Assembly (NCBI GenBank): GCA_021799875.1
Contig: JAJYZP010000004.1
Span: 1-64,000, forward strand
From: Actinomycetes bacterium
GTDB taxonomy: Bacteria > Actinomycetota > Acidimicrobiia > Acidimicrobiales > Acidimicrobiaceae
DNA length: 64,000 nucleotides
Direction of reading: 5' to 3'
Made by a program: the position numbers and the translations under genes. Every line of letters starts with the position of its first letter. The first letter of the stretch is position 1. Below are positions 1 through 64,000 of this stretch, piece by piece. The notes beneath the pieces were generated by a model. It searched no databases, was not told the origin of the DNA, and saw only the letters and a program-made list of their open reading frames with translations.

Positions 1-26
1 CGCTCTTTCCTGCTACGGAGGCTTTG

Positions 27-45
27 TACTACCTACGTAGTAGTA
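27..45. promoter_or_regulatory. Imperfect palindrome upstream of sufC, possible operator
   Basis: Half-sites TACTAC and GTAGTA are perfect inverted complements separated by 7 nt, ending about 24 bp before the sufC start. Its position suits an Fe-S-responsive repressor site of the Rrf2/SufR kind, but no such regulator gene is in the window and the match to the sufB palindrome at 27586-27602 is only partial (shared CTAC/GTAG halves). The regulatory role is inference. Confidence 0.35.
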
Positions 46-69
46 ATTAGTTCGACTAGACTACAGACT

Positions 70-816
70 ATGGCTCTTCCCCTTCTCGCGATTGAGAACC
101 TTCAGGTACGTGGCGGCGATAATGCAATTCTCAAAGGCGTCAATCTCGAGATTTTACCCGGGGAGGTCCACGTCATCATGGGTCCGAATGGAGCCGGAAA
201 GTCAACGCTCGCTAACTGCCTTCTCGGTAACCCTAGCTACGAGGTGACCGCTGGCACTGTCGCGCTGAACGGTGCCGATATCACCGCTTGGTCTCCAGAC
301 GAGCGAGCTCGAGCCGGGCTCTTCTTAGCATTTCAGTATCCCGAAGAGATCGCCGGCGTCTCCGTCATCCAGTTCTTACGCCAAGCGGTATCGGCCAGAA
401 AGGGACAAGACGTATCTGCACTCGAAGTTCGTTTCGCTCTCATGGAGTGGATGGACCGACTCGGTATGGATCGAGCTTTTGCCGAGCGGCATCTCAACAC
501 GGGCTTCTCCGGCGGCGAAAAGAAGCGAAACGAGATCTTGCAGATGGCGCTCCTCGAGCCGGTAGTGGCCATCTTAGACGAGACCGATTCCGGACTCGAT
601 ATCGATGCGCTCATCCTGGTTGCCGCTGGCATTGAAGCCGTTCGAGCCGCCCGACCCGAGATGGGCACCCTCCTCATTACGCACTATCAACGAATCTTGG
701 ACTATCTCAAACCAGACAAAATTCACATAGCCATCGACGGTGTCATCGTTGCATCGGGTGGTATCGAGATCGCTGAGGCGCTCGAGAAAGAAGGTTACGA
801 ACAATGGCGCAGGTAA
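70..816 (+). CDS. sufC: SufC, Fe-S assembly ABC ATPase (copy 1)
   Basis: Cytosolic ATPase that drives the SufBCD scaffold for Fe-S cluster assembly. At 248 residues it has the usual family length. Walker A GPNGAGKS lies at about 38-45, the signature SGGEKKR (with the extended KKR typical of SufC) at about 147, Walker B LDETDSGLD at about 169 and the switch His in THYQ at about 204. It overlaps sufS by 13 nt, so the two are translationally coupled. No good Shine-Dalgarno precedes the ATG, so leaderless expression is possible. A second sufC lies at 8372-9145; the two proteins differ clearly, so this is not a recent copy. Which one partners SufB and SufD cannot be told from sequence. Confidence 0.95.
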   Translation: MALPLLAIENLQVRGGDNAILKGVNLEILPGEVHVIMGPNGAGKSTLANCLLGNPSYEVTAGTVALNGADITAWSPDERARAGLFLAFQYPEEIAGVSVIQFLRQAVSARKGQDVSALEVRFALMEWMDRLGMDRAFAERHLNTGFSGGEKKRNEILQMALLEPVVAILDETDSGLDIDALILVAAGIEAVRAARPEMGTLLITHYQRILDYLKPDKIHIAIDGVIVASGGIEIAEALEKEGYEQWRR

Positions 817-2069
817 GTACTACCTTGACTTCCAGCGAACTGACTCCAACGAGCGCAATTCGCAGAGAAGACTTCCCTATCTTCAATGAAGTCGAGCAGA
901 AACCCTTTGTGTATCTCGATTCAGCATCCTCCTCTCAGCGCCCCCTTGTTGTGCTTGAGGCTATGGACCGCTACTATCGATCCACCCACGCCAATGTTCA
1001 CCGAGGTGTCTATCGCATTGCCGAAGAGGCGACAGCTCTCTACGAACGGGCGCGTACCCACCTCGGAAACTTCATCGGCGCTCCAGATCCATCTCGAGAG
1101 ATCGTCTTCACCAAAAATGCAACAGAAGCGGCAAATCTCTTCGTTCAAGGGCTCGGACGGCGGCGACTTGACGCAACAAGCACGGTTCTCCTGACCCATC
1201 TTGAACATCACGCCAATCTCGTTCCATGGATGATCCTCAAAGAGCAGCTCGGGTTTGCAATTCGTTACATTCCCCTCACCGACGATGGTCGCCTCGACCT
1301 CTCCGATCTAGATCAACTACTCGATGGAGTCTCCCTAGTAGGGGTCTCGCTCGCCTCGAACGTACTCGGCACCATCAACCCTGTTGCAGCCATAGCGGAA
1401 AGAGCTCATCTGGCAGGAGCACTTGTCTTCGGCGACGGTGCGCAGTTTGTACCGCACAATACCACCAACGTTGTGGAGCTCGGAATCGATGCTCTCTGCA
1501 TCACAGGCCACAAAATGCTCGGCCCAACAGGAATTGGTGCCCTCTGGGCTCGCCACGAGCTTCTCGAAGAGATGCAACCTTTCCTTGGTGGAGGCGAGAT
1601 GATCGCAGACGTACGGCTCGACGGATTTACCCCAAATGTCATACCATATAAGTTCGAGGCTGGCACGCCCCCGATAGCGGAGGCCGTCGGCTGGGAGTGT
1701 GCTCTTTCCTACCTCGAATCGATCGGCATGGAGAAGATCCGCCACCACGAAGTCGAACTAACCCGATATGCATTGAGCGCTCTCGAAGAGGGACTCGGAG
1801 ATGCCATCACAATCTTTGGACCACGCGATCCCGAGTCGCGAGGAGCGGTGATCTCCTTCGAGCTCAAGGAGATTCATCCCCACGATGTCTCCCAACTCCT
1901 TGACCAAGAGGGCGTCTGCGTGCGTGCCGGACACCACTGTGCAAAGCCCCTGATGCGTCAGTTAGGCGTCGCAGCTACCGCCAGAGCGTCGCTCTACCTC
2001 TATAACGGACACGAAGACGTGGACGCCCTCGTCGGTGCACTTCAAAAGTGCCAAGCCTTCTTTCGCTGA
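804..2069 (+). CDS. sufS: SufS group II cysteine desulfurase
   Basis: PLP enzyme that removes sulfur from L-cysteine and passes the persulfide to SufU. At 421 residues it is full length. The N-terminal YLDSASSSQRP and HRGVYRIAEEA motifs are typical of SufS/CsdA. The PLP-binding lysine is K237 in TGHKMLGPTG, and the catalytic cysteine is C379 in RAGHHCAKPL, the short group II loop. A start at 804, overlapping sufC, is supported by the purine-rich AAAGAAGG upstream. It is followed by sufU after 47 nt, giving the actinobacterial and Firmicute order C-S-U. Confidence 0.96.
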   Translation: MAQVSTTLTSSELTPTSAIRREDFPIFNEVEQKPFVYLDSASSSQRPLVVLEAMDRYYRSTHANVHRGVYRIAEEATALYERARTHLGNFIGAPDPSREIVFTKNATEAANLFVQGLGRRRLDATSTVLLTHLEHHANLVPWMILKEQLGFAIRYIPLTDDGRLDLSDLDQLLDGVSLVGVSLASNVLGTINPVAAIAERAHLAGALVFGDGAQFVPHNTTNVVELGIDALCITGHKMLGPTGIGALWARHELLEEMQPFLGGGEMIADVRLDGFTPNVIPYKFEAGTPPIAEAVGWECALSYLESIGMEKIRHHEVELTRYALSALEEGLGDAITIFGPRDPESRGAVISFELKEIHPHDVSQLLDQEGVCVRAGHHCAKPLMRQLGVAATARASLYLYNGHEDVDALVGALQKCQAFFR

Positions 2070-2116
2070 TCAATCCACAGCGCTCGTAACGTCGAATCCA
2101 CTCAGGAAGGATCGCC

Positions 2117-2635
2117 ATGTCAGGTCTTGAGGATCTCTATCGAGAGATCATCCTCGATCACTATAAGTCTCCAAGAAACCAGGGACGCCTCGAATCCCCA
2201 CCTGCCACCTTGGAAGAGGGGTTCAATCCTCTGTGCGGCGACGAGATTACCGTGTCAGTTCTCCTCGAAGATGAGATCGTGACCGATGTCAAGATCGATG
2301 GACAGGGTTGCTCAATCTCTAAATCGTCAGCATCTCTGATGTCCGCGGCGGTGAAGGGAAAGAGCCTTCGCCAAATTGCCACAATAGTGCGTACATTCAA
2401 GTCAATGATGTCCATTCCCGAGGATGAAGCGATCCCGTTCGTCGGCCCCGACGATCCATCGAACGCCTCCGACCCGCCAATCCTCAGCGAAGCTGAGATG
2501 GGAGAGCTGATCGCACTTCAGGGAGTCGTAAAGTTTCCCGTACGAATTAAGTGTGCGACTCTAGCATGGAATACCTTCTCCTTGGCGCTCAAAAAGGCAC
2601 AAGACGCCAAGATTGCACCAAGCGAAGCCCCATAG
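2117..2635 (+). CDS. sufU: SufU, zinc-dependent sulfur acceptor for SufS
   Basis: A NifU/IscU-fold protein of 172 residues. The three ligand cysteines are visible at C40 (PLCGDE), C65 (GQGCSIS) and C146 (KCATLAW), with the Asp after C40 expected in SufU. The long insert between the second and third Cys is the feature that separates SufU from IscU. In known systems SufU takes sulfur from SufS by Zn-ligand exchange. The ribosome site GAAGGA sits 8 nt before the ATG. It is the last gene of this suf operon and faces the convergent gene ending at 2738. Confidence 0.95.
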   Translation: MSGLEDLYREIILDHYKSPRNQGRLESPPATLEEGFNPLCGDEITVSVLLEDEIVTDVKIDGQGCSISKSSASLMSAAVKGKSLRQIATIVRTFKSMMSIPEDEAIPFVGPDDPSNASDPPILSEAEMGELIALQGVVKFPVRIKCATLAWNTFSLALKKAQDAKIAPSEAP

Positions 2636-2696
2636 AGAGTCTGCTGAAACCAAAAGAGAGACCTCTACCGACCTTCGTACTACCGCCGCTGAGACA

Positions 2697-2717
2697 TCGT
2701 GCATAACGACTGCACGA
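2697..2717. terminator. Hairpin between convergent genes
   Basis: TCGTGCA and TGCACGA form a 7-bp perfect stem around a 7-nt loop in the 100-bp gap between the convergent sufU and glycosidase-like genes. There is no strong T-tract, so termination is inferred mainly from position. Confidence 0.4.
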
Positions 2718-2737
2718 CAACTGATCCTTTGGAGTCC

Positions 2738-3985
2738 CTAGCCCTTCCGCTTTGGCCGTGAACTTGCTGTGGCCGATGACGAGGTCACGGTAGCAGACGG
2801 AGATGGAAACGAGAGCGGAGCAGGTCGGGCAAAGGCTCCAACGAAATCTCGATCGGTAATAGAGAAGTAGCGCGAGACCGGCCGCAGCATTCCTGGAAGT
2901 AGCTGAGATCCATTCGCGGGACTCGCAAGAGCCCCGACACTCTGGTTGAAGTAGAAGAAGTTAACCCAGTCAGTATTGATGTCCAGCTCCATCGCCCTCA
3001 CCGCACCTGCCCGTACTAGGAGGTTAGCAAGAGAGCCAACTGAGAGCCCAGGACCAGCAACGTAGACGATTGCTCCATTTTTTGTCACCCCCGCTCCTGA
3101 TCGCCACACAAGAACCTTATTGGCGACGGTTTGACCCCACACGGCGTAGTTCGTGTTGTACACCTGTGGATTAATCTTTCCATTGTTGACGATCAAGGAC
3201 AGGTTCTGGCGTACAACCGCAACATTCGCCGGAATCTTCGAACCCGATCCCCACGACACGACGTTGACGTCGCCGTTCTTGTAGATGACGAACGATGCAG
3301 CATGGTTGACGAGTGGAACCGCCGTGGTGCCGTAGGCATAGTATCCACCCTGGGCATCTTGCATCCGAAAACCTGAGTTAAAGGTTGCGACGAGATTTCC
3401 GAGCTCTGACCCTTGAAGCGGCGAGGTGTACTTCCACTTGAGATGTCCAGGAGGCTCTTGGTAACCGGCAAATTGACGGAAAGACAAAATATGTGGATCC
3501 ATCCATGCCACTGCCGCTATCAACGAAGTGTGGATGGGATCGGGCCGAAGCAACGTTACGTACAGGCCGGGGTAGCCATCGACCGTGAGGCCCTCTGGAG
3601 TCCACTTCCCTTCTCCGGCCATAGCTGGATACGCCAACGGCTTCAACGGCGCAGGTGCAGGAAGGTGCGGTAGAGATGGAGAGGTAACAGCGGTCAGGTG
3701 GGCACGACCTTTCGGCTTAAAGGCTCCCTTTGGAGGTTTTCCACCAACCTTTGGGGTATTCAGCGAGTACCAGGTGTTCTCTGCAAACCGCACGAGCGAC
3801 GCTCCACCGTGTCCACGAATCCACTCGACGGTCGTGACGCCAAAGCTCGCACCGCCGGGGGCAGTGAGAGCACCAATATAGGAATAGCCCGCAACCAAAA
3901 TAAAAAGAGCTAGTGCCCCCACGACGGTGCGCCGAATCATGAAGACCATGCGAGAAGGTCTGCGTTGACGCGATTTCACATACAC
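2738..3985 (-). CDS. Secreted phosphodiester glycosidase-like (NAGPA/DUF2233) protein
   Basis: A 415-residue exported protein with a basic N-terminus and one hydrophobic segment (about residues 19-40, signal peptide or anchor). The second half carries DUF2233/NAGPA hallmarks: FNSGFRM, then a WRSGAGV and AIVYVAGPGLS stretch, and a final LDINTDW where mammalian uncovering enzyme has DGGGS. Related actinobacterial proteins commonly have a DIN-x-x-W form, so this is a subfamily trait rather than damage. The C-terminal 30 residues are Ser/Thr-rich. It probably acts on glycan phosphodiesters outside the membrane; the substrate is unknown. The start is uncertain: a GTG two codons in (3979) has the better-spaced GTGGAG ribosome site. 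Confidence 0.75.
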   Translation of the reverse strand: MYVKSRQRRPSRMVFMIRRTVVGALALFILVAGYSYIGALTAPGGASFGVTTVEWIRGHGGASLVRFAENTWYSLNTPKVGGKPPKGAFKPKGRAHLTAVTSPSLPHLPAPAPLKPLAYPAMAGEGKWTPEGLTVDGYPGLYVTLLRPDPIHTSLIAAVAWMDPHILSFRQFAGYQEPPGHLKWKYTSPLQGSELGNLVATFNSGFRMQDAQGGYYAYGTTAVPLVNHAASFVIYKNGDVNVVSWGSGSKIPANVAVVRQNLSLIVNNGKINPQVYNTNYAVWGQTVANKVLVWRSGAGVTKNGAIVYVAGPGLSVGSLANLLVRAGAVRAMELDINTDWVNFFYFNQSVGALASPANGSQLLPGMLRPVSRYFSITDRDFVGAFARPAPLSFPSPSATVTSSSATASSRPKRKG

Positions 3986-4015
3986 TCCACTTCACAGATT
4001 GTCATGCAACGAGCC

Positions 4016-5581
4016 TCAGAATAGACCTTGAACATGAGATCCAATACTGGCGCCCATCAAGTTCTCATTCTCTCGAGGAAGCTCTACAACGAAACACGCT
4101 CCGGAGTACTCCGGATCATCTCCATCATGGACCATTACAGCCCCACCATGAGCTACCACAATACTTTTCACAATCGCGAGGCCAAGCCCCGATCCGCCCA
4201 GATTCCTACTCCTCGACTCATCTAGTCGGGTAAAACGTTCGAAGATAGAGTCTCTCTCTGTGAGCGGAACTCCGACACCGTCATCGAGCACCTCTAGAAC
4301 AGCCGTGACATCACGTTGGTAGAGCGTAACTTTCACTCGCGACTCAGCGTGGCGCACGGCATTCTCTAAAAGATTCCGAACGACCGACCGTAGACGCTCC
4401 ACATCTCCAATGAGTCGAGTCGGGGACATATGGTTGAGGTCGATTCTTACCGGTGATATCGATCGCAACCGCCGAGACTCTTCAACGATGAGGTCGTCGA
4501 GATCTAAGACCTCTTTCTTCAGCAGAAGCTGACCAACATCTGACTTCGCCAACAGGAGTAAGTCTTCAATAATGTACTGCATGCGCTGGCTCTCATCGAT
4601 GGCTCCGTGAGACACCTCCACCCAGTCTGTACTCTCAGGGTGTCGAAGTGCAATCTCGAGCGAAGTCCTGAGCGAAGAGAGGGGACTTTTCAATTCGTGT
4701 GACGCATCCGCAACGAAGCGCTTTCTCTCCTCTACGGCGTTTTCCAATCGTTCCAACATTTGATTCATAGTGTGAGCGAGGCGTCCGATCTCATCATCAG
4801 TCCCAGGCTCAAAGACTCGACGAGAGAGGTTTGAGCCAGAGATGTCATCCACATCGACACGAATTCGCTCTACGGGCAAGAAAGCTCTGCCAGTAATCAC
4901 CCATGTCGACCCCACGACCACCGCCAAGAGTACGGGAAAACCGAGCAGAAGTATCAGTATGAGCGATCGAACCGATTGATCTACGGCCTGGACCGAAGCC
5001 CAGACACTTACGTAGTAAGCCCCGGGATCGGTGGTTGTAAACACCACCTTCCCGGACTTTGAGGAACCAGGTTTTGACTGAGAGCCGGAAACGACTCCAA
5101 CGTAAGTCTTGTTTAACTGTGCCACCACTGAGACAGTAACGGGGACCTTCGCTGCAACAAGGATAAAGTTATGGTCGTGTTCTCCAGCCTGGAGGGCCGG
5201 AACCGACATCTCGCGCTCAATTGGGACAGAAGAGAACCCTTTCGTTTTCGGATAGTGAAACAGGTCGGGACGTCCGGATAGGTTTGCCGTCGAAGCGACG
5301 ACCTTGCCGGTCGAACTCACCACCTGAGCGGCGATATCGCCTCGCGGAATGGGGATCGGGTTTGGGAGTTCACCCCCTTCGACCAGGGATACCACGTTCG
5401 CCGATTCGTTACGAGCCGTTGCATTGACGGAGGACAAGAGCCTAGAGCGCAGCAGTGCTACTAAAACCACCGAAGACACCGCCAAGGCCGACCCCACAAC
5501 GATCGTCGCCACCAACGTTGTGCGCGCTCTAACCGATGAGAGACGGGTTTTAGATCGGCGATCACCGCTCATCATCATCAC
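4016..5581 (-). CDS. Sensor histidine kinase, HAMP type
   Basis: A 521-residue membrane kinase. TM1 is at about 22-45, followed by an extracytoplasmic sensor of about 160 residues, TM2 at about 206-232 and a HAMP segment. The phospho-acceptor is H295 in SHELKSPL. The ATPase domain has NLLENAVRH (N box), DDGVGVP (G1), FERF (F box) and GGSGLGLAI (G2). The response regulator lies just upstream on the same strand with an 85-nt gap. Four consecutive ATG codons begin the reading frame, so the exact start is ambiguous. The signal sensed is unknown. Confidence 0.93.
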   Translation of the reverse strand: MMMMSGDRRSKTRLSSVRARTTLVATIVVGSALAVSSVVLVALLRSRLLSSVNATARNESANVVSLVEGGELPNPIPIPRGDIAAQVVSSTGKVVASTANLSGRPDLFHYPKTKGFSSVPIEREMSVPALQAGEHDHNFILVAAKVPVTVSVVAQLNKTYVGVVSGSQSKPGSSKSGKVVFTTTDPGAYYVSVWASVQAVDQSVRSLILILLLGFPVLLAVVVGSTWVITGRAFLPVERIRVDVDDISGSNLSRRVFEPGTDDEIGRLAHTMNQMLERLENAVEERKRFVADASHELKSPLSSLRTSLEIALRHPESTDWVEVSHGAIDESQRMQYIIEDLLLLAKSDVGQLLLKKEVLDLDDLIVEESRRLRSISPVRIDLNHMSPTRLIGDVERLRSVVRNLLENAVRHAESRVKVTLYQRDVTAVLEVLDDGVGVPLTERDSIFERFTRLDESRSRNLGGSGLGLAIVKSIVVAHGGAVMVHDGDDPEYSGACFVVELPRENENLMGASIGSHVQGLF

Positions 5582-5666
5582 CTTACAAGATCACCCATGG
5601 CGTTAGCTACCCAGATGGCCGCAAAAAACCTGAAGCTACGAGTGATCAGTGCTCCAAAGGTATCGC

Positions 5667-6401
5667 TCACACCTGGATCGGTGTACTCGATTGCGCATCG
5701 ACCGCAGACTCCTCGTTCGTGGAGGTGCCGCCATCTTCATCAAGGAGATAACCGACCCCCCGCACGGTCTTGATCGTCCGTCGGCCGAAAGGCACGTCGA
5801 TCTTACGCCGAAGATATCCAATGTAGACCTCTACGATGTTTGAGTCACCTTCGAAGTCGTAGTCCCAAACGTGCTCAATAATCTCTCGTTTTGTGAGAAC
5901 CCGACCTTTTTGCCGCAGCAACAACTCCAAGAAGGAGAACTCTCGAGAGGTTAATTCGATGTCGACGCTCCCCCTACGAACGATGTGGCTCGCAGGGTCG
6001 AGAGTCAAGTCACCGGTACAAAGCACTGGTGGTCTGCTCTCTCCACCCCGACGAAGAAGCGCTCGAATTCGAGCGAGCAATACCGTAAACGAGAAGGGCT
6101 TTTTAAGAAAATCGTCGGCACCGGTATCGAGGGCCTCCGCTTCATCAAGCTCACCATCTTTTGCGGTCAGCATTAGAATGGGCGTCCAGATCTCCTCTTT
6201 CCGGAGAGTATCAGTTAGCTTAAAGCCATTCATTCCGGGCAACATGATGTCAAGCACCAGTATGTCATACGAAGTCTCTTTAGCCATGCGAAGACCTTCA
6301 AGCCCATCTCGTGCAAGATCGACAGCGAAGCCCTCGGCCACGAGTCCACGTTTCAGCGCATCTCCGAGACTCACTTCGTCGTCAACAATTAGAATTCGCA
6401 C
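5667..6401 (-). CDS. OmpR-family response regulator
   Basis: 244 residues: a receiver domain with acidic pair VDDE, phospho-acceptor D51 (VLDIMLPG), the switch Thr in MLTAKD and K101 before Pro, then an OmpR/PhoB winged helix ending in the TVRGVGYLL motif. It is cotranscribed with the downstream kinase at 4016-5581. The last 20 residues after GYLLDEDGG are a non-conserved polar tail. The gene diverges from the ferredoxin gene at 6632, with about 230 bp of shared intergenic DNA holding a 12-bp tandem repeat. Confidence 0.93.
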   Translation of the reverse strand: MRILIVDDEVSLGDALKRGLVAEGFAVDLARDGLEGLRMAKETSYDILVLDIMLPGMNGFKLTDTLRKEEIWTPILMLTAKDGELDEAEALDTGADDFLKKPFSFTVLLARIRALLRRGGESRPPVLCTGDLTLDPASHIVRRGSVDIELTSREFSFLELLLRQKGRVLTKREIIEHVWDYDFEGDSNIVEVYIGYLRRKIDVPFGRRTIKTVRGVGYLLDEDGGTSTNEESAVDAQSSTPIQV

Positions 6402-6465
6402 AACGACACCCTACCTTTCAGCACTCTTGCAACCTAACTCAGCAATCTGAGAGACAGCGGTGTTA

Positions 6466-6489
6466 GCCCTAGGAAGAGCCCTAGGAAGA
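6466..6489. repeat. Tandem 12-bp repeat in divergent promoter region
   Basis: Two perfect head-to-tail copies of GCCCTAGGAAGA lie between the response regulator start (6401, minus) and the ferredoxin start (6632, plus). Each contains the palindrome CCTAGG. Direct repeats with a spacing near one helical turn are what OmpR-family regulators often bind, so autoregulation is possible but not shown. Confidence 0.6.
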
Positions 6490-6631
6490 GCGTGAATGCT
6501 TCCGAGCGTAGAGTCCCCGCTGTGGTAGACCTCTTGAGTCAGGTAATCCACTGCCTGAGCCTAAGAGAGCGCAGCAAGCTAACATGAGCGATAGTGCAGA
6601 TCGTCGATATCCATAGAACTTGGAGGTTGCG

Positions 6632-6823
6632 GTGAAAATAGAGGTGGACTTTGATCGATGTCAATCGAACGCGCTCTGCATGCAGAGCGCCCCGAGCGTT
6701 TTCGAGGTGAGAGATGACGGATTCCTCTACATTCTTCAAGACGCGCCCGGCGAGGAGCTGCGTCAATCCGTTGAAGAGGCGGTCGCAAACTGTCCGACGC
6801 AGGCCATATCAATTCAAGATTGA
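6632..6823 (+). CDS. Small [3Fe-4S] ferredoxin
   Basis: A 63-residue ferredoxin with only three cluster cysteines, C10, C16 and C54 (the last as CPT). The position of the fourth ligand of a 4Fe-4S cluster is N13, so a [3Fe-4S] cluster is expected, as in ferredoxins that serve cytochromes P450 or other oxygenases. The start is GTG at 6632 rather than the TTG at 6620, because TTGGAGGT at 6620-6627 is a good ribosome site for the GTG. A ferredoxin reductase follows 100 nt downstream, so the two probably form an electron-transfer pair. No P450 is in the window. Confidence 0.85.
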   Translation: MKIEVDFDRCQSNALCMQSAPSVFEVRDDGFLYILQDAPGEELRQSVEEAVANCPTQAISIQD

Positions 6824-6923
6824 CGAGCAACGAACTTTCTCAACCGAACACGAGTAGCTCGCCCGGTACAAGCACGATCGAGCGCTCCCCCCTCATGGCA
6901 AACACAGTGCAGCGAGGCCACTC

Positions 6924-8120
6924 GTGACCGGTCCGGGTCATCAATCCAAGACAGTGATCGTTGGTGCATCACTAGCAGGTCTCCGCTGTGCTGCCTCGCT
7001 ACGTCGAGAAGGTTACGAAGGAGAGATAGTCCTGCTCGGAAATGAGCGTCACTCACCATATCAACGCCCGCCCCTCTCCAAGGCGGTCTTGACTGGGCGG
7101 GCCCCCATCGAACGTGCGACGCTTCGTTCTCAAGTCGCACCTCCATTTGAACTCCGACTCGGGGTCGAGGCAACGGCTCTTGCTGCCGAGGACCAGGTGC
7201 TTACCCTCGATGATCGATCGTCGATCTCATACGACCACCTCGTGCTCACCTGCGGGGCACGTCCTCGCCATCTTGCGGCTCTTCCTCCGAGTGAAACGGT
7301 GCTCTACTTTCGAACCCTCGATGATGCCGTTCGCCTTCGCACGCGCGTGCAAGAGTCGATTGGAAGACTTCTCGTCGTCGGAGCCGGATTCATTGGATCT
7401 GAGGTTGCATCCTCCGCTCGTGAGCAGAATTGGCAGGTGACCCTCGTTGACCTAGATGCACGCATCATGTCTCGCGTCCTCGGCGAAGGAGCGTCGAGCA
7501 TCGTAGAACAGCGACACCGAGAGAACGGAGTAGACCTTCGACTGAGCTGTAGCATCAGTGAAGCAGAGATCGATCGCGACGGAGAGAACTCTAGAGTTTC
7601 GCTCAGCGACGGGTCCACTCTTGACGTCGACATGATCGTTGTCGGCATCGGTGTCGAAGCGAACACTGAGTGGCTGGCAAATAGTTCGCTCACGTTAGAC
7701 AATGGAGTGATCGTTGACGCCAATGGGCGTGCCGAAGGGGTCAACAATATCTACGCCGCTGGGGATGTAGCCTCGTGGTTCCATCCCGCTTACGGTCGGC
7801 ACCTACGATTTGAACACTTCGAAAGTGCTACAAATCAAGCACAGAAAGTTGCTGCTACCATTGCCGGCACCGATCTCAGCCCACTCGATGAGTTACCGTT
7901 TGCCTGGTCGGATCAGCACGGATCGGTCATCCAGTTCCTAGGTCTATCGGACCCTAGCTATCTGGAGCGATCTCTCGAATTCTCCGATGAATCGCCACAC
8001 GGACAGTCATTTGGCTACTACGACGACCACGGTCGGTGTCGGGCCGCCGTTCTGATCGACCAGTCCGCACACTTAGGCGAAGTCAAGACTACGATCACAC
8101 AAAGTCTCAGATCTCTCTGA
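6924..8120 (+). CDS. FAD-dependent NAD(P)H:ferredoxin reductase
   Basis: 398 residues with the layout of oxygenase-coupled ferredoxin/rubredoxin reductases. The FAD dinucleotide motif VIVGASLAGLRCA is near the N-terminus, followed by SPYQRPPLSK. The NAD(P)H motif VVGAGFIGSE is near the middle, the second FAD motif NIYAAGDVASW near residue 285, and a C-terminal reductase domain follows. It should move electrons from NAD(P)H to the neighbouring [3Fe-4S] ferredoxin. The start is a GTG; a later in-frame GTG at 6954, nearer the FAD motif, is an alternative. Confidence 0.88.
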   Translation: MTGPGHQSKTVIVGASLAGLRCAASLRREGYEGEIVLLGNERHSPYQRPPLSKAVLTGRAPIERATLRSQVAPPFELRLGVEATALAAEDQVLTLDDRSSISYDHLVLTCGARPRHLAALPPSETVLYFRTLDDAVRLRTRVQESIGRLLVVGAGFIGSEVASSAREQNWQVTLVDLDARIMSRVLGEGASSIVEQRHRENGVDLRLSCSISEAEIDRDGENSRVSLSDGSTLDVDMIVVGIGVEANTEWLANSSLTLDNGVIVDANGRAEGVNNIYAAGDVASWFHPAYGRHLRFEHFESATNQAQKVAATIAGTDLSPLDELPFAWSDQHGSVIQFLGLSDPSYLERSLEFSDESPHGQSFGYYDDHGRCRAAVLIDQSAHLGEVKTTITQSLRSL

Positions 8121-8229
8121 CATGCCGCACCAGCACCTGCTAGTAACGAATCCTAGACAGAGATATCAATAAGATCAGAATCTTCAGATGCGAAAGCAGA
8201 ACGAAGTTATCTCAAGAACTCAAAGAATC

Positions 8230-8258
8230 AGAAAGCCGGCGCCCCTTACCGGCTTTCT
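8230..8258 (+). terminator. Rho-independent-like terminator after the reductase gene
   Basis: AGAAAGCCGG and CCGGCTTTCT form a perfect 10-bp stem around a 9-nt loop, 110 nt past the reductase stop and 110 nt before the end of the convergent sufC copy. No long T-run follows, but stem strength and location support termination, possibly in both directions. Confidence 0.7.
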
Positions 8259-8371
8259 GCTCGTCGCAGTGCGACTTCCCCTCCGAGAAGTTAGGAACTT
8301 AACCTAACCGAAACAGTAGCACATCGGTGACAGAGGTCACAAATCGAGCGCAAACTTTCTCAAAGAGGTAG

Positions 8372-9145
8372 CTAGAGACCAAAGATCGAGTCAGATGATT
8401 TCTCTTGACTCTCTGGCAAGAACTCTGCGTAACCGGTCTTTTCCAACTCGAGCGCAAGACCGGCGTCTCCTTCCCGTACGATCTTCCCACCGGCTAATAC
8501 GATCACCTTCGTCGGAACGAGCTCTCGAAGCAACCTTGCGTAGTGAGTGATAGCAAGGACTCCAAGCCCTCCCTGACGCACCTGATCTCCCACTCTTCGC
8601 GACACAGCCCGCAAAGCGTCGATATCGAGGCCGGAGTCGATCTCATCCAACAAGGCAATCTTCGCACCCGACAGAGCTAGTAGAACCGTCTCGAGTCGTT
8701 TTTTCTCGCCGCCAGAGAGATCGACGTTGAGCCAACGAGAGAGCAGCGCAGTCGAGAGTCCAACGCCGGTAGCTTCTGAGAGGAGATCTTGAGCAAAACT
8801 ATCCAATGGTAGACCACGAGTACGATACATCTCTTCCACAAGTTGGTAGGCATCGACCCCCTCGACCTCGCCGGGATATTGAGAGACAACAGAGAGTCCT
8901 ACGTGGGCCCGATCAGACGTCGAGAGGGAGAGGAGATCTCTACCCCCGATCGTTGCACTCCCTGCTCGTACCTGATAACCGGGCCGACCCATCAGGGCAG
9001 ATACGAGCGTACTCTTACCGGATCCGTTTGGTCCCATCACTGCAACGACCTCACCGGGCTGCACAGCGAGATCAATGCCTCGCAAAATCTCTCGTCCAGC
9101 TACGTCGACAACGAGACCTTGAACCACCAATCCTTCAACGCTCAT
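8372..9145 (-). CDS. sufC: SufC, Fe-S assembly ABC ATPase (copy 2)
   Basis: 257 residues when started at the ATG at 9145, whose ATGA overlaps the stop of the Rieske gene; an in-frame start at 9163 is less likely. It has Walker A GPNGSGKS, signature LSGGEKKR, Walker B LLDEIDSGLDID and the switch His in THYAR. All catalytic elements are intact, so it should be an active ATPase partner for SufBD. Order and coupling with sufD and the Rieske gene match the canonical actinobacterial order D-Rieske-C. The ancestral operon would continue into sufS and sufU, which here sit with the other sufC at 70-2635. Confidence 0.93.
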   Translation of the reverse strand: MSVEGLVVQGLVVDVAGREILRGIDLAVQPGEVVAVMGPNGSGKSTLVSALMGRPGYQVRAGSATIGGRDLLSLSTSDRAHVGLSVVSQYPGEVEGVDAYQLVEEMYRTRGLPLDSFAQDLLSEATGVGLSTALLSRWLNVDLSGGEKKRLETVLLALSGAKIALLDEIDSGLDIDALRAVSRRVGDQVRQGGLGVLAITHYARLLRELVPTKVIVLAGGKIVREGDAGLALELEKTGYAEFLPESQEKSSDSIFGL

Positions 9146-9477
9146 GATCGAACCTCGATCCAAACTCGCCCATCATCAACGGTCACGTCATAGACAGCAA
9201 CTGACTTAGTTGCCGGCAAGCACTGCGGCTTTCCGGTTAAGAGCGAGAACGTGCTTCCGTGCTTCCAGCACTCAATTTCGAGGTCATCAACGTAGATATC
9301 ACCCTCAGAGAGCGAGAAGTTAGCGTGGGAGCAGACATCTCCCAAAGCATAAAAATCATCTTCTATCCGCACCACAACAACGGCCCGGTCTCCAACGACA
9401 ACCTTTCTACTCTCAGGGGATTTCCACTCCGAAACCCGACCAACACAGACCAATTGACCAGCATCTCGACTCACCAC
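9142..9477 (-). CDS. Rieske-type [2Fe-2S] ferredoxin in the suf locus
   Basis: 111 residues with a complete Rieske motif: C49-x-H51 (VCSHANF) and C70-x2-H73 (ECWKHGS). The size and single domain resemble the ferredoxin component of Rieske dioxygenases. It overlaps the sufD end by 7 nt and the sufC start by 4 nt, so it is translated together with them. A Rieske gene between sufD and sufC is common in actinobacterial suf operons. Its exact role there, for example as electron donor during cluster assembly, is not established. Confidence 0.92.
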   Translation of the reverse strand: MVSRDAGQLVCVGRVSEWKSPESRKVVVGDRAVVVVRIEDDFYALGDVCSHANFSLSEGDIYVDDLEIECWKHGSTFSLLTGKPQCLPATKSVAVYDVTVDDGRVWIEVRS

Positions 9478-10715
9478 TTCACCACCAGTCTCTCTTCAAG
9501 TACCTGTCGCAGAGGATCGTATCCCGCACTTGAGACGAGATCTCGAAACGAACCTCCAACTATCATTCGCTCGGCCTTCTCTCCGTCGATCCCTTTACTC
9601 TCGAGATAGTAGACCTGGTCCCGATCGACAGGACCCACGGCCGAGGCGTGCGAACACTTCACATCATTCTCCTCAATATCGAGGTTTGGGACCGAATCAG
9701 CTAGTGCGTCGTCTCCTAAAATCAAGTTACGGTTGGTCTGAAAAGCGGTCGAACCGCTAGCACCCTTCGAGACCTTGATAGTTCCGGTGTAGATGGCGTG
9801 AGAGGCCCCGGCGAGCGCGCCCTTGTACAAAAGGTTCGACTTCGTATTACGAGCATCGTGATTTTGAAAGGTTCGAAACTCAAGCGTCTGATGATTACCA
9901 CCGAGATAGCCCGCTAAGAGTTCGGCTTGAGCTCCTTCTCCAACAAGGTCACACTGCGTTCGCAACCTTCCATACTGCGATCCCAACGCTAGATGCAGAG
10001 ATCGAAATACCCCATCACGATCCACAGAGATATCGAGATGCCCTAGCTCAGTACTCCGATCATGAATATCTTGCAGCGTCAACAGAGACAGATCTCCTTC
10101 AGCCCCTACGGCAACGGTCGTTCGGCTGAGATGAACCGTATCGTCGCCACCGCCGACGTGAACCTCTGCCACCATGGCACGCGCACCCGCCTCAACGATC
10201 ACCGACACAGAAGCCGTCGAGACTTCATTATCTCCACCGGCGAGACCAACAATCATGATTTTCGGAGCTTCACCTAGCTCAGACTCACCTCTTGCAATTC
10301 GAACCTCACAGATCCGAGTCGACAATAGGTCCGCAATGTCGGCGAAAGGCTCGGTCATGAGGCTACGACACGTTGCGACGGAGGACTCCCGCTCGCCAAC
10401 TGTCACCTCCGGCCTGCGACCGGCTCTGAGGACCCGAACGTGCGATCCAACCACGCCGATCACGTAGTCAAAACTCTGACCGAGACGACCTTCCCAGAGA
10501 GCAGCCGCCGCCTGCAGCTCACGATCTCGTTCATCGGACACAACATTAATGGAGCGAACTTTGGAAAAGTTCAGAGTCTCAATCGCCCCATAACGCCAGT
10601 CCTCCTCTGAGGTGGTCGGCAGCACCAGACTTTCAAGGTGGCTCAACGCAGTCGGATCTAGCTTCGACTTCCGAGAGTCCTCCTCTATCAAGTACTCTTG
10701 TCCAAAAAGCTTCAT
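9471..10715 (-). CDS. sufD: SufD, Fe-S scaffold subunit
   Basis: 414 residues of the SufB/SufD beta-helix family. C-terminal hallmarks are present: FRTFQNHDARNTKSN, the LADSVPNLDIEENDVKCSHA region with the conserved Cys-Ser-His, GPVDRDQVYYLESKGI, and a short terminal helix region. It would form the SufBC2D complex with SufB (encoded 15 kb away at 26151) and SufC. It is the first gene of the sufD-Rieske-sufC operon. About 240 bp separate its start from the divergent crotonase gene. Confidence 0.94.
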   Translation of the reverse strand: MKLFGQEYLIEEDSRKSKLDPTALSHLESLVLPTTSEEDWRYGAIETLNFSKVRSINVVSDERDRELQAAAALWEGRLGQSFDYVIGVVGSHVRVLRAGRRPEVTVGERESSVATCRSLMTEPFADIADLLSTRICEVRIARGESELGEAPKIMIVGLAGGDNEVSTASVSVIVEAGARAMVAEVHVGGGDDTVHLSRTTVAVGAEGDLSLLTLQDIHDRSTELGHLDISVDRDGVFRSLHLALGSQYGRLRTQCDLVGEGAQAELLAGYLGGNHQTLEFRTFQNHDARNTKSNLLYKGALAGASHAIYTGTIKVSKGASGSTAFQTNRNLILGDDALADSVPNLDIEENDVKCSHASAVGPVDRDQVYYLESKGIDGEKAERMIVGGSFRDLVSSAGYDPLRQVLEERLVVKW

Positions 10716-10955
10716 GGGCTCGCTCTCAATTCATCGCCTCGATAGCGTTCAAAGTGGAAACGCTCCGCGCGACCTCGCAGTTGCAAAAACGAATTAACAC
10801 TATGAAGATCTTACTAATCATCTCGTTGCGCATCGCACTCTGATGGCGGACTAGCTTGATCAGGCCAAATTTTCTCCAACAACCGCCGAGGCTGCCACTG
10901 CCATCGACCCAGAGCGGTGTACTGTACCAGTGGTAGCCACGGATAAGGAGTCAGC

Positions 10956-11765
10956 ATGAATGTCATCACGATCACACTGAAGGATAACATCGCCATCCTG
11001 ACCCTCGACAGGGCAGAGAAACACAACGCTATGGGAAACGACCTCTGGCGGGAACTTCCCCTTGCACTCCACGAGATCGCACAGAATCCAGAGATCCGAT
11101 GCCTCGTCATCAACGCAAATGGCCGACACTTCTCGGCCGGCCTAGATCTCGACGAAGCCAACATCAACCCAGACGGCGGCGAAAGCAACCAATCCACCGC
11201 TACCAAGAACCAGAGCCTCTACCGTCGAATACGCTACCTACAAGCGGGAATCACAGAGCTCAGCAAGGTAGCGATTCCGACGATTGCAGCAGTACATGGC
11301 GCCTGTATCGGTGGAGGGGTCGACCTCATCGCTGCGTGCGACATTCGACTAGCCACCACCGACGCCACGTTCTCCATTCGAGAAGCGAAGATCGCCATCG
11401 TGGCAGACCTAGGATCGCTGCAGCGCCTACCATCGATCATCCCGAAAGGGGTCCTCTTCGAACTAGCCTTGAGCGGACGAGACTTCACAGCGAGCGAAGC
11501 ACTTCAATGGGGACTCGTAAACCGCACAACTAGCCCCGAGGACCTCCTGCCAACTGCCCTTGAGCTGGCCGGAGAGATCGCCACAAACTCACCGCTAGCC
11601 ACCCGAGGAACCAAGGAGATTTTAAACTCCATCTACCGGAGGCATGAAGAGAGAGACCTCGAGTGGGTGGCACTCTGGAACACCGCCTTCCTGCAATCTG
11701 ACGATCTCAGAGAGGCCTTTCAAGCGTTTCGCGAACGACGCAGACCACAGTTTCGAGGGTGCTAG
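10956..11765 (+). CDS. Enoyl-CoA hydratase/isomerase (crotonase) family
   Basis: 269 residues with the crotonase fold signatures: LDRAEKHNAMG near the N-terminus, the first oxyanion-hole segment HFSAGLDLDE, and the second IAAVHGACIGGGVDLIAACD. AKIAIVADLGSLQRLP carries the Glu/Asp region; the Asp in VADLG resembles delta-3,5-delta-2,4-dienoyl-CoA isomerases, so that activity is as likely as simple hydration. AAGGAG lies 7 nt before the ATG. It is transcribed alone, convergent with the small gene ending at 11804. Confidence 0.88.
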   Translation: MNVITITLKDNIAILTLDRAEKHNAMGNDLWRELPLALHEIAQNPEIRCLVINANGRHFSAGLDLDEANINPDGGESNQSTATKNQSLYRRIRYLQAGITELSKVAIPTIAAVHGACIGGGVDLIAACDIRLATTDATFSIREAKIAIVADLGSLQRLPSIIPKGVLFELALSGRDFTASEALQWGLVNRTTSPEDLLPTALELAGEIATNSPLATRGTKEILNSIYRRHEERDLEWVALWNTAFLQSDDLREAFQAFRERRRPQFRGC

Positions 11766-11803
11766 TCCAGGCTCACTGCATCGCTCAGCGAACCATAACG
11801 CGC

Positions 11804-12136
11804 CTACGTATCATGCCTTCGACGAAGACCACCGAACAGACCCCGACCCTTCGGCCTCACAGCCTTCGACGCCTCAGATCCGACGATCTCCTCGGCGTCT
11901 TGAAGCATCTCCAATGCGTCAGCAGAGCCCGCTGAAGAAGGAGCGCTCTCAACTGAAGGAGGAACGATACTGCCATGTACCCAGGCGACATCTGCGAGAC
12001 GGGGAGCGTATGACGAACACTCGTCGGGACACCTCCAAGGCGCCTCGGGGGCCAGTCCGAGAACGCAGAACCGAGCCACCTCTCCCGAATCGTAGGTTCG
12101 ACTCTGAAAGTTCTTGCACTGCTCACGCATTGACAC
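11804..12136 (-). CDS. Small Cys-rich conserved actinobacterial protein
   Basis: About 110 residues. The N-terminal half has four cysteines in a CKNF...RFCVL...RCPDECSSY arrangement, then LADVAWVHGS, a Pro/Ser linker, an acidic helix (ALEMLQDAEEIV) and a basic tail ending in GLRRRH. From memory this matches a small uncharacterised protein recurring in Acidimicrobiia; I cannot confirm it by search. The Cys spacing suggests a metal site. The GTG at 12136 was chosen because GGAGGG lies 5 nt upstream; an ATG two codons later is the alternative. It is convergent with the crotonase gene, 38 bp apart. Confidence 0.65.
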   Translation of the reverse strand: MSMREQCKNFQSRTYDSGEVARFCVLGLAPEAPWRCPDECSSYAPRLADVAWVHGSIVPPSVESAPSSAGSADALEMLQDAEEIVGSEASKAVRPKGRGLFGGLRRRHDT

Positions 12137-12194
12137 GACGGCCCTCCACTCGAATGAGAACAAACTAGCTTTCTAGTCTGAGGAAAAATTGAAA

Positions 12195-12230
12195 GACTGG
12201 GGTAAGGATCATACGACCCTCACCCCAGTC
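12195..12230 (-). terminator. Terminator of the giant surface-protein gene
   Basis: GACTGGGGT and ACCCCAGTC pair perfectly. The stem continues inward through AGG/CCT-type pairs with a few mismatches, giving an imperfect stem of about 15 bp. On the minus strand it is followed by CTTTCAATTTTT, a reasonable U-tract. It lies 37 bp after the stop of the 2165-residue gene. Confidence 0.75.
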
Positions 12231-12266
12231 AGTCTTATACGTTCTCCAACTGGAGAATCAAGCGCC

Positions 12267-13016
12267 CTAGAAGCCTCCGACGATAGGTCCGTTGAGCTTC
12301 AAGTTCGCTGCACTACCGTCAAACGGTGCATTGCCGAAGGTAAAGACTCCGCCATCCTTAGCGAAGAGGTAGTACCCACCGCCACTTGGGTCTACCTTCA
12401 TACCAACGATCGGAGCGTTAAGGGTCATAGCACCCGTCGAGCCGAAGTACTGAGCATCGCCGAAGGTGAAGATACCCCCGTCCGCAGCGACGAGATAGTA
12501 CCCCTTCCCATCCGGAGTAGCAGCCCCACCAACGATTGGCTGGTTCAGATGCTTTCCACCCATTGAACCGTAGTAGGTTGCATCGCCAAAGGCGAAGACA
12601 CCACCATCGGCAGCGAAGAGCCAGTAACCCTTGTTGTCAGGAGTCATAGCAACGCCTACGATCGGCGCATTGAGATGCATATTGCCGAGGCCACCAAAGT
12701 TCTGCGCATCACCGAAGTTATACACGTTGCCTTGGTTGTCGACGAGTATGTATCCTCCACCGTCACTTGTCGCAGCCATCCCGACTACTGGGGCCTTAGC
12801 CTGTACTCCACCGAGTTCAGCAGCACTTCCGTAGAACTGAGCTCCTCCCAAGGAGAAGACACCGCCGTCAGAGGCTACGAGCCAGTAAGCACCGTTCTTG
12901 CCTTGATCGAGAGCTCCACCGACGATCGGCTTATTCAGCGAGATGTTCCCGAGAGAGCCGCCGAAGGCTGCTCCAAAGGAGAAGACACCGCCGTCACTAC
13001 CGACCGTATGGTAGCC
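12267..13016 (-). repeat. Six tandem DGGVFxFGDA repeats in the giant protein
   Basis: Six degenerate coding repeats of about 125 bp (about 42 residues) end the giant protein. Each contains a DGG-V/I-F-x-FG-x-A core and a P-I/V-VG turn. The last copy stops shortly after PIVGG, so the C-terminus is exactly in phase with the repeat, as expected for a closed propeller. The function of such repeats in actinobacterial surface proteins is not known to me. Confidence 0.85.
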
Positions 13017-16000
13017 ATTGACGATAGCCGGCGACACGGACGGAGCCGTTGACACTGTTGTAGTCGTGGGAGCGGTTGAGGGAGCGGGTTGCGTGATGAC
13101 GATCGTCGTCACACCGCCACCACCACCACCGCCTCCACTACCGTTGCCGCCTCCACCAGTGGACGCTGACTCAGGTGTAGCCTGCACCTGGTTGTAGCTC
13201 ACCTCAGCGTTAGTATCGCCGATGGAACCATCGAAGGCGTGGACAACGAAGCTGTACTGCGTTCCATTGGTCAAGCCGGAGATAGTCGTCGTTACCGGAA
13301 TCAGATTTGCATCGAAGTTCGATACAACGACCGTCTGAGTTGCGTTACTATCCGTCGGGCCGTACGTAACGCTGTATCCAGCAATCGTCTCGCCGTTCGC
13401 AGGTGTGGCTGGCTGCCACGACAGCGTAACCGAACCGTTACCTGGAGTAGCAGTCACGTCAGCATTGGTTACCGACGGAGCATGGGCCGCACTCGGAATG
13501 ATCACCGAGGCTGTAGCAGGCGACGACGGACCTTCTACGTTGTACTCATAGAGATACAACGTGTATGCCGCGCCCTTCACCAGCCCGGTCAGCGTGTAAC
13601 CCGTATCGAGGGGATTGATGTTGGTCGCCTTGACCACAGGGGTCTGTGACGAGATCTCGGTCGGAACCGCTTCGAGCGAGTAGTGCGTGATCGGAGAACC
13701 TCCATCGGCACCCGGCATCCACATGACCTGCACATCCCCCGGTTGTGCCGAAACACTCGTGATCGTCGGTGAGTTCGGCACATTCGCGGTTTCCGTAACG
13801 GTAGCAAACGTCGCATCACCGAGCTGTGGGACTCCAGTTGTCGTGTTGTTGTAGATTCCCTCCACGTACATCGTGTAGGTCATTCCACTTGTCAACCCGT
13901 TCATCTGGAACTGGCAAGCGCCCGTGATCGCCGAACAGCTGTAGCTCGAGATGTTACCGGTCATAGCGGACGTACTACCGAGATAGAACGACCCGTACAC
14001 GGTATTGCCGCTGGTTGGAACTGCGATCACCTGATAGCCCTTCAACGCCCATCCTTGAGGGGTGGCAGTAACAGGGGCCTCAAAATTAGCATTCGCCAAC
14101 GTAGCATTACCGGAACTGTCCAGCGCCGAGCTGACCTGCAGCGCACCAGGGGCAGGTAGGTGAATCGCGCCCGCACTGACCTGCACGGTCTTCGTCGTCG
14201 AACTAATCGTTTCGGTCTGAAGAACGTTATTGACCTCATACTGATAGGTCGCAGTCACGGTAGCGGTGACGATATCACCGGCAGCGAGATGCACCTGCGG
14301 TTCACCGAAGAGAGTGTTCTCTGATGCACCGGAGCTCCCACCAGAGGTCATGATCGTAACCGGCGCCTGATTTCCAACGGCCAGCTGCACCTGATAGCTC
14401 ACGCTCGACGAAGGCGCATTCAATCCATCCAGATTCACGTCCTGCCACTTAACATCGGCCAAGATCGAAGTGTTACTCGCCGTATTGAACACGATGTCAT
14501 TGACGGTCGGCGCAGGGAGCGCAGAAAGCGTCATGAACGACTTAGTACCAAACTCATCAGAGTACGGGCCGCTCACAACACCAGTGCTCGAGCCATACTC
14601 GAAGTTGGCCTGCACGGCATAGAAATAGACCGTTCCCGGCTGCAGGTTCGACAACACTACCGAGGACTGGGAGGCTGGAACATTGAGCACCTGTACCGGC
14701 CCTCCAGACTCGGACTCTGCAATCACGTTGTAGCTCACTGGGTTATAGCCGTCGACAGCTTGAACCGGCGTCCAACTGATGACGGCCTCAGTACCCTGAC
14801 CCGCCTGATCATAAGTCGGTTGGGCCGAGACAGCGGTCGGTGAAGGGAGTTTCACCTGGACCTGCTCAACTACGGTCTGGGTATTCGCCGCACGAACCAA
14901 CAATGGTTCAGGACTCGTCGACGTACCACTGTAGCTGTAGAGAGCGAAGACCTTCACCACGTAGGTGTCACCCTGAGACAGCCCCGAGAACGTCGTCTCT
15001 GTCGCAGTTGCGCCGACAGTCGAAGACTGAACCAACGTCTCTGCTGAAGACGTCTGACGGAATACCTGGACGATGTAGTTCTTCACCGCGTAGCCCGCTG
15101 GAGGTACCTCACTTGGGCCGGTCCATGTGACCTTCATATCGGTCACCTTGCCGGTCGAAGAAGTCTCCGGTATCGCACCCGATATGAATGGTGCAGGGAG
15201 CTGACTTGCCGACGAAACCTGTGTCGATACCGTGTAGTCGTACGGAGCGGAGGACGTCATAATCGGCGTGCTAGATCCAAGGATCGACCAGTTTGCCTCA
15301 ACCACAAACGTAAGCGAATCGCCAGTGTTGATACCGTTTGCAAACGATGACTCCTGAAGACCGGTCACCGATGCAGGAAACTGCTCGGTATACGTCACGT
15401 TCGTCGTGGAGTCAGTCAAAAGAACGGTATACCCCGTCAACGTCGCACCCGCTTGAGATGACGCTGAGACGGGATTCCACCCGAACGTCACCTCCGGACT
15501 CGCCGTCGTAGCACCTCCTTGCACCACCGACGTCACCGTCGGTGTACCACTCTCACTCGGAGTAGGTAGAGAGGTCAAAGTTGTAAAGATACTTGAGGTG
15601 CTCGGACCGCTCGAAACCTGAGAGCTACCTCCGTACGTAAAGTTTGCTCGCACCGAGAAGTTATAGTCGGTTGCACCTTGCAAACCCGTGACCAACAGTG
15701 AGCTTTGAGCCGCACCTGTAGTTGTGATCGTTTGGGAAGCACCGCCAGCAGCAGGTACGACCACGATGGTATAGCTCGATGGGGAGTACCCGTCAACGCT
15801 ACCGACGGTAGACCAGGTGATCTGAGCCTCAGTTCCTTGACCGGTCGAGTCGTACATCGGTGTTGCCGACACGGTGCTCGGTGCAGGGAGAGAGACCGTC
15901 GTCGCTTCCGTAACAGTCGGAGAGCCGGCTGCCTCAACGTAGAGCGGCGCTCCACTGGAAGTCGAGCTACTGTCGTGATAAAGAGCAAAGAGCTCGACCT

Positions 16001-18764
16001 TGTACGTACCGCCAGCGTCAAGTCCGCTGAAGACGACGCTCGTTGTACCCCCAGAGACAGTGTCCGAGAACGTCGGTGTCGTCGCAACATTACCGTTGGT
16101 GACCGAATACAGGTTTACCACGTAGTTAGCCAACGAATAACCACCGGGAACCGCCGAGGAGGGACCCTCCCACGTCACCTTCATATTCGTCACCGCACCG
16201 CCAGAGGCCGTCTCCGGAGTTGCCGCATTGAGGTTCGGTGCCGGAAGCGGTGTCTGAGCTAGGTTGGACGTTACATTGAAGTTGAGCGGTGAGGACGAAA
16301 CACTGACTGTGTTTCCGTCGACGAGCCAGTTCTCCGTCGCCTGGATAGTGACGCTATCGTTGAAGGCGATCCCATTGAAGGCCGCCATCTGCCAGCCGGT
16401 CGTCCCCGCTCCATAGGTCTCGGTGTAGGTCATACCAGTGGTGTGGTCGATTAGGTGGACCACATAACCCTGGGGAGTTCCCGTCGGGACGTTAGTTGCC
16501 ACTCCTGGCTCCCAAGAGAACGAGATATCAGCGGTGGGTGCCGCCGTTCCCACTTGAACCGTGCTGACTTGGAGCGATGATTGGCTAACGGTCGGGGCTG
16601 GGAACGAGCCGTACGTAGCGAATTTAGCACCCGCATTCGCACTGACTAGCTCTGCAACTGGCGAAGTTCCATATACATATGATGCTGAGATATACGCTGT
16701 GTACTTCGTGTTCGGCAGGAGACCGGGGATAGTCGCACTCGTTGCACCAGCTGAGACAGGCAACACCTGAACAAGCTGGTCGTTGTTGTTGTAGACCGAG
16801 ATCTCATAGCTCTTGAGCGAGTAGTGAGCGGGGGCTACCGGCGTCATCCAAGTAGCCACTGCCTCCGTCCCATTACCAGAGGAGTCCAGTTGTGGTGTTA
16901 CAGCAAAACCTGAAACCTTCGGAGCGGTAGCGGTTGGCAATGACTCCGTGAAAGTCTGCGCCGCTGTCGTCGAAGGCGTCTGCCCACCCGGGTTCGTCGG
17001 CAGGTTGTACGTCGCCACGACCTCGACTTCGTACTGATATGACGGCGTTAGACCGGTAAAAGTCGTTGCGTAGCCACCTCCAGGATTCACAGTCGTGTTG
17101 TCCTGCGGTCCAGCCACCTCGTGCGACTGAACTACAGCTCCGGTAGTGGGATCAAGCAGGTTGATGTAGAGCGCACTGAGCGTCGCACCATTTCCCGGAG
17201 CAGCCGGTGCGAGCGCGTTGACTGTTGCAATCGTGGCTTGACCGTTGCCATCTGGAACTGGAGTTATCGCAGAGATGCTTGGGTTATTGAGATTTGCCGA
17301 AGGTGACGCCGTGAAGGTGACCGCCGTATCCGAGCCCCAATAGTCCCCGCCCGCCGCGTTGTTAAGGAGTGGAATGACATGAGCCACATAGCTCACACCG
17401 TCCTGTGTCGCAAAGGTATGGGTGTACGGCTCCGCGTCGCTAGCCTTAATGAAGTAGGGCTGTTGCACTGGCTCGGGGTTTGTCGCTCCAGCTGGACTTG
17501 AGAGATAGACCCAATACCCCTCGAGCGTAATGTCTTCTTGTGAAAGCGCATCGAGTTGGCTCGGGGTCAAACCGCTAAAGGTCAGCGTCGACTGTACGCC
17601 CCCGCTCGAAGTAAAAGATGAAGTCACCGATGTCGTCGACTTGCTCACACCGACAGCGTGGGGATTGACGTTGAAGAACATCGGTGTGCTTGGAGCCGGA
17701 ACGTCGTAGAACTGAGCGATGTCACCCTTCGGGTTGCCGTTGACGCCTTCCGCCATCTGCGGCTGAACAACCGCATAGAAGAGGCCACCTTGCGCAAGCT
17801 GAGTGTTATCTGCCGCAATGTTGATCGATGCCGACGTACCAGAGAACGTTTCGGGACCCGCGACCAACGTCGGGGATCCAGCTGAGGATGGGTTCAGCGC
17901 ATAGATCGAAACCGTTGCACCCGCACCGCTCTGGCCGTCATAGGAGTAGGTAACGGTCTCTGTGGAACCGTTGATATTGTACTGATAGGTCTTAGTCGGA
18001 ATAGACCAGCTCACGTCTGCGGTGTACGAACCGTCGGGGTTATTAGTAATTCCGAGAGTTGCAGTCCCACCTTCACCGGCCTGGAGACCAAACTCCACGT
18101 TCGCAGGGGTGCTACTAACCTGTTGCGTTGAACTCGGCGTCGCACCTTGCTCATTCAGAGTTGCAGTGGCCGTCAAGATACCGGTGTACGGCAAAGCCGC
18201 ATCTTGTTGCGTCGCATTACCAAAGTAAGCCACGAACGTACCGGTCGATGTTACGGTCTGACTCGGGCCAGTTCCTTGCGGTTGACCGGCCGTAACCGCA
18301 ACGTGATACACGCCGTTAGAGTCTGGGGTCACGATCGCCTTCGTTGCCGTATCGACAAGAAACAGAGGGTTGTTCACTCCACCACTCGTCGATCCGCTCG
18401 CAAAGGTCACACCGACGTTGCCGCTGTATCCCGCTGCCCCAGGAGAGGTCACCGTTACGGTAAATGTATCTGAGAGATTTGTGGAGTTAACCGCTGGGTT
18501 CTTCCACGCAAGGCTAACCGTGGAGCCAGTTGGAGCGACGGTCGGTGCCGGTGGAGTTGGATTGCTGCCCCCCTGACCTCCAATTCCGCCGCCGCCACCT
18601 CCTCCGTTGTTAGTGAAAGCAAAGGCGTTCGAGCCTGTGAGCGCCAAGGTTCCTGCAACCGTTCCGCCAGAAAGCAGAAGAGCCGTAGCGGCCTGAGCAC
18701 CTTTTTTCAACGAATGGGACACAGCCTTATCCGAGCTCTGTCCACGCTTGATGTTCTTCTTCAC
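12267..18764 (-). CDS. Giant secreted Ig/FN3-repeat protein with C-terminal propeller-like repeats
   Basis: 2165 residues. The GTG start at 18764 is preceded by GGAGGG. The N-terminus has a basic region and a hydrophobic segment (about 22-50, ending SNAFA), a long Sec signal peptide, then a Gly-rich hinge. About 15 Ig/FN3-like modules follow, most opening with LPAP or LPSP and spaced about 105-125 residues. Modules from about 491 to 1535 form three successive three-module cassettes of about 347-349 residues each. A second Gly-rich plus Thr/Pro linker (about 1870-1910) leads to six repeats of about 42 residues with consensus GGYYLVAADGGVFxFGDA and LNxPIVG, likely one six-bladed propeller. No LPXTG, membrane anchor or catalytic motif is seen. 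It is probably an adhesin, S-layer or matrix protein. Confidence 0.9.
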   Translation of the reverse strand: MKKNIKRGQSSDKAVSHSLKKGAQAATALLLSGGTVAGTLALTGSNAFAFTNNGGGGGGGIGGQGGSNPTPPAPTVAPTGSTVSLAWKNPAVNSTNLSDTFTVTVTSPGAAGYSGNVGVTFASGSTSGGVNNPLFLVDTATKAIVTPDSNGVYHVAVTAGQPQGTGPSQTVTSTGTFVAYFGNATQQDAALPYTGILTATATLNEQGATPSSTQQVSSTPANVEFGLQAGEGGTATLGITNNPDGSYTADVSWSIPTKTYQYNINGSTETVTYSYDGQSGAGATVSIYALNPSSAGSPTLVAGPETFSGTSASINIAADNTQLAQGGLFYAVVQPQMAEGVNGNPKGDIAQFYDVPAPSTPMFFNVNPHAVGVSKSTTSVTSSFTSSGGVQSTLTFSGLTPSQLDALSQEDITLEGYWVYLSSPAGATNPEPVQQPYFIKASDAEPYTHTFATQDGVSYVAHVIPLLNNAAGGDYWGSDTAVTFTASPSANLNNPSISAITPVPDGNGQATIATVNALAPAAPGNGATLSALYINLLDPTTGAVVQSHEVAGPQDNTTVNPGGGYATTFTGLTPSYQYEVEVVATYNLPTNPGGQTPSTTAAQTFTESLPTATAPKVSGFAVTPQLDSSGNGTEAVATWMTPVAPAHYSLKSYEISVYNNNDQLVQVLPVSAGATSATIPGLLPNTKYTAYISASYVYGTSPVAELVSANAGAKFATYGSFPAPTVSQSSLQVSTVQVGTAAPTADISFSWEPGVATNVPTGTPQGYVVHLIDHTTGMTYTETYGAGTTGWQMAAFNGIAFNDSVTIQATENWLVDGNTVSVSSSPLNFNVTSNLAQTPLPAPNLNAATPETASGGAVTNMKVTWEGPSSAVPGGYSLANYVVNLYSVTNGNVATTPTFSDTVSGGTTSVVFSGLDAGGTYKVELFALYHDSSSTSSGAPLYVEAAGSPTVTEATTVSLPAPSTVSATPMYDSTGQGTEAQITWSTVGSVDGYSPSSYTIVVVPAAGGASQTITTTGAAQSSLLVTGLQGATDYNFSVRANFTYGGSSQVSSGPSTSSIFTTLTSLPTPSESGTPTVTSVVQGGATTASPEVTFGWNPVSASSQAGATLTGYTVLLTDSTTNVTYTEQFPASVTGLQESSFANGINTGDSLTFVVEANWSILGSSTPIMTSSAPYDYTVSTQVSSASQLPAPFISGAIPETSSTGKVTDMKVTWTGPSEVPPAGYAVKNYIVQVFRQTSSAETLVQSSTVGATATETTFSGLSQGDTYVVKVFALYSYSGTSTSPEPLLVRAANTQTVVEQVQVKLPSPTAVSAQPTYDQAGQGTEAVISWTPVQAVDGYNPVSYNVIAESESGGPVQVLNVPASQSSVVLSNLQPGTVYFYAVQANFEYGSSTGVVSGPYSDEFGTKSFMTLSALPAPTVNDIVFNTASNTSILADVKWQDVNLDGLNAPSSSVSYQVQLAVGNQAPVTIMTSGGSSGASENTLFGEPQVHLAAGDIVTATVTATYQYEVNNVLQTETISSTTKTVQVSAGAIHLPAPGALQVSSALDSSGNATLANANFEAPVTATPQGWALKGYQVIAVPTSGNTVYGSFYLGSTSAMTGNISSYSCSAITGACQFQMNGLTSGMTYTMYVEGIYNNTTTGVPQLGDATFATVTETANVPNSPTITSVSAQPGDVQVMWMPGADGGSPITHYSLEAVPTEISSQTPVVKATNINPLDTGYTLTGLVKGAAYTLYLYEYNVEGPSSPATASVIIPSAAHAPSVTNADVTATPGNGSVTLSWQPATPANGETIAGYSVTYGPTDSNATQTVVVSNFDANLIPVTTTISGLTNGTQYSFVVHAFDGSIGDTNAEVSYNQVQATPESASTGGGGNGSGGGGGGGGVTTIVITQPAPSTAPTTTTVSTAPSVSPAIVNGYHTVGSDGGVFSFGAAFGGSLGNISLNKPIVGGALDQGKNGAYWLVASDGGVFSLGGAQFYGSAAELGGVQAKAPVVGMAATSDGGGYILVDNQGNVYNFGDAQNFGGLGNMHLNAPIVGVAMTPDNKGYWLFAADGGVFAFGDATYYGSMGGKHLNQPIVGGAATPDGKGYYLVAADGGIFTFGDAQYFGSTGAMTLNAPIVGMKVDPSGGGYYLFAKDGGVFTFGNAPFDGSAANLKLNGPIVGGF
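14159..17290 (-). repeat. Three ~1.04-kb coding cassettes, each three Ig/FN3-like modules
   Basis: Cassette starts are near 17290, 16248 and 15200, and the next module starts at 14159, giving periods of 1042, 1048 and 1041 bp. Second and third cassettes align module by module: PETASGGAVTNMKVTWEGPS with PETSSTGKVTDMKVTWTGPS, then DSTGQGTEAQITW with DQAGQGTEAVISW, then a third module opening LPTP or LPAP. The first cassette matches more weakly (DSSGNGTEAVATW). This indicates duplication of a three-domain unit rather than of single domains. Confidence 0.75.
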
Positions 18765-18971
18765 TGCTACCCTCCATCTTCGGCCTTACAGCCGACTACC
18801 ACTGGATCCACCTTGCAGATCCCGCCAGTTTCTCGTGGAGCGTTGGAAGACATCTATCTGTCAACACTCCCTCGATCGTGTTCCCAAGGAACGCTCACCA
18901 AATATCGCTCTCTTGCCTAACTAAGCGATCTTCATCACGAAGGTGAGTTAGCTCTCATGAGCACCTTGAAG

Positions 18972-19001
18972 AGAATGGCACACTAGGTCATCGCTTGTCA
19001 A
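18972..19001 (-). promoter_or_regulatory. Possible promoter for the giant-protein gene
   Basis: On the minus strand a perfect TTGACA (18996-19001) is followed after 18 nt by CATTCT (18972-18977). This would put transcription start about 200 nt before the coding start, giving a long leader. The -10 match is weak. Confidence 0.3.
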
Positions 19002-19159
19002 GAAAATTTCAGAAAAAGCTCAAGTTTGTCACTCTTTGTGCCGAGAAGACTCGATTTCGCTCGAACCGACCGGTCGTTGACCGCTCGCGCGTGACCGTTC
19101 CTAACCACTCTCAGCACACAGAAACTCTCTAAACAATCGACGAGCTCCAACCTTTTTTC

Positions 19160-19189
19160 TTCTTGTTCTTGTTCTTGTTCTTGTTCTTG
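19160..19189. repeat. Hexanucleotide microsatellite (TTCTTG)5
   Basis: Five perfect head-to-tail copies of TTCTTG, flanked by a T-run and a pyrimidine-rich stretch, in the gene-free region upstream of the giant-protein gene. Copy number could vary by slippage. It lies about 400 bp from the giant gene start, outside an obvious core promoter. Confidence 0.9.
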
Positions 19190-19746
19190 TTACTTTCTCT
19201 CTCACTCGGGCACTACCCACCGCTCTCGGTAAGGCGATAGCCCTGGGTTCACCTGACAGCATCGAATAGAGACCGGTCAGTCGCAAGCGCTTACGTACAC
19301 GGAACAGCTAACCAGTAAAACATCTCGAGCCGTTCCGACTCCTCGTAAACCACCCTGGGCGTCACACGCTGCTTCAAGCACGTGGGTGACCAGTAACCCC
19401 ATGACCGCATTCCACGCATCAGTGATGGCCCGATGTCCCAAGGCCATGCGACACCGCCTCGCCCCCACGGCTCGAGATAACCACTCGATCCAACTCACCC
19501 TTTGACCCCGGTCCCCGAGCTGTACGAGGTAGTGACGTAATGAAGAGGGCACCTCACTACCGGTGGTACCGCATCCGGCCAGGTGAATTGAAACAAAGCG
19601 AGACCGAGCGAAGATTCAGGTACTCAGAGCTAGACCGCCTTCTCTGAGCAAGAGCGACGAACTCCGTAGAAGGAAGCTCACGTGCGTGACCAAAGTGGGC
19701 GAAAAACATACTCCACCGATCAGGAAGTAGAAAACTACCCCACCAC

Positions 19747-19771
19747 AGATCAGATCAGATCAGATCAGATC
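19747..19771. repeat. Pentanucleotide microsatellite (AGATC)5
   Basis: Five perfect copies of AGATC (equivalently GATCA) in the same gene-free region. A five-base unit would shift frame if translated, but the open frame spanning it (19682-19879) has no recognisable features. The block contains five closely spaced GATC sites. Confidence 0.9.
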
Positions 19772-20917
19772 AGAGACGTAATCCGCCACCACATACGCTC
19801 TACAATTCAGCCTGCCCCGAGCACCCATCAACCATCGAATGCGGTGCACCCTGCGACAGTATCTGCAGGCGCCGCCTAGTCCGCTGACTGTCTAAAGGGA
19901 CAGCGTTCCAACACCCACGAGCCAGAGGGTGTTGACCACACATCTCACGGCAGATGTCGACGCAATCGGTTTCTGACCGGTACGCCCCATAAAGCCGAAC
20001 TCATCTGCGCTCCACTCTCACCGGCAGTGCTGTGCGCATGGCCCTCACGAAGTTCGCAACACAGTCAGAGCTCGATCAAAACCTTCCACCTCGCCCCCAC
20101 TGCGTGCAAGAACTCCCGTCCTCCCGCACGACCACCCTTACTCGTAAGGAATCAAAACGCCTCTTGCCGAAGAGAGAAGACCTCTTAAGAAGAAACTTCC
20201 CGAAAGGTCCACCACCTCCAGTCCCGAGTGTGAATCTCACAGAGAGTACTACTAGGTGCGACGCTTCCACCGATCAGGCACGTATTCTCAACGTCTCTCG
20301 CTCACCCACGAGACTGGTTCCCATGCTCCAGACTCACAGAACACAGGCTCGCTGAGCTCTACGAGGGACTGTCACGTACGGGGCACTTCGGACCACCAGA
20401 TCGCCACCTAATCAAGCAACTAACAAGGTTGGCCTTCATCGAGACAATCAACGCGAAATGAGCCTTAGCCGATCTCTCAGCTGTACGGTTGGCGGCAGAC
20501 CTCAAAGGTCCATTTACGCGGATCACGTCTCACGAGACACCTGTCGCCGTCGAAAGATCACCCTCCACAGATAGTCCGTATTGCGGCGCCACGTACACAT
20601 CCAGGGTTGAACCACCATGCCAAAACCGCATGAGCAAAGGGAGACACCTTAGTGAGCGTGCACCGTCGATTTGCTTTGGAAGCAAACGACGCTGACCAAG
20701 GCAGCGAGCAGAAAGTCCATAGCAGTACTAACGCTCTTCCCAGTTGAATCCTAGAAAGTAGCTCTTGAATGGAGAGAGTAAAAGTTTGTGAGTTGGTTCC
20801 CGAGGATTCAAAAGACTCGGAGCCAAAAAGACAGAGAAGACGTTAGGACGTTGAAGATAGCCGCCCAAGCGGACAGTAGCGGCGGCCTCTGAAACCGAAT
20901 CGACACAAGGAGACGTC

Positions 20918-22456
20918 ATGGACAACTCAAGTGAATACGACGTGAATGGTTCTGAGAACCAGAACCCTGCTCGATCCGAAGACGATACGAGGCGTGGCGA
21001 TGGCCCTGCGAACCAGCAGAGCGATGAGACCGAACAAGGCAGAGAGGGAGTATGGACGTATCCTCTCGACGACGTCACTGAGCCTGAGTTCTCCCATCCG
21101 TACGCTTCGGCCAGTTCAAGCGATGGTTCGGCAACCAACGATGCTTCGGAGGTAGCACCTAATAAACAGTCGTCGCCCGACAGCCATCAGACCTTTTCAC
21201 AGGGAAGTACACCAAAAGTGAGCTATCCTCACGGTAGCGTTCCCTACACAAAAACTCCAAAGCGAAAGGCACGAGAGGGCCGGTCGGGTCGCACGCTCGT
21301 CGGCGCAGTAGCTCTCACAGCAGTGGTAGCGGCCGGCGTATCGGGTGGAGTGAGCTACTACTTCGCCCACAACTCCTCCTCGACTTCGACCGCCATACCC
21401 GTGATTCGTCAAGTCGTCGGTAGCTCCAATGCGACGGCAAGTGCGTCGACCTCTTCAGGAAGTCTGACTTCTCTCCTCTCAAAGGTGGAGCCTGCCATCG
21501 TTGACGTCACCGCAAAAGGCACAACGACCGTATCGAACGGCTTCTTTGGCGGTGGAACACAGGCCTTTGTCTCGGAGGGAACCGGCATGATCATGACGTC
21601 AAATGGATACGTCGTGACAAATAACCATGTCGTCGCCGGGGCAACGAAGGTCACCGTGACACTCTTCAACCAAAGCAAGACCTACCCGGCAACCGTCGTC
21701 GGAACGAATCCGACAAAAGACGTTGCGGTACTGAAGATTGAAGGAGCACCAGCGCTTCCAACGCTCACCTTCGGAGATTCTGCAAACGTTGCAGTTGGAG
21801 ATCCCGTCGTCGCCATCGGAAACGCGCTTGGACTGAGCGGTACCCCAACCGTAACAACCGGTATCGTCTCAGCTCTGGGTCGAACGATTACAGCACAAAG
21901 TGAGACCGGCGCCACCGAACGACTCTACAACATGCTGCAGACCGACGCACCAATCAACCCCGGTAACTCAGGCGGACCGCTCATCAACTCATCTGGCGAC
22001 GTCATCGGGATGAACACAGCGGCGGCCGGAAGTTCGAGCTCTGGAACGTCTGCGCAGAACATTGGCTTCGCAGAGCCGATCAACTCCGTACTCCAAGTCG
22101 TGAAGTCGATCGAGGCTCATCCGAATGCGGCCGGCTCCACAACGTCGGGCAAGGGTTATCTGGGGGTCGCAGTACAGACTCTGAGTGCGTCTATCGCGGG
22201 TCAGCTCGGGTACAACTCGAGCCTGAGTGGAGTCTTAGTGGACAACGTTGTTGCAGGCTCACCCGCAAGTCAGGCTGGGATAGTCTCCGGCGACGTCATC
22301 ACCTCTGCGAACGGTACGACCGTTACCTCCGTTACACAACTCGTCAAAATCATCCAATCCCAGAAGCCCGGCTCACAGATCAGCATCGCCTGGGTCGACC
22401 CGAACACCGGTCAAAACCATGCTACAGTTACGCTGAGCAGCGCTCCTGTCGCATAG
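20918..22456 (+). CDS. HtrA/DegP-type trypsin-like serine protease with PDZ domain
   Basis: 512 residues. A polar, acidic cytoplasmic N-terminus (about 1-125) is followed by one TM segment (about 127-150), a trypsin-like domain and a C-terminal PDZ domain (about 405-505). The catalytic triad is visible: His in NNHVVAG, Asp in KDVAVLKI and Ser in NPGNSGGPL. The layout is that of mycobacterial PepD/HtrA1. AAGGAG lies 8 nt before the ATG. It is followed after 33 nt by a response regulator and then a kinase, so protease and two-component system form one operon, as with MprAB-PepD. It likely handles envelope protein quality control outside the membrane. Confidence 0.95.
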   Translation: MDNSSEYDVNGSENQNPARSEDDTRRGDGPANQQSDETEQGREGVWTYPLDDVTEPEFSHPYASASSSDGSATNDASEVAPNKQSSPDSHQTFSQGSTPKVSYPHGSVPYTKTPKRKAREGRSGRTLVGAVALTAVVAAGVSGGVSYYFAHNSSSTSTAIPVIRQVVGSSNATASASTSSGSLTSLLSKVEPAIVDVTAKGTTTVSNGFFGGGTQAFVSEGTGMIMTSNGYVVTNNHVVAGATKVTVTLFNQSKTYPATVVGTNPTKDVAVLKIEGAPALPTLTFGDSANVAVGDPVVAIGNALGLSGTPTVTTGIVSALGRTITAQSETGATERLYNMLQTDAPINPGNSGGPLINSSGDVIGMNTAAAGSSSSGTSAQNIGFAEPINSVLQVVKSIEAHPNAAGSTTSGKGYLGVAVQTLSASIAGQLGYNSSLSGVLVDNVVAGSPASQAGIVSGDVITSANGTTVTSVTQLVKIIQSQKPGSQISIAWVDPNTGQNHATVTLSSAPVA

Positions 22457-22489
22457 GTCTGAAAGTATCCAAGAGAAAAGGTATCGCAG

Positions 22490-23224
22490 GTGAATCAGAG
22501 CAGCTCTTCTTCAACCGGAGCCCGAGTGGGTAAAGACCCACTCGGGCTGAAGATTCTTGTCGTTGACGACGAGCCACCAATTACTGAGCTCCTCAACATG
22601 TCGTTGGGGTTTGAAGGATACGAAGTTGCTCTCGCTAACTCTGGTCGAAAAGGGCTTGAGCTCCTTGCGACATTCCGCCCAGATCTGATCGTACTCGACG
22701 TGATGATGCCTGATCTCGATGGTCTCCAAGTACTGCAACGAATACGAGAAGAGGGTTACAAAACGCCGGTCATCTTCCTCACAGCTCGAGACGCAGTCGA
22801 GGACCGCGTTTCAGGCCTTACCGCAGGAGCCGACGACTATCTCTCCAAGCCATTTTCTCTCGCAGAACTCTCGGCTCGAGTGGGAGCCATTCTTCGGCGT
22901 TCGGGCTCTTCTCCCGATCGCAACACTCGACTGGTCTTCTCAGATCTCGTTCTCGACGAGGACACTCATGAAGTCTTTCGCGGTGACGAGGAGATCGAAC
23001 TCACGGCAACGGAGTTCAAACTACTCCGTTTTCTGATGCTCAACGCTAACCGCGTGGTCTCAAAAGCTCAGATCCTTGACCACGTCTGGGAGTACGACTT
23101 TGGCGGCGACGCCAATATCGTCGAGACCTATATCTCGTATCTGCGCAAGAAGATCGACGCTAATCATCCAGGCATCATCAAGACCATCAGAGGCGTTGGA
23201 TATAGTCTCCGCGTCCCCTCCTAG
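22490..23224 (+). CDS. OmpR-family response regulator (MprA-like)
   Basis: 244 residues starting at GTG. A polar N-terminal extension of about 20 residues precedes the receiver domain, with VVDDEP, phospho-acceptor D70 (VLDVMMPD) and conserved Lys in LSKPFS. A winged helix ends in TIRGVGYSLR. It lies between the HtrA gene (33 nt upstream) and the kinase gene (8 nt downstream), so it should be activated by that kinase and probably controls this operon in response to envelope stress. The assignment to MprA is by architecture and context only. Confidence 0.93.
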   Translation: MNQSSSSSTGARVGKDPLGLKILVVDDEPPITELLNMSLGFEGYEVALANSGRKGLELLATFRPDLIVLDVMMPDLDGLQVLQRIREEGYKTPVIFLTARDAVEDRVSGLTAGADDYLSKPFSLAELSARVGAILRRSGSSPDRNTRLVFSDLVLDEDTHEVFRGDEEIELTATEFKLLRFLMLNANRVVSKAQILDHVWEYDFGGDANIVETYISYLRKKIDANHPGIIKTIRGVGYSLRVPS

Positions 23225-23232
23225 ACTTCAGA

Positions 23233-24792
23233 ATGTCCTTACGCAGTAAGCTTCTCGCTACTATCCTTGGCCTCTTAGCACTCACGATTCTTATTTTGGA
23301 CTTAGCTACCTACTCGTCTCTCCGATCTTTCCTCTTCCAGCGACTCGATCAACAGCTCGAATCTTCGGTCGGACAGGCGGGACATGCGCTCGGTGTGGCT
23401 TCGACACAGAGCGGCGCAGTACCAGAGAATGCACTAGGACAGTGGCCCGTGGGGACCTACCTTGAGTTTCTCAACTCCACCGGCGTCGGAGTAATTGTCA
23501 GAATCGGTGGATCGATGGGATCGGTCGCCGCTGCTCCAAAGCTCACAGTTACGAACCATGGGCACCTCGCCTACAACTTCAAACTCAATCAACCAACGAC
23601 GATTGCTAGCTCCTCTCCTAATCCATCGTTCTACCGAATCTTTGCAACGCAAGGCCCAGTGAACGATGCGCTCGGAAACGGGATCGTCGTCATAGCTCTG
23701 CCGGAGAGCACTCTCGAAGCGACGCTCCATCGCTTGCTCGTCGTAGAGCTACTCGTCTCATTCGGTGTCCTGCTACTCCTCTCCTCGGTGGGAGGCGCTC
23801 TCCTCCGAATCGGCTTGAGACCTCTCCAAGACATGACCGATACCGCAAGCGCCATCGCAGATGGCGGGCTCGAGCGGAGAGTAGAGGCCCGTGGCACCGG
23901 AAGTGAGGTCACCAAGCTAGCGAATGCACTCAACAAGATGCTCAGTCGCATCCAAGGCGCTCTCGACAAGTCTCGCAACTCCGAGGATCGCTTACGGGTC
24001 TTCATTGCCGACGTGAGCCACGAGCTCCGCACGCCGCTCACGTCTATCCAGGGGTACGCGGAGCTCTACAAACACGGCGCCTTACGCGATGAAGCGGACC
24101 TCAAGAAGGCCATCGACAGGATCGAGTCAGAGTCCAAGCGCATGAGTGTGCTCGTCGAGGACCTCTTGCTGCTCGCGAGAATGGATCAAAATCGACCACT
24201 CGTGCTCGAGGAGGTCAACATGACCGCGATCGTCGAGGCGGCTGCCCACGATGCCTCCGTGGTCGAACCGGCCCGGCCGATCACGACGGTTCTTGAAGCT
24301 CCCTACTGGGTCCTAGGAGATCGTAATCAGCTCACACAAGTCGTTGCAAATCTCCTCTCCAACGTGCGGAGCCACACGCCGGCCGGTTCAGCAGTGGCGA
24401 TCCGGGTCTACCGCATCTCGCGCCTACAGCCAATTCCACGAGGAGCACGTTCGAGTGATCAAGTCGTCGATCTCTTCGGTAGTGTCGATCCGACTATCAA
24501 AGGTCTCATCTGGGAGTCGTTTCTCCGCATCGAGGTTGAAGATCACGGGCCCGGTCTGGAGAAAGAGCAACTTCAAAGAGTATTCGAGCGCTTCTACCGC
24601 TCAGATGCATCGAGATCCCGAGCTGCTGGCGGCGCAGGACTTGGTCTCTCACTCGTCGCAGCTATCGTCCAAGCTCACGGTGGTAGAGCTTGGGTAATGA
24701 GCGATGGTCCAGGAACGGGCGCGACCTTCGGTTTTGACCTTCCGCTGCTTGATACCACAAACCAGGAAGAGAGCCTCGACCACGTCGATTAA
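23233..24792 (+). CDS. Sensor histidine kinase (MprB-like)
   Basis: 519 residues with two TM segments (about 8-30 and 165-190) around an extracytoplasmic domain of about 135 residues, then HAMP, then H263 in SHELRTPLTS. The ATPase domain shows NLLSNVRSH, EDHGPGL, FERFYRSD and GGAGLGLSL. An insert of about 30 residues (RGARSSDQVVDLFGSVD area) sits between the N and G1 boxes. It is partner of the response regulator 8 nt upstream, in the HtrA operon. Confidence 0.93.
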   Translation: MSLRSKLLATILGLLALTILILDLATYSSLRSFLFQRLDQQLESSVGQAGHALGVASTQSGAVPENALGQWPVGTYLEFLNSTGVGVIVRIGGSMGSVAAAPKLTVTNHGHLAYNFKLNQPTTIASSSPNPSFYRIFATQGPVNDALGNGIVVIALPESTLEATLHRLLVVELLVSFGVLLLLSSVGGALLRIGLRPLQDMTDTASAIADGGLERRVEARGTGSEVTKLANALNKMLSRIQGALDKSRNSEDRLRVFIADVSHELRTPLTSIQGYAELYKHGALRDEADLKKAIDRIESESKRMSVLVEDLLLLARMDQNRPLVLEEVNMTAIVEAAAHDASVVEPARPITTVLEAPYWVLGDRNQLTQVVANLLSNVRSHTPAGSAVAIRVYRISRLQPIPRGARSSDQVVDLFGSVDPTIKGLIWESFLRIEVEDHGPGLEKEQLQRVFERFYRSDASRSRAAGGAGLGLSLVAAIVQAHGGRAWVMSDGPGTGATFGFDLPLLDTTNQEESLDHVD

Positions 24793-24874
24793 CGTCCCTC
24801 CACGGATCTACATCGTCAGACCTGCGACTTGCGATCTCTCCAACCAGGACAAGATCCACTAAGGTGCAAAGGTG

Positions 24875-25642
24875 ATGTCTCTCGATTACGTCGATCAAAT
24901 ACTGCGTTCGTCAAGGATGATCGTCGAGCTCTCCACGAGTACGAACGCCTTACGGAACGTGCCAGCCTGCCCAGACTGGACGCTCTCCGATCTCTGCCTT
25001 CACCTCGCCGAGGTCCAGCGCCGTCAGCTGCTTCGGCTCGGCGCCACCTCTAATCCTGACCCATCGCTCTTGACTCCACTTGGGGACGATCGATCGCCGT
25101 CGGAACACTTGCGAGAGGCCACGAACGCTCTCGTAGCGGCGCTTCGAGAGCTCGATCCCGCTTCGCAAGCTTGGAATTGGACAGGCGCCAATCAAACCGT
25201 CGCCTGGGCCCAACGTCGCCAGGCACACGAGGCAACGGTCCACTGTTTTGACGCTCTCGCAGCCGTAGCTGAGGGGAACGACGCACTCTCGGCCCTATCG
25301 CAGCTCGATATCTCCACAGCCATGGCACGCGATGGCGTACGCGAGATCGTAGAAGTGCTCCTACCTAGCTGGTGGCCAGATCTCACGTCACCGATAGCGA
25401 ACGACGTCACGATCGTGCACATCGTCTCTACTGACGCCCCCGAAGTCACTTGGGAGCTCCAGATCAGCAGTGACGCGTTTCACGCCTCCGCAACGCCGAC
25501 TAGCGCTCCCCACCTCCGAATTGCTGCACCCAGCACATACCTCTATCTCTGGTGCTGGAACCGATTGGAACCGAGCGTCAAACTCTTCGAGATTACAGGA
25601 GATCTCTCGATAAATGCAAAGTATCGAGCACTCGTTCACTAA
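24875..25642 (+). CDS. Mycothiol-dependent maleylpyruvate isomerase-family protein
   Basis: About 255 residues of the DinB-like mycothiol-binding superfamily. The N-terminal signature VPACPDWTLSDLCLHLAEVQRR has the His of the metal site, and the second region AWAQRRQAHEATVHCFDAL has the other conserved His residues. A C-terminal domain follows. Family members use mycothiol as thiol cofactor, which supports an actinobacterial host. The substrate is unknown. It starts 83 bp after the kinase gene on the same strand and may or may not belong to that operon. The ATG at 24875 is preferred over the GTG at 24872 by spacing from AAGGTG. Confidence 0.82.
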   Translation: MSLDYVDQILRSSRMIVELSTSTNALRNVPACPDWTLSDLCLHLAEVQRRQLLRLGATSNPDPSLLTPLGDDRSPSEHLREATNALVAALRELDPASQAWNWTGANQTVAWAQRRQAHEATVHCFDALAAVAEGNDALSALSQLDISTAMARDGVREIVEVLLPSWWPDLTSPIANDVTIVHIVSTDAPEVTWELQISSDAFHASATPTSAPHLRIAAPSTYLYLWCWNRLEPSVKLFEITGDLSINAKYRALVH

Positions 25643-26150
25643 CGCTCGATACAAACCATTGCCATCGTTGGCTTCATAAACCCATGACCGACGTACCGCT
25701 CACGAGAGTGCGATCCGGGTCGACAACTTCCTACCACGAGCACCGAGAAGTTCCTTGCGCTCAGTATCGTGAGATCGGTAATGTCCACACCTTCACGAGC
25801 CGACACCACCACGCGCCGTGAGTGCGCCAGAGAGCGTGCGTCATCGCACGAAACGAACCGTGTTCAACGGTCCGCACCGCCTGATCTACAACGTCTGATC
25901 GACACCGCTCCGCAAACTTCAGCGCTGCGGTGCCAACCGATCCCTACAGGCCAGACCCTACTCTAAGACCAGCTACTCCAGCACAACTCAAACGCCTAGA
26001 CCAAGCTCAACTCAGTCCCGATTTGCCACTCTCGAGTTCGCCTACGCTGCCCCCGATACCAATACCATGACGAGATCGTTAGGCGAGCCGGCCCCAAGGG
26101 GCGAGAATAAGTATCCTCTCGAACAATGAGACCAGCGAACCTTACGCAAC
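25643..26150. other. 508-bp convergent intergenic gap, nothing recognised
   Basis: This lies between the convergent maleylpyruvate isomerase-like and sufB genes. I see no gene, tRNA or strong hairpin, only short unremarkable frames. Confidence 0.55.
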
Positions 26151-27551
26151 CTAGCCGATAGAGCCGTCCATCTGAAGCTCGATCAATCGAGACCACTCGA
26201 CCGCATACTCCATCGGAAGCGTCTTGGTGATGGGTTCGATGAAGCCATTCACGATCAAACTCATCGCCTGCGCTTCGGAGAGACCTCGAGACATGAGGTA
26301 GAACAGTTGATCTTGCCCCACACGCGAGACCGTCGCCTCATGCCCTATCTGGGACTGACGTTCATTGACCTCCATATACGGCTTTGTTTCCGATATCGAG
26401 TGATCATCGAGTAACAGTGCGTCGCAGCGCACGAAGGACTTCGAGCCCACAGCTCCTTCGTCAACGTGCACGAGACCTCTATAGGTCGAGACTCCACCAT
26501 CTTTCGAGATCGATTTGGAGATAATCGTCGACGTCGTCTCAGGGGCGGCATGTACCATCTTGGCACCGGCATCTTGATGCTGGCCCGCTCCGGCGTACGC
26601 TACCGAAAGAACCTCACCAGAGGCCTTCGGGCCAACGAGGTAGACCGCCGGGTACTTCATGGTCAAGCGAGATCCAATATTGCCATCGATCCACTCGACG
26701 TGAGCCTCTGCTTCAGCACGAGCACGCTTGGTCACCAGGTTATAGACGTTGGTCGACCAATTCTGAATAGTCGTGTAGGTGATCCGAGATCCCGGCTTCG
26801 CAATTAGCTCCACCACCGCTGAGTGGAGTGAGTCCGTCGAGTACACCGGTGCCGAACAGCCTTCAATGTAGTGAATTCGTGAACCTTCATCGGCTATGAT
26901 CAGAGTCCGTTCAAACTGTCCCATGTTCTCGGCGTTGATACGAAAATAGGCCTGTAACGGCATCTCAACGGTAACGCCCGGTGGGACGTAGATGAACGAG
27001 CCTCCAGACCAAACCGCCGAGTTCAATGCAGCGAACTTATTGTCATTCGGCGGAATAACCGTACCAAAGTACTCACGCACGAGATCTGGATACTCGCGAA
27101 CCGCGGTATCCATATCACAGAAAAGCACGCCTTGATCCTCGAGCTCCTGCCGATTTCGGTGATAGACCACCTCGGACTCGTACTGAGCGGTGACGCCAGC
27201 AAGATACTTACGCTCGGCCTCGGGTATTCCGAGCTTCTCGTAGGTCAACTTCACAGAGTCCGGAAGCTGGTCCCAAACATCGACCTGCTTCTCGGTCGGC
27301 TTGATGTAGTAGTAGATATCATCGAAGTCGAGATCGGGCATGTTCACCGCAAACCAAGGTGCCATTGGCTTCTTCGTGAAGTAGCGAAAAGAGCGCAAGC
27401 GGAACTCTCGCATCCACTGCGGCTCCTTTTTGATCCGCGACATCTCCGCAATTATCTCTTCCGAGATACCCTTCTTCGGTTTGAAGACGTAGTCCTCTAC
27501 GTCACTCCAACCCAATTGATACTTGCCGAGATCGAAGCTCTCAGGAGACAT
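26151..27551 (-). CDS. sufB: SufB, Fe-S cluster scaffold subunit
   Basis: 466 residues from the ATG at 27551, chosen because GAGAGG lies 8 nt upstream; the in-frame GTG at 27560 overlaps that site. SufB signatures include GKYQLGWSD at the N-terminus, the FIYVPPGVTVEMPLQAYFRI core, EGCSAPVY, and the C-terminal KSFVRCDALLLDD and QIGHEATVSRVGQDQLFYL motifs. It carries the Cys and Glu involved in cluster building in known SufB proteins. It is monocistronic here, 15 kb from sufD, although in related genomes sufB and sufD are adjacent. Confidence 0.96.
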   Translation of the reverse strand: MSPESFDLGKYQLGWSDVEDYVFKPKKGISEEIIAEMSRIKKEPQWMREFRLRSFRYFTKKPMAPWFAVNMPDLDFDDIYYYIKPTEKQVDVWDQLPDSVKLTYEKLGIPEAERKYLAGVTAQYESEVVYHRNRQELEDQGVLFCDMDTAVREYPDLVREYFGTVIPPNDNKFAALNSAVWSGGSFIYVPPGVTVEMPLQAYFRINAENMGQFERTLIIADEGSRIHYIEGCSAPVYSTDSLHSAVVELIAKPGSRITYTTIQNWSTNVYNLVTKRARAEAEAHVEWIDGNIGSRLTMKYPAVYLVGPKASGEVLSVAYAGAGQHQDAGAKMVHAAPETTSTIISKSISKDGGVSTYRGLVHVDEGAVGSKSFVRCDALLLDDHSISETKPYMEVNERQSQIGHEATVSRVGQDQLFYLMSRGLSEAQAMSLIVNGFIEPITKTLPMEYAVEWSRLIELQMDGSIG

Positions 27552-27585
27552 AGTTGCCACCTCTCGTTGCGTGCGAAGCTACTCC

Positions 27586-27602
27586 CTACCACCTGGTGGT
27601 AG
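27586..27602. promoter_or_regulatory. Perfect 17-bp palindrome upstream of sufB
   Basis: CTACCACC-T-GGTGGTAG is a perfect inverted repeat with one central base, 34 bp before the sufB ATG. The location between promoter and ribosome site suits a repressor operator, perhaps of an Fe-S-sensing Rrf2-family SufR. It shares CTAC/GTAG halves with the element at 27-45 upstream of the other suf operon. The regulatory role is inferred. Confidence 0.5.
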
Positions 27603-27763
27603 TCCAAGAGTAATTTCTCCTACATCCATAGTAACAACTACGTCGAAAGGGTAGACCTTCACGTGAGAGGTATACGATTCTTTTAGGTAGAGGGCTAAAC
27701 AGGTAGTCATCTGTACTCCGTCGTCAAAGAGCGAGAGAAGCGAGCAGCTAGCATAACCCTGTC

Positions 27764-29851
27764 ATGACATCACCACCACGCCACGCTCTCTTTGCGCAAA
27801 ACCATACTCCTCCCCATCACCCACCGATTATCCACCATCGACTCCAAGGTCTCGGTGCAGATCGCTCTGATCCGTTCTACTGGCTCAGGGAAGAGGAGAA
27901 CGAAGCGACGATCTCGTACCTCAAGGCGGAGAATGAGTACTTCGAAACCGTGACTCAGGCACTCCACCCTCTTCGGGACGAGATCTTTGGAGAGATCAAA
28001 TCGCGCACACTCGAGACCGACCTCTCGGTTCCCGTACCAAAGGGCCCCTTCGAGTACTACGCACGAACCGAGGAAGGAAAAAACTACCCCCAACACTGTC
28101 GAAGGCCGCGAGACGGGGGCGACGAAGTCATTCTGCTCGATGAGAACCTTCTCGCTGAAGGACACTCCTACCTCGCACTTGGTGCCTCGAGCGTCAGCCC
28201 CGACCATAAGCGCCTCGCCTTCTCGGTCGATTACGACGGTTCCGAGGTCTTCGCAATGAGCATTATCGGGCTCGACGAAGACGAGACGAGCGAATCGCTG
28301 CACGACGAGATCGCAGATACCTCGTACGGCGTAGTTTGGTCAGCTGACTCCGAAACGATCTTCTACGTACGCACCGATGATTCAATGCGGCCATACCAAG
28401 TCTTCAGACACAGGCTCCGCACAGCCCCTTCGAGCGACGTCTTAGTCTACCAAGAGGATGATGAGCGCTTCTTTGTCGACGTCTCGAAGACCTCAGACGA
28501 ACGTTATATCATTCTCGATGTTCAATCGAAAACTACTACTGAGCAACGAATCATTCCTGCAGACACGCCTGAAGCAGCCCCTCAACTCGTTATGGCTCGT
28601 AGAGCCGGAATTGAGTACTCACTCGACCATCACGACAGTGGATTCTTCCTCGTCACCAACGACGGTCGTATCGACTTCCGTCTGGCCTTTCATGAAGATA
28701 CTTCGGACTTTGAACACGCCAACTGGGTAGATTTCGTTACCTTGCAGGACGAAGATCGTCTGGAAGGAATCGAGCTCTTCCAATCGCACCTCATCCTCCT
28801 CCTTCGCCGCCAAGGACAACTCGAACTCGAACTCTTTGACTTTGCTTCTAGAGCCATGACGACCATTGCGCAACCAGATGCCTATGGAACGATCTGGCCA
28901 TCACTCAATGCGGAGTATGAGACCACAACGTTCCGCTACGACTTTACTTCATTCCTCACCCCACACTCGATCTACGAGCTCGACCTTCGGAGTGGTCACA
29001 CCACACTCCTCAAGCGTCAAGAGGTTCTTGGGGAGTTCGATCCAGCGCTCTACGTGAGCGACAGGATCTGGGTCAAGGCCCGAGATGGTCGAGAGATCCC
29101 GGTCTCACTCGTACACCTCAAAGAGGTCACCTACGACGGCAGTAACCCCACCCTGCTCTATGGGTACGGCTCCTACGAGCACTGCATCGATCCCGGCTTT
29201 TCCGTCACGCGTCTCTCTCTCTTAGATCGCGGCTTCATCTTCGCTATCGCCCACGTTCGCGGTGGAGGTGAGCTCGGTCGACGCTGGTACGAGGAGGGTA
29301 AACTTCTCAACAAGCGAAACACCTTCTGGGACTTCATAGATGTAGCTCGCTTTCTCATCGACCACAACTACACCAGTCCCTCAAAGCTCGTCGCTCGAGG
29401 TGGCAGCGCCGGCGGAATGTTAATGGGGGTCATTGCCAATGAGGCTCCGGAGCTCTTCCAAGCCATTGTGGCAGAGGTCCCATTTCTCGACTGCCTTACC
29501 ACTATCTCCGATCCCGAACTACCGCTCACCGTGACAGAGTGGGAGGAGTGGGGAGACCCGCTGAACGACCGAGCAATCTACGACCTGATGCTGGCATACT
29601 CCCCCTACGACAACCTTGCCCCAACGGACGATTTTCCGGCCTTCTACGTCACCGCAGGCATGAACGATCCGCGCGTCTCTTACTGGGAACCGGCGAAGTG
29701 GGTAGCAAAGCTTCGTTTGCTCGCCCCACAAGCATCGGTAATCCTCAAAACCGAGCTCGGCGCGGGCCACATGGGACCGACCGGTCGCTACGACGCGTGG
29801 AAAGACGAAGCACTAACCCTTGCGTTCATGATCAGCCTTACTAGCGAGTAG
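27764..29851 (+). CDS. ptrB: Oligopeptidase B-like S9A serine peptidase
   Basis: 695 residues. The N-terminal half is a seven-bladed propeller with the DPFYWLREEEN motif of oligopeptidase B and prolyl oligopeptidase; the C-terminal half is an alpha/beta hydrolase. The nucleophile Ser is in RGGSAGGML, the Asp lies in the GMNDPRVSYWEP region, and the His in LGAGHMGPTGR. HVRGGGELGRRWYEEGK is also typical. No signal peptide is seen, so it is cytosolic, cleaving short peptides after basic residues if it is a true oligopeptidase B. It is monocistronic. Confidence 0.92.
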   Translation: MTSPPRHALFAQNHTPPHHPPIIHHRLQGLGADRSDPFYWLREEENEATISYLKAENEYFETVTQALHPLRDEIFGEIKSRTLETDLSVPVPKGPFEYYARTEEGKNYPQHCRRPRDGGDEVILLDENLLAEGHSYLALGASSVSPDHKRLAFSVDYDGSEVFAMSIIGLDEDETSESLHDEIADTSYGVVWSADSETIFYVRTDDSMRPYQVFRHRLRTAPSSDVLVYQEDDERFFVDVSKTSDERYIILDVQSKTTTEQRIIPADTPEAAPQLVMARRAGIEYSLDHHDSGFFLVTNDGRIDFRLAFHEDTSDFEHANWVDFVTLQDEDRLEGIELFQSHLILLLRRQGQLELELFDFASRAMTTIAQPDAYGTIWPSLNAEYETTTFRYDFTSFLTPHSIYELDLRSGHTTLLKRQEVLGEFDPALYVSDRIWVKARDGREIPVSLVHLKEVTYDGSNPTLLYGYGSYEHCIDPGFSVTRLSLLDRGFIFAIAHVRGGGELGRRWYEEGKLLNKRNTFWDFIDVARFLIDHNYTSPSKLVARGGSAGGMLMGVIANEAPELFQAIVAEVPFLDCLTTISDPELPLTVTEWEEWGDPLNDRAIYDLMLAYSPYDNLAPTDDFPAFYVTAGMNDPRVSYWEPAKWVAKLRLLAPQASVILKTELGAGHMGPTGRYDAWKDEALTLAFMISLTSE

Positions 29852-29953
29852 GGAGGACACGAGCCAAGATCAGTTGTCGGCAGAGAGATGGATGGAGATC
29901 CCCTCAACAGAGCTGAGCACCGACCCTAACTCGGAGCTACCAGCACCCAACCC

Positions 29954-30985
29954 TTACGACGCCGTAAAGGTAAAGTTATATGGACCGGGCGCTGCAGAGA
30001 ACGCAACGGGTAGTCCATTGACGTTCAGAGAGAGAACGCCGACGTTTCCCGTTCGGAGCCAAAGCGGAGCGGTCGTCGTGATCGTATAGGACTGCCCAGC
30101 AGCAAGCGTACTATCCCATACAATCTTCCCATAGGGAGTTGACGACTCTTCGACCCAACATGGCGCAGAAGCATGCAAGACGACCGTGAGCGCACTGGAG
30201 TTGACTTGGAAGTCCGCCCCGCTGGAAGAGGTCGATACTGCTGAAAGTTGTGTGGCCTGTGTCGTGCTCGTCGTCGAACTCGGCACCGACGTACCCTTCG
30301 ATACCTTCTTGGTAGTGCCGCTCACAGCTGTACCAGCGCGGGACGGCTTTGATTTTGAGAGTGCGACCAGGACCCCGGTGACCGACACGACACCGACAAC
30401 CAAGACCACAAGTAGGCTCGCTATCCGTCCGGTCCCAGAGCTAACGTGACGCCCTTTCGTCCGATGCGGCACCTCCGTCGGCCGAGCAGCAGTGGTTGGG
30501 ACACCGTGGATATCATCGAAAACGACTCGCTGCATCTCCACGGTCGGCTCATCGAGCGCAAAGGCCTTTGTGCTCCGTGGTGAGCTCAAGTGCTCCTTCT
30601 CTCTGCCGGTCCGAGGGCGCTGACGCTGGTCTGCGAGCTTCCTCAAGCTCTGCGAGCCTACTTCCTCAGCGGGTCGAGGTGGTTCCGGAGGATTAAGTCT
30701 CGCTGCGAGCCCTTCGTCGGGACCAACCTTGGCATCACCGAGTCGAGATTGACCGGGGCCGTTCACTCTCCCCATCGTCCGAACGTGAGCGTAGCGCCGA
30801 GGGCCTTGCTCTTCCACGGCACCGGTTCCAGAAGCGGAGGCTCCATGGGCGATATCTTCGATCACGTTCATGACGCGTTGATGAGACTCTATCGACCGCT
30901 TCTCCTTCCGGAAAGCAGACATCGTTGCTCCAGATACCGCTCCAAGAATAAGAATGAGAATTGCGACAATTAAAATAGGTGTCAC
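29954..30985 (-). CDS. Membrane protein with RodZ-C-terminal-like (DUF4115) domain
   Basis: 343 residues, GTG start. An N-terminal TM helix (about 3-25) is followed by a polar cytoplasmic stretch of about 170 residues, a second TM helix (about 192-215), a Ser/Thr linker and a C-terminal beta domain of about 85 residues. That domain matches the RodZ C-terminal pattern: ALTVVLHASAPCWVEE, then GQSYTITTTAPLWLRTGNVG and a terminal LPVAF. Unlike RodZ there is no helix-turn-helix at the N-terminus. It may be an envelope or cell-shape factor; the function is unknown. Confidence 0.7.
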   Translation of the reverse strand: MTPILIVAILILILGAVSGATMSAFRKEKRSIESHQRVMNVIEDIAHGASASGTGAVEEQGPRRYAHVRTMGRVNGPGQSRLGDAKVGPDEGLAARLNPPEPPRPAEEVGSQSLRKLADQRQRPRTGREKEHLSSPRSTKAFALDEPTVEMQRVVFDDIHGVPTTAARPTEVPHRTKGRHVSSGTGRIASLLVVLVVGVVSVTGVLVALSKSKPSRAGTAVSGTTKKVSKGTSVPSSTTSTTQATQLSAVSTSSSGADFQVNSSALTVVLHASAPCWVEESSTPYGKIVWDSTLAAGQSYTITTTAPLWLRTGNVGVLSLNVNGLPVAFSAAPGPYNFTFTAS

Positions 30986-31180
30986 TCGGTCAGTACCTCT
31001 CTGTTGTCCGAGGAGTTTCGACGCCCAGACTCGGATGGGAAATTAGGATATCCCTACACCACCACTGTACTACCCAACAATCTACGCTCACTAACGCCTT
31101 CTCTCGCACGAGTCAAGCAAGGTCTGAGGAAATCCACAGGCACACCTTTAGAATCTCACTTCTCGTGCTTGACACACCAC

Positions 31181-32980
31181 TTATGGACGTCTATCTGCCT
31201 CGTTCGTGCGCTCTCGACCTGCACCAGTCAGGCCAATGGTCACCGACTGACCGACCCCAAGAAGCTCACCGAGCTCTTCCTCGCTCAACTCCTCCTGCTC
31301 GACAAGGCGCAAGACAACACTCCACACCCGCTCCTCATACTGAGACAACAGCTCAGACGCACGAGCCTTCGCCTCGTGCAAAAGTAACTCAACTCGCTCT
31401 CGCTCTCGCGACTCGCCAAGTAAAAAACTCGTCATCTCACTAGGTGATAGGGGATGCGAGCTCAACAGAGTCCCCCTCATGGCGAAGTTCATGACCATAC
31501 CGAGAGCGAGTTCGGTGGCCCGTTCGAGGTCGGACTGAGAGCCGGTCGAGACCTCGCCGAGAAGGAGCTCTTCGGCCACGAGTCCCGCCAGCAGCGACGA
31601 GAGCTGATCCATGAGCTCAGTCTCCGTTTGCAGGTAGTAATCATCTGCCTCGTACGATGCCGTGAGACCGAGAGCGTGACCACGTTTTCGAACCGACACC
31701 AAACCCACACGAACCGGCCTCCTGCTCAGCCATGCGTAGCACCCGTGTCCAGCCTCATGAACCGCTATCCGCAACTTCTGCGCTGAGCTATATGGGGCAC
31801 CCTCGCTGAGGCCAAGCGTCATAGAAGAGACCGCATCGAGAAGATCCTGACCTCGAACGGTTCCCTCTCCTCGTCTCCAAGCCAAGACTCCGGCCTCCTC
31901 AACCAGTCGATTAAGCCCGGCCTGTGACATTCCGCTCGTCATTGAAGCGACAAGCTCGACCGTGTCGCGTAGCTCCATTGCTGACCCAGCCACGGAACGA
32001 CGCTCGAGCAGTCCCTCTAAAATCTGTGACCTTGCAACTCTCGAGGGAAGATCGAAGGTGATTGTTCTATCGAATCTTCCAGGTCGGATCAGCGCTGGAT
32101 CGAGATCAGCGGCACGATTAGTTGCGGCAAGCAAGAGAAATCTCGGTCGAATGGCTGAGACGCGACCATGCTCAGGTAGGTGCAGTAGTCGCCGAAGCGA
32201 GCGTTGAGGTTCGTCAAAGGATTGGAGCTGTACCAAGAGCTCCCCCACGACTCCAGCCACCCCATCTCGCGCCGAGGAGCCGCCGAGCCCGGATCGAGCC
32301 ACACCAATCGCATCAAACTCCTCGATGAATCCAATGGCGCCTCCGTAGCGAGCACTCAAACGCCGCAACTTGCGAAAAAAGGACCGCAACTTCCGATTGG
32401 TCTGCCCGTAGTACATCGACTGAAAGGAGGAAGCGCTGACAAAGAGAAATGGGACACCCGCTTCGCGAGCCAAGACCTTTGCCGCCATGGTCTTACCCGT
32501 TCCTGGTGGTCCCTCAAAGAGAACGGCTCGTGGAGGCCGAGCACCGTAGCGCAGTTCAAGGGTTGCAAAATGGCGATACTCCTCAACGAGTTGGCGTAGC
32601 GATGCACGGTGATGATCCGCACCATAGATATCATCGAGTTTCACGTCAACGTCCTCGGGACGCACCGCCCGGTGGGGAGACCGCCCTAGCCCAACCATTG
32701 GAGCCACCACGACGACTGCAAGCAGCAGCGTCAAGAGCAACGCCGGCGCATAGAGCTGCCACTGGGAGGGCAGGTGAATCCCGAACGAAAGTGACTGGCC
32801 ACCTGTGAATCGCAGGACGTCACGACCGGCCAGGACGGTCAGCACGGCCGCTAATAAGAGGGCCAGCGACCGATATCGCTCTCTCTGCGCTGCGAGCGCA
32901 CAGCGAGCGATATCGTCCATAGAGATCTCTCCCGCGCTACCGTCTACGCCTAGCTCATCCGTTTTCGAAGAAGAGTCCAT
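31181..32980 (-). CDS. Divergent FtsH-like AAA membrane protease
   Basis: 599 residues from the ATG at 32980 (AAGGAG upstream). Two N-terminal TM helices (about 38-90) precede an AAA domain with Walker A GPPGTGKT at about 157 and the sensor/arginine-finger region AATNRAADLDPALIRPGRFDR. The M41 protease domain has H408-E-A-G-H412 and a probable third zinc ligand Asp in SDLERAT. Two departures from FtsH are seen. Walker B reads FIEEFDA (E220-E221) where FIDEIDA is normal, and the pore-loop segment is MYYGQTNRK instead of FVGVGASR. Catalytic zinc residues are kept, so proteolysis looks possible. A normal FtsH may exist elsewhere. Confidence 0.85.
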   Translation of the reverse strand: MDSSSKTDELGVDGSAGEISMDDIARCALAAQRERYRSLALLLAAVLTVLAGRDVLRFTGGQSLSFGIHLPSQWQLYAPALLLTLLLAVVVVAPMVGLGRSPHRAVRPEDVDVKLDDIYGADHHRASLRQLVEEYRHFATLELRYGARPPRAVLFEGPPGTGKTMAAKVLAREAGVPFLFVSASSFQSMYYGQTNRKLRSFFRKLRRLSARYGGAIGFIEEFDAIGVARSGLGGSSARDGVAGVVGELLVQLQSFDEPQRSLRRLLHLPEHGRVSAIRPRFLLLAATNRAADLDPALIRPGRFDRTITFDLPSRVARSQILEGLLERRSVAGSAMELRDTVELVASMTSGMSQAGLNRLVEEAGVLAWRRGEGTVRGQDLLDAVSSMTLGLSEGAPYSSAQKLRIAVHEAGHGCYAWLSRRPVRVGLVSVRKRGHALGLTASYEADDYYLQTETELMDQLSSLLAGLVAEELLLGEVSTGSQSDLERATELALGMVMNFAMRGTLLSSHPLSPSEMTSFLLGESRERERVELLLHEAKARASELLSQYEERVWSVVLRLVEQEELSEEELGELLGVGQSVTIGLTGAGRERTNEADRRP

Positions 32981-33057
32981 TCGATTCCCGCTCCTTGCGC
33001 AACCTCGCACCAGTTACCGCTCACAGCGGTAACTCTAGAGGCCTACTGTACACCAGA

Positions 33058-33609
33058 TTATGTACGCAGAGTGATTTTCGGGCGAAGATGCTCCGGAATT
33101 TCCCCGAGCAGAGGGTTCTTGAGATCACGCTCCGAGATAACTGGGTTCTCGACCCCCCATGAGGCGTGCACCGCTGGGTCGTCGTAGCGAAGGCCAAGCT
33201 CGTCGGAGGGATTGTAGTATCCGTCCACCAGGTAGGTCAACACGAGGTCGGTTATCGTGGCAAATCCATGGGCCACACCGGGTGGGATGAAGAGTCCCAC
33301 CTCGTTTCGCTCACCCATTTCAAGTGAGATCGTCGCTCCCTCAGTGGGAGAGCCCTCTCGAAGATCAAAGAGAACGACCGTCGCTCGCCCAGAAGGGACA
33401 TACCAGTAATCGGCCTGATGAAGGTGGTAGTGAAGACCGACGAGTGAACCAGCGACCTTATCGGACCTCGACCCCTGAACCATCTCCCGACCGAGAGGGA
33501 ACCATGATCGACGGTAGGTTTCACTAAAGCGACCCCGTGCATCGCTAAACGACGACGGCTTCACCACTAGTACATCGGCAATCTCTGGATGGGCAATAAT
33601 CTCTGCCAT
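33058..33609 (-). CDS. RmlC-like cupin (dTDP-4-dehydrorhamnose 3,5-epimerase family)
   Basis: 183 residues from the ATG at 33609, with AAGGAG 8 nt upstream. The RmlC fold is indicated by DARGRFSETYR, GLHYH, VPSGRATVVLFDLREGSP, FIPPGVAHGF and GYYNPSDELGLRYDDP. The catalytic His is present (H60). However, the substrate-binding Arg of the usual VLRGLHYQ is replaced, giving LVGLHYH. It may thus act on a different nucleotide sugar or be a related isomerase. No other dTDP-rhamnose genes are adjacent. Confidence 0.78.
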   Translation of the reverse strand: MAEIIAHPEIADVLVVKPSSFSDARGRFSETYRRSWFPLGREMVQGSRSDKVAGSLVGLHYHLHQADYWYVPSGRATVVLFDLREGSPTEGATISLEMGERNEVGLFIPPGVAHGFATITDLVLTYLVDGYYNPSDELGLRYDDPAVHASWGVENPVISERDLKNPLLGEIPEHLRPKITLRT

Positions 33610-33656
33610 AGCGAGCACTCCTTCATATCAATCTGATCTTCAAGATCGACATTACG

Positions 33657-34496
33657 CTAGGGCAGCAAGATCTCCATGCCGGCCCGCGCCGCCATCAACC
33701 CGACCGACGGACAGAGTCGAGCAAGATTCTCCATCATCACATCGAGCTCTCGATCGGTCCGACTTGGATCGTGATGATATAAGGCGAGCCTCTTCGCCCC
33801 GGTCAATGCTGCGACGTGCAGTGCGTACTCCGCCGTTGCATGCCCCCACGAGCCCTTTGCTACGAGATCCGAAGCCACAAACTGCGCGTCGTGGATCAAC
33901 AGGTCTACACCGTCACAGAGCTGAGCGACGTTCTCGTGGATCGACCGCCCGTCCTTTGGAATTTGATGATCGGTAACGAAAGCTATCGAGCTCCGCTCGG
34001 TATCGAGGCGAAGTCCGACAGTTGGATTGGTATGAGGTATCGAGAGCGCCGTAACGCTACAGAACGGGTCTTCAAAGTGACGTATCGTCCGAGAAGGAGA
34101 GATTGTGAGTTGACCGGGACGCTGATTCGGAGACACCGGAAAGAGCGGTGGTGACAGAGACTTGATCACCACCTCCTCGACGTCACCGTACTCAGCGGGA
34201 ACGACCACTTCTACGTGAGTGCCAGCGACATCGAGGGGAGCGAAGAAGGGAAGTCCTTGCATGTGGTCCCAATGAAGATGAGTCAGAAAGGCCGTCACGG
34301 TCTGAACGCCCTCTGTCACAAGATCTCGACCGAGCGCTATCGCACCGCTACCGAGATCAAAGACGATCGGTGGCCCAAGTTGATCGCCGTGCGCCTCGCG
34401 TATGACGCAGCATGAGGTATCACCACCGAAGCGAAGGAACTGATCTCCAACAACTGGGTACGAACCACGGACACCGTAAAACTTGAGAGAGATCAC
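33657..34496 (-). CDS. MBL-fold metallohydrolase
   Basis: 279 residues. The metal-binding THLHWDH motif is near residue 92, with further conserved His and Asp in PHTNPTVG, FVTDH, DLLIHDAQF, WGHATAEYA and LYHHDPSRTD. The N-terminal KFYGVRGSYPV and GGDTSC pattern matches the phosphodiesterase/RNase Z-like family often annotated as cAMP-degrading or response-linked hydrolases. It is probably a cytosolic phosphodiesterase; the substrate is unknown. It lies between the cupin gene and pilT on the same strand with short gaps. Confidence 0.85.
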   Translation of the reverse strand: MISLKFYGVRGSYPVVGDQFLRFGGDTSCCVIREAHGDQLGPPIVFDLGSGAIALGRDLVTEGVQTVTAFLTHLHWDHMQGLPFFAPLDVAGTHVEVVVPAEYGDVEEVVIKSLSPPLFPVSPNQRPGQLTISPSRTIRHFEDPFCSVTALSIPHTNPTVGLRLDTERSSIAFVTDHQIPKDGRSIHENVAQLCDGVDLLIHDAQFVASDLVAKGSWGHATAEYALHVAALTGAKRLALYHHDPSRTDRELDVMMENLARLCPSVGLMAARAGMEILLP

Positions 34497-34559
34497 CGTC
34501 CAGTCACGCTAACGAACTCGTTCCGACACAAAATCTCAAGTAGTGACCGACGTCACAGC

Positions 34560-35654
34560 TCACTCGGCGTGCGACAGCAGCCCTGCATTCGTCAGCGCTA
34601 GCTTCAAGTCATGGGGATTCGACGCCTGCTCCATCGCTTCCTCAAGGGCTATCTTCCCATCTCGAAAGAGCTCGATCAACGATTGATCAAAGGTACGCAT
34701 GCCATAGAACCCACCCTCCGCCACGATCTGTCCTATCTCGTAGGTCTTGGCCGGATCCAAGATGCACTGCATGACCCGTCCATTGTTGATCATGATCTCG
34801 AGAGCCGGGTAGCGACTCTTGCCATCTGCAGAACGTACAAGCCTCTGACAGATAACTGCACGCAAGGTTCCCGCTAGAGCAACCCGTATCTGCTGTTGGA
34901 GATGAGGGGGAAAGAAGTCCACGATCCGAACGATGGTCTCCGCCGCACCGATCGTGTGCAGGGTGGAGAAGACCAGGTGGCCGGTCTCAGCCGCCTGCAG
35001 TACGGCGGTGACAGTGTCGACATCGCGCATCTCGCCGACGAGGATCACATCGGGATCTTGTCGCATCGCAGCTCGCATGGCGACAGCGAAGCTCTCCGTA
35101 TCCATGCCGATCTCTCGTTGATTGATGATCGACGCCTTATCTCGATGAAGAACCTCGATTGGATCTTCAATCGTCACGATATGGTCGTGCCGGGTCGCAT
35201 TGACGTGATCGACCATCGCCGCAAGTGTTGACGTCTTGCCCGAGCCCGTTGGACCCGTGACCAGTATTAAGCCTCGTCGCTGGTCAGCGATCGAGTTCAA
35301 GGTATCGGGAAGCCCCAGATCGGCCGTGGTAGGTGGATCAATGCTCACCGATCGGAAGACCATCGAGACCGTCCCACGCTGAACAAATGCGTTGACTCTG
35401 AAACGCCCCAAACCGGCCTGTCTGTACGCGAAGTCGGCTTCCTTTTTAACCTTGAAGCGTTCCCATGCCGCGTCTCCCATCGCTACTCGTGCTATCTGGG
35501 CCGTCGAATCTGGCGAGAGCGGATCGGTTGGGAGCGGCAGGAGTGCTCCATTTACTCTCGTCCATGGCTGCGAGAATGGTTTGATATGCAGGTCCGAACC
35601 GCCCGCTTTGAGGAGTTCACCTAAGTAGTAGTTCAACCGTTCAACGTACTCCAC
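34560..35654 (-). CDS. pilT: PilT, type IV pilus retraction ATPase
   Basis: 364 residues. It has the N-terminal GSDLHIKP PAS-like domain, Walker A GPTGSGKT, Asp box TIEDPIEVLH, Walker B PDVILVGEMRD and His box TGHLVFSTLHT. The C-terminal RTFDQSLIELFRDGKI helix is in the family place. It powers pilus retraction and twitching in known systems. No pilin, PilB or PilC genes are in the window, so the partners must lie elsewhere. Confidence 0.93.
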   Translation of the reverse strand: MEYVERLNYYLGELLKAGGSDLHIKPFSQPWTRVNGALLPLPTDPLSPDSTAQIARVAMGDAAWERFKVKKEADFAYRQAGLGRFRVNAFVQRGTVSMVFRSVSIDPPTTADLGLPDTLNSIADQRRGLILVTGPTGSGKTSTLAAMVDHVNATRHDHIVTIEDPIEVLHRDKASIINQREIGMDTESFAVAMRAAMRQDPDVILVGEMRDVDTVTAVLQAAETGHLVFSTLHTIGAAETIVRIVDFFPPHLQQQIRVALAGTLRAVICQRLVRSADGKSRYPALEIMINNGRVMQCILDPAKTYEIGQIVAEGGFYGMRTFDQSLIELFRDGKIALEEAMEQASNPHDLKLALTNAGLLSHAE

Positions 35655-35729
35655 GCCGCTCGACCAGCCTCCGCTCCGTCATGAGATGGTCTCCGATGAC
35701 TACCTGCGGTGGCCACCTACAACCTTAGA

Positions 35730-35778
35730 GCGTGGTCGTTAGCGAACCTAGGGGGAGTCTACGTTCTCCCGACCACGC
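35730..35778 (-). terminator. Stem-loop upstream of pilT
   Basis: GCGTGGTCG and CGACCACGC form a 9-bp perfect stem, and inside the loop GGGAG pairs with CTCCC. It sits 93 bp after the stop of the exported IPT-domain gene and 75 bp before pilT. It is best read as a terminator separating the two minus-strand genes, though no T-tract is obvious. Confidence 0.55.
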
Positions 35779-35870
35779 TCCGTGTTCAAAGGTCTATCGG
35801 TAGTCGTATCGGTTCCTTGAGTAGAAAGCCGTGAGTTAACCAAAATTCGCCAAGCTGCTGCAAGCTGAAG

Positions 35871-36578
35871 TCACTGCAGTGGCGCGAGCACATATCGAAA
35901 GGTGTCAGACGGTACGATTGCACTCTCGAGCTGACCAGCTACAACCCGAACGTCGACCGAGCCTACAGGCTGCAAAGGCGCTGCGACCTCCAACGCATTC
36001 GACCCCGATCGAGCATAGATCGGTACCTCTACCGCTCCAAAGCGTACGCCAGTAGCGCTCTGAAAGTTCGAACCGTAGATCCAGATGTACTGAACAACCG
36101 CACCGCTTTGACCGAGTGCGGTCTCACCCGAGAGACTGAGAGAAGAGAGAACCGGAGCCAACGCTTCTGGCGAGGATGCCGGAGCAGTGATCGAGGGAGC
36201 CGTGCTCGCTGTGGAGGCTACGGATGCGCTCGGCGAAGCTGTGTTCGAGACTGTTGCGGTCGATCCAATCGAAGCCGAGGCTACGGGCGCACTCGTCGAA
36301 GCCGTAGGAACCACCGAGGTCGTGGGAACAACGGAGGTCGTCGGTATCGAATCCTTCGCTGGGGTACTTGTGTTCCCCGAGGATCCATGACGGATGATCG
36401 ACGCACTGGTCATCTTTGTCGTACCGACCACAGGACTTGACGAAAGTGAGGTTCGCGAATGCATACTCGCAGTCACGACAATGGCGACTCCCATCACCCC
36501 AAGCGCCGTAGCCCCAACCGCTACCCGCGCTCTCTGTCGAATCGGTTTCACAGCAATCTCCTCCGTCTCTTGACTCAC
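35871..36578 (-). CDS. Membrane-anchored Ser/Thr-rich protein with IPT/TIG-like domain
   Basis: 235 residues. A basic N-terminus is followed by one TM helix (about 20-40), then about 100 residues very rich in Ser, Thr, Ala and Pro (with short repeats such as TTSVVPTTSVVPTAS) and a C-terminal Ig-like IPT/TIG domain (about 145-230) with YIWIYGSNFQSATGVRFGAV. The stalk looks like a wall-spanning, possibly O-glycosylated linker that displays the domain. The function is unknown. Confidence 0.72.
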   Translation of the reverse strand: MSQETEEIAVKPIRQRARVAVGATALGVMGVAIVVTASMHSRTSLSSSPVVGTTKMTSASIIRHGSSGNTSTPAKDSIPTTSVVPTTSVVPTASTSAPVASASIGSTATVSNTASPSASVASTASTAPSITAPASSPEALAPVLSSLSLSGETALGQSGAVVQYIWIYGSNFQSATGVRFGAVEVPIYARSGSNALEVAAPLQPVGSVDVRVVAGQLESAIVPSDTFRYVLAPLQ

Positions 36579-36662
36579 TGGGTGCCCTTAGCGCTACCCA
36601 GTGTGACGTAAAACCACCATTAGTGTCAAGAGATCGCTCAAGTTTTTCCGCAAAAACTCCGA

Positions 36663-37178
36663 TTAAGCGTCCCAGACCGACTCGTCGTAGGGTCGACGAC
36701 GCTCCGGAGCACTGGATCTCCTCCAAACCAAGACCTTGCGACGGAAGTAGCAGACCTCCTTGCCATCTTGATTAAACCCTTTAGTCTCAACTGTGACCAC
36801 CCCGCGGTCCGGCTTCGACTCAGAGGGACGCACATCCAATACTCTTGTCTCGCCGTAGACGGTATCACCATGAAACACAGGGTGGCGATGAATCAGTGAC
36901 TCAACCTCTAGGTTTGCAATCGCTGCGCCAGAGATATCTGGAACACTCATACCCAAAATCAGCGAGTACACCAGGTTGCCGACTACCACGTTTCGACCTT
37001 GCGGAGATTCCTCGGCCGCGAAGAGGGCATTGGTGTGCAGCGGATGATGATTCATCGTTATCATGCAGAAGAGATGATCATCGTACTCTGTGATCGTCTT
37101 ACCTGGCCAATGTCGAAACCGGTCCCCAGGAGTGAAGTCTTCAAGATACCGGCCGAAGGGCCGCTCATACACAGTCAT
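36663..37178 (-). CDS. MaoC-family hot-dog dehydratase
   Basis: 171 residues. The hydratase motif is seen as YLEDFTPGDRFRHWPGKTITEYDDHLFC, with the catalytic Asp and His pair around NHHPLHTN. VVVGNLVYSLILGMS and HPVFHGDTVYGETRVL follow. This pattern resembles mesaconyl-CoA or beta-methylmalyl-CoA hydratases of the MaoC family. A CoA-ester lyase of the malyl-CoA lyase family lies nearby at 41067-42002, so a linked C4/C5 CoA-ester route is possible, though the genes are not in one operon. Confidence 0.85.
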   Translation of the reverse strand: MTVYERPFGRYLEDFTPGDRFRHWPGKTITEYDDHLFCMITMNHHPLHTNALFAAEESPQGRNVVVGNLVYSLILGMSVPDISGAAIANLEVESLIHRHPVFHGDTVYGETRVLDVRPSESKPDRGVVTVETKGFNQDGKEVCYFRRKVLVWRRSSAPERRRPYDESVWDA

Positions 37179-37215
37179 CTCGATCAGTGTAGAGCGCCTC
37201 CCAGGGAGGTATTAA

Positions 37216-37656
37216 TCAACCTAAGGGCTCTCCATCGGGCGCCTCTCGCGTCGAGAACGAAGCGACCCATCCCTCTTCGCTCTGACCATCGATCGTGAGA
37301 CGCCACGAGAAGCTCGAACCAGGAGGGAGAGGAAGTGGTCCTAGATTCACCGCCAAGTTGACTGGGATCGACGCTCCAAGAGGAATTCCTACTGGGTCAC
37401 CAACTTGAAAGTCTCCACGAACCTCAACGGCTTGAGGACCTTCCGGCGTCTCAAAAAAGATTGGGGAGCCATCTTGATCTTGCAGAAAAAGCTCCCAGTG
37501 GTGTTCTGCTGAGGTCTCACCCCATTCAACGTCGATCTTGAGAGCGATCGCCATTGGGGAGACACCCGGTCCAGTGACGGTCCAGCCACCACCGAGTATG
37601 AATAATTTACCTTCAGAGACGAGCGCTGAGTCGCAGAGTAAGATGGATGCTTTCAC
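37216..37656 (-). CDS. Conserved hypothetical protein (DUF6941-like)
   Basis: 146 residues, GTG start. The N-terminal SILLCDSALVSEGKLFILGGGW and the later LPPGSSFSWRLTIDG are typical of a small actinobacterial family of unknown function that I associate with DUF6941. It is predicted soluble and beta-rich, with no catalytic motif. It starts only 24 bp from the divergent methyltransferase gene, so their promoters must overlap or one must be leaderless. Confidence 0.65.
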   Translation of the reverse strand: MKASILLCDSALVSEGKLFILGGGWTVTGPGVSPMAIALKIDVEWGETSAEHHWELFLQDQDGSPIFFETPEGPQAVEVRGDFQVGDPVGIPLGASIPVNLAVNLGPLPLPPGSSFSWRLTIDGQSEEGWVASFSTREAPDGEPLG

Positions 37657-37680
37657 AACTGATCAAACTAGCGTGATTTC

Positions 37681-38343
37681 GTGACAACCACCGACCTTCT
37701 CGACCTTCGAGACGACATCTATCGTCGTCCACTCGTCACTGCGCTCGAGCGAGTCGGCATTGAACGAGGCTGGACCGTAGCCGATGTCGGAGCTGGAAAT
37801 GGGGACGTCTCCGTCGCCCTTGCCACCGTGGTTGGAGAGACTGGACGCGTCTACTCCATCGACATCGACCCCCGACGTCGCAACGACGTCGCATCTCGTG
37901 CCTCAGAGCACTCACAGGTCGTAGCGATCACCCAAAGTGTCGAGGACCTTGCGCTGCCCGAGCCGATCGATCTAGCGTTCTGTCGGTTTCTGCTCCTCGG
38001 TATACCCTCACCTCGTCAGGGTCTCACTCAAATGATGAAAGCAGTTCGCACCGGCGGATGGGTCGTTGCGCAAGAACCAATCACTTCAGCGGGCAGAGTT
38101 GGTCACCGTCCAATCAGCGCAGATGCTCCGAGTATCCTCCATCCTGATCTCGGCCTGGACCTCCCCTCTCTCTTCCACGCCATCGGACTTGAGCTCACCG
38201 ATGCTTGGGCAGAGTCACCGGTGGGCTATCGCAATGGACCGGTCGTTGAGTATCTTGAGGAGATGACCGAGGCGACCATCGACAATGAGGTGGTGGTGGT
38301 CCCTCCACTCATGACGGTTGTAGGTCGCAAGACAGAACCGTAA
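37681..38343 (+). CDS. SAM-dependent methyltransferase, class I
   Basis: 220 residues starting at GTG, with no visible ribosome site because the divergent gene starts 24 bp away. Motif I is VADVGAGNGDVSVALA, the acidic motif II is YSIDIDP, and motif IV lies in DLAFCRFLLLGI. The pattern fits the UbiE/Coq5-like or small-molecule methyltransferase group. The substrate is unknown and no pathway neighbours reveal it. Confidence 0.82.
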   Translation: MTTTDLLDLRDDIYRRPLVTALERVGIERGWTVADVGAGNGDVSVALATVVGETGRVYSIDIDPRRRNDVASRASEHSQVVAITQSVEDLALPEPIDLAFCRFLLLGIPSPRQGLTQMMKAVRTGGWVVAQEPITSAGRVGHRPISADAPSILHPDLGLDLPSLFHAIGLELTDAWAESPVGYRNGPVVEYLEEMTEATIDNEVVVVPPLMTVVGRKTEP

Positions 38344-38417
38344 CCAGTCACGGCCACGTCGGCACGTTCGAGGTGAGCGACCCCAAAGAGGCCGTGAAGC
38401 CTTGGTAGACTTGGAAG

Positions 38418-40046
38418 ATGTCACGTACCTACCTTGACGAGGCGGCCAGAGTCGTCGACTTTCTACAGGCAATGAACCTCGAGCTCACCGAAGCGCTCGT
38501 CGCCAACGGAGAGGCAGAGGACGAGCAGGTCTTCGCTTACGACCTTGCCCACCTCAGCGCTGGCGCGCAGGCGGCGAGCGTCATGGTCGAGTATGGTCAT
38601 CACGGCCCCATGGAGGAGCAGCTCGCTCTCGTCTTCATTGCCGATGTTGCCCGGGAGGCCTGCGCAAAGCTGCTGGGACGAGAGGCTCTTCTCCCGAGAT
38701 CTACAGCGAGTTCTTCGTCGATCCGAGACTTTTTATCAGAGTTTCTCCAACCCAAGGTCTTAGCGGCCCTCGCTCAAGCTCCTGGGCCAAACCATCTTGA
38801 GGAACACTACGAGCTCGTTCAAGAGAGCTTCCACCGGTTCGCAACCGAGCGGATCGAACCATACGCTTCAGAGGTACACAGAAAAAATCTTGACGTTCCC
38901 GAGGATATCATCGCCGGCTTAGGCGAGTTGGGAGCGTTCGGACTCTCAATCCCAGAGAGTTATGGAGGCTCCGCTCAACATACTCCTGACGACTTTATGG
39001 CAATGGTTATTGCAACCGAGGAGCTCTCTCGAGCCTCGCTCAGTATCGGAGGTTCCCTCATCACGAGGCCAGAGATTCTTGCTCGCGCACTCCTGCGAGG
39101 TGGGACCGAGGCTCAAAAACAACGTTGGCTGCCACTCCTCGCAGACGGTTCGGTCATGAACGCCGTCGCAGTCACCGAACCGGACTTCGGTTCCGACGTT
39201 GCTCATCTTCGGACCACAGCCTCAAAATCTCCACATGGGGACGGCTGGTTGATCAACGGAGTCAAGACGTGGTGCACCTTCGCAGGACGCGCCGACGTCT
39301 TGATGCTCCTGGCTCGGACCGATCCTGACCGGTCACTAGCGCATCGCGGACTCTCGCTCTTTATGGTACCAAAAGAACGCTACTACGGAGAGGCCTTTAC
39401 GATCGACCAAAGAGGTGGTGGCAGACTCGAGGCAAGGGCAATCGACACTATTGGCTATCGTGGCATGCACTCCTACGAGATCGCATTCGACAATTTCTTC
39501 GTCGATGACGACGCCCTCATCGGAGGCGAATCCGGTCTTGGTCGAGGCTTTTACTTCCAGATGGAAGGCTTTGAGAACGGACGGATCCAAACCGCAGCAC
39601 GAGCTGTCGGGTTGATGCAACGAGCGTACGAAGAGGCTCTTTCGTATGCTCGTCATCGCAACGTCTTCGGTCAGGCGGTACTTGACTATCAGCTCACCTC
39701 GGCGAAACTCGGACGAATGGCCGCCATTATCCAGGCCTCCCGACAGTTCTCCTATCACGTTGCGGGGCTTATGGGTAGTGGTAAAGGAGCACTGGAAGCC
39801 TCGATGATCAAGGCGTACGTCTGCAGGGCCGCAGAGTGGGTGACCCGCGAGGCAATGCAGATCCACGGTGGCATGGGATACGCAGAAGAGTTCACCGTGA
39901 GTCGCCTCTTCGTCGATGCAAGAGTCCTCTCAATCTTCGAAGGTGCGGACGAGACCCTTGCACTCAAAGTCATCGCTCGACGCCTCCTCGATCAGGCAAC
40001 CAAGGGCCGAGAGATTGGAGAGGCTCTGCCAGAACGAGGACAATGA
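38418..40046 (+). CDS. Acyl-CoA dehydrogenase family protein with N-terminal extension
   Basis: 542 residues, longer than the usual 380-400. The core from about 135 on has VTEPDFGSDVAHLRTTA and WCTFAGRADVLMLLAR (FAD and substrate region), GRIQTAARAVGLMQRAYEEA, IHGGMGYAEEF and the catalytic Glu in SIFEGADE. The first 130 residues form a helical extension resembling part of the ACAD helical domain, as in some actinobacterial homologues. It should oxidise an acyl-CoA using FAD; the chain length is unknown. Confidence 0.87.
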   Translation: MSRTYLDEAARVVDFLQAMNLELTEALVANGEAEDEQVFAYDLAHLSAGAQAASVMVEYGHHGPMEEQLALVFIADVAREACAKLLGREALLPRSTASSSSIRDFLSEFLQPKVLAALAQAPGPNHLEEHYELVQESFHRFATERIEPYASEVHRKNLDVPEDIIAGLGELGAFGLSIPESYGGSAQHTPDDFMAMVIATEELSRASLSIGGSLITRPEILARALLRGGTEAQKQRWLPLLADGSVMNAVAVTEPDFGSDVAHLRTTASKSPHGDGWLINGVKTWCTFAGRADVLMLLARTDPDRSLAHRGLSLFMVPKERYYGEAFTIDQRGGGRLEARAIDTIGYRGMHSYEIAFDNFFVDDDALIGGESGLGRGFYFQMEGFENGRIQTAARAVGLMQRAYEEALSYARHRNVFGQAVLDYQLTSAKLGRMAAIIQASRQFSYHVAGLMGSGKGALEASMIKAYVCRAAEWVTREAMQIHGGMGYAEEFTVSRLFVDARVLSIFEGADETLALKVIARRLLDQATKGREIGEALPERGQ

Positions 40047-40154
40047 ACTGGTCATAAGCCGGAGTATCGCTAGGATCGAACGCAAACGGCTCGTTCAAGG
40101 CGCAGCAGAGTGATGTCGATGACACAAGAAAACGAAAATTTGTAGAGGGAAGGG

Positions 40155-40955
40155 ATGGGCGTGAGACGAGGCCTTGGGAGTATTGTCCTAGCCATTGGTC
40201 TCCTCTGCGCTTGGGGGGCTACCTTTGTCTATCTCAGTCAGCTCTCGCTTCTGAAACCAGGACGGCTAGCGCAGGCCTCGACGACACTCATTCACAACTC
40301 TGCGGTCCGAGGTGCACTCACAAATGCTCTTACGACTAGCCTCACACCCCTGCTTGGCAGCACCCTCAACATACCGACCGGTACTTTTCACACAATCATC
40401 GATCAGGCCGTCGCCAATCCCGCGGTACAGACCGCCTTCGCTGCATCGATGAACCAAGCCCAAGAGCACCTCCTCGGAGCATCGAATGGGCCGATCGTAC
40501 TTGGAGGATCAGCCTTCTCTCAGGTCGTTGCCGCCGGAGTCGTTCCGTTCTCGTCGACCGCCGCTTCAACCATTGCGCAGCAAGGAATCTCTATTACCAT
40601 TCCCGGCTCTGCTCTGCCGAATATCGGATCTTACGCGCGAAACGCACACAAGATCGAGAAGCTTCTTCTCTCCCTCGCCATCATCTGCGTCATCATCGCC
40701 TTGATCATCCACCCCAGTCGAGGCTCGGTCATCCGAAGAATCGGATTCTGGATGATTGGCATGGCCTTCGGTAATGCACTGATCTTTTGGTTTATCCCCA
40801 CCTACCTGCTGCCACAGATCGGGTTCAGCTGGGCGCAGATACTCGCAATTGTGCTCCGCGCCGTGAGCGGACCGGCCACAAGCTTCTACGTGGTGCTCCT
40901 CGGTCTCGGTGTCATCGTTGCCGGTCTCGGTCAAGCAATCAAGAAGTTTGCATAA
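40155..40955 (+). CDS. Polytopic membrane protein of unknown function
   Basis: 266 residues with about four TM helices: one at about 8-30, then an extracytoplasmic domain of about 140 residues rich in Ala, Thr and Ser, then three helices clustered at about 172-190, 198-220 and 230-260. I recognise no domain or catalytic motif. The GGATGGGCG context puts a GGAAGGG ribosome site 6 nt before the ATG. Confidence 0.7.
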   Translation: MGVRRGLGSIVLAIGLLCAWGATFVYLSQLSLLKPGRLAQASTTLIHNSAVRGALTNALTTSLTPLLGSTLNIPTGTFHTIIDQAVANPAVQTAFAASMNQAQEHLLGASNGPIVLGGSAFSQVVAAGVVPFSSTAASTIAQQGISITIPGSALPNIGSYARNAHKIEKLLLSLAIICVIIALIIHPSRGSVIRRIGFWMIGMAFGNALIFWFIPTYLLPQIGFSWAQILAIVLRAVSGPATSFYVVLLGLGVIVAGLGQAIKKFA

Positions 40956-41066
40956 AAAAAACACCTTCGGCTCGGGCGTCCAGCAACGACGGAACCCTGA
41001 CCCTCGGTCCGTCTTGACGGTCAGGTACCGCCGACGAGCACGTCCCGCAACGGGCCCTACCGTCCC

Positions 41067-42002
41067 CTAGCTGCTCCGACGGAGCCCTGCCCGAGTGCCT
41101 CGCGCCAGGAACTTGAGCGCCATCTTGCGACTAGCTTCGTCGATCATCTCGTCACCGAACATGACGGCACCTCGACCATCACTCTCGGTGGCACGCTCGT
41201 AAGCATCGAGTATCGACCAAGCACGGTCGAAGAGCTCTTGTGTTGGAGAGTAGATCTCGTTGATGATCGTAACCTGATCGGGATGGAGTGCCCACTTCCC
41301 ATCGAAGCCCAGGGTTGCAGTCCGCCGACAGTAGTCCGCTAGACCTTCGCCATCTCGAACCTTGAGATACGGTCCATCGATAACTTGAAGACCGTGAGCA
41401 CGTCCGGCCATGAGGATCTTGGAGAACACGTAGTGAAAGTGGTCTCCTGGATACTCCGATATCTGTACGCCTCCTGTCAAGACCGGCATCTCCATCGAGG
41501 CGGCGAAGTCGGCCGGGCCAAAAACGATCGTCTCCAGACGAGGAGAGGCTGCGCAGATCTCTTCGACCTGTATCAAACCTTGAGTGGTCTCGATTTGAGC
41601 TTCGATCCCAATGTGGCCCACTGGAAGCCCTGCGTTCTTCTCCACCTGCGTCAACAACAGGTCGAGAGCGATCACATCTGCAGCACGCTGCACCTTCGGT
41701 AGCATCACTTCATCAAGCCGTTCTCCAGCTTGACTCACGACTTCGACGACATCTCCATAGGTCCATGCGGTATCCCATGCGTTGACTCGTACACACAGCA
41801 CTCGATCATCCCAAGACTGATCTCGGATAGCCGACACCACCTTCGACCGAGCCTCAATCTTCTCTGAAGGAGCAACCGAGTCTTCCAGGTCCAGGAATGA
41901 CATGTCAGCCGGAATAGAGAGCGCTTTCGACAGAAAACGCTCAGAAGAACCAGGAACAGAGAGGCAAGAACGCCTGGGAAGTGCACGCGACCGCTGAGAC
42001 AT
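41067..42002 (-). CDS. HpcH/HpaI-family CoA-ester lyase (malyl-CoA lyase/CitE-like)
   Basis: 311 residues. The N-terminus has RSCLSVPGSSERFLSKA and the Mg-binding MSFLDLEDSVAPSEK. IEAQIETTQGLIQVEEI and VFGPADFAASM are the other active-site stretches. The C-terminus has GFDGKWALHPDQV. This pattern is that of L-malyl-CoA/beta-methylmalyl-CoA lyase and CitE-like proteins. It probably cleaves a 3-hydroxyacyl-CoA to glyoxylate and an acyl-CoA. The MaoC-type hydratase at 36663 is a plausible pathway partner. Confidence 0.88.
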   Translation of the reverse strand: MSQRSRALPRRSCLSVPGSSERFLSKALSIPADMSFLDLEDSVAPSEKIEARSKVVSAIRDQSWDDRVLCVRVNAWDTAWTYGDVVEVVSQAGERLDEVMLPKVQRAADVIALDLLLTQVEKNAGLPVGHIGIEAQIETTQGLIQVEEICAASPRLETIVFGPADFAASMEMPVLTGGVQISEYPGDHFHYVFSKILMAGRAHGLQVIDGPYLKVRDGEGLADYCRRTATLGFDGKWALHPDQVTIINEIYSPTQELFDRAWSILDAYERATESDGRGAVMFGDEMIDEASRKMALKFLARGTRAGLRRSS

Positions 42003-42042
42003 AGAAAGGTACTTTAGCGGAGATTCTTCACGCGATTAGCAA

Positions 42043-42080
42043 AATAGATGACACTCTTCTAACGAAGAGTGTCATCTATT
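42043..42080 (-). terminator. Perfect 16-bp-stem terminator
   Basis: AATAGATGACACTCTT and its exact complement flank a 6-nt loop (CTAACG). The sequence follows the stop of the dienelactone hydrolase gene by 18 bp, and on the minus strand the stem is followed by TTTGC. The unusually long and perfect stem could also be read as an inverted-repeat element. Confidence 0.85.
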
Positions 42081-42098
42081 CACCAAGCTATCGGTGTG

Positions 42099-42779
42099 TT
42101 AGCGAATCGTCTCTCGCAAGAAGGGAAGAAGACGGTCCCACGCCTGAGAGGATGCAGCTGCATCGTAGACCTCTGGCCGGGTGTCGTTGAAGAATGCATG
42201 CTCCGTGCCAGGGTAGATGTAGAACTCAACATCTTTACCAAGGTCCTCGAGCTCCTTTTCAAGTGCACGCACGAACTCTGGATTAGCGAAACCATCGTGC
42301 TCCGCATAGTGCCCTTGAACTGCCGCCGTCATAGCCTCATAGTTCGGCTTCGCATCCGGCCAAGGAATCACGCCGTAGAACGGGGCAACGGCAGAGACCT
42401 GCTCCGCCATCGTGGTAGCCAATACATACGCCAGGCCACCGCCCATGCAGAAACCAACGACGCCGACCGTAGAGCGATTCGAGCGTCCAAGCAGCTCTCT
42501 GACCGCTCCACTCAGAGCCTTCGATGCCTCCGTAAGCTGAAGCGCCATCATCTCCTTGCCCGCTTCATCGGGCTCCTCAACGACCTTCCCGTCGTAGAGA
42601 TCAGGGGCAAGCGCCACAAATCCTGCGGCAGCGAAGCGATCGCATACCTCTTTGATGTGATCGACGAGACCCCACCACTCCTGGATGACCACGACACCCG
42701 GGCCGGTTCCTGCTGCTGGCACCGCCAAATATCCACTGGCAGTGTGACCATTACTTGGAAATTCAATCATTTGTCCCAC
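42099..42779 (-). CDS. Dienelactone hydrolase-family protein
   Basis: 226 residues of alpha/beta hydrolase fold. The nucleophile is C111 in GVVGFCMGGGL, the feature that marks dienelactone hydrolases, with the Asp in YAEHDGFANPE and the His in GTEHAFFND. EWWGLVDHIKEVCDRFA is also typical. It would hydrolyse a lactone or ester in the cytosol; the true substrate is unknown. It is monocistronic with its own terminator and divergent from the gene at 42972. Confidence 0.92.
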   Translation of the reverse strand: MGQMIEFPSNGHTASGYLAVPAAGTGPGVVVIQEWWGLVDHIKEVCDRFAAAGFVALAPDLYDGKVVEEPDEAGKEMMALQLTEASKALSGAVRELLGRSNRSTVGVVGFCMGGGLAYVLATTMAEQVSAVAPFYGVIPWPDAKPNYEAMTAAVQGHYAEHDGFANPEFVRALEKELEDLGKDVEFYIYPGTEHAFFNDTRPEVYDAAASSQAWDRLLPFLRETIR

Positions 42780-42971
42780 ATTTCCAATCTAACCACCAAG
42801 ACCGAGAGCAGCGACCCTTCCAAAGCTCACAGTTGCAAGCCTCCTCCGCCGCGAGCATCAAGCTCAACGGGCTGGACTACGTGCCGGAGCGTTCGTCGTC
42901 GACCCTCTGCGCCCCTCGACCTCGTGTCCGCAGAGCGCCCTTCTGAAAATGAAGCCAAGTAAACTAGCGTC

Positions 42972-43547
42972 ATGGTAGGTAGCTCATCGACTCAAGCTCA
43001 AGAGAAGCCGTTCGTAACTGATGACAACCAGTTACTCATACGTGAGGCCCGTCGTCGTCAGCGCCGCTTTCGAGCCGGCATTGGAGCACTTGTTGTCCTC
43101 ATCGCCATCTCGATTCTCGTCATCGGATACCATCTTGGAGGATCGTCGGCAGGACCCCGATCGAATGCACTCACACCGGCCCAGAACACGAAAACACTTA
43201 CCCACAGCTCACCGACCCGGTTTCTACAGTGCAATGGTGTCGCCGCAATACGTCCAAAGAACTTCATCATCGCCTGTGCCGACGGCAACACCGCCGTGCA
43301 GAACACTCACTGGACAACCTGGTCGGAGAGTCATGCGGTGGGCACTACGACCTTTGTCGTTAATCTCTGCGTTCCGTACTGCGCCGCATCACCGCTCACG
43401 ACCATTCACGGCGCAAGAATCGAGCTCTCCCGGCCAGTTAAACACCGAAACGCAACCTACTTTACGTCGGTAGATGTTCTCTACACCTTCAAGGGTAAGG
43501 TCCACAACTACGAGGTTTCAAACCTGCCAACGCATCCGCTCAACTGA
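42972..43547 (+). CDS. Exported protein of an uncharacterised actinobacterial family
   Basis: 191 residues. A cytoplasmic basic N-terminus is followed by one TM helix (about 36-57), then an extracytoplasmic domain with four Cys. The stretch RPKNFIIACADGN, then WTTWSESHAVGTTTF and LCVPYCAAS, resembles secreted actinobacterial proteins of unknown function in which the Cys pairs probably form disulfides. It is a membrane-anchored envelope protein; the role is unknown. Confidence 0.7.
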   Translation: MVGSSSTQAQEKPFVTDDNQLLIREARRRQRRFRAGIGALVVLIAISILVIGYHLGGSSAGPRSNALTPAQNTKTLTHSSPTRFLQCNGVAAIRPKNFIIACADGNTAVQNTHWTTWSESHAVGTTTFVVNLCVPYCAASPLTTIHGARIELSRPVKHRNATYFTSVDVLYTFKGKVHNYEVSNLPTHPLN

Positions 43548-43622
43548 GCTTTGGCCTGCCTCCAAAACTGCGCTAGCAGCCTTATCGATACCCAGGTCTC
43601 GTAGTGCGAAGCAACTGACACG

Positions 43623-44066
43623 TCATCGATGAAGACCGACCTCTCGCGCTGAGCGGCCCGTATCGAGCTTTACGAGCAAGGCAATCAAGTCTTCTCTGCG
43701 ATAGCCACGCTGGCGAGCTAGCAGGAGGAGCTCTCGCGCTTTGCGCACGAGTTCCCCTTGATCCAAAGTACCTGAAACCCTACTCGTACGGCCACGTCCC
43801 ATCTCGATGAGACCCTCGTCCCGCAGGACTCTTAGCGCCTTGAGGACTGTATTGGTATTGACGGAGAGCTCCTGCGCCAGATAGCGAGCTTGAGGAAGAC
43901 GCTCACCCGGGCTAGCCTCGCCCTCTGCGATCGCTCGCCTCAGTGCTGCTGCGACCTGGAGGTGCAGCGATTGAGGTTCGGCCCGATCAACAGGGTTGAG
44001 CGATGCTCGCCACGGGGCGTCAACAGGAACTTTCGTAGCAGTCGTCGAACTTGCCAACAACGTCAT
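43623..44066 (-). CDS. GntR-family regulator, YtrA type
   Basis: 147 residues from the ATG at 44066; an upstream in-frame start at 44138 would run through the palindrome at 44073-44104, so it is rejected. The winged helix spans about 30-100 with SLHLQVAAALRRAIAEG, GERLPQARYLAQELSVNTNTVLKALRVLRDEGLIE and GRGRTSRV. The short C-terminal part of about 45 residues is the mark of the YtrA subfamily, which usually controls neighbouring ABC transporter genes. None is adjacent here. Confidence 0.85.
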   Translation of the reverse strand: MTLLASSTTATKVPVDAPWRASLNPVDRAEPQSLHLQVAAALRRAIAEGEASPGERLPQARYLAQELSVNTNTVLKALRVLRDEGLIEMGRGRTSRVSGTLDQGELVRKARELLLLARQRGYRREDLIALLVKLDTGRSAREVGLHR

Positions 44067-44072
44067 ACTCGA

Positions 44073-44104
44073 ATGGTACTCGCCACGATTTCTTACAGTA
44101 CCAT
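44073..44104. promoter_or_regulatory. Likely operator of the GntR regulator
   Basis: ATGGTACT and AGTACCAT form a perfect 8-bp inverted repeat with a 16-bp spacer, immediately before the GntR start (6 bp upstream). YtrA-type regulators bind inverted repeats of this size and spacing, so negative autoregulation is likely. Confidence 0.6.
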
Positions 44105-45066
44105 CAAGCCGATTTCGACGTAGTCGGCTCTGGCTCATCCGCCAATAGACACCGAACCGAGGTCGACCGATGATCCGAATGCTTGTGCGACGCCCAGCGA
44201 CCTACAGGCTCACCGCTGCGATTCGTACAACGCTGCACGAGAGATCGTTGACGAGCACGAAGTCTGCGCTCAGCCTCCGAAAAACCCATAGCCAGGTCGG
44301 CATTTCTATCACCATCACCGCCCGAAGCGACCCTACACAGGAGAGTGTTCACAGACCTCGCCTCTCATGCAACAGGGCCGTAGGAGTCGCTTCAACTCAG
44401 CCCGGCGGACTCTTGAGAAGGCGAGCACCGCACTTCGAAATCAGGACCGACGATAACAACGGGCTCCTTGTCACGAAATCGGCCCCTTCTCAGGGAGCGA
44501 GCACCGCCGTCCGCGTTCGCCGGGTGACACAAACCCCTCGGCCTGATCGACCGCTCCAAGTTTGCGATGAAGCAGTGCAACGGCCCAATCGAATTGAGGA
44601 TCGACCACAGGACGTTGCGATTCGGTCATCAAGTAGTATCCTCGACGACGAGTCGCCAACGCTATCGTGAGGACGAACTCGTCCTTGACTCTTTTTACTG
44701 ACTCTCCCTAACTTTGTGACCACCGCAGAGTGCAGTGGTAGAACGTTGCCTCCCATCACGAGCATCGGCTTCGACGAGAAAGATTCGCGGTAGATACCGT
44801 GAAGGTCGACCGTTCTCTGACGCTCGAGGAGGGTCTAAAACCATAGCTCAGCACCTGCTACGCTCCACCTTGTACCGACACAGACGAGCGCTACGCCGAT
44901 CGTCCTGGCACCTATTCTGTACTGCGTCTGGATAGATCTCTACAGGTTGCTCTCGGCTCGCTAGCGCCCTACAAATACCCGCCGCCCCACTTCCTGGTCC
45001 CACCTCTACGAAGAGCCAAGCCATCGTGTTTGATGAGCCTCAACCGTCGAACGATCGCTCCGCTCG
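44105..45066. other. Gene-poor stretch of about 960 bp
   Basis: This lies between the divergent-facing GntR start and the end of the hypothetical gene at 45067. Only short frames exist (for example minus 44471-44659), none convincing. It contains a tRNA-Gly-like fragment at 44730-44756. Confidence 0.5.
44730..44756 (+). other. tRNA-Gly-like 5' fragment
   Basis: The bases GTGCAGTGGTAGAAC, then GTTGCC and TCCCAT, look like the D-arm and the 5' half of the anticodon arm of a glycine tRNA with anticodon CCC. One base is missing before the anticodon, and the 3' strand of the arm is absent. It is not a functional tRNA. It may be a relic left by an integration event or chance similarity. Confidence 0.3.
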
Positions 45067-45666
45067 TCAACGTCCAAGTCGAGGCGGAAACGGAGCCAAC
45101 AACGACTCCGAGGGCGCACTCACCGGCTGAGCCTGTGGAGTGCGCATGCCCGCACACTCTCTCACCGCTCTAACCACTCGACCACTGCGAGTGTCGAGTG
45201 AGTTCTCCCTCGCCACGACCTTCATAACTGCTTCGTCAACTAGGCGATATGAGCACGACTCAATCCAACGATCCGCCAAGGGAACCTCGGAGTCGTAAGG
45301 ATCTATCTCTCGCGACCCAAGGAGCATCGTCGTCTCAGAGTGCACACTCGGAAATATCACATCGGGGTCGAAGTGATCGTACTCGTCGACAAACTCATGC
45401 AAAATACAGTCTTGGCGGTGATCGACCCAGGCTACGTAGGCTTCGCCCACACCCTCTTCAACGCTTGAACTACTCGTGATCGATCCAACCACGGTCCATA
45501 GCTCCCCCAGTTCATAACGATGCTGTAGGAGTCGACGCATAGCGGCGAGCAGTGAAGCAGAGTCGTCACCAATCTCCCACAGGAGTGGGAATATCGCATC
45601 GACAAAATCTGCCGATGAAACCCAATCCCAGCCAACTATGTGACGGAGCTGTTCAACGCCTCTCAC
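45067..45666 (-). CDS. Hypothetical protein downstream of fumC
   Basis: 199 residues, no recognised family. It is predicted soluble and strongly acidic in its middle (HEFVDEYDHFDPD), with several Trp (GWDWVS, LWEIGDD, RWIES) and a basic-plus-Pro tail. It starts 42 bp after the fumC stop on the same strand, which supports cotranscription. The function is unknown; the chance that it is a real gene rests on length, context and sensible composition. Confidence 0.6.
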   Translation of the reverse strand: MRGVEQLRHIVGWDWVSSADFVDAIFPLLWEIGDDSASLLAAMRRLLQHRYELGELWTVVGSITSSSSVEEGVGEAYVAWVDHRQDCILHEFVDEYDHFDPDVIFPSVHSETTMLLGSREIDPYDSEVPLADRWIESCSYRLVDEAVMKVVARENSLDTRSGRVVRAVRECAGMRTPQAQPVSAPSESLLAPFPPRLGR

Positions 45667-45708
45667 AGTCTCAGACTAGCCCAAATCTTCGCAAAGATCT
45701 CGACCCGC

Positions 45709-47112
45709 CTAGCGTAGGATGCCTCCTCGAGTCATTGCTTGCACGTCCAGAGCGACCTCGGCCTCCGCAGGAGTGAGAAGGCCCTCATCTACTACGATCG
45801 ACTTGAGGTCACGCCCTTCCGCTATCGCTCGCTTGATCACCTTCGCTGCGGCCTCATACCCGATATATGGGTTCAGCGCAGTGCCAACCGATGGCGAAGA
45901 GAGTGCGTAGTTCCGACATCGCTCCTCATCGGCAGTGATCCCCGCAATGCACTTGGTAGCTAATGCCACCGAGACCGATGCCAACAGGGAGATGGAATCG
46001 AGAAGATTCATCGCCAGAACCGGGAGCATCACGTTGAGTTCGAGCGTCCCAGCTGCGCCTGCAAACGAGACCGTTGCATCGTTACCGATCACCTGAGCAA
46101 CTACCTGACACACCGCCTCCGGCACGACAGGGTTGACCTTCCCCGGCATGATCGAAGAGCCTGGTTGGAGATCTGGCAGATGAATTTCGCCGAGTCCGCA
46201 CATCGGTCCCGATGAAAGAAGGCGAAGATCGTTCGCGACCTTATACAACCCAACCGCGATCGATTTCAGGGCGCCTGAAAGCTCAACAAGAGAGTCCCGT
46301 CCGCCGTGGGCCTCGAAGTGATTGCGAGCCTCGTGGAGAGAGAGCCCAGTTTTTTGATTGAGCTCGCTCAACGTAATGGTCGCAAATCCTGGCGGGGCAT
46401 TGAGTCCCGTTCCAACCGCTGTACCTCCAAGGGGCACCTCTTGCACGCGAGGCAAGACACTCTCGAGGCGTTCGATCCCATAACGAGCAATTGCACCGTA
46501 GCCGGAGAACTCCTGGCCCAAGGTGACCGGCGTTGCGTCCATGAGATGTGTCCGTCCTGATTTCACCACGTTAGCGAAGGCCTGGGAGCGTTCCTCGAAG
46601 GCGTCACCGAGAACCTTGAGCGCGGGAATGAGCGCAAAGGTCGTCTCGTACGCCGCCGCTAAGTGGATTGCGGTTGGGAAAACGTCGTTCGAGGATTGAG
46701 ACGCGTTCACGTGGTCGTTTGGACGGACCTCTTGGCCGGTGATCAAGAGTGCCTTCCTTGCAAGTACCTCATTGACATTCATGTTGGTCGAAGTACCGGA
46801 ACCCGTTTGAAAAACGTCAACCGGAAAAGATCCGAGATCTTGTGAGCTCAGCAACTCCGCAGCAGCACTCTTGATGCTGTCAGCCACATCCGTAGGTATC
46901 ACACCAAGGGTCGCGTTCGCTTGCGCCGCAGCGTCTTTAATCCGGAGCAAAGCGTTGATCAGCGAGAGAGGTAACCGATGGTGAGATATCGGAAAGTTAT
47001 CAACGGCTCGCTGCGTCTGAGCACCCCACAGAGCATCCTTCGGCACCTGAACTTCGCCCATGGAATCGTGTTCGAGTCGCACTTCATGGCTAGTTGTAGA
47101 CGGTGAATCCAT
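45709..47112 (-). CDS. fumC: Class II fumarate hydratase
   Basis: 467 residues from the ATG at 47112; a GTG at 47148 would add 12 residues that homologues of the mycobacterial type lack. The family signature [11 protein letters not shown] is at about 318. [37 protein letters not shown] and [18 protein letters not shown] are all present. The C-terminal part resembles mycobacterial FumC more than aspartase, although the [10 protein letters not shown] stretch is shared with aspartases. It interconverts fumarate and malate in the TCA cycle. Confidence 0.9.
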
Positions 47113-47302
47113 AGTTGTGAGACTAGCTCCAACTACGCTCCCTGTCACATTGAAGCTCGAGCGACCGCTCTTAACTCACTCGACACTCCAATTTATTCCC
47201 ACTAATTCTCTGAAAAGCTCAGGCATCGTACGCTTCTCTGCTAGTTTTATTCACCATTGTGTGCTCGAACCTGTCCCCGACAGCGGAGAAAGTAGGACGA
47301 CC

Positions 47303-48427
47303 ATGACAAGATTTTCGAAACGGCTGGTCTCGCTCTGCGTACCACTCGTATTCGTCGCCACCGCTGTGAGTACCTACTCACCTCCGGCGATGGCAGATCA
47401 AATCACCACTGCCAAGTCCCAGGCACAAGCGATCGTTCAACGAATCAACCAGCTCGGAAACCAGATCGCAGTACTCTCAGAACGCTATGATGAAGCCCAG
47501 ACCCACCTTGGCTCGATCGACCATCAGATCACATCTGTGCAGCACGCGATCGCAAAACAACGAACCCACATTCGAGAGCTCAAACACGAGATGGTCAGCG
47601 AGGCGATCACCGCCTTTACTCAATCCGGCGCCTCTGCTCAATTTCTTGCGATGCTACAAGGAAACGCCACCGACGTCTCGGTCTCCCAAGAGTTCATCAA
47701 CTCGGTCTCTTCAACGCAACAGACTCTCGTGCTCCGTCTCCAACAAGCACAGGCCGGCCTGACCGCCGAACAGTCTCAGCTCTCCAACGATCGACAACAG
47801 GCCTCTAATGCTCTGGCCGTCGCTGGACGATTGAAAGCACAGGCACAGGGCGAAATAGCCAGCGAGCAAGCACAGCTTCAAAGCGAGAACTCACTCATCG
47901 CTCACCTCGTCGCTCAAGCTCAAGCGGCGGCGAGGGCTCGACAGTTAGCCACAGCACAGCAGATCGCTCAGAACCTTGCCCAACAATCGACTTCAAGTCA
48001 GCATCAGCAAGCACAGGCAGTTACAGCGAACGCGAACCCAACTCCACTACCAACGGTGTCCACAGGCGGAATCGGTCAGGTCCTCGCAACAGCAGAAGCC
48101 CAAATCGGTAAGCCCTACTCTTTCGGCGGCGCCGGACCATACGCGTTTGACTGTTCGGGACTCGTTGCCTACGCCTTCCGGTCGATTGGCATCTACCTAC
48201 CACACAATGCCGCAGCCCAGTACGATGCAACGGCTCGCATCTCGTACTCGCAGCTGCAGCCCGGGGATCTCGTCTTCTACGAACCAGGTGGTAGCGGCTA
48301 CATCGACCACGTTGCCATCTATGTCGGTGGGGGCAGAGTCCTCGAGGCAGATACGTACGGTATACCGGTGGAGATCGATCCCATTGGATACGTTGGAAAT
48401 CCGGTCGGCTTTGGCCGGGTTCAGTAA
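47303..48427 (+). CDS. Secreted NlpC/P60 peptidoglycan endopeptidase with coiled coil
   Basis: 374 residues from the ATG at 47303; a longer frame beginning at 47060 would overlap fumC and has no ribosome site. A signal peptide (about 1-32, cleaving after PPAMA) is followed by two long coiled-coil stretches (about 35-110 and 145-220), a Gln/Ala linker and the NlpC/P60 domain (about 260-374). Catalytic C284 is in FDCSGLVAYAF and the His in YIDHVAIYVGGG. This is the RipA/CwlO-like layout. It cuts stem peptides during growth or division. Confidence 0.92.
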   Translation: MTRFSKRLVSLCVPLVFVATAVSTYSPPAMADQITTAKSQAQAIVQRINQLGNQIAVLSERYDEAQTHLGSIDHQITSVQHAIAKQRTHIRELKHEMVSEAITAFTQSGASAQFLAMLQGNATDVSVSQEFINSVSSTQQTLVLRLQQAQAGLTAEQSQLSNDRQQASNALAVAGRLKAQAQGEIASEQAQLQSENSLIAHLVAQAQAAARARQLATAQQIAQNLAQQSTSSQHQQAQAVTANANPTPLPTVSTGGIGQVLATAEAQIGKPYSFGGAGPYAFDCSGLVAYAFRSIGIYLPHNAAAQYDATARISYSQLQPGDLVFYEPGGSGYIDHVAIYVGGGRVLEADTYGIPVEIDPIGYVGNPVGFGRVQ

Positions 48428-48436
48428 GGTCCGCCG

Positions 48437-49384
48437 GTGAAGGCTATCACGCTTGTCAATGGCTCCATCGTGGTCGCAGAGCGAGATCGCCCCGAGCCAC
48501 AAGCCACAGAAGTGCTCATACAGGTACGAAGCGCAGGACTTAACGGCGCCGATCTTCTCCAGAAGGCAGGACACTACCCCCCGCCACCAAACTTCCCACC
48601 GGACCTTCCCGGTCTCGAGTACGCCGGTCGCGTGGTGGAGGTCGGTAGTCGAGTACGGCAGCGCCGTATCAACGATCTTGTTATGGGAATCGGAGCGGCA
48701 GCAGGCCAATGCGAGTTCATCGCCGTCGATGAATCCTGGGTCGTCGACGTTCCATCAAATCTTCCCCTCAACATCGCTGGAGGTTTCCCCGAGGCGTTCT
48801 ACACCGCCTTCGATGCCCTCTTCAGCCAGGGTCACCTAACGGTCGGCGAGAGAGTCTGTATTCACGGGGCATCGGGCGGGGTTGGGCTCGCAGCTGCTCA
48901 ACTGGCCGTGGCCGCCGGCGCCATCGTTACCACGACCTCACGACACCCCCAACACCACGAGTACCTGGAGCGCCTCGGAACGAATCCAGTACTCCCCGAG
49001 GAGTTCCCCGGGCGTGGACCGTTCGATCTCATTCTCGAGCTAGTCGGAGCCCCGAATCTATCGGCCAACCTCGACGAGCTCAATGAGTTCGGGCGAATCT
49101 GCATCATCGGCGTCGGTGCAGGCGCGGTTGGAGAGATCGATCTCCGAAAAATCATGGGCAAGCGAGCGACAATCATGGGTTCGACCCTGCGGTCCCGCTC
49201 GAGCTCCGAGAAGGCCTCGGTCGCCGCAAAGGTGCAGAGACACGTCGTGCCGCTCGTCGAGAAAGGTCTTGCGAGCGTCCCTGTCGATAGCATCTTCGAC
49301 TTTAACGATGCCGCTGCTGCCTACGACGCCTTCGCGTCGGGCGGCAAGCTTGGAAAGATCATCATCAACTTCCCAGAAACCTAA
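48437..49384 (+). CDS. Zinc-independent quinone oxidoreductase-like MDR enzyme
   Basis: 315 residues of the medium-chain dehydrogenase/reductase superfamily. The N-terminal catalytic domain has VRSAGLNGADLLQKAGHYPPP and PGLEYAGRVVEVG without zinc-ligand cysteines, as in quinone oxidoreductase (QOR, PIG3) enzymes. The nucleotide motif is HGASGGVGLAAAQLA, followed by TTTSR, consistent with NADPH binding. It starts 9 bp after the NlpC/P60 gene on the same strand, with a GTG start. Confidence 0.88.
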   Translation: MKAITLVNGSIVVAERDRPEPQATEVLIQVRSAGLNGADLLQKAGHYPPPPNFPPDLPGLEYAGRVVEVGSRVRQRRINDLVMGIGAAAGQCEFIAVDESWVVDVPSNLPLNIAGGFPEAFYTAFDALFSQGHLTVGERVCIHGASGGVGLAAAQLAVAAGAIVTTTSRHPQHHEYLERLGTNPVLPEEFPGRGPFDLILELVGAPNLSANLDELNEFGRICIIGVGAGAVGEIDLRKIMGKRATIMGSTLRSRSSSEKASVAAKVQRHVVPLVEKGLASVPVDSIFDFNDAAAAYDAFASGGKLGKIIINFPET

Positions 49385-50263
49385 GTATCGGCTAGCTTCC
49401 GTCCTCAATGCTCAGCTCGCAGATACCACCGCAGGAGTCACCTGCCTATGGCTTTTCAAACGACTCTGTAACCCATTGCGAGGAGCGCCGCTGTCGTCGC
49501 GTACCTGTAGTTAAGTTCGAAGCGCACACCACAATGCCATCGAAAACGCCCTGGCGCAAATGGTGCAGTTGGCTCGGCCGTAAGAGTCGCTCTCAGCAAA
49601 GACTTTTCATCAGTCTCTCCATTTTGCATGGCGTGTGCGTCACGGCACCGAACAGGTCAGCTCTGCAAGCTGGGAGTATCTGCGACGACGATGCAGATTG
49701 CTTCATTCGCCCTCCGTGAAGTGTCGGCCTCCGCGCCGGGTGCGAGACTGCCAGCCACCGTGCTACCGACCTGGACGAGAGTAAAAGTCGTCATGAAATC
49801 GCTCTAGCAAGAGCGCTTATGGAATGAAAAGTACAGCAGCGGCTACACAGTTACTCTCGATCGCCCACTCAAGATCGCGCACTCACATGTCGTTCGTGAC
49901 ATCTACGAGAGATCACGCAACGCACTCGATGATCGCGTACCTCACCATTGAGAGATACCACGAGGAGAAGGTAGTCCCAAGAAGTACAGAGCTGACTCAA
50001 AGAACCTGGACCGTCCGGACCTAAAACCCACTGCTTCTCATCAAGACGAAGCAGTCGGGCTTCAGCCTTATCACAGGTCGCACCTTTACGACCTCGGCAG
50101 ATCCCTTAGACGAACAACACAAGCTGAAGGAGTCTGACAGAGAGAGGCGTACCTCTTTTGAGAGAGTTACGTCAGTGCCCCAGCAAGCTTCTAACATGAC
50201 GGTAGTGCAAGGCACTCGTGCCGTGACAAGCATGGACCGAGCGACATGGAGTGACGAAACGAC
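49385..50263. other. 880-bp intergenic region before lgt
   Basis: No convincing gene is seen on either strand. Short frames such as 49408-49719 lack domains and ribosome sites. A stem-loop lies at 50030-50055. The promoter of the lgt-pncB-nrtR operon should be in the right part, and an NrtR operator is expected there, but I cannot point to a clear palindrome. Confidence 0.5.
50030..50055. terminator. Stem-loop in the pre-lgt intergenic region
   Basis: ACTGCTTC and GAAGCAGT form a perfect 8-bp stem around a 10-nt loop, and flanking CCC/GGG can extend it after a one-base bulge. No gene ends close by, so it may terminate readthrough from the left or be part of an unrecognised RNA. Confidence 0.4.
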
Positions 50264-51100
50264 GTGAAACCGATACCAGTGGTTTTTCACCTAGGGCCGA
50301 TTCAGGTCCACACCTACGGGATCGGGTTGGCCCTGACGTTCTGGTTTGCCTACACCTACTTTCACCGGCGCCTCCGATCAGCGAACCTACCGGATCTCTG
50401 GCTATCGCAAGGCTTCCTCTGGATCATCGGAGCCGCCATTGTCGGAGCTCGGATCGTACACGTCGTCGCAAACTCTTCCTACTACCTCGCTCAGCCAGGA
50501 CAGATTCCTCTGATCTGGCACGGTGGACTCTCCTCGTACGGCGGAATAGTCGGAGGTGTCGTCGCCGGTCTCTACTTCTTACGAAAGGCCTCTCCTCCAG
50601 TACAGCCACTCGTGGTCTTCGATATCATCACGCCGGTACTTCTCGCCGCATGGTCAATGGGACGCCTTCTCGGACCTCAACTCATGTATGGAGGTGGTGG
50701 TCGCCCGACCAACGCATGGTACGGACTCGCCTACGCTGGGGAGAGCGGTCGCCGCATACCCGTACCGATCTTTCAATCTATCGAAGACTTTCTCATCTAC
50801 CTCGTTCTCCTTCGCGTCGAGCGTTACCTCCGTCAAAGATCCGCTCCTCCCGGGCTGCTACTCACCATCGGCCTCGCACTCTGGTCGATCGAGCGCTTCT
50901 TCGACGAGTTCCTCTGGCTCGCAGTCCCACGCCTTTGGGACGCGGTCGAAGTCTTTGCACTCCTTCTCCTCGTGCTCTCAATCGCCGCTTCAGCCCTACT
51001 CGTGAGATCGTGGAGGCGTACGGCAAAACATGAACTGGGTGATCCCGAGACCAGCAGTGATGAGTCATCGCACAAGACTTCCCACGAAACACACTCATGA
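50264..51100 (+). CDS. lgt: Lgt, prolipoprotein diacylglyceryl transferase
   Basis: 278 residues, GTG start. It is an integral membrane enzyme with about seven helices that attaches diacylglycerol from phosphatidylglycerol to lipoprotein cysteines. HTYGIGLAL at the N-terminus, the IWHGGLSSYGGIVGG catalytic loop (family HGGLxxxG), the conserved Arg in GARIVH and PIFQSIEDFLIY support this. It is 4-nt coupled to pncB (ATGA overlap), an unusual partner; the first gene of a three-gene operon. Confidence 0.94.
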   Translation: MKPIPVVFHLGPIQVHTYGIGLALTFWFAYTYFHRRLRSANLPDLWLSQGFLWIIGAAIVGARIVHVVANSSYYLAQPGQIPLIWHGGLSSYGGIVGGVVAGLYFLRKASPPVQPLVVFDIITPVLLAAWSMGRLLGPQLMYGGGGRPTNAWYGLAYAGESGRRIPVPIFQSIEDFLIYLVLLRVERYLRQRSAPPGLLLTIGLALWSIERFFDEFLWLAVPRLWDAVEVFALLLLVLSIAASALLVRSWRRTAKHELGDPETSSDESSHKTSHETHS

Positions 51101-52401
51101 GATCTACGGCGCTACTCACCGACCACTACGAGCTCACGATGCTCCAGGCCGCCCTTCACAGCGGCGCTGCGCATCGCCACGCTATCTTTGAGGTCTTCGC
51201 TCGCCGACTTCCACCAGGTCGTCGCTACGGAGTCGTCTGTGGGGTGAGCCGAGTGGCCGAAGCGGTGGAGCGCCTCCACTTTGGCCCAGATGAGCTCGAC
51301 TTCCTTGCATCGTCGGCGATCGTCGATCCCACAACGCTTCGATACCTAGAAGAGTTTCGCTTTAGCGGTTCCATCCACGCCTACCCCGACGGAGAGCTCT
51401 ACTTCCCGAACTCACCCATTGCGCGTATTGAAGGAACTTTCGCAGAGACTCTCCTGCTTGAGACTATCGTCCTTTCGATTTTGAACTTTGATAGCGCCGT
51501 CGCCTCGGCGGCCGCCAGAATGGTTCAAGTCGCTAAAGGTCGGACCCTCATCGAGATGGGAAGCAGAAGGACTCACGAGCAAGCGGCCATCGCCGCCGCT
51601 CGAGCCGCCTACGTCGTTGGCTTTGCCGCAACCTCCAATCTCGAGGCCGGTCGAATCTACTCAATACCCACTACCGGAACGGCCGGCCACGCCCTAATGC
51701 TCGCGCACGAGAGCGAGATTGCAGCCTTTGAGGCTCAGGTGGCTGCTCAAGGAGCCGACACCACCGCGCTCGTAGATACCTTTGAGATCGGGCGGGGCAT
51801 TGAACGTGCGGTATCGGTCTTTGGACCTAAATTGCGCGCGATTCGAATCGACTCAGGAAATCTCGCGGAAGGAGCAGCCTTCGCACGAGCTCGCCTTGAT
51901 GCTCTCGGAGCCGAAAAGACCGGCATCATTCTCTCGGGGGATCTCGACGAGTACGCTATCGACGAGCTCAGCGATGCTCCGGTTGACGGATTCGGGGTTG
52001 GCACTCGGCTCGTTGGAGGTTCAGGTCACCCAACCGCAAACTTCGTATTTAAACTCGTTGCCATCGGGGAGTCTCCAGCGCAGCTCCAGAGCGTCGCCAA
52101 GACCTCTGAGAACAAGGCAACGATCGGAGGACGCAAGGCAGCAGTACGCAGAAAGAGCGACGATGGGACAGCCACTGCAGAGTACACCTACGACCCAGAG
52201 ACGACCGAGCCGCCCATAGGTGGTCAGCATCGCCTACTCCAGCGACCAATTATGCAACAAGGAAGGGTTCTCTACCGCGACACGCTCGCCGACATTCGCC
52301 TCCACCATCAAGCGACGATGGAGGAGCTTTCACCTCACGATCGGATCAATCTTGCCGGTCGACCTGCTCTCCAAGTTCAACCCTGGTCAGAGTCACGATG
52401 A
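51097..52401 (+). CDS. pncB: Nicotinate phosphoribosyltransferase
   Basis: 434 residues. It has the N-terminal LLTDHYELTMLQAAL, FEVFARRLPPGRRYGV, the LIEMGSRRTHEQAA and GTAGHALM motifs with the catalytic-region His, and IRIDSGNLAEGA and GFGVGTRLVGG for PRPP and phosphate binding. It makes nicotinate mononucleotide from nicotinate in NAD salvage. It overlaps lgt and the downstream nrtR-like gene by 4 nt each, so all three are coupled. Confidence 0.95.
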   Translation: MRSTALLTDHYELTMLQAALHSGAAHRHAIFEVFARRLPPGRRYGVVCGVSRVAEAVERLHFGPDELDFLASSAIVDPTTLRYLEEFRFSGSIHAYPDGELYFPNSPIARIEGTFAETLLLETIVLSILNFDSAVASAAARMVQVAKGRTLIEMGSRRTHEQAAIAAARAAYVVGFAATSNLEAGRIYSIPTTGTAGHALMLAHESEIAAFEAQVAAQGADTTALVDTFEIGRGIERAVSVFGPKLRAIRIDSGNLAEGAAFARARLDALGAEKTGIILSGDLDEYAIDELSDAPVDGFGVGTRLVGGSGHPTANFVFKLVAIGESPAQLQSVAKTSENKATIGGRKAAVRRKSDDGTATAEYTYDPETTEPPIGGQHRLLQRPIMQQGRVLYRDTLADIRLHHQATMEELSPHDRINLAGRPALQVQPWSESR

Positions 52402-53123
52402 GTGAACTGCTCACGGTTGACCGCTTCGGTCTCGCCATCGATATCGTCGCACTCACCATCGAAGACGCGACACTGAAGGTACTCCTCGTACGCCGACGGA
52501 CCGACCCTTTTGCAAATACCTGGGCCCTGCCAGGAACCCTCGTCCGACAGACTGAAACTCTTGATGAGACCCTCTTGCGTTCATTTGGACCGCACCTGAG
52601 CCATGAGCCAAACCATCTCGAGCAGCTCTACACACACACCTCTCCAAAGCGCGATCCGCGCGGAAGCGTGATCTCCGTCTCCTACCTACTCATCAGCACG
52701 GACCCCAAGAGAGACATCCGACTCGTACCATCGGAGTTCGACGAACCATCGCTCTTCCCAGTAGCCACAATCTTGGAGCATCGCGACCCGCCTCTCGCCT
52801 TCGATCACCAAGAGATTGTGACTACCGGGGTGGAGCGTGCACGCTCCAAAATCGAGTACACCACCCTTGCGACCAGTTTTCTCCCACCTTCATTTACCAT
52901 TGAACAACTCAGGGGCGCCTACGAAGCGATCTGGGGATTCTCCTTAAACCCACTGCGATTTCGCCAGCGAGTCATGTCGATAGAGGGATTCATCGTCCCG
53001 TTTCGCACCCTTCGAGAACGTCCGAGTCGTTTCGTAAAAGGTCCGGCCTCGCTCTTGCATCCCGCTCTTCTCCGAGAATCACCACGACTCGATCCTGATG
53101 AGTCACTCCGACGTCACACCTAA
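52398..53123 (+). CDS. nrtR: NrtR-like Nudix-derived regulator of NAD metabolism
   Basis: 241 residues. The N-terminal Nudix-fold domain has DIVALTIEDATLKVLLVRR and TWALPGTLV; the C-terminal winged helix has IEYTTLATSFLPPSFTIEQLRGAYEAIWG and a RFRQRVMS end, typical of NrtR. The Nudix box is degenerate: after G-x5-E the REUxEE core is replaced by LLRSFGPHLSH, so hydrolase activity is probably lost while the fold is kept for ligand sensing (ADP-ribose in known NrtR). KRDPRGSVISVSYL is conserved. The fused position after pncB strongly supports control of NAD salvage, probably by autoregulation. Confidence 0.88.
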   Translation: MSELLTVDRFGLAIDIVALTIEDATLKVLLVRRRTDPFANTWALPGTLVRQTETLDETLLRSFGPHLSHEPNHLEQLYTHTSPKRDPRGSVISVSYLLISTDPKRDIRLVPSEFDEPSLFPVATILEHRDPPLAFDHQEIVTTGVERARSKIEYTTLATSFLPPSFTIEQLRGAYEAIWGFSLNPLRFRQRVMSIEGFIVPFRTLRERPSRFVKGPASLLHPALLRESPRLDPDESLRRHT

Positions 53124-53187
53124 GGGTACGCCGACACATCAGTAGAAAGCTAGCCACCAACACCACATCCAGCGCTCAGGAGCAGTC

Positions 53188-54078
53188 TCATTGATACTGC
53201 CGATAGGCCTGACGAGCAAGTGTTGGCCAGAGTGAGACCGCCCAAGAACCAAAGGGCACTTCAGAGAGCGAGACCAGGAAGATCTCAGCAACGGGGTCGA
53301 CCCAGACCAAGGAACCGGAACGCCCAAAGTGTCCATAGGTTGTGGGATCGCTCTCCGAGCAGCTCCAGTGCGGACTCTTCGTCCCAGCAATCTCTGGACC
53401 GAGCCCCCAACGATTGTTCTCCATCAGACCAAATCCAGGAAGGACTCCGCCAAGGCCGTCGAGGTAGCAACGAGAGTAGAGATCGTGCAGTGCTTGGTCG
53501 AGAATACCCGGGAAAGCGATCCCTCGAACGAGCGCGAGAAGATCCGTAAGGCTACCAACGAGACCGGTGGCACCGCCTCTTCCGCCCGGAAGGAGGTGGT
53601 GAGCCTCGTAACGAGCTCCCGCCATACCAAGCGGTCGGAGAACGGCTTCGGTGGCGTAATGTGCAAATGGCATCTGCGACGCAGACTCGAGCAGGAGCGC
53701 CAGCAGTTCATAACCGAGATTGGAGTAGATTCTCCGACTCTGTGGCGGAGCCATGAAACAACCGTCCAAGTTCCCTGGGTCACCATCGGGCGCTAGCCCT
53801 GATGCATGGCCAAGAAGGTCTGCGACCGTAAAGGAGAAAGGTCCAACGGGCTCAGAGAGAGCCATAATCTCCTCTTGAACCGCGACCATCACCGCCAAGG
53901 AGGTGACAAGCTTCGTCACCGAAGCAAATGGAGCAACGAGTTCCCGAGTGCCAAGTTCAGTGAGTGACCCATCCTGACCAGATCGCTGGAGCTCCTGCAA
54001 CCCGCCAAAGCCTACGACGTAAGCTCCTGGAAATCGATCGCCCTCATCCAGACCCACAAGATCACCATTCGTCATCAT
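53188..54078 (-). CDS. Beta-lactamase-family serine hydrolase
   Basis: About 296 residues from the ATG at 54078 (GAGGTGG upstream; an earlier start at 54108 is possible). The active-site SxxK is S53-V-T-K56, the Tyr motif is YSN in RRIYSNLGYE, and a third motif HFGRSG matches the H-x-G form of class C and esterase-like members. No signal peptide is evident, so a cytosolic esterase or peptidase is more likely than a secreted beta-lactamase. Confidence 0.83.
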   Translation of the reverse strand: MMTNGDLVGLDEGDRFPGAYVVGFGGLQELQRSGQDGSLTELGTRELVAPFASVTKLVTSLAVMVAVQEEIMALSEPVGPFSFTVADLLGHASGLAPDGDPGNLDGCFMAPPQSRRIYSNLGYELLALLLESASQMPFAHYATEAVLRPLGMAGARYEAHHLLPGGRGGATGLVGSLTDLLALVRGIAFPGILDQALHDLYSRCYLDGLGGVLPGFGLMENNRWGLGPEIAGTKSPHWSCSESDPTTYGHFGRSGSLVWVDPVAEIFLVSLSEVPFGSWAVSLWPTLARQAYRQYQ

Positions 54079-54182
54079 GACCTCGACCACCTCACAAGCA
54101 CCCACCAAACCATACGGGAGATCCTAGGTATCTCGATGTGAAGGGCCGAACCGAACCTTTAGCTATCCACGAGGCCGTTCCC

Positions 54183-56405
54183 TCAACCGGTTTGACCGGC
54201 GCATCGAAGCGTCGCTACTGGAACCTGGACTAGACCTACTGTAGTTGCGGATCCGACCACAATATTCTCCGGGACTCGCATCACAAGATTGCCGCCAAAA
54301 AGGTGCAGGTGCGAGATGAGCCCCGTATTAATCGTTGCGCGTAAAGGTCCACCTGCAACACGACACCATCGATTTGATTGAGGCTTCAACAGGTACGCTC
54401 CCGTCATCAGATCGCTCGATCCGATCGGCGCAAGAGCTACTAGACCCTGCGAGGTCATCGCTATCGCTGCCGCTGAGAGCAAGGGGGCTCCGATCCCCTG
54501 ACCCCGAAGTGCCGGTACCGCTACCGAAGCCCAATGGATACCACCATCCGTCGAGATCCGAAGTGGGTAGGACGAACCGCCAGCCACCACAAGTGCCGAC
54601 GATTGACCGACCGAAGTAATCGACGCGGGATAGCAAACGTTCACCGATGCGGGCCATACGAGCTGATCCCATCGATGAGCCGATGCCGTACCTCCCTCAC
54701 GGAGGATGGCTTGCGGGGACCCGTTCATGGCACAGTTGCCTAGCGATGCAGGACCAAAGCGCAGACACGGTCCCGTTGTCGGACAGCTGAGAGTACCACT
54801 CGTCCAACTCGTCCCCGAAGACGCAGAGATACTCACCGGTACCACGACTCGATCTGGTGTCCCAGGAACGGAGCTCTGCACAGAGCCCGAAGAGCTGTTC
54901 GAGGCGAAAACGGCTTCAACCGTGGAGCCTTGCTCTATGAAACCTCCAAAGTCCTCAGGCGAGGTACCCTGCGGGGCTGGAATCATACTCCAAGAGACCC
55001 CGCCGTTTACGGTCTGCATGGCTATCTCTCCAAAGGGAGGACCACCCGCATCGGGAGATGGGCCCTGAGTCACCGAGAAGCTCGCATCGACCACCGATGG
55101 TTGAGCTGGATTGACGGCTACCGCCTGACAGGCCGGTGACGACGTCGGGGAGCTTTCAATTGAATACCCAGAACCCAAGAGAGCTTTCGCAACAGACGCC
55201 GAGCTGATCACACCAGGTTTACTTGTCCCAGGTCTGCCCGTTAAGACTCCCCCCGGCCCGCACCAAAGATATTGATCATTCTGAGCATTCAGTACCGCAA
55301 CGGCAGAGTAGCCGTTGAACTGCTCGTTGAGCACCGGCAATTGCGGAAAGCTCCCCCAGGTCAACTCCGGTCGCAAGCGAAGTCGAGCTGTTGGAAGTTG
55401 GAGACTGTCATAGTTCTTGATGTGGTCGACCAGCACTCGAACCGCATGTGGAGAGTGGTAGACGCTGGAGAAGCTTGCCCCAAAGCCGAAAGGATGACTG
55501 ACAATCTCATCAAGCGGCGCCCAGCCCTGCACCCGAACGAGCTCGCCAGGGTAGGCCGAGCTCGGGGAGATCGTTACGTGGTCGCAGAGAGGGTGGCCAC
55601 CACAGACCCTGTAACCTCGTGGCACGGTGAGCCGAAAGGACTGAGATCCAGCGCTCCGCCCAAGAGCGCATCCTCGCTGTGTGCCGACACAAACGACTCC
55701 GATCTGATACTTTCCCGCAGTGAGAGGATGAATGCGTAACGTATGCGTCTCTCGTTGAATCCATGGAGCAGAGGGGACTCGTAACCGTGTGACAAAGCTC
55801 GTCGACGAGCTCCATCGCGCCGGGACGGCCTGATACGAAAGTCCGCTTCGACAGCTATTCCAACAGAGGTCGATATAGCTCGATCCAGGCCCTCGCCTCC
55901 CCTCGAGAAGGGTTCCATGCACCGTGACCTCCGTTCCCGGAGGACCGCTCTTCGGTGTCAGGACGACTCGTACCGGGGCGGGCCTGGTCATGACAGCTTT
56001 GAGCGATGGCGGCACCTGCACATATGTTCCGAAACTGCGGATCTCCAGATACGTCGCAGTTCCCACGGACGGCGGAACTCGAAGACAGAGCGAGAATCTC
56101 CCACTATTGTGCTGATTCCAAAACATCGAGTCGAGAGAGCACCCTTTTAGCAGCGAGGACGTCGCGTTCTCTGCCGTCATGACGCTCTCGATGCTTACGG
56201 ACCTAATCTTGGAACGCGCGAGCGAACTCTGGTCGGTGACAACAGTGGTCTGCAGTCCGACGAGAACGAGACCAAGTACCACGAGCCTCGGAAGGATCAA
56301 TCGGAGACCGTCTCTGCCCACTGACCTCATCCATTCTCGAAGCACTTGACACGCCTCCCTCGCAACTCGGTCAAGCAGAGTCTCTACGAGATCTACGATA
56401 ACCAC
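54183..56405 (-). CDS. Large exported protein with Ig-like and BNR-like segments
   Basis: 740 residues. A hydrophobic segment at about 35-55 follows a basic stretch, so it is exported or anchored; the true start may be the ATG at 56330, which would put that segment in signal-peptide position. Two Ig/IPT-like modules begin with LTPKSGPPGTEVTVHG and ISPSSAYPGELVRVQG. The second half has BNR/sialidase-type turns (TVNGGVSWSMIP, STDGGIHWASVAVP), suggesting a beta-propeller. Catalytic residues of sialidases are not evident. It is likely a cell-surface binding protein of unknown ligand. Confidence 0.7.
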   Translation of the reverse strand: MVIVDLVETLLDRVAREACQVLREWMRSVGRDGLRLILPRLVVLGLVLVGLQTTVVTDQSSLARSKIRSVSIESVMTAENATSSLLKGCSLDSMFWNQHNSGRFSLCLRVPPSVGTATYLEIRSFGTYVQVPPSLKAVMTRPAPVRVVLTPKSGPPGTEVTVHGTLLEGRRGPGSSYIDLCWNSCRSGLSYQAVPARWSSSTSFVTRLRVPSAPWIQRETHTLRIHPLTAGKYQIGVVCVGTQRGCALGRSAGSQSFRLTVPRGYRVCGGHPLCDHVTISPSSAYPGELVRVQGWAPLDEIVSHPFGFGASFSSVYHSPHAVRVLVDHIKNYDSLQLPTARLRLRPELTWGSFPQLPVLNEQFNGYSAVAVLNAQNDQYLWCGPGGVLTGRPGTSKPGVISSASVAKALLGSGYSIESSPTSSPACQAVAVNPAQPSVVDASFSVTQGPSPDAGGPPFGEIAMQTVNGGVSWSMIPAPQGTSPEDFGGFIEQGSTVEAVFASNSSSGSVQSSVPGTPDRVVVPVSISASSGTSWTSGTLSCPTTGPCLRFGPASLGNCAMNGSPQAILREGGTASAHRWDQLVWPASVNVCYPASITSVGQSSALVVAGGSSYPLRISTDGGIHWASVAVPALRGQGIGAPLLSAAAIAMTSQGLVALAPIGSSDLMTGAYLLKPQSNRWCRVAGGPLRATINTGLISHLHLFGGNLVMRVPENIVVGSATTVGLVQVPVATLRCAGQTG

Positions 56406-56564
56406 ATCAAGCCACCGTCAAGCAATCGCCAACCAGCACTTCCCCGGAGTTTCCTGAACTCAAAAGAAGCGACTGGCATCAGAGCCGTTTCACAGAGGGT
56501 GAACCCCCTTTAACGATCTCTCGTCAACCGTCAACTCCCAGCACTCCACAGCACTGCAGCACTC

Positions 56565-57743
56565 TCACGGCTGCGTACGAAGACTGAGTGTGCAACGCTC
56601 GCGAACAAACCGCTCGAGTCGGCCACTAAATCCAGCGTGTAGCAGGATAGAGGCCACGGTCGCTAAGGCAAGAAAAACTACTCCGAGCAACACGCCCTCA
56701 AGGGCCCCATTATGGTTCCACACCCCAAGGTGTTGAGAGATTACAAAGAGTGGCTTGTGAATGAGGTAGAGCTCGAAGGAGGTGGTCCCAAAGAGCACCA
56801 TCGCCTTTGAGGTGAGCCATGACGACGAGCTAGCGCAATCTCTCGTCACCGATGCGACGATGATTGCAATCATTGCAGGACCGGCAAGCAACATCACCAA
56901 TGGCCGGGAGAGATCGTGCCCGACACTGAGGTCATAGTAAGCACCATAGGTAGTCAAACCTGTGAGCCATATCAACGACACGGCCACCAGACCCCGGACC
57001 GTCGGTCGCCAGTAGCCCTGACGCATGAGATATGCGACGAGCATTCCCACCATGAAAAAACCGAGTTGGTAGGGCGGAAAAACGAAGAAGAGCCAGCGAT
57101 ACGTTCTCGGCAGAACACCCATTAGAGCAACGAGGATTGGGGAAGCGACCAACAGACTCACCACCGAACCAAGAGCGATCCAGGTGCGACGAGCATCAAA
57201 ACGAATCAACCGAGATATCAAGAAGGGAAAGAGTGCATAGAAGAAGAGCTCACACGAGAGCGACCAGTCCACTCCATTGACACCGAAGTAGACCTGTGAG
57301 TTTGGCCACCATGCTTGGAGCCCTGTAAGGTCGGCCAATCTCCCCGAGAGCGAGGCCGGTATCCGCTCAAGAGGACCGATCGTCCAGAGGACGAAGGCCG
57401 CAATTAAGAACTGCAGTGGCCAGACCTTAGTAAAGCGCTTCCAAAAGAAGGTGCCCGCCGGTTGCACCTTGTACGACCAGACCAGCACGAAGCCCGAGAG
57501 CAGAAAGAAGAAAGTGACTGCATCGAAACCGTATGTTTCGGCCTTACGAAGCAATCTCGAGCTCGTGAACTGATAGCCAACGTGGGTGAGGACAACGATG
57601 ATCGCTGCAAGGTAGCGCAACGATGTCAACCGGGGGAGGCTCTTGACCGGCGGGGTCCGAAGCTCATGGCCACCGTCAACTACTACCTCTTGCCTTGCAC
57701 GATCAGGACGCTCTTGGAGCGCTGTCACAGACTGAGTATTCAT
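56565..57743 (-). CDS. Acyltransferase 3 (OafA/YrhL-like) membrane protein
   Basis: About 392 residues from the ATG at 57743; a GTG at 57764 adds 7 residues. About ten TM helices follow a polar N-terminus. The first helix opens with LTSLRYLAAIIVVLTHVGYQF, bearing the conserved Arg and His of the family. FFFLLSGFVLVWSYK, WSLSCELFFYALFP and FELYLIHKPL are other hallmarks. It should O-acetylate or O-acylate a cell-surface glycan or exported small molecule. Confidence 0.92.
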   Translation of the reverse strand: MNTQSVTALQERPDRARQEVVVDGGHELRTPPVKSLPRLTSLRYLAAIIVVLTHVGYQFTSSRLLRKAETYGFDAVTFFFLLSGFVLVWSYKVQPAGTFFWKRFTKVWPLQFLIAAFVLWTIGPLERIPASLSGRLADLTGLQAWWPNSQVYFGVNGVDWSLSCELFFYALFPFLISRLIRFDARRTWIALGSVVSLLVASPILVALMGVLPRTYRWLFFVFPPYQLGFFMVGMLVAYLMRQGYWRPTVRGLVAVSLIWLTGLTTYGAYYDLSVGHDLSRPLVMLLAGPAMIAIIVASVTRDCASSSSWLTSKAMVLFGTTSFELYLIHKPLFVISQHLGVWNHNGALEGVLLGVVFLALATVASILLHAGFSGRLERFVRERCTLSLRTQP

Positions 57744-57764
57744 AATGATCGGTACTGTGCCCAC

Positions 57765-58341
57765 ACGACCGGTCAGCTAAACCGATTAAACCAATCTGCG
57801 GCCCGACGCGACCTCAACCGCTGCATCAAGTGAGGACGCGTTCACTATACGCGCAAAACTTAGAGCCAAGTGCTCACACTGGAGGTTCGTACGTTCGATC
57901 CGTGATCGAACCAACGAACAGGCTCGATCGGGCCCCAAATTCTCAGAACGCTTTGGACTATCAGTCCTCAGTTCACGGCCGAGGCTCGGCCGACAAGACG
58001 ATCCTCAGCCTCACCCGTTGAACGAGTAATCTCTCCCCTGAACGGCCCGCACCACCTGGGCCATCCTCTCCGAAACCACCATGGCCATAGCGTCTTCTCC
58101 AAGTTGCAGGTCTCGTACTCCAAATAATCGATCAGCTCTTCGCCGAACCGACACGGTCGTCGAACCGGCACGGTCGTCGAACCGAGCGCTCCATCTCACT
58201 ATCGACTATGGATTCGCTAACAGTCTGCGTGGTTCGCACCTGCGAGATCGTACGCAGAGAGACCCCACAGAACACAACAGTCGACCAAGACGCACAAGGG
58301 CCTCCCCTATGGCGCTCGCCACTTGCAACGAGCGCTCGTAG
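57765..58341. other. Intergenic region between the acyltransferase and tRNA-Leu genes
   Basis: No strong gene is seen. A short minus-strand frame at 58011-58199 ends in a sensible-looking stretch (VRDLQLGEDAMAMVV), but it has no ribosome site or family match. The region has a 17-bp tandem repeat at 58152-58185 and a 12-bp palindrome ACGAGCGCTCGT at 58328-58339 just past the tRNA 3' end. Confidence 0.5.
58152..58185. repeat. Tandem 17-bp repeat
   Basis: Two copies of CACGGTCGTCGAACCGG, the second differing only in the last base, stand head to tail in the intergenic region downstream of the tRNA-Leu gene. Each contains a CGGT...ACCG inverted half pair, so they could bind a protein; no role is shown. 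Confidence 0.75.
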
Positions 58342-58424
58342 TACCCGAGGCGGGACTCGAACCCGCACGACCTTGCGGTCCGGGGGGTTTAAGCCCCCTG
58401 CGTCTACCATTCCGCCACCCGGGC
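58342..58424 (-). tRNA. tRNA-Leu, anticodon UAA
   Basis: Read on the minus strand the gene starts GCCCGGGTGGCGGAATGG and ends GTTCGAGTCCCGCCTCGGGTA. It has a 7-bp acceptor stem with two G-U pairs, a D-loop with GG, a GGGGG/CCCCC anticodon stem around CTTAAAC (anticodon TAA), a long class II variable arm (GGACCGCAAGGTCGT region) and a standard T-arm. The CCA is not encoded. The discriminator is A, as expected for leucine. The gene begins 6 bp after the stop of the glycosyltransferase gene. Confidence 0.95.
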
Positions 58425-58429
58425 AACCC

Positions 58430-59335
58430 CTACGATCGTATCGTCTCCGACCGATCGTCAACGCCAGTAATTGCGCGAATGCGCTGCATGAATCCGCTAC
58501 GAAGCTGTTCGCAACTCACTCCATCTGCTTCAAGAAGCTCAGACCAGCGTTGTAGGAAGATCAAGCCCTCTCGCAAGTGTCGAAGCGTCTTCGCCTGAGA
58601 TTGAGCATCGGAACCACGAGTCTTAGACTCAAAATGAATCAACACGGCATCATTCTCGAGTCGGCAAGGTATGCCTGCCAGTCGGGCACGAAGAACAAAA
58701 TCAATGTCGTTATATGAGACCGCATAACGCTCGTCGAAGCCGCCCAGCTCCTCATAGAGATCCCGCCAAACGAGCATCGCCGCTCCGGTCACGGCCCACA
58801 CAGTTGAGGCGGGTTCCACCACTCCTCGTCTCCAGCGAGCAAGAGGGGTACCTACGTCACGATGGACCGTCAGGTGGTTCTGATCGAGAGCAACTCCGCC
58901 ATGTTGGATAGTCAAATCCGGGTAGACCAAGACAGGGCCAACGATACTTCGGCGATCATCTCGCTCGGCAGTCTCGAGCATCGAAGCGAGCCATCCATCA
59001 TGAAGAGCCTCGGTATCGTCGTTCAGCAAAAGCACATACGAACCTTGAGCTGCAGCAACTCCAGCGTTCACCAGCTCCGGAAAGTTAAAGGCCCCACCCT
59101 GATCGCAGTCGACCCACTTGACGAGATAATCCTCTTGCAACTCATCCTGCAACGTTTTTGCCGCCGCAGTGGTCGATCCGGAGTCAACGATCACGATCTC
59201 AAAAGACGCACCACTTGGGACCTTCGTCAGGGAGTCGATACAGTTCGCCAGGTAGATGGGATTGTCCTTCGAAGGGATCACGATCGACACCAAGCACGTC
59301 TGACCAGTACTACGAACCGACACTAACCTCTCCAT
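58430..59335 (-). CDS. Glycosyltransferase family 2
   Basis: 301 residues from the ATG at 59335 (GTGGGG upstream). The GT-A fold motifs are VSIVIPSKDNPIYLANCIDSL at the N-terminus, the LLLNDDTEA nucleotide/metal site and the later GGFDERYAVSYNDIDFVLRARLAG acceptor-side pattern. It resembles rhamnosyl- or galactofuranosyl-type enzymes that build cell-surface glycans, but the sugar cannot be told. Its start overlaps the end of the DUF501 gene by 26 nt, making it the last gene of the cox-type operon, followed directly by tRNA-Leu. Confidence 0.87.
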   Translation of the reverse strand: MERLVSVRSTGQTCLVSIVIPSKDNPIYLANCIDSLTKVPSGASFEIVIVDSGSTTAAAKTLQDELQEDYLVKWVDCDQGGAFNFPELVNAGVAAAQGSYVLLLNDDTEALHDGWLASMLETAERDDRRSIVGPVLVYPDLTIQHGGVALDQNHLTVHRDVGTPLARWRRGVVEPASTVWAVTGAAMLVWRDLYEELGGFDERYAVSYNDIDFVLRARLAGIPCRLENDAVLIHFESKTRGSDAQSQAKTLRHLREGLIFLQRWSELLEADGVSCEQLRSGFMQRIRAITGVDDRSETIRS

Positions 59336-59834
59336 AGTCCCCACTACCGATCTCGCTCAGTGCCCAACGTCCGACGGGCGAGTAACCGCCCGCCAGATGG
59401 AAGGCGACATGCGCATGGAGACACTTCACGCCCACTCTCGCTCCCCCCACTCCTCCTGAAAGAGGTTCGAGACCGAGCTCTGCACACAATGCATTGCGCC
59501 CAGATCGATAGAGGGCGTGGGAGCGAGCGATCCCAACTTCACCGACTGCTCGCTCGGCACGCTTCACCCCTCCCGAAGCTTCGAGACGATCAATGACCTT
59601 CTTCAGTGACCGATGCACCAGCCACATCCAATTGGGGTTTGGACTGCCATCACTTGCTACCGGAAGGCTCTCTATCACCAGGATCTCGCCAGTACGTGCA
59701 TATCTAGCTGCCACCCGAAACGCTATGGTGGGTTCGCGCCCGAGGCACTCCGCCACCTCAGTGAGATCACGCTCTGCCGGTGAAAATGCCTCCAGAACCC
59801 TTCCTGCAGTGTCCCGGTGAAAACTAGTGACCAC
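59310..59834 (-). CDS. DUF501-family protein
   Basis: 174 residues, GTG start. The DUF501 family pattern is seen in LGREPTIAFRVAARYARTGEILVIESLPVASDGSPNPNWMWLV, RSLKKVIDRLEASGGVKR and the terminal VKCLHAHVAFHLAGGYSPVGR, where C and two H could bind a metal. The function is unknown; the family is largely actinobacterial and often lies near enolase and FtsB/DivIC genes, unlike here. It overlaps coxG by 11 nt. Confidence 0.85.
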   Translation of the reverse strand: MVTSFHRDTAGRVLEAFSPAERDLTEVAECLGREPTIAFRVAARYARTGEILVIESLPVASDGSPNPNWMWLVHRSLKKVIDRLEASGGVKRAERAVGEVGIARSHALYRSGRNALCAELGLEPLSGGVGGARVGVKCLHAHVAFHLAGGYSPVGRWALSEIGSGDYGEVSVGS

Positions 59835-60513
59835 TCGCTCGCTTCGTTCGACGGATCAGAATGCCAAGAACGACAAGGATCGCAAAGACCGGTAGTGCTC
59901 GTTTAGCAACCGGTTTTGCGATCAAACCTAAGGCGTTGACCGAGTCGCCAGAGGCTCCCTTTTGCTCGGTCGATGTCGGCGTTCCCATATCGGCCGATGC
60001 TGATGTCTTTTCCTGCGTCTCGCTACTGGAGATACCCTCGGTCGCGTCACCAGAGGCCGAGCCCTTCGCTTCACCTAGGACCTCGGTCTCGAGGGCCGAT
60101 ACGAACTGCTCGACGAGCTTCTGAGAGACGTCAGCAAGTACGCCGCGCCCGAATTGAGCGACACGTCCAGAGATCGTCAAGTTCATCTCAACCTTGCAGT
60201 GGGTGGTGCTCCCTTGCTCCGTGAGGGTCGCAACGATAGTTGCATTAGCGTTGCCTTGGCCCTTGGTATCCCTGCCCTCGGCCCTCAAGGTCGCTCTGTG
60301 GTTCTCGTCATCTCGCTCGGTGAAGTGAACTTTACCCTTGTACGAGGAGGTAATCGGTCCAACTTTAATCTTGACCGTTCCAAGGAAATCGTCCCCGACC
60401 ACCCCTTCCAGAGTCGCCCCTGGCATGCATGGGGCAATCCGCTCTAGATCGGTCAGCACCTTCCACGCTTCATCGATCGGCACCGAAACATCAAATTCGT
60501 TAACTATGTCCAT
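59824..60513 (-). CDS. coxG: CoxG-like SRPBCC protein with C-terminal membrane anchor
   Basis: 229 residues. The first 145 or so form the CoxG/SRPBCC domain (FDVSVPIDEAWKVLTDLERIAPCMPGA at the N-terminus, ISGRVAQFGRGVLADVS at the end). A Ser/Thr/Glu-rich linker and one C-terminal TM helix (about 203-222, VFAILVVLGILI) followed by basic residues suggest anchoring of CO dehydrogenase at the cytoplasmic membrane, the role shown for CoxG. It overlaps mocA by 10 nt. Confidence 0.9.
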   Translation of the reverse strand: MDIVNEFDVSVPIDEAWKVLTDLERIAPCMPGATLEGVVGDDFLGTVKIKVGPITSSYKGKVHFTERDDENHRATLRAEGRDTKGQGNANATIVATLTEQGSTTHCKVEMNLTISGRVAQFGRGVLADVSQKLVEQFVSALETEVLGEAKGSASGDATEGISSSETQEKTSASADMGTPTSTEQKGASGDSVNALGLIAKPVAKRALPVFAILVVLGILIRRTKRASGH

Positions 60514-61064
60514 ACTGCTAGATCCTCCAATGTGTCGATATCAAAGGGACTTCCCTCACAGGCAACCTCGGTCACGAGCTCAGGTCGATCCCGCATCACA
60601 GTCCGAGCGCCATCGTCTCCCTCTATCGGCAATAGCGACCATATCGATCGGTCAAGTCGCACAGGGTTCCTTCGTTGACCCCCATACGTCGCAACAGCGA
60701 TCGGGCTCTTGCGCACTGACAAGACTAACTCCCATGCGCTCGGCTCTACTCCGGGTTGATCACCCAGGCCAACGACCACACTGTCGTGACCTTGAAGTTC
60801 TGCCCAATGCAGTGCGAGACGTAACGATACCGCCATACCACGTTGCCAGTCGTGATTCTCCAACAGAGTAAAGTCTTCTGGCACAAGATCAGCGAGCGGT
60901 AGTGCACCGCTCACCACAATCTTCTCGTCTACCTTCACACGAGCTAGGGCCTCGATCGCCCAACTCACCAATGGACGACCACGAAAATCGGCAACGAGTT
61001 TGTGGGTCGATCCATGAAATCGGATCCCGCCGCCTGCTGCCAACAATGCTCCGGCAGAGCTCAT
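60504..61064 (-). CDS. MocA-like molybdenum cofactor nucleotidyltransferase
   Basis: 186 residues of the NTP-transferase fold. LLAAGGGIRFHGSTHKLV is the nucleotide-binding loop (variant of LAAGxSxRxG), with VGLGDQPGVEP as the Mg site and GQRRNPVRLD following. It should add CMP (or GMP) to molybdopterin, giving the dinucleotide cofactor needed by CO dehydrogenase-family enzymes. Its ATGA start overlaps the XdhC gene by 4 nt. Confidence 0.85.
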   Translation of the reverse strand: MSSAGALLAAGGGIRFHGSTHKLVADFRGRPLVSWAIEALARVKVDEKIVVSGALPLADLVPEDFTLLENHDWQRGMAVSLRLALHWAELQGHDSVVVGLGDQPGVEPSAWELVLSVRKSPIAVATYGGQRRNPVRLDRSIWSLLPIEGDDGARTVMRDRPELVTEVACEGSPFDIDTLEDLAVWT

Positions 61065-62293
61065 AGTCGAGCAGCTTCGTTGCTCTGATGGATGCGACCT
61101 GACCCCTCCCTCAAAAACGGGCCGCTCTTGCCCTCTCGTTTGGCAACGATCTCAGCAAGAATAGAGATCGCCGTCTCCTCCGGAGTACGAGCCCCGAGAT
61201 CGAGCCCGATCGGACCCATCACACGCTCGTTCACTTCTGTGAGGTCAACCCCGTGCTCCTCGAGTCTTCGGAGTCGATCTTCATGAGTCCGTCGTGAGCC
61301 CATCGCTCCGATATAGCCCGCATCAGTCTTGAGCGCAGTCGTCAAAGCCGGCACATCGAACTTCGGATCGTGAGTTAAGACACAGATGGCATCGCGTTTG
61401 CCGATACTGTCCCGGTGCTTCTCGAGGTAGCGATCGGGCCAATCCACCACCACCTCATCGGCCATCGGAAATCGCTCCGGGGTCGCAAAAATGGGGCGAG
61501 CATCGCACACAGTGACGGTGTAGCCCAAGAGCTTGGCTATCTTCGCAAGCGCTGCGGTAAAGTCTACGGCTCCAAAGATAACCATCTTGGGCGGTAGCGC
61601 AGAGACGTCGAAGACCACTCCTACCTCTTGAGCTCGAGATTGGCCGCTTCGGCCGTAGTGGCGTTTTGTCGTCGTAGCCGAAGCAAGAGCACCAAGCGCA
61701 TCACGACCAACTACCCGATCAAGCTCGGGGTTTCCCAGAGACCCAACGGTTGATCCATCTTCCCTGATCATCATGGAGCTTCCGACTCGGGGAAGTTCCA
61801 GACCTTGGTTCATCGTCGTGAAGTATTCGCCCGTCTCCTCGCTCCCTTCGTCCGAGCTTGCGAAGACGGTGGCAATCACATAGGGTCGACCGGTCGATAC
61901 GAGTTCACGTAGGTCCTCCAGATACTGTGGAGGTTCCGGATCGATCAAGATTAAGAGAGTGCCTCCGCACGTCAGCCCTACCGCAAACGCCTCATCGTCG
62001 GAGTAGCCGTAGCTCAACGTTCGCGCGCAACCGATCAGATCGACCTTGCGATCCACAACACCGACCGAGCGTAGGACCGCCTCCTGGGCTCCCAACGCAG
62101 CAAGTGCTTCAGCGACCACTGCCCCCTCGACACATCCTCCCGAGACCGACCCAGCGACGACGCCATCCTCGTTCACTGCCATCGTGGCGCCGATCTCACG
62201 TGGACTCGACCCCTCAATACCAACGACCTTGGCGGTAGCGAAGCGCTTTCCTTCGGCCTGCCACCGAGCGATATCGGCAAGTATCTCCTTCAT
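61061..62293 (-). CDS. XdhC/CoxI-family molybdenum-enzyme maturation protein
   Basis: 410 residues. The N-terminal XdhC_CoxI domain has the GSSPREIGATMAV and GSVSGGCVEGAV motifs. The C-terminal domain is Rossmann-like (KMVIFGAVDFTAALAKIAKLLG) with DARPIFATPERFP, GYIGAMGSRRTHEDR and GLDLGARTPEETAISI. It protects and delivers the sulfurated Mo cofactor to enzymes of the xanthine oxidase/CO dehydrogenase family. It corresponds to coxF or coxI of carboxidotrophs. Four-nt overlaps exist on both sides. Confidence 0.92.
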   Translation of the reverse strand: MKEILADIARWQAEGKRFATAKVVGIEGSSPREIGATMAVNEDGVVAGSVSGGCVEGAVVAEALAALGAQEAVLRSVGVVDRKVDLIGCARTLSYGYSDDEAFAVGLTCGGTLLILIDPEPPQYLEDLRELVSTGRPYVIATVFASSDEGSEETGEYFTTMNQGLELPRVGSSMMIREDGSTVGSLGNPELDRVVGRDALGALASATTTKRHYGRSGQSRAQEVGVVFDVSALPPKMVIFGAVDFTAALAKIAKLLGYTVTVCDARPIFATPERFPMADEVVVDWPDRYLEKHRDSIGKRDAICVLTHDPKFDVPALTTALKTDAGYIGAMGSRRTHEDRLRRLEEHGVDLTEVNERVMGPIGLDLGARTPEETAISILAEIVAKREGKSGPFLREGSGRIHQSNEAARL

Positions 62294-63405
62294 GATGCAA
62301 GTACCTCCGCTAGAGATTCCAATGAGTTCAGCGAATGACCCTCGACGAACTCGTCCACGTAGGGCAGTGCAGCTGCCATCCCCTTCGCTAACGGCGCATA
62401 CCCCTCACTCGCCTTCAACGGATTGACCCATATCAATCGCCGAGACACGCGCTGCAAACGCTTCATCTCCTCTCCAAGAAGGTTCGGATCGCCACGATCC
62501 CAGCCGTCGGAGAGGATCACGACCGTTGCGCCCCGAGCCATACCACGGACTCCGAAACGATCGTTGAAGCTCTTGATTCCCTCGCCAAGACGAGTCCCAC
62601 CTGACCAGTCTTGCACCTCAGCCGCAGCTCTCGCCATTGCGGCCTCTGGATCGTTGCCCATCAGTGCTCTTGTCACATGAGACAGCCTCGTCCCAAGGGT
62701 AAAGACCTCGACCTTCCTCGTCGCAACCATCATGGCGTGGACAAAGCGAATCAGAGCCTTCGCGTAGGGCTCCATCGATCCAGAGATATCGCAGATGAAG
62801 ACCGTGCGCCGCACTCGCTGGGAGCGTGCCACAAACTTCTGGTTGATCGGCTCCCCGCCATGGGCGAGAGCGTCACGCACCGTGCGACGAACATCGAGGC
62901 GCCCGCCCCGAGGGTGAACGCGGAGTCGTTGCGATGATCGAAGCGGAGGAGAGAGCTTGATGGTGCGCATGATCTTGAGACACTCGTCGAGCTCCCCTCG
63001 TGTCAAGCTCCCGAAATCTTTCTCCCTCAAGACCTCCTCAGCGGAGAATCGTAGGCTTACCACCTGATCGAACTCCCTAAGCTCCTCCTGATCATCCGAT
63101 GGGTCTTCACCGATCTCGTCATCTCCATCGAGCAGCACCGCCACGTTGACCGGAGTTGGCACCGCCTCAAAGTCCAGAGCGGCGCGCCGTAAGAAAAAGG
63201 AGCGAAAACAGCGCTCATAGAGCGCAACGTCTTCGTTTCTTCCAAGCAGCGTCGCCCGACCGGCCCAGTAGACCGCTCGCTCTGAGCTCACACCTAGACA
63301 CTCGAGCGCCTGAAAATACGATAACGAGCGCGAAAGAGGAATCGTCAGGCCGCTAGCTCGCAGCTCGTCAACGAAGGCCGTTGCAACCTCGCTAGGAGTT
63401 GCCAC
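62290..63405 (-). CDS. coxE: CoxE-like VWA-domain protein
   Basis: 371 residues if started at the GTG at 63405, which follows GGGGCGG and overlaps coxD by 14 nt; a frame up to 63537 would overlap coxD much further. The C-terminal VWA domain has an intact MIDAS: DISGSM, the Thr in GGTRLGEG and the Asp in ILSDGWDRGD. N-terminal helices (about 1-180) follow the CoxE pattern. With the AAA protein CoxD it forms the chaperone pair that inserts copper-sulfide into CO dehydrogenase in known systems. Confidence 0.92.
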   Translation of the reverse strand: MATPSEVATAFVDELRASGLTIPLSRSLSYFQALECLGVSSERAVYWAGRATLLGRNEDVALYERCFRSFFLRRAALDFEAVPTPVNVAVLLDGDDEIGEDPSDDQEELREFDQVVSLRFSAEEVLREKDFGSLTRGELDECLKIMRTIKLSPPLRSSQRLRVHPRGGRLDVRRTVRDALAHGGEPINQKFVARSQRVRRTVFICDISGSMEPYAKALIRFVHAMMVATRKVEVFTLGTRLSHVTRALMGNDPEAAMARAAAEVQDWSGGTRLGEGIKSFNDRFGVRGMARGATVVILSDGWDRGDPNLLGEEMKRLQRVSRRLIWVNPLKASEGYAPLAKGMAAALPYVDEFVEGHSLNSLESLAEVLAS

Positions 63406-64000
63406 TGCCGCCCCGGAGCACCGCCGACCGAATAATCTGTGCCAGATCGAGCGATTGAACCCGGTCACCATCCTCGCGATACTTGAGGAGGGCACCGCTC
63501 GAGCGGCGAAAATTCGCAGCGGTAACTTCAGACTCACTCAAAAAGGTCAACGATCTCGCCCAATCCAGTGTCTCTGCAATTCCCGGCGGCTTGTAGAGAT
63601 CTGCATCCCGCAGCGCAGACGCTACCGCCGCTACCTGCCGAGCCAACGAATGTTCCACTTCAGGTGCCCTACGACAGATAATCTCCACCTCTCGCTCGAA
63701 CGAAGGGTGCGCCACCCAATGATAGAGACAGCGACGCTTCAGTGCGTCGTGGAGATCACGAGTACGGTTCGAGGTCAAGATCGTGATCGGCGGAAGTTCA
63801 GCACGAACCCTGCCGAGCTCTGGAATCGTTATCGCATAGTCGGAGAGGACCTCAAGGAGGAACGCCTCAAACTCATCGTCTGCCCGGTCTATCTCGTCGA
63901 TCAGCAGGACAGGAGGGCGCCGTTCACCCGAAGCGGTCACCGTTATTGACGAGGCGTCGATCGCCGATAGAAGCGGCCGCCTTAACAGAAAATCCTGAGA
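63392..64000 (-). CDS. coxD: CoxD-like MoxR AAA ATPase (5' end outside window)
   Basis: The last 202 residues are present; the reading frame stays open to the right edge (DFLLRRPLLSAIDAS) and the Walker A part lies outside. Walker B is PPVLLIDEIDRADDEF, sensor 1 is ILTSNRTRDLHD and the arginine finger is in KRRCLYHW. A helical lid follows. The GTG at 63940 is inside the domain and not a start. It is the first visible gene of the operon; structural genes coxMSL would be expected further right. Confidence 0.92.
   Translation of the reverse strand, partial: SQDFLLRRPLLSAIDASSITVTASGERRPPVLLIDEIDRADDEFEAFLLEVLSDYAITIPELGRVRAELPPITILTSNRTRDLHDALKRRCLYHWVAHPSFEREVEIICRRAPEVEHSLARQVAAVASALRDADLYKPPGIAETLDWARSLTFLSESEVTAANFRRSSGALLKYREDGDRVQSLDLAQIIRSAVLRGGSGNS

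Follow-up and report, generated by a model that had tools for sequence, protein, structure and literature searches.

The 64,000-nucleotide stretch of actinobacterial DNA analysed here (the window) carries an intact extra copy of the gene for the membrane protease FtsH. Judged by comparison with its relatives' sequences, the glutamate that replaces the first aspartate of its Walker B motif is a subfamily character, the normal state of a whole actinobacterial branch of FtsH-like proteins and not a defect or oddity of this one gene. This branch has been little described so far. Probably, the gene encodes an active, membrane-anchored and ATP-driven zinc protease of the M41 family, which belongs to an actinobacterial subfamily paralogous to FtsH and for which a glutamate in Walker B is normal. 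The positions of the gene, of its motifs and of the two adjoining genes are compiled in Table 1.

Table 1. Position of the FtsH-like gene, its sequence features and its direct neighbours in the window.
Feature	Coordinates	Strand	Remarks
FtsH-like AAA+/M41 membrane protease gene	31181..32980	-	599 aa, ATG start at 32980, stop 31181-31183
Transmembrane segment 1, residues 38-56	32813..32869	-	hydropathy; one long helix 23-60 in AlphaFold model
Transmembrane segment 2, residues 80-98	32687..32743	-	about 23 residues after segment 1, no FtsH_ext between
Walker A GPPGTGKT, residues 157-164	32489..32512	-	canonical
Pore loop 1 MYYGQTNRK, residues 189-197	32390..32416	-	aromatic family-wide
Walker B FIEEFDA, residues 218-224, Glu220 replacing Asp	32309..32329	-	codons GAG GAG
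Insert in the alpha3-beta4 loop, about residues 256-279	32144..32215	-	about 20 residues longer than canonical FtsH
Sensor 1 / second region of homology ATNR...RPGRFDR, residues 286-305, both arginine fingers	32066..32125	-	
Zinc-binding HEAGH, residues 408-412	31745..31759	-	
TGSQSD, third zinc ligand Asp484	31529..31546	-	
dTDP-4-dehydrorhamnose 3,5-epimerase-like, upstream neighbour	33061..33618	-	conserved beside FtsH-like gene in close relatives only
RodZ_C-domain membrane protein, downstream neighbour	29957..30985	-	directly downstream in 13/81 loci

The ATG at 32980 is preceded by AAGGAG at 32991-32996, and the starts of relatives agree with it. An alternative GTG at 33010, 10 codons upstream, would use the entire open frame of 609 codons and yield a protein of 609 residues. 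The encoded protein matches the Pfam models AAA (PF00004; 100.9 bits, cut-off 21.2) and Peptidase_M41 (PF01434; 98.2 bits, gathering score 29.9), the latter being matched by 49 of 49 relatives as well. Its AAA score, the Walker A motif and a second region of homology with arginine fingers assign it to the classic clade of AAA+ proteins, and the zinc ligands of M41 peptidases, HExxH and a distal aspartate, are present as HEAGH and Asp484. The protein has canonical versions of Walker A, of the zinc site and of the arginines of the second region of homology, whose motif RPGRFDR is conserved; in Walker B, the first acidic residue alone differs and the catalytic second glutamate (E221) is the canonical one. 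These findings confirm what the initial annotation had read, namely FIEEFDA in place of the usual FIDEIDA, MYYGQTNRK in place of the pore segment FVGVGASR, and a HEAGH motif and third ligand that are both intact. FtsH proper is defined by a Walker B of the form hhhhDE, the pore loop MFVGVGASR and an FtsH_ext domain between the two transmembrane segments, none of which was found here. With 273.9 bits, the protein scores below the curated cut-off of 600 for the NCBIfam FtsH equivalog TIGR01241 and should therefore not be classified as FtsH proper.

Relatives were sought in 60 related genomes, in contigs of named genomes and in 396 genomes of the phylum. Full-length relatives occur in the Acidimicrobiia, where they were found in Ferrithrix, Acidithrix, IMCC26256, Ilumatobacter and many MAGs, and in other classes of the Actinomycetota. 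The first position of Walker B is glutamate in 112, aspartate in 20 and valine in one of 133 relatives, a set that includes the window's own copy and some loci represented twice from two collections. The valine (GFIVEIDA, L092:9893-11758) is found in a protein in which all else looks intact, and may reflect either a genuine loss or an error of the MAG. Pore loop 1 begins with an aromatic residue in all 133 relatives and almost always continues with x-Gly (YYG, WYG, FYG and near variants). The loop, described as altered in the initial annotation, does differ from MFVGVGASR, yet it retains this family-wide, working aromatic-x-Gly pattern. Among the relatives whose sequences cover the zinc site, all 132 have HExGH and all 130 the zinc-binding aspartate. 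That every residue used for threading and cutting is retained over the subfamily argues for a working ATP-driven zinc protease. Canonical FtsHs of the same phylum served as a control: the Walker B aspartate is present in 32 of 32, and MFVGVG in nearly all. Whether the unusual residues might be common in active FtsH, a possibility raised earlier, can thus be answered in two parts, since they are absent from Walker B of the canonical proteins but common within the paralogue's own subfamily. An exact DNA-pattern count of AIGFIEEIDA gave at least 39 of 198 genomes of the class, a lower bound which misses FIEEFDA and other variants.

The subfamily is distinguished from canonical FtsH by additional traits. 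FtsH_ext is absent from 49 of 49 relatives and present in the canonical FtsH of the host genome, and the two hydrophobic segments are separated by 23 residues in the window protein as compared to about 75 in canonical FtsH. From LQSF to ATN, i.e. from alpha3 to beta4, the subfamily has 36-79 residues (typically 48, and 37 in the window protein) and canonical FtsH has 17; the insert between Walker B and sensor 1 amounts to 19-62 residues. Positions in and around alpha3, namely E247, Q251, Q253 and S254, are fixed differently from canonical FtsH. An AlphaFold model was built from 49 sequences and describes the monomer without nucleotide, the Mg2+ site lying outside its scope. It reached a mean pLDDT of 84.8 and a pTM of 0.79, with the insert modelled at lower confidence. 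The domain order of the model is that of FtsH, and its best matches in the PDB are FtsH, AFG3L2 and YME1.

These features suggest that the protein most likely works in the manner of FtsH. Its subunits would assemble into a hexamer, anchored by two short-linked transmembrane helices without an extracellular FtsH domain. ATP hydrolysis would drive the pore-loop tyrosines (MYYG) to thread membrane proteins or unfolded proteins through the ring; these would then reach the M41 chamber and be cut by the zinc site formed by HEAGH and the aspartate. The glutamate, acting as the Walker B carboxylate, would orient the Mg2+ site next to the retained catalytic glutamate, and is presumed to be compatible with ATPase activity. 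Because FtsH_ext is missing, the protein should select other substrates or bind other partners than the canonical FtsH of the same cell, and we infer a set of substrates distinct from that of canonical FtsH.

P-loop ATPases are regarded as having the Walker B aspartate almost without exception. Rare cases of a glutamate serving in its place were described in a survey of P-loop NTPases (PMC9599734), and our literature search for a Walker B Asp-to-Glu change in FtsH or AAA+ proteins found no direct test. Substitution of the equivalent aspartate of PspF (D107A) almost abolished ATPase activity, with 0.23 as compared to 39.5 per min (PMC3419264), and thus indicates that the position matters, though the residue was replaced by alanine and not by glutamate. 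The initial annotation had offered a slow or regulated ATPase as one of two readings, and one may ask whether the glutamate is there to make the ATPase slow or switch-like, and the protein a regulated holdase or gate more than a processive protease. The severe effect of alanine in PspF, the near-invariance of the aspartate seen in all 32 canonical FtsHs of the phylum and the retention of glutamate over most of the subfamily would agree with such a role. We nevertheless consider it unlikely, as close relatives have exchanged aspartate and glutamate for one another while all their other motifs stay the same, and as the catalytic glutamate, Walker A, the arginine fingers, the pore aromatic and the zinc site are all kept, although a switch protein could do without them. 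The interchange argues against a crippled motor, and on the basis of these comparisons near-normal activity of the Glu-type protein appears likelier than reduced activity.

A tree of 104 rows was calculated by a quick search with the Walker B residue masked and with SH-aLRT support only. On this tree, the canonical FtsHs fall outside the window-type subfamily. Glutamate is spread over the subfamily and aspartate is confined to two subclades of a 13-row clade, which also contains the window protein; the protein's own five-row clade has glutamate and adjoins the aspartate subclades. At least three changes are needed at this position within the subfamily, one of them to valine, and the distribution implies that the window protein either retains the older glutamate or regained it. 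Tentatively, we propose that this widespread actinobacterial subfamily may have fixed glutamate as the carboxylate of the Walker B Mg2+ site, with natural reversions to aspartate in sister genera. If true, this would be a natural experiment in which the supposedly invariant aspartate of AAA+ proteases proves replaceable in working motors, perhaps with a tuning of ATP turnover. The Glu-conserved subfamily and its Asp-bearing sisters offer ready-made pairs for testing the role of the Walker B residue in an AAA+ protease; the orthologue of Ferrithrix thermotolerans, for example, has glutamate and that of Acidithrix ferrooxidans aspartate. The members from two records titled Bifidobacterium breve and Acidobacteriota (L064 and L084) are placed well inside the Acidimicrobiia part of the tree, and these records are for this reason probably misnamed or misbinned contigs.

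The host genome contains three M41 genes. One of them, on contig C59, is the second, canonical ftsH for which the initial annotation had advised a search; its product has FIDEIDS, MFVGVGAS and an FtsH_ext domain and is about 36% identical to the window protein. The earlier suggestion of a specialised paralogue is supported by this separate copy and by the place of the window protein in a subfamily that branches deeply, is clearly set off and is conserved in much of the Actinomycetota. That the window protein is the organism's own FtsH altered by lineage-specific drift is very improbable: domain order and fold are the same as in FtsH, but its score lies far under the equivalog cut-off and it groups with the subfamily apart from the canonical FtsHs, so that the canonical copy and the tree rule this explanation out. 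Still less probable is a decaying gene copy or a sequence error at 32318-32329, to which the unusual motif itself and one in-frame TGA in the match of a relative (L016, G002:C29) might point and which is ruled out by independent relatives, as the open frame is intact with all catalytic residues and glutamate stands at the same place in most of the subfamily, including four relatives of about 50% identity (L005-L008) with FIEEFDA or a similar Walker B and a MYYGQ pore loop. The TGA of L016 may only reflect an alignment that extends upstream of the true start.

Among known systems, bacterial FtsH (TIGR01241; E. coli, T. maritima and A. aeolicus; PDB codes 7vhp, 3kds and 4ww0) shares with the window protein two N-terminal transmembrane segments, the AAA module, the M41 zinc protease with HExxH and distal aspartate, the arginine fingers and the predicted fold. 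It differs by Asp-Glu instead of Glu-Glu in Walker B, by FVG instead of YYG in pore loop 1, by its FtsH_ext domain and by the lack of the subfamily's insert. The mitochondrial i-AAA and m-AAA proteases YME1 and AFG3L2 have an aromatic pore loop and a reduced or different extra-membrane domain, as does the window subfamily, and a canonical Walker B aspartate. Both are among the top fold matches (6nyy, 6az0). What sets the window subfamily apart from them is its additional insert and the short distance between its two transmembrane segments. Chloroplast FtsHi subunits have lost the protease site, whereas this site is intact in the window protein and the change lies in Walker B. Like the latter, FtsHi is a divergent FtsH paralogue beside a canonical one, and it was also found among the fold matches (Ycf2-FtsHi complex, PDB codes 8xku and 8xqw).

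The FtsH-like gene is part of a same-strand run (29957-35654, minus strand) encoding a PilT-like ATPase, a beta-lactamase-fold protein, an rmlC-like epimerase, the FtsH-like protein and a RodZ_C protein. These five genes occur together in close relatives only (13-17 of 81 loci). At other loci, a flavin reductase gene is located upstream and a prolyl oligopeptidase gene downstream on the other strand. As the neighbours differ outside the close relatives, no partner was assigned to the FtsH-like gene, and the neighbourhood was rejected as a clue to its function.

The third M41 paralogue of the host genome (L003:58-2310, G000:C8) comprises 751 residues from the first start listed, has HEACH at the zinc site, keeps the Walker B aspartate and has, behind this motif, a long insert that comprises about 100 residues; it sits on a very long branch and its placement in the tree is unsure. 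Matches with open frames of about 800-820 residues recur in many genomes of the family. None of 30 genomes from this family lacked an M41 gene, in most cases canonical FtsH, and the canonical, window-type (about 600 residues) and long-type (about 800 residues) forms were separately distributed. Several genera of the family are without a window-type gene, which is therefore not essential to the group. The available part of a survey of proteostasis in acidophiles reports ftsH redundancy in the Actinomycetota, and the Glu-type subfamily was not found in that part (PMC10490939). Many actinobacteria thus possess two or three distinct M41 proteases, just one of which is recognised as true FtsH by the NCBI equivalog model. 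In one related genome (G044, L018), the window protein was matched ten times at E<=1e-40, so that FtsH-like genes are unusually expanded there.
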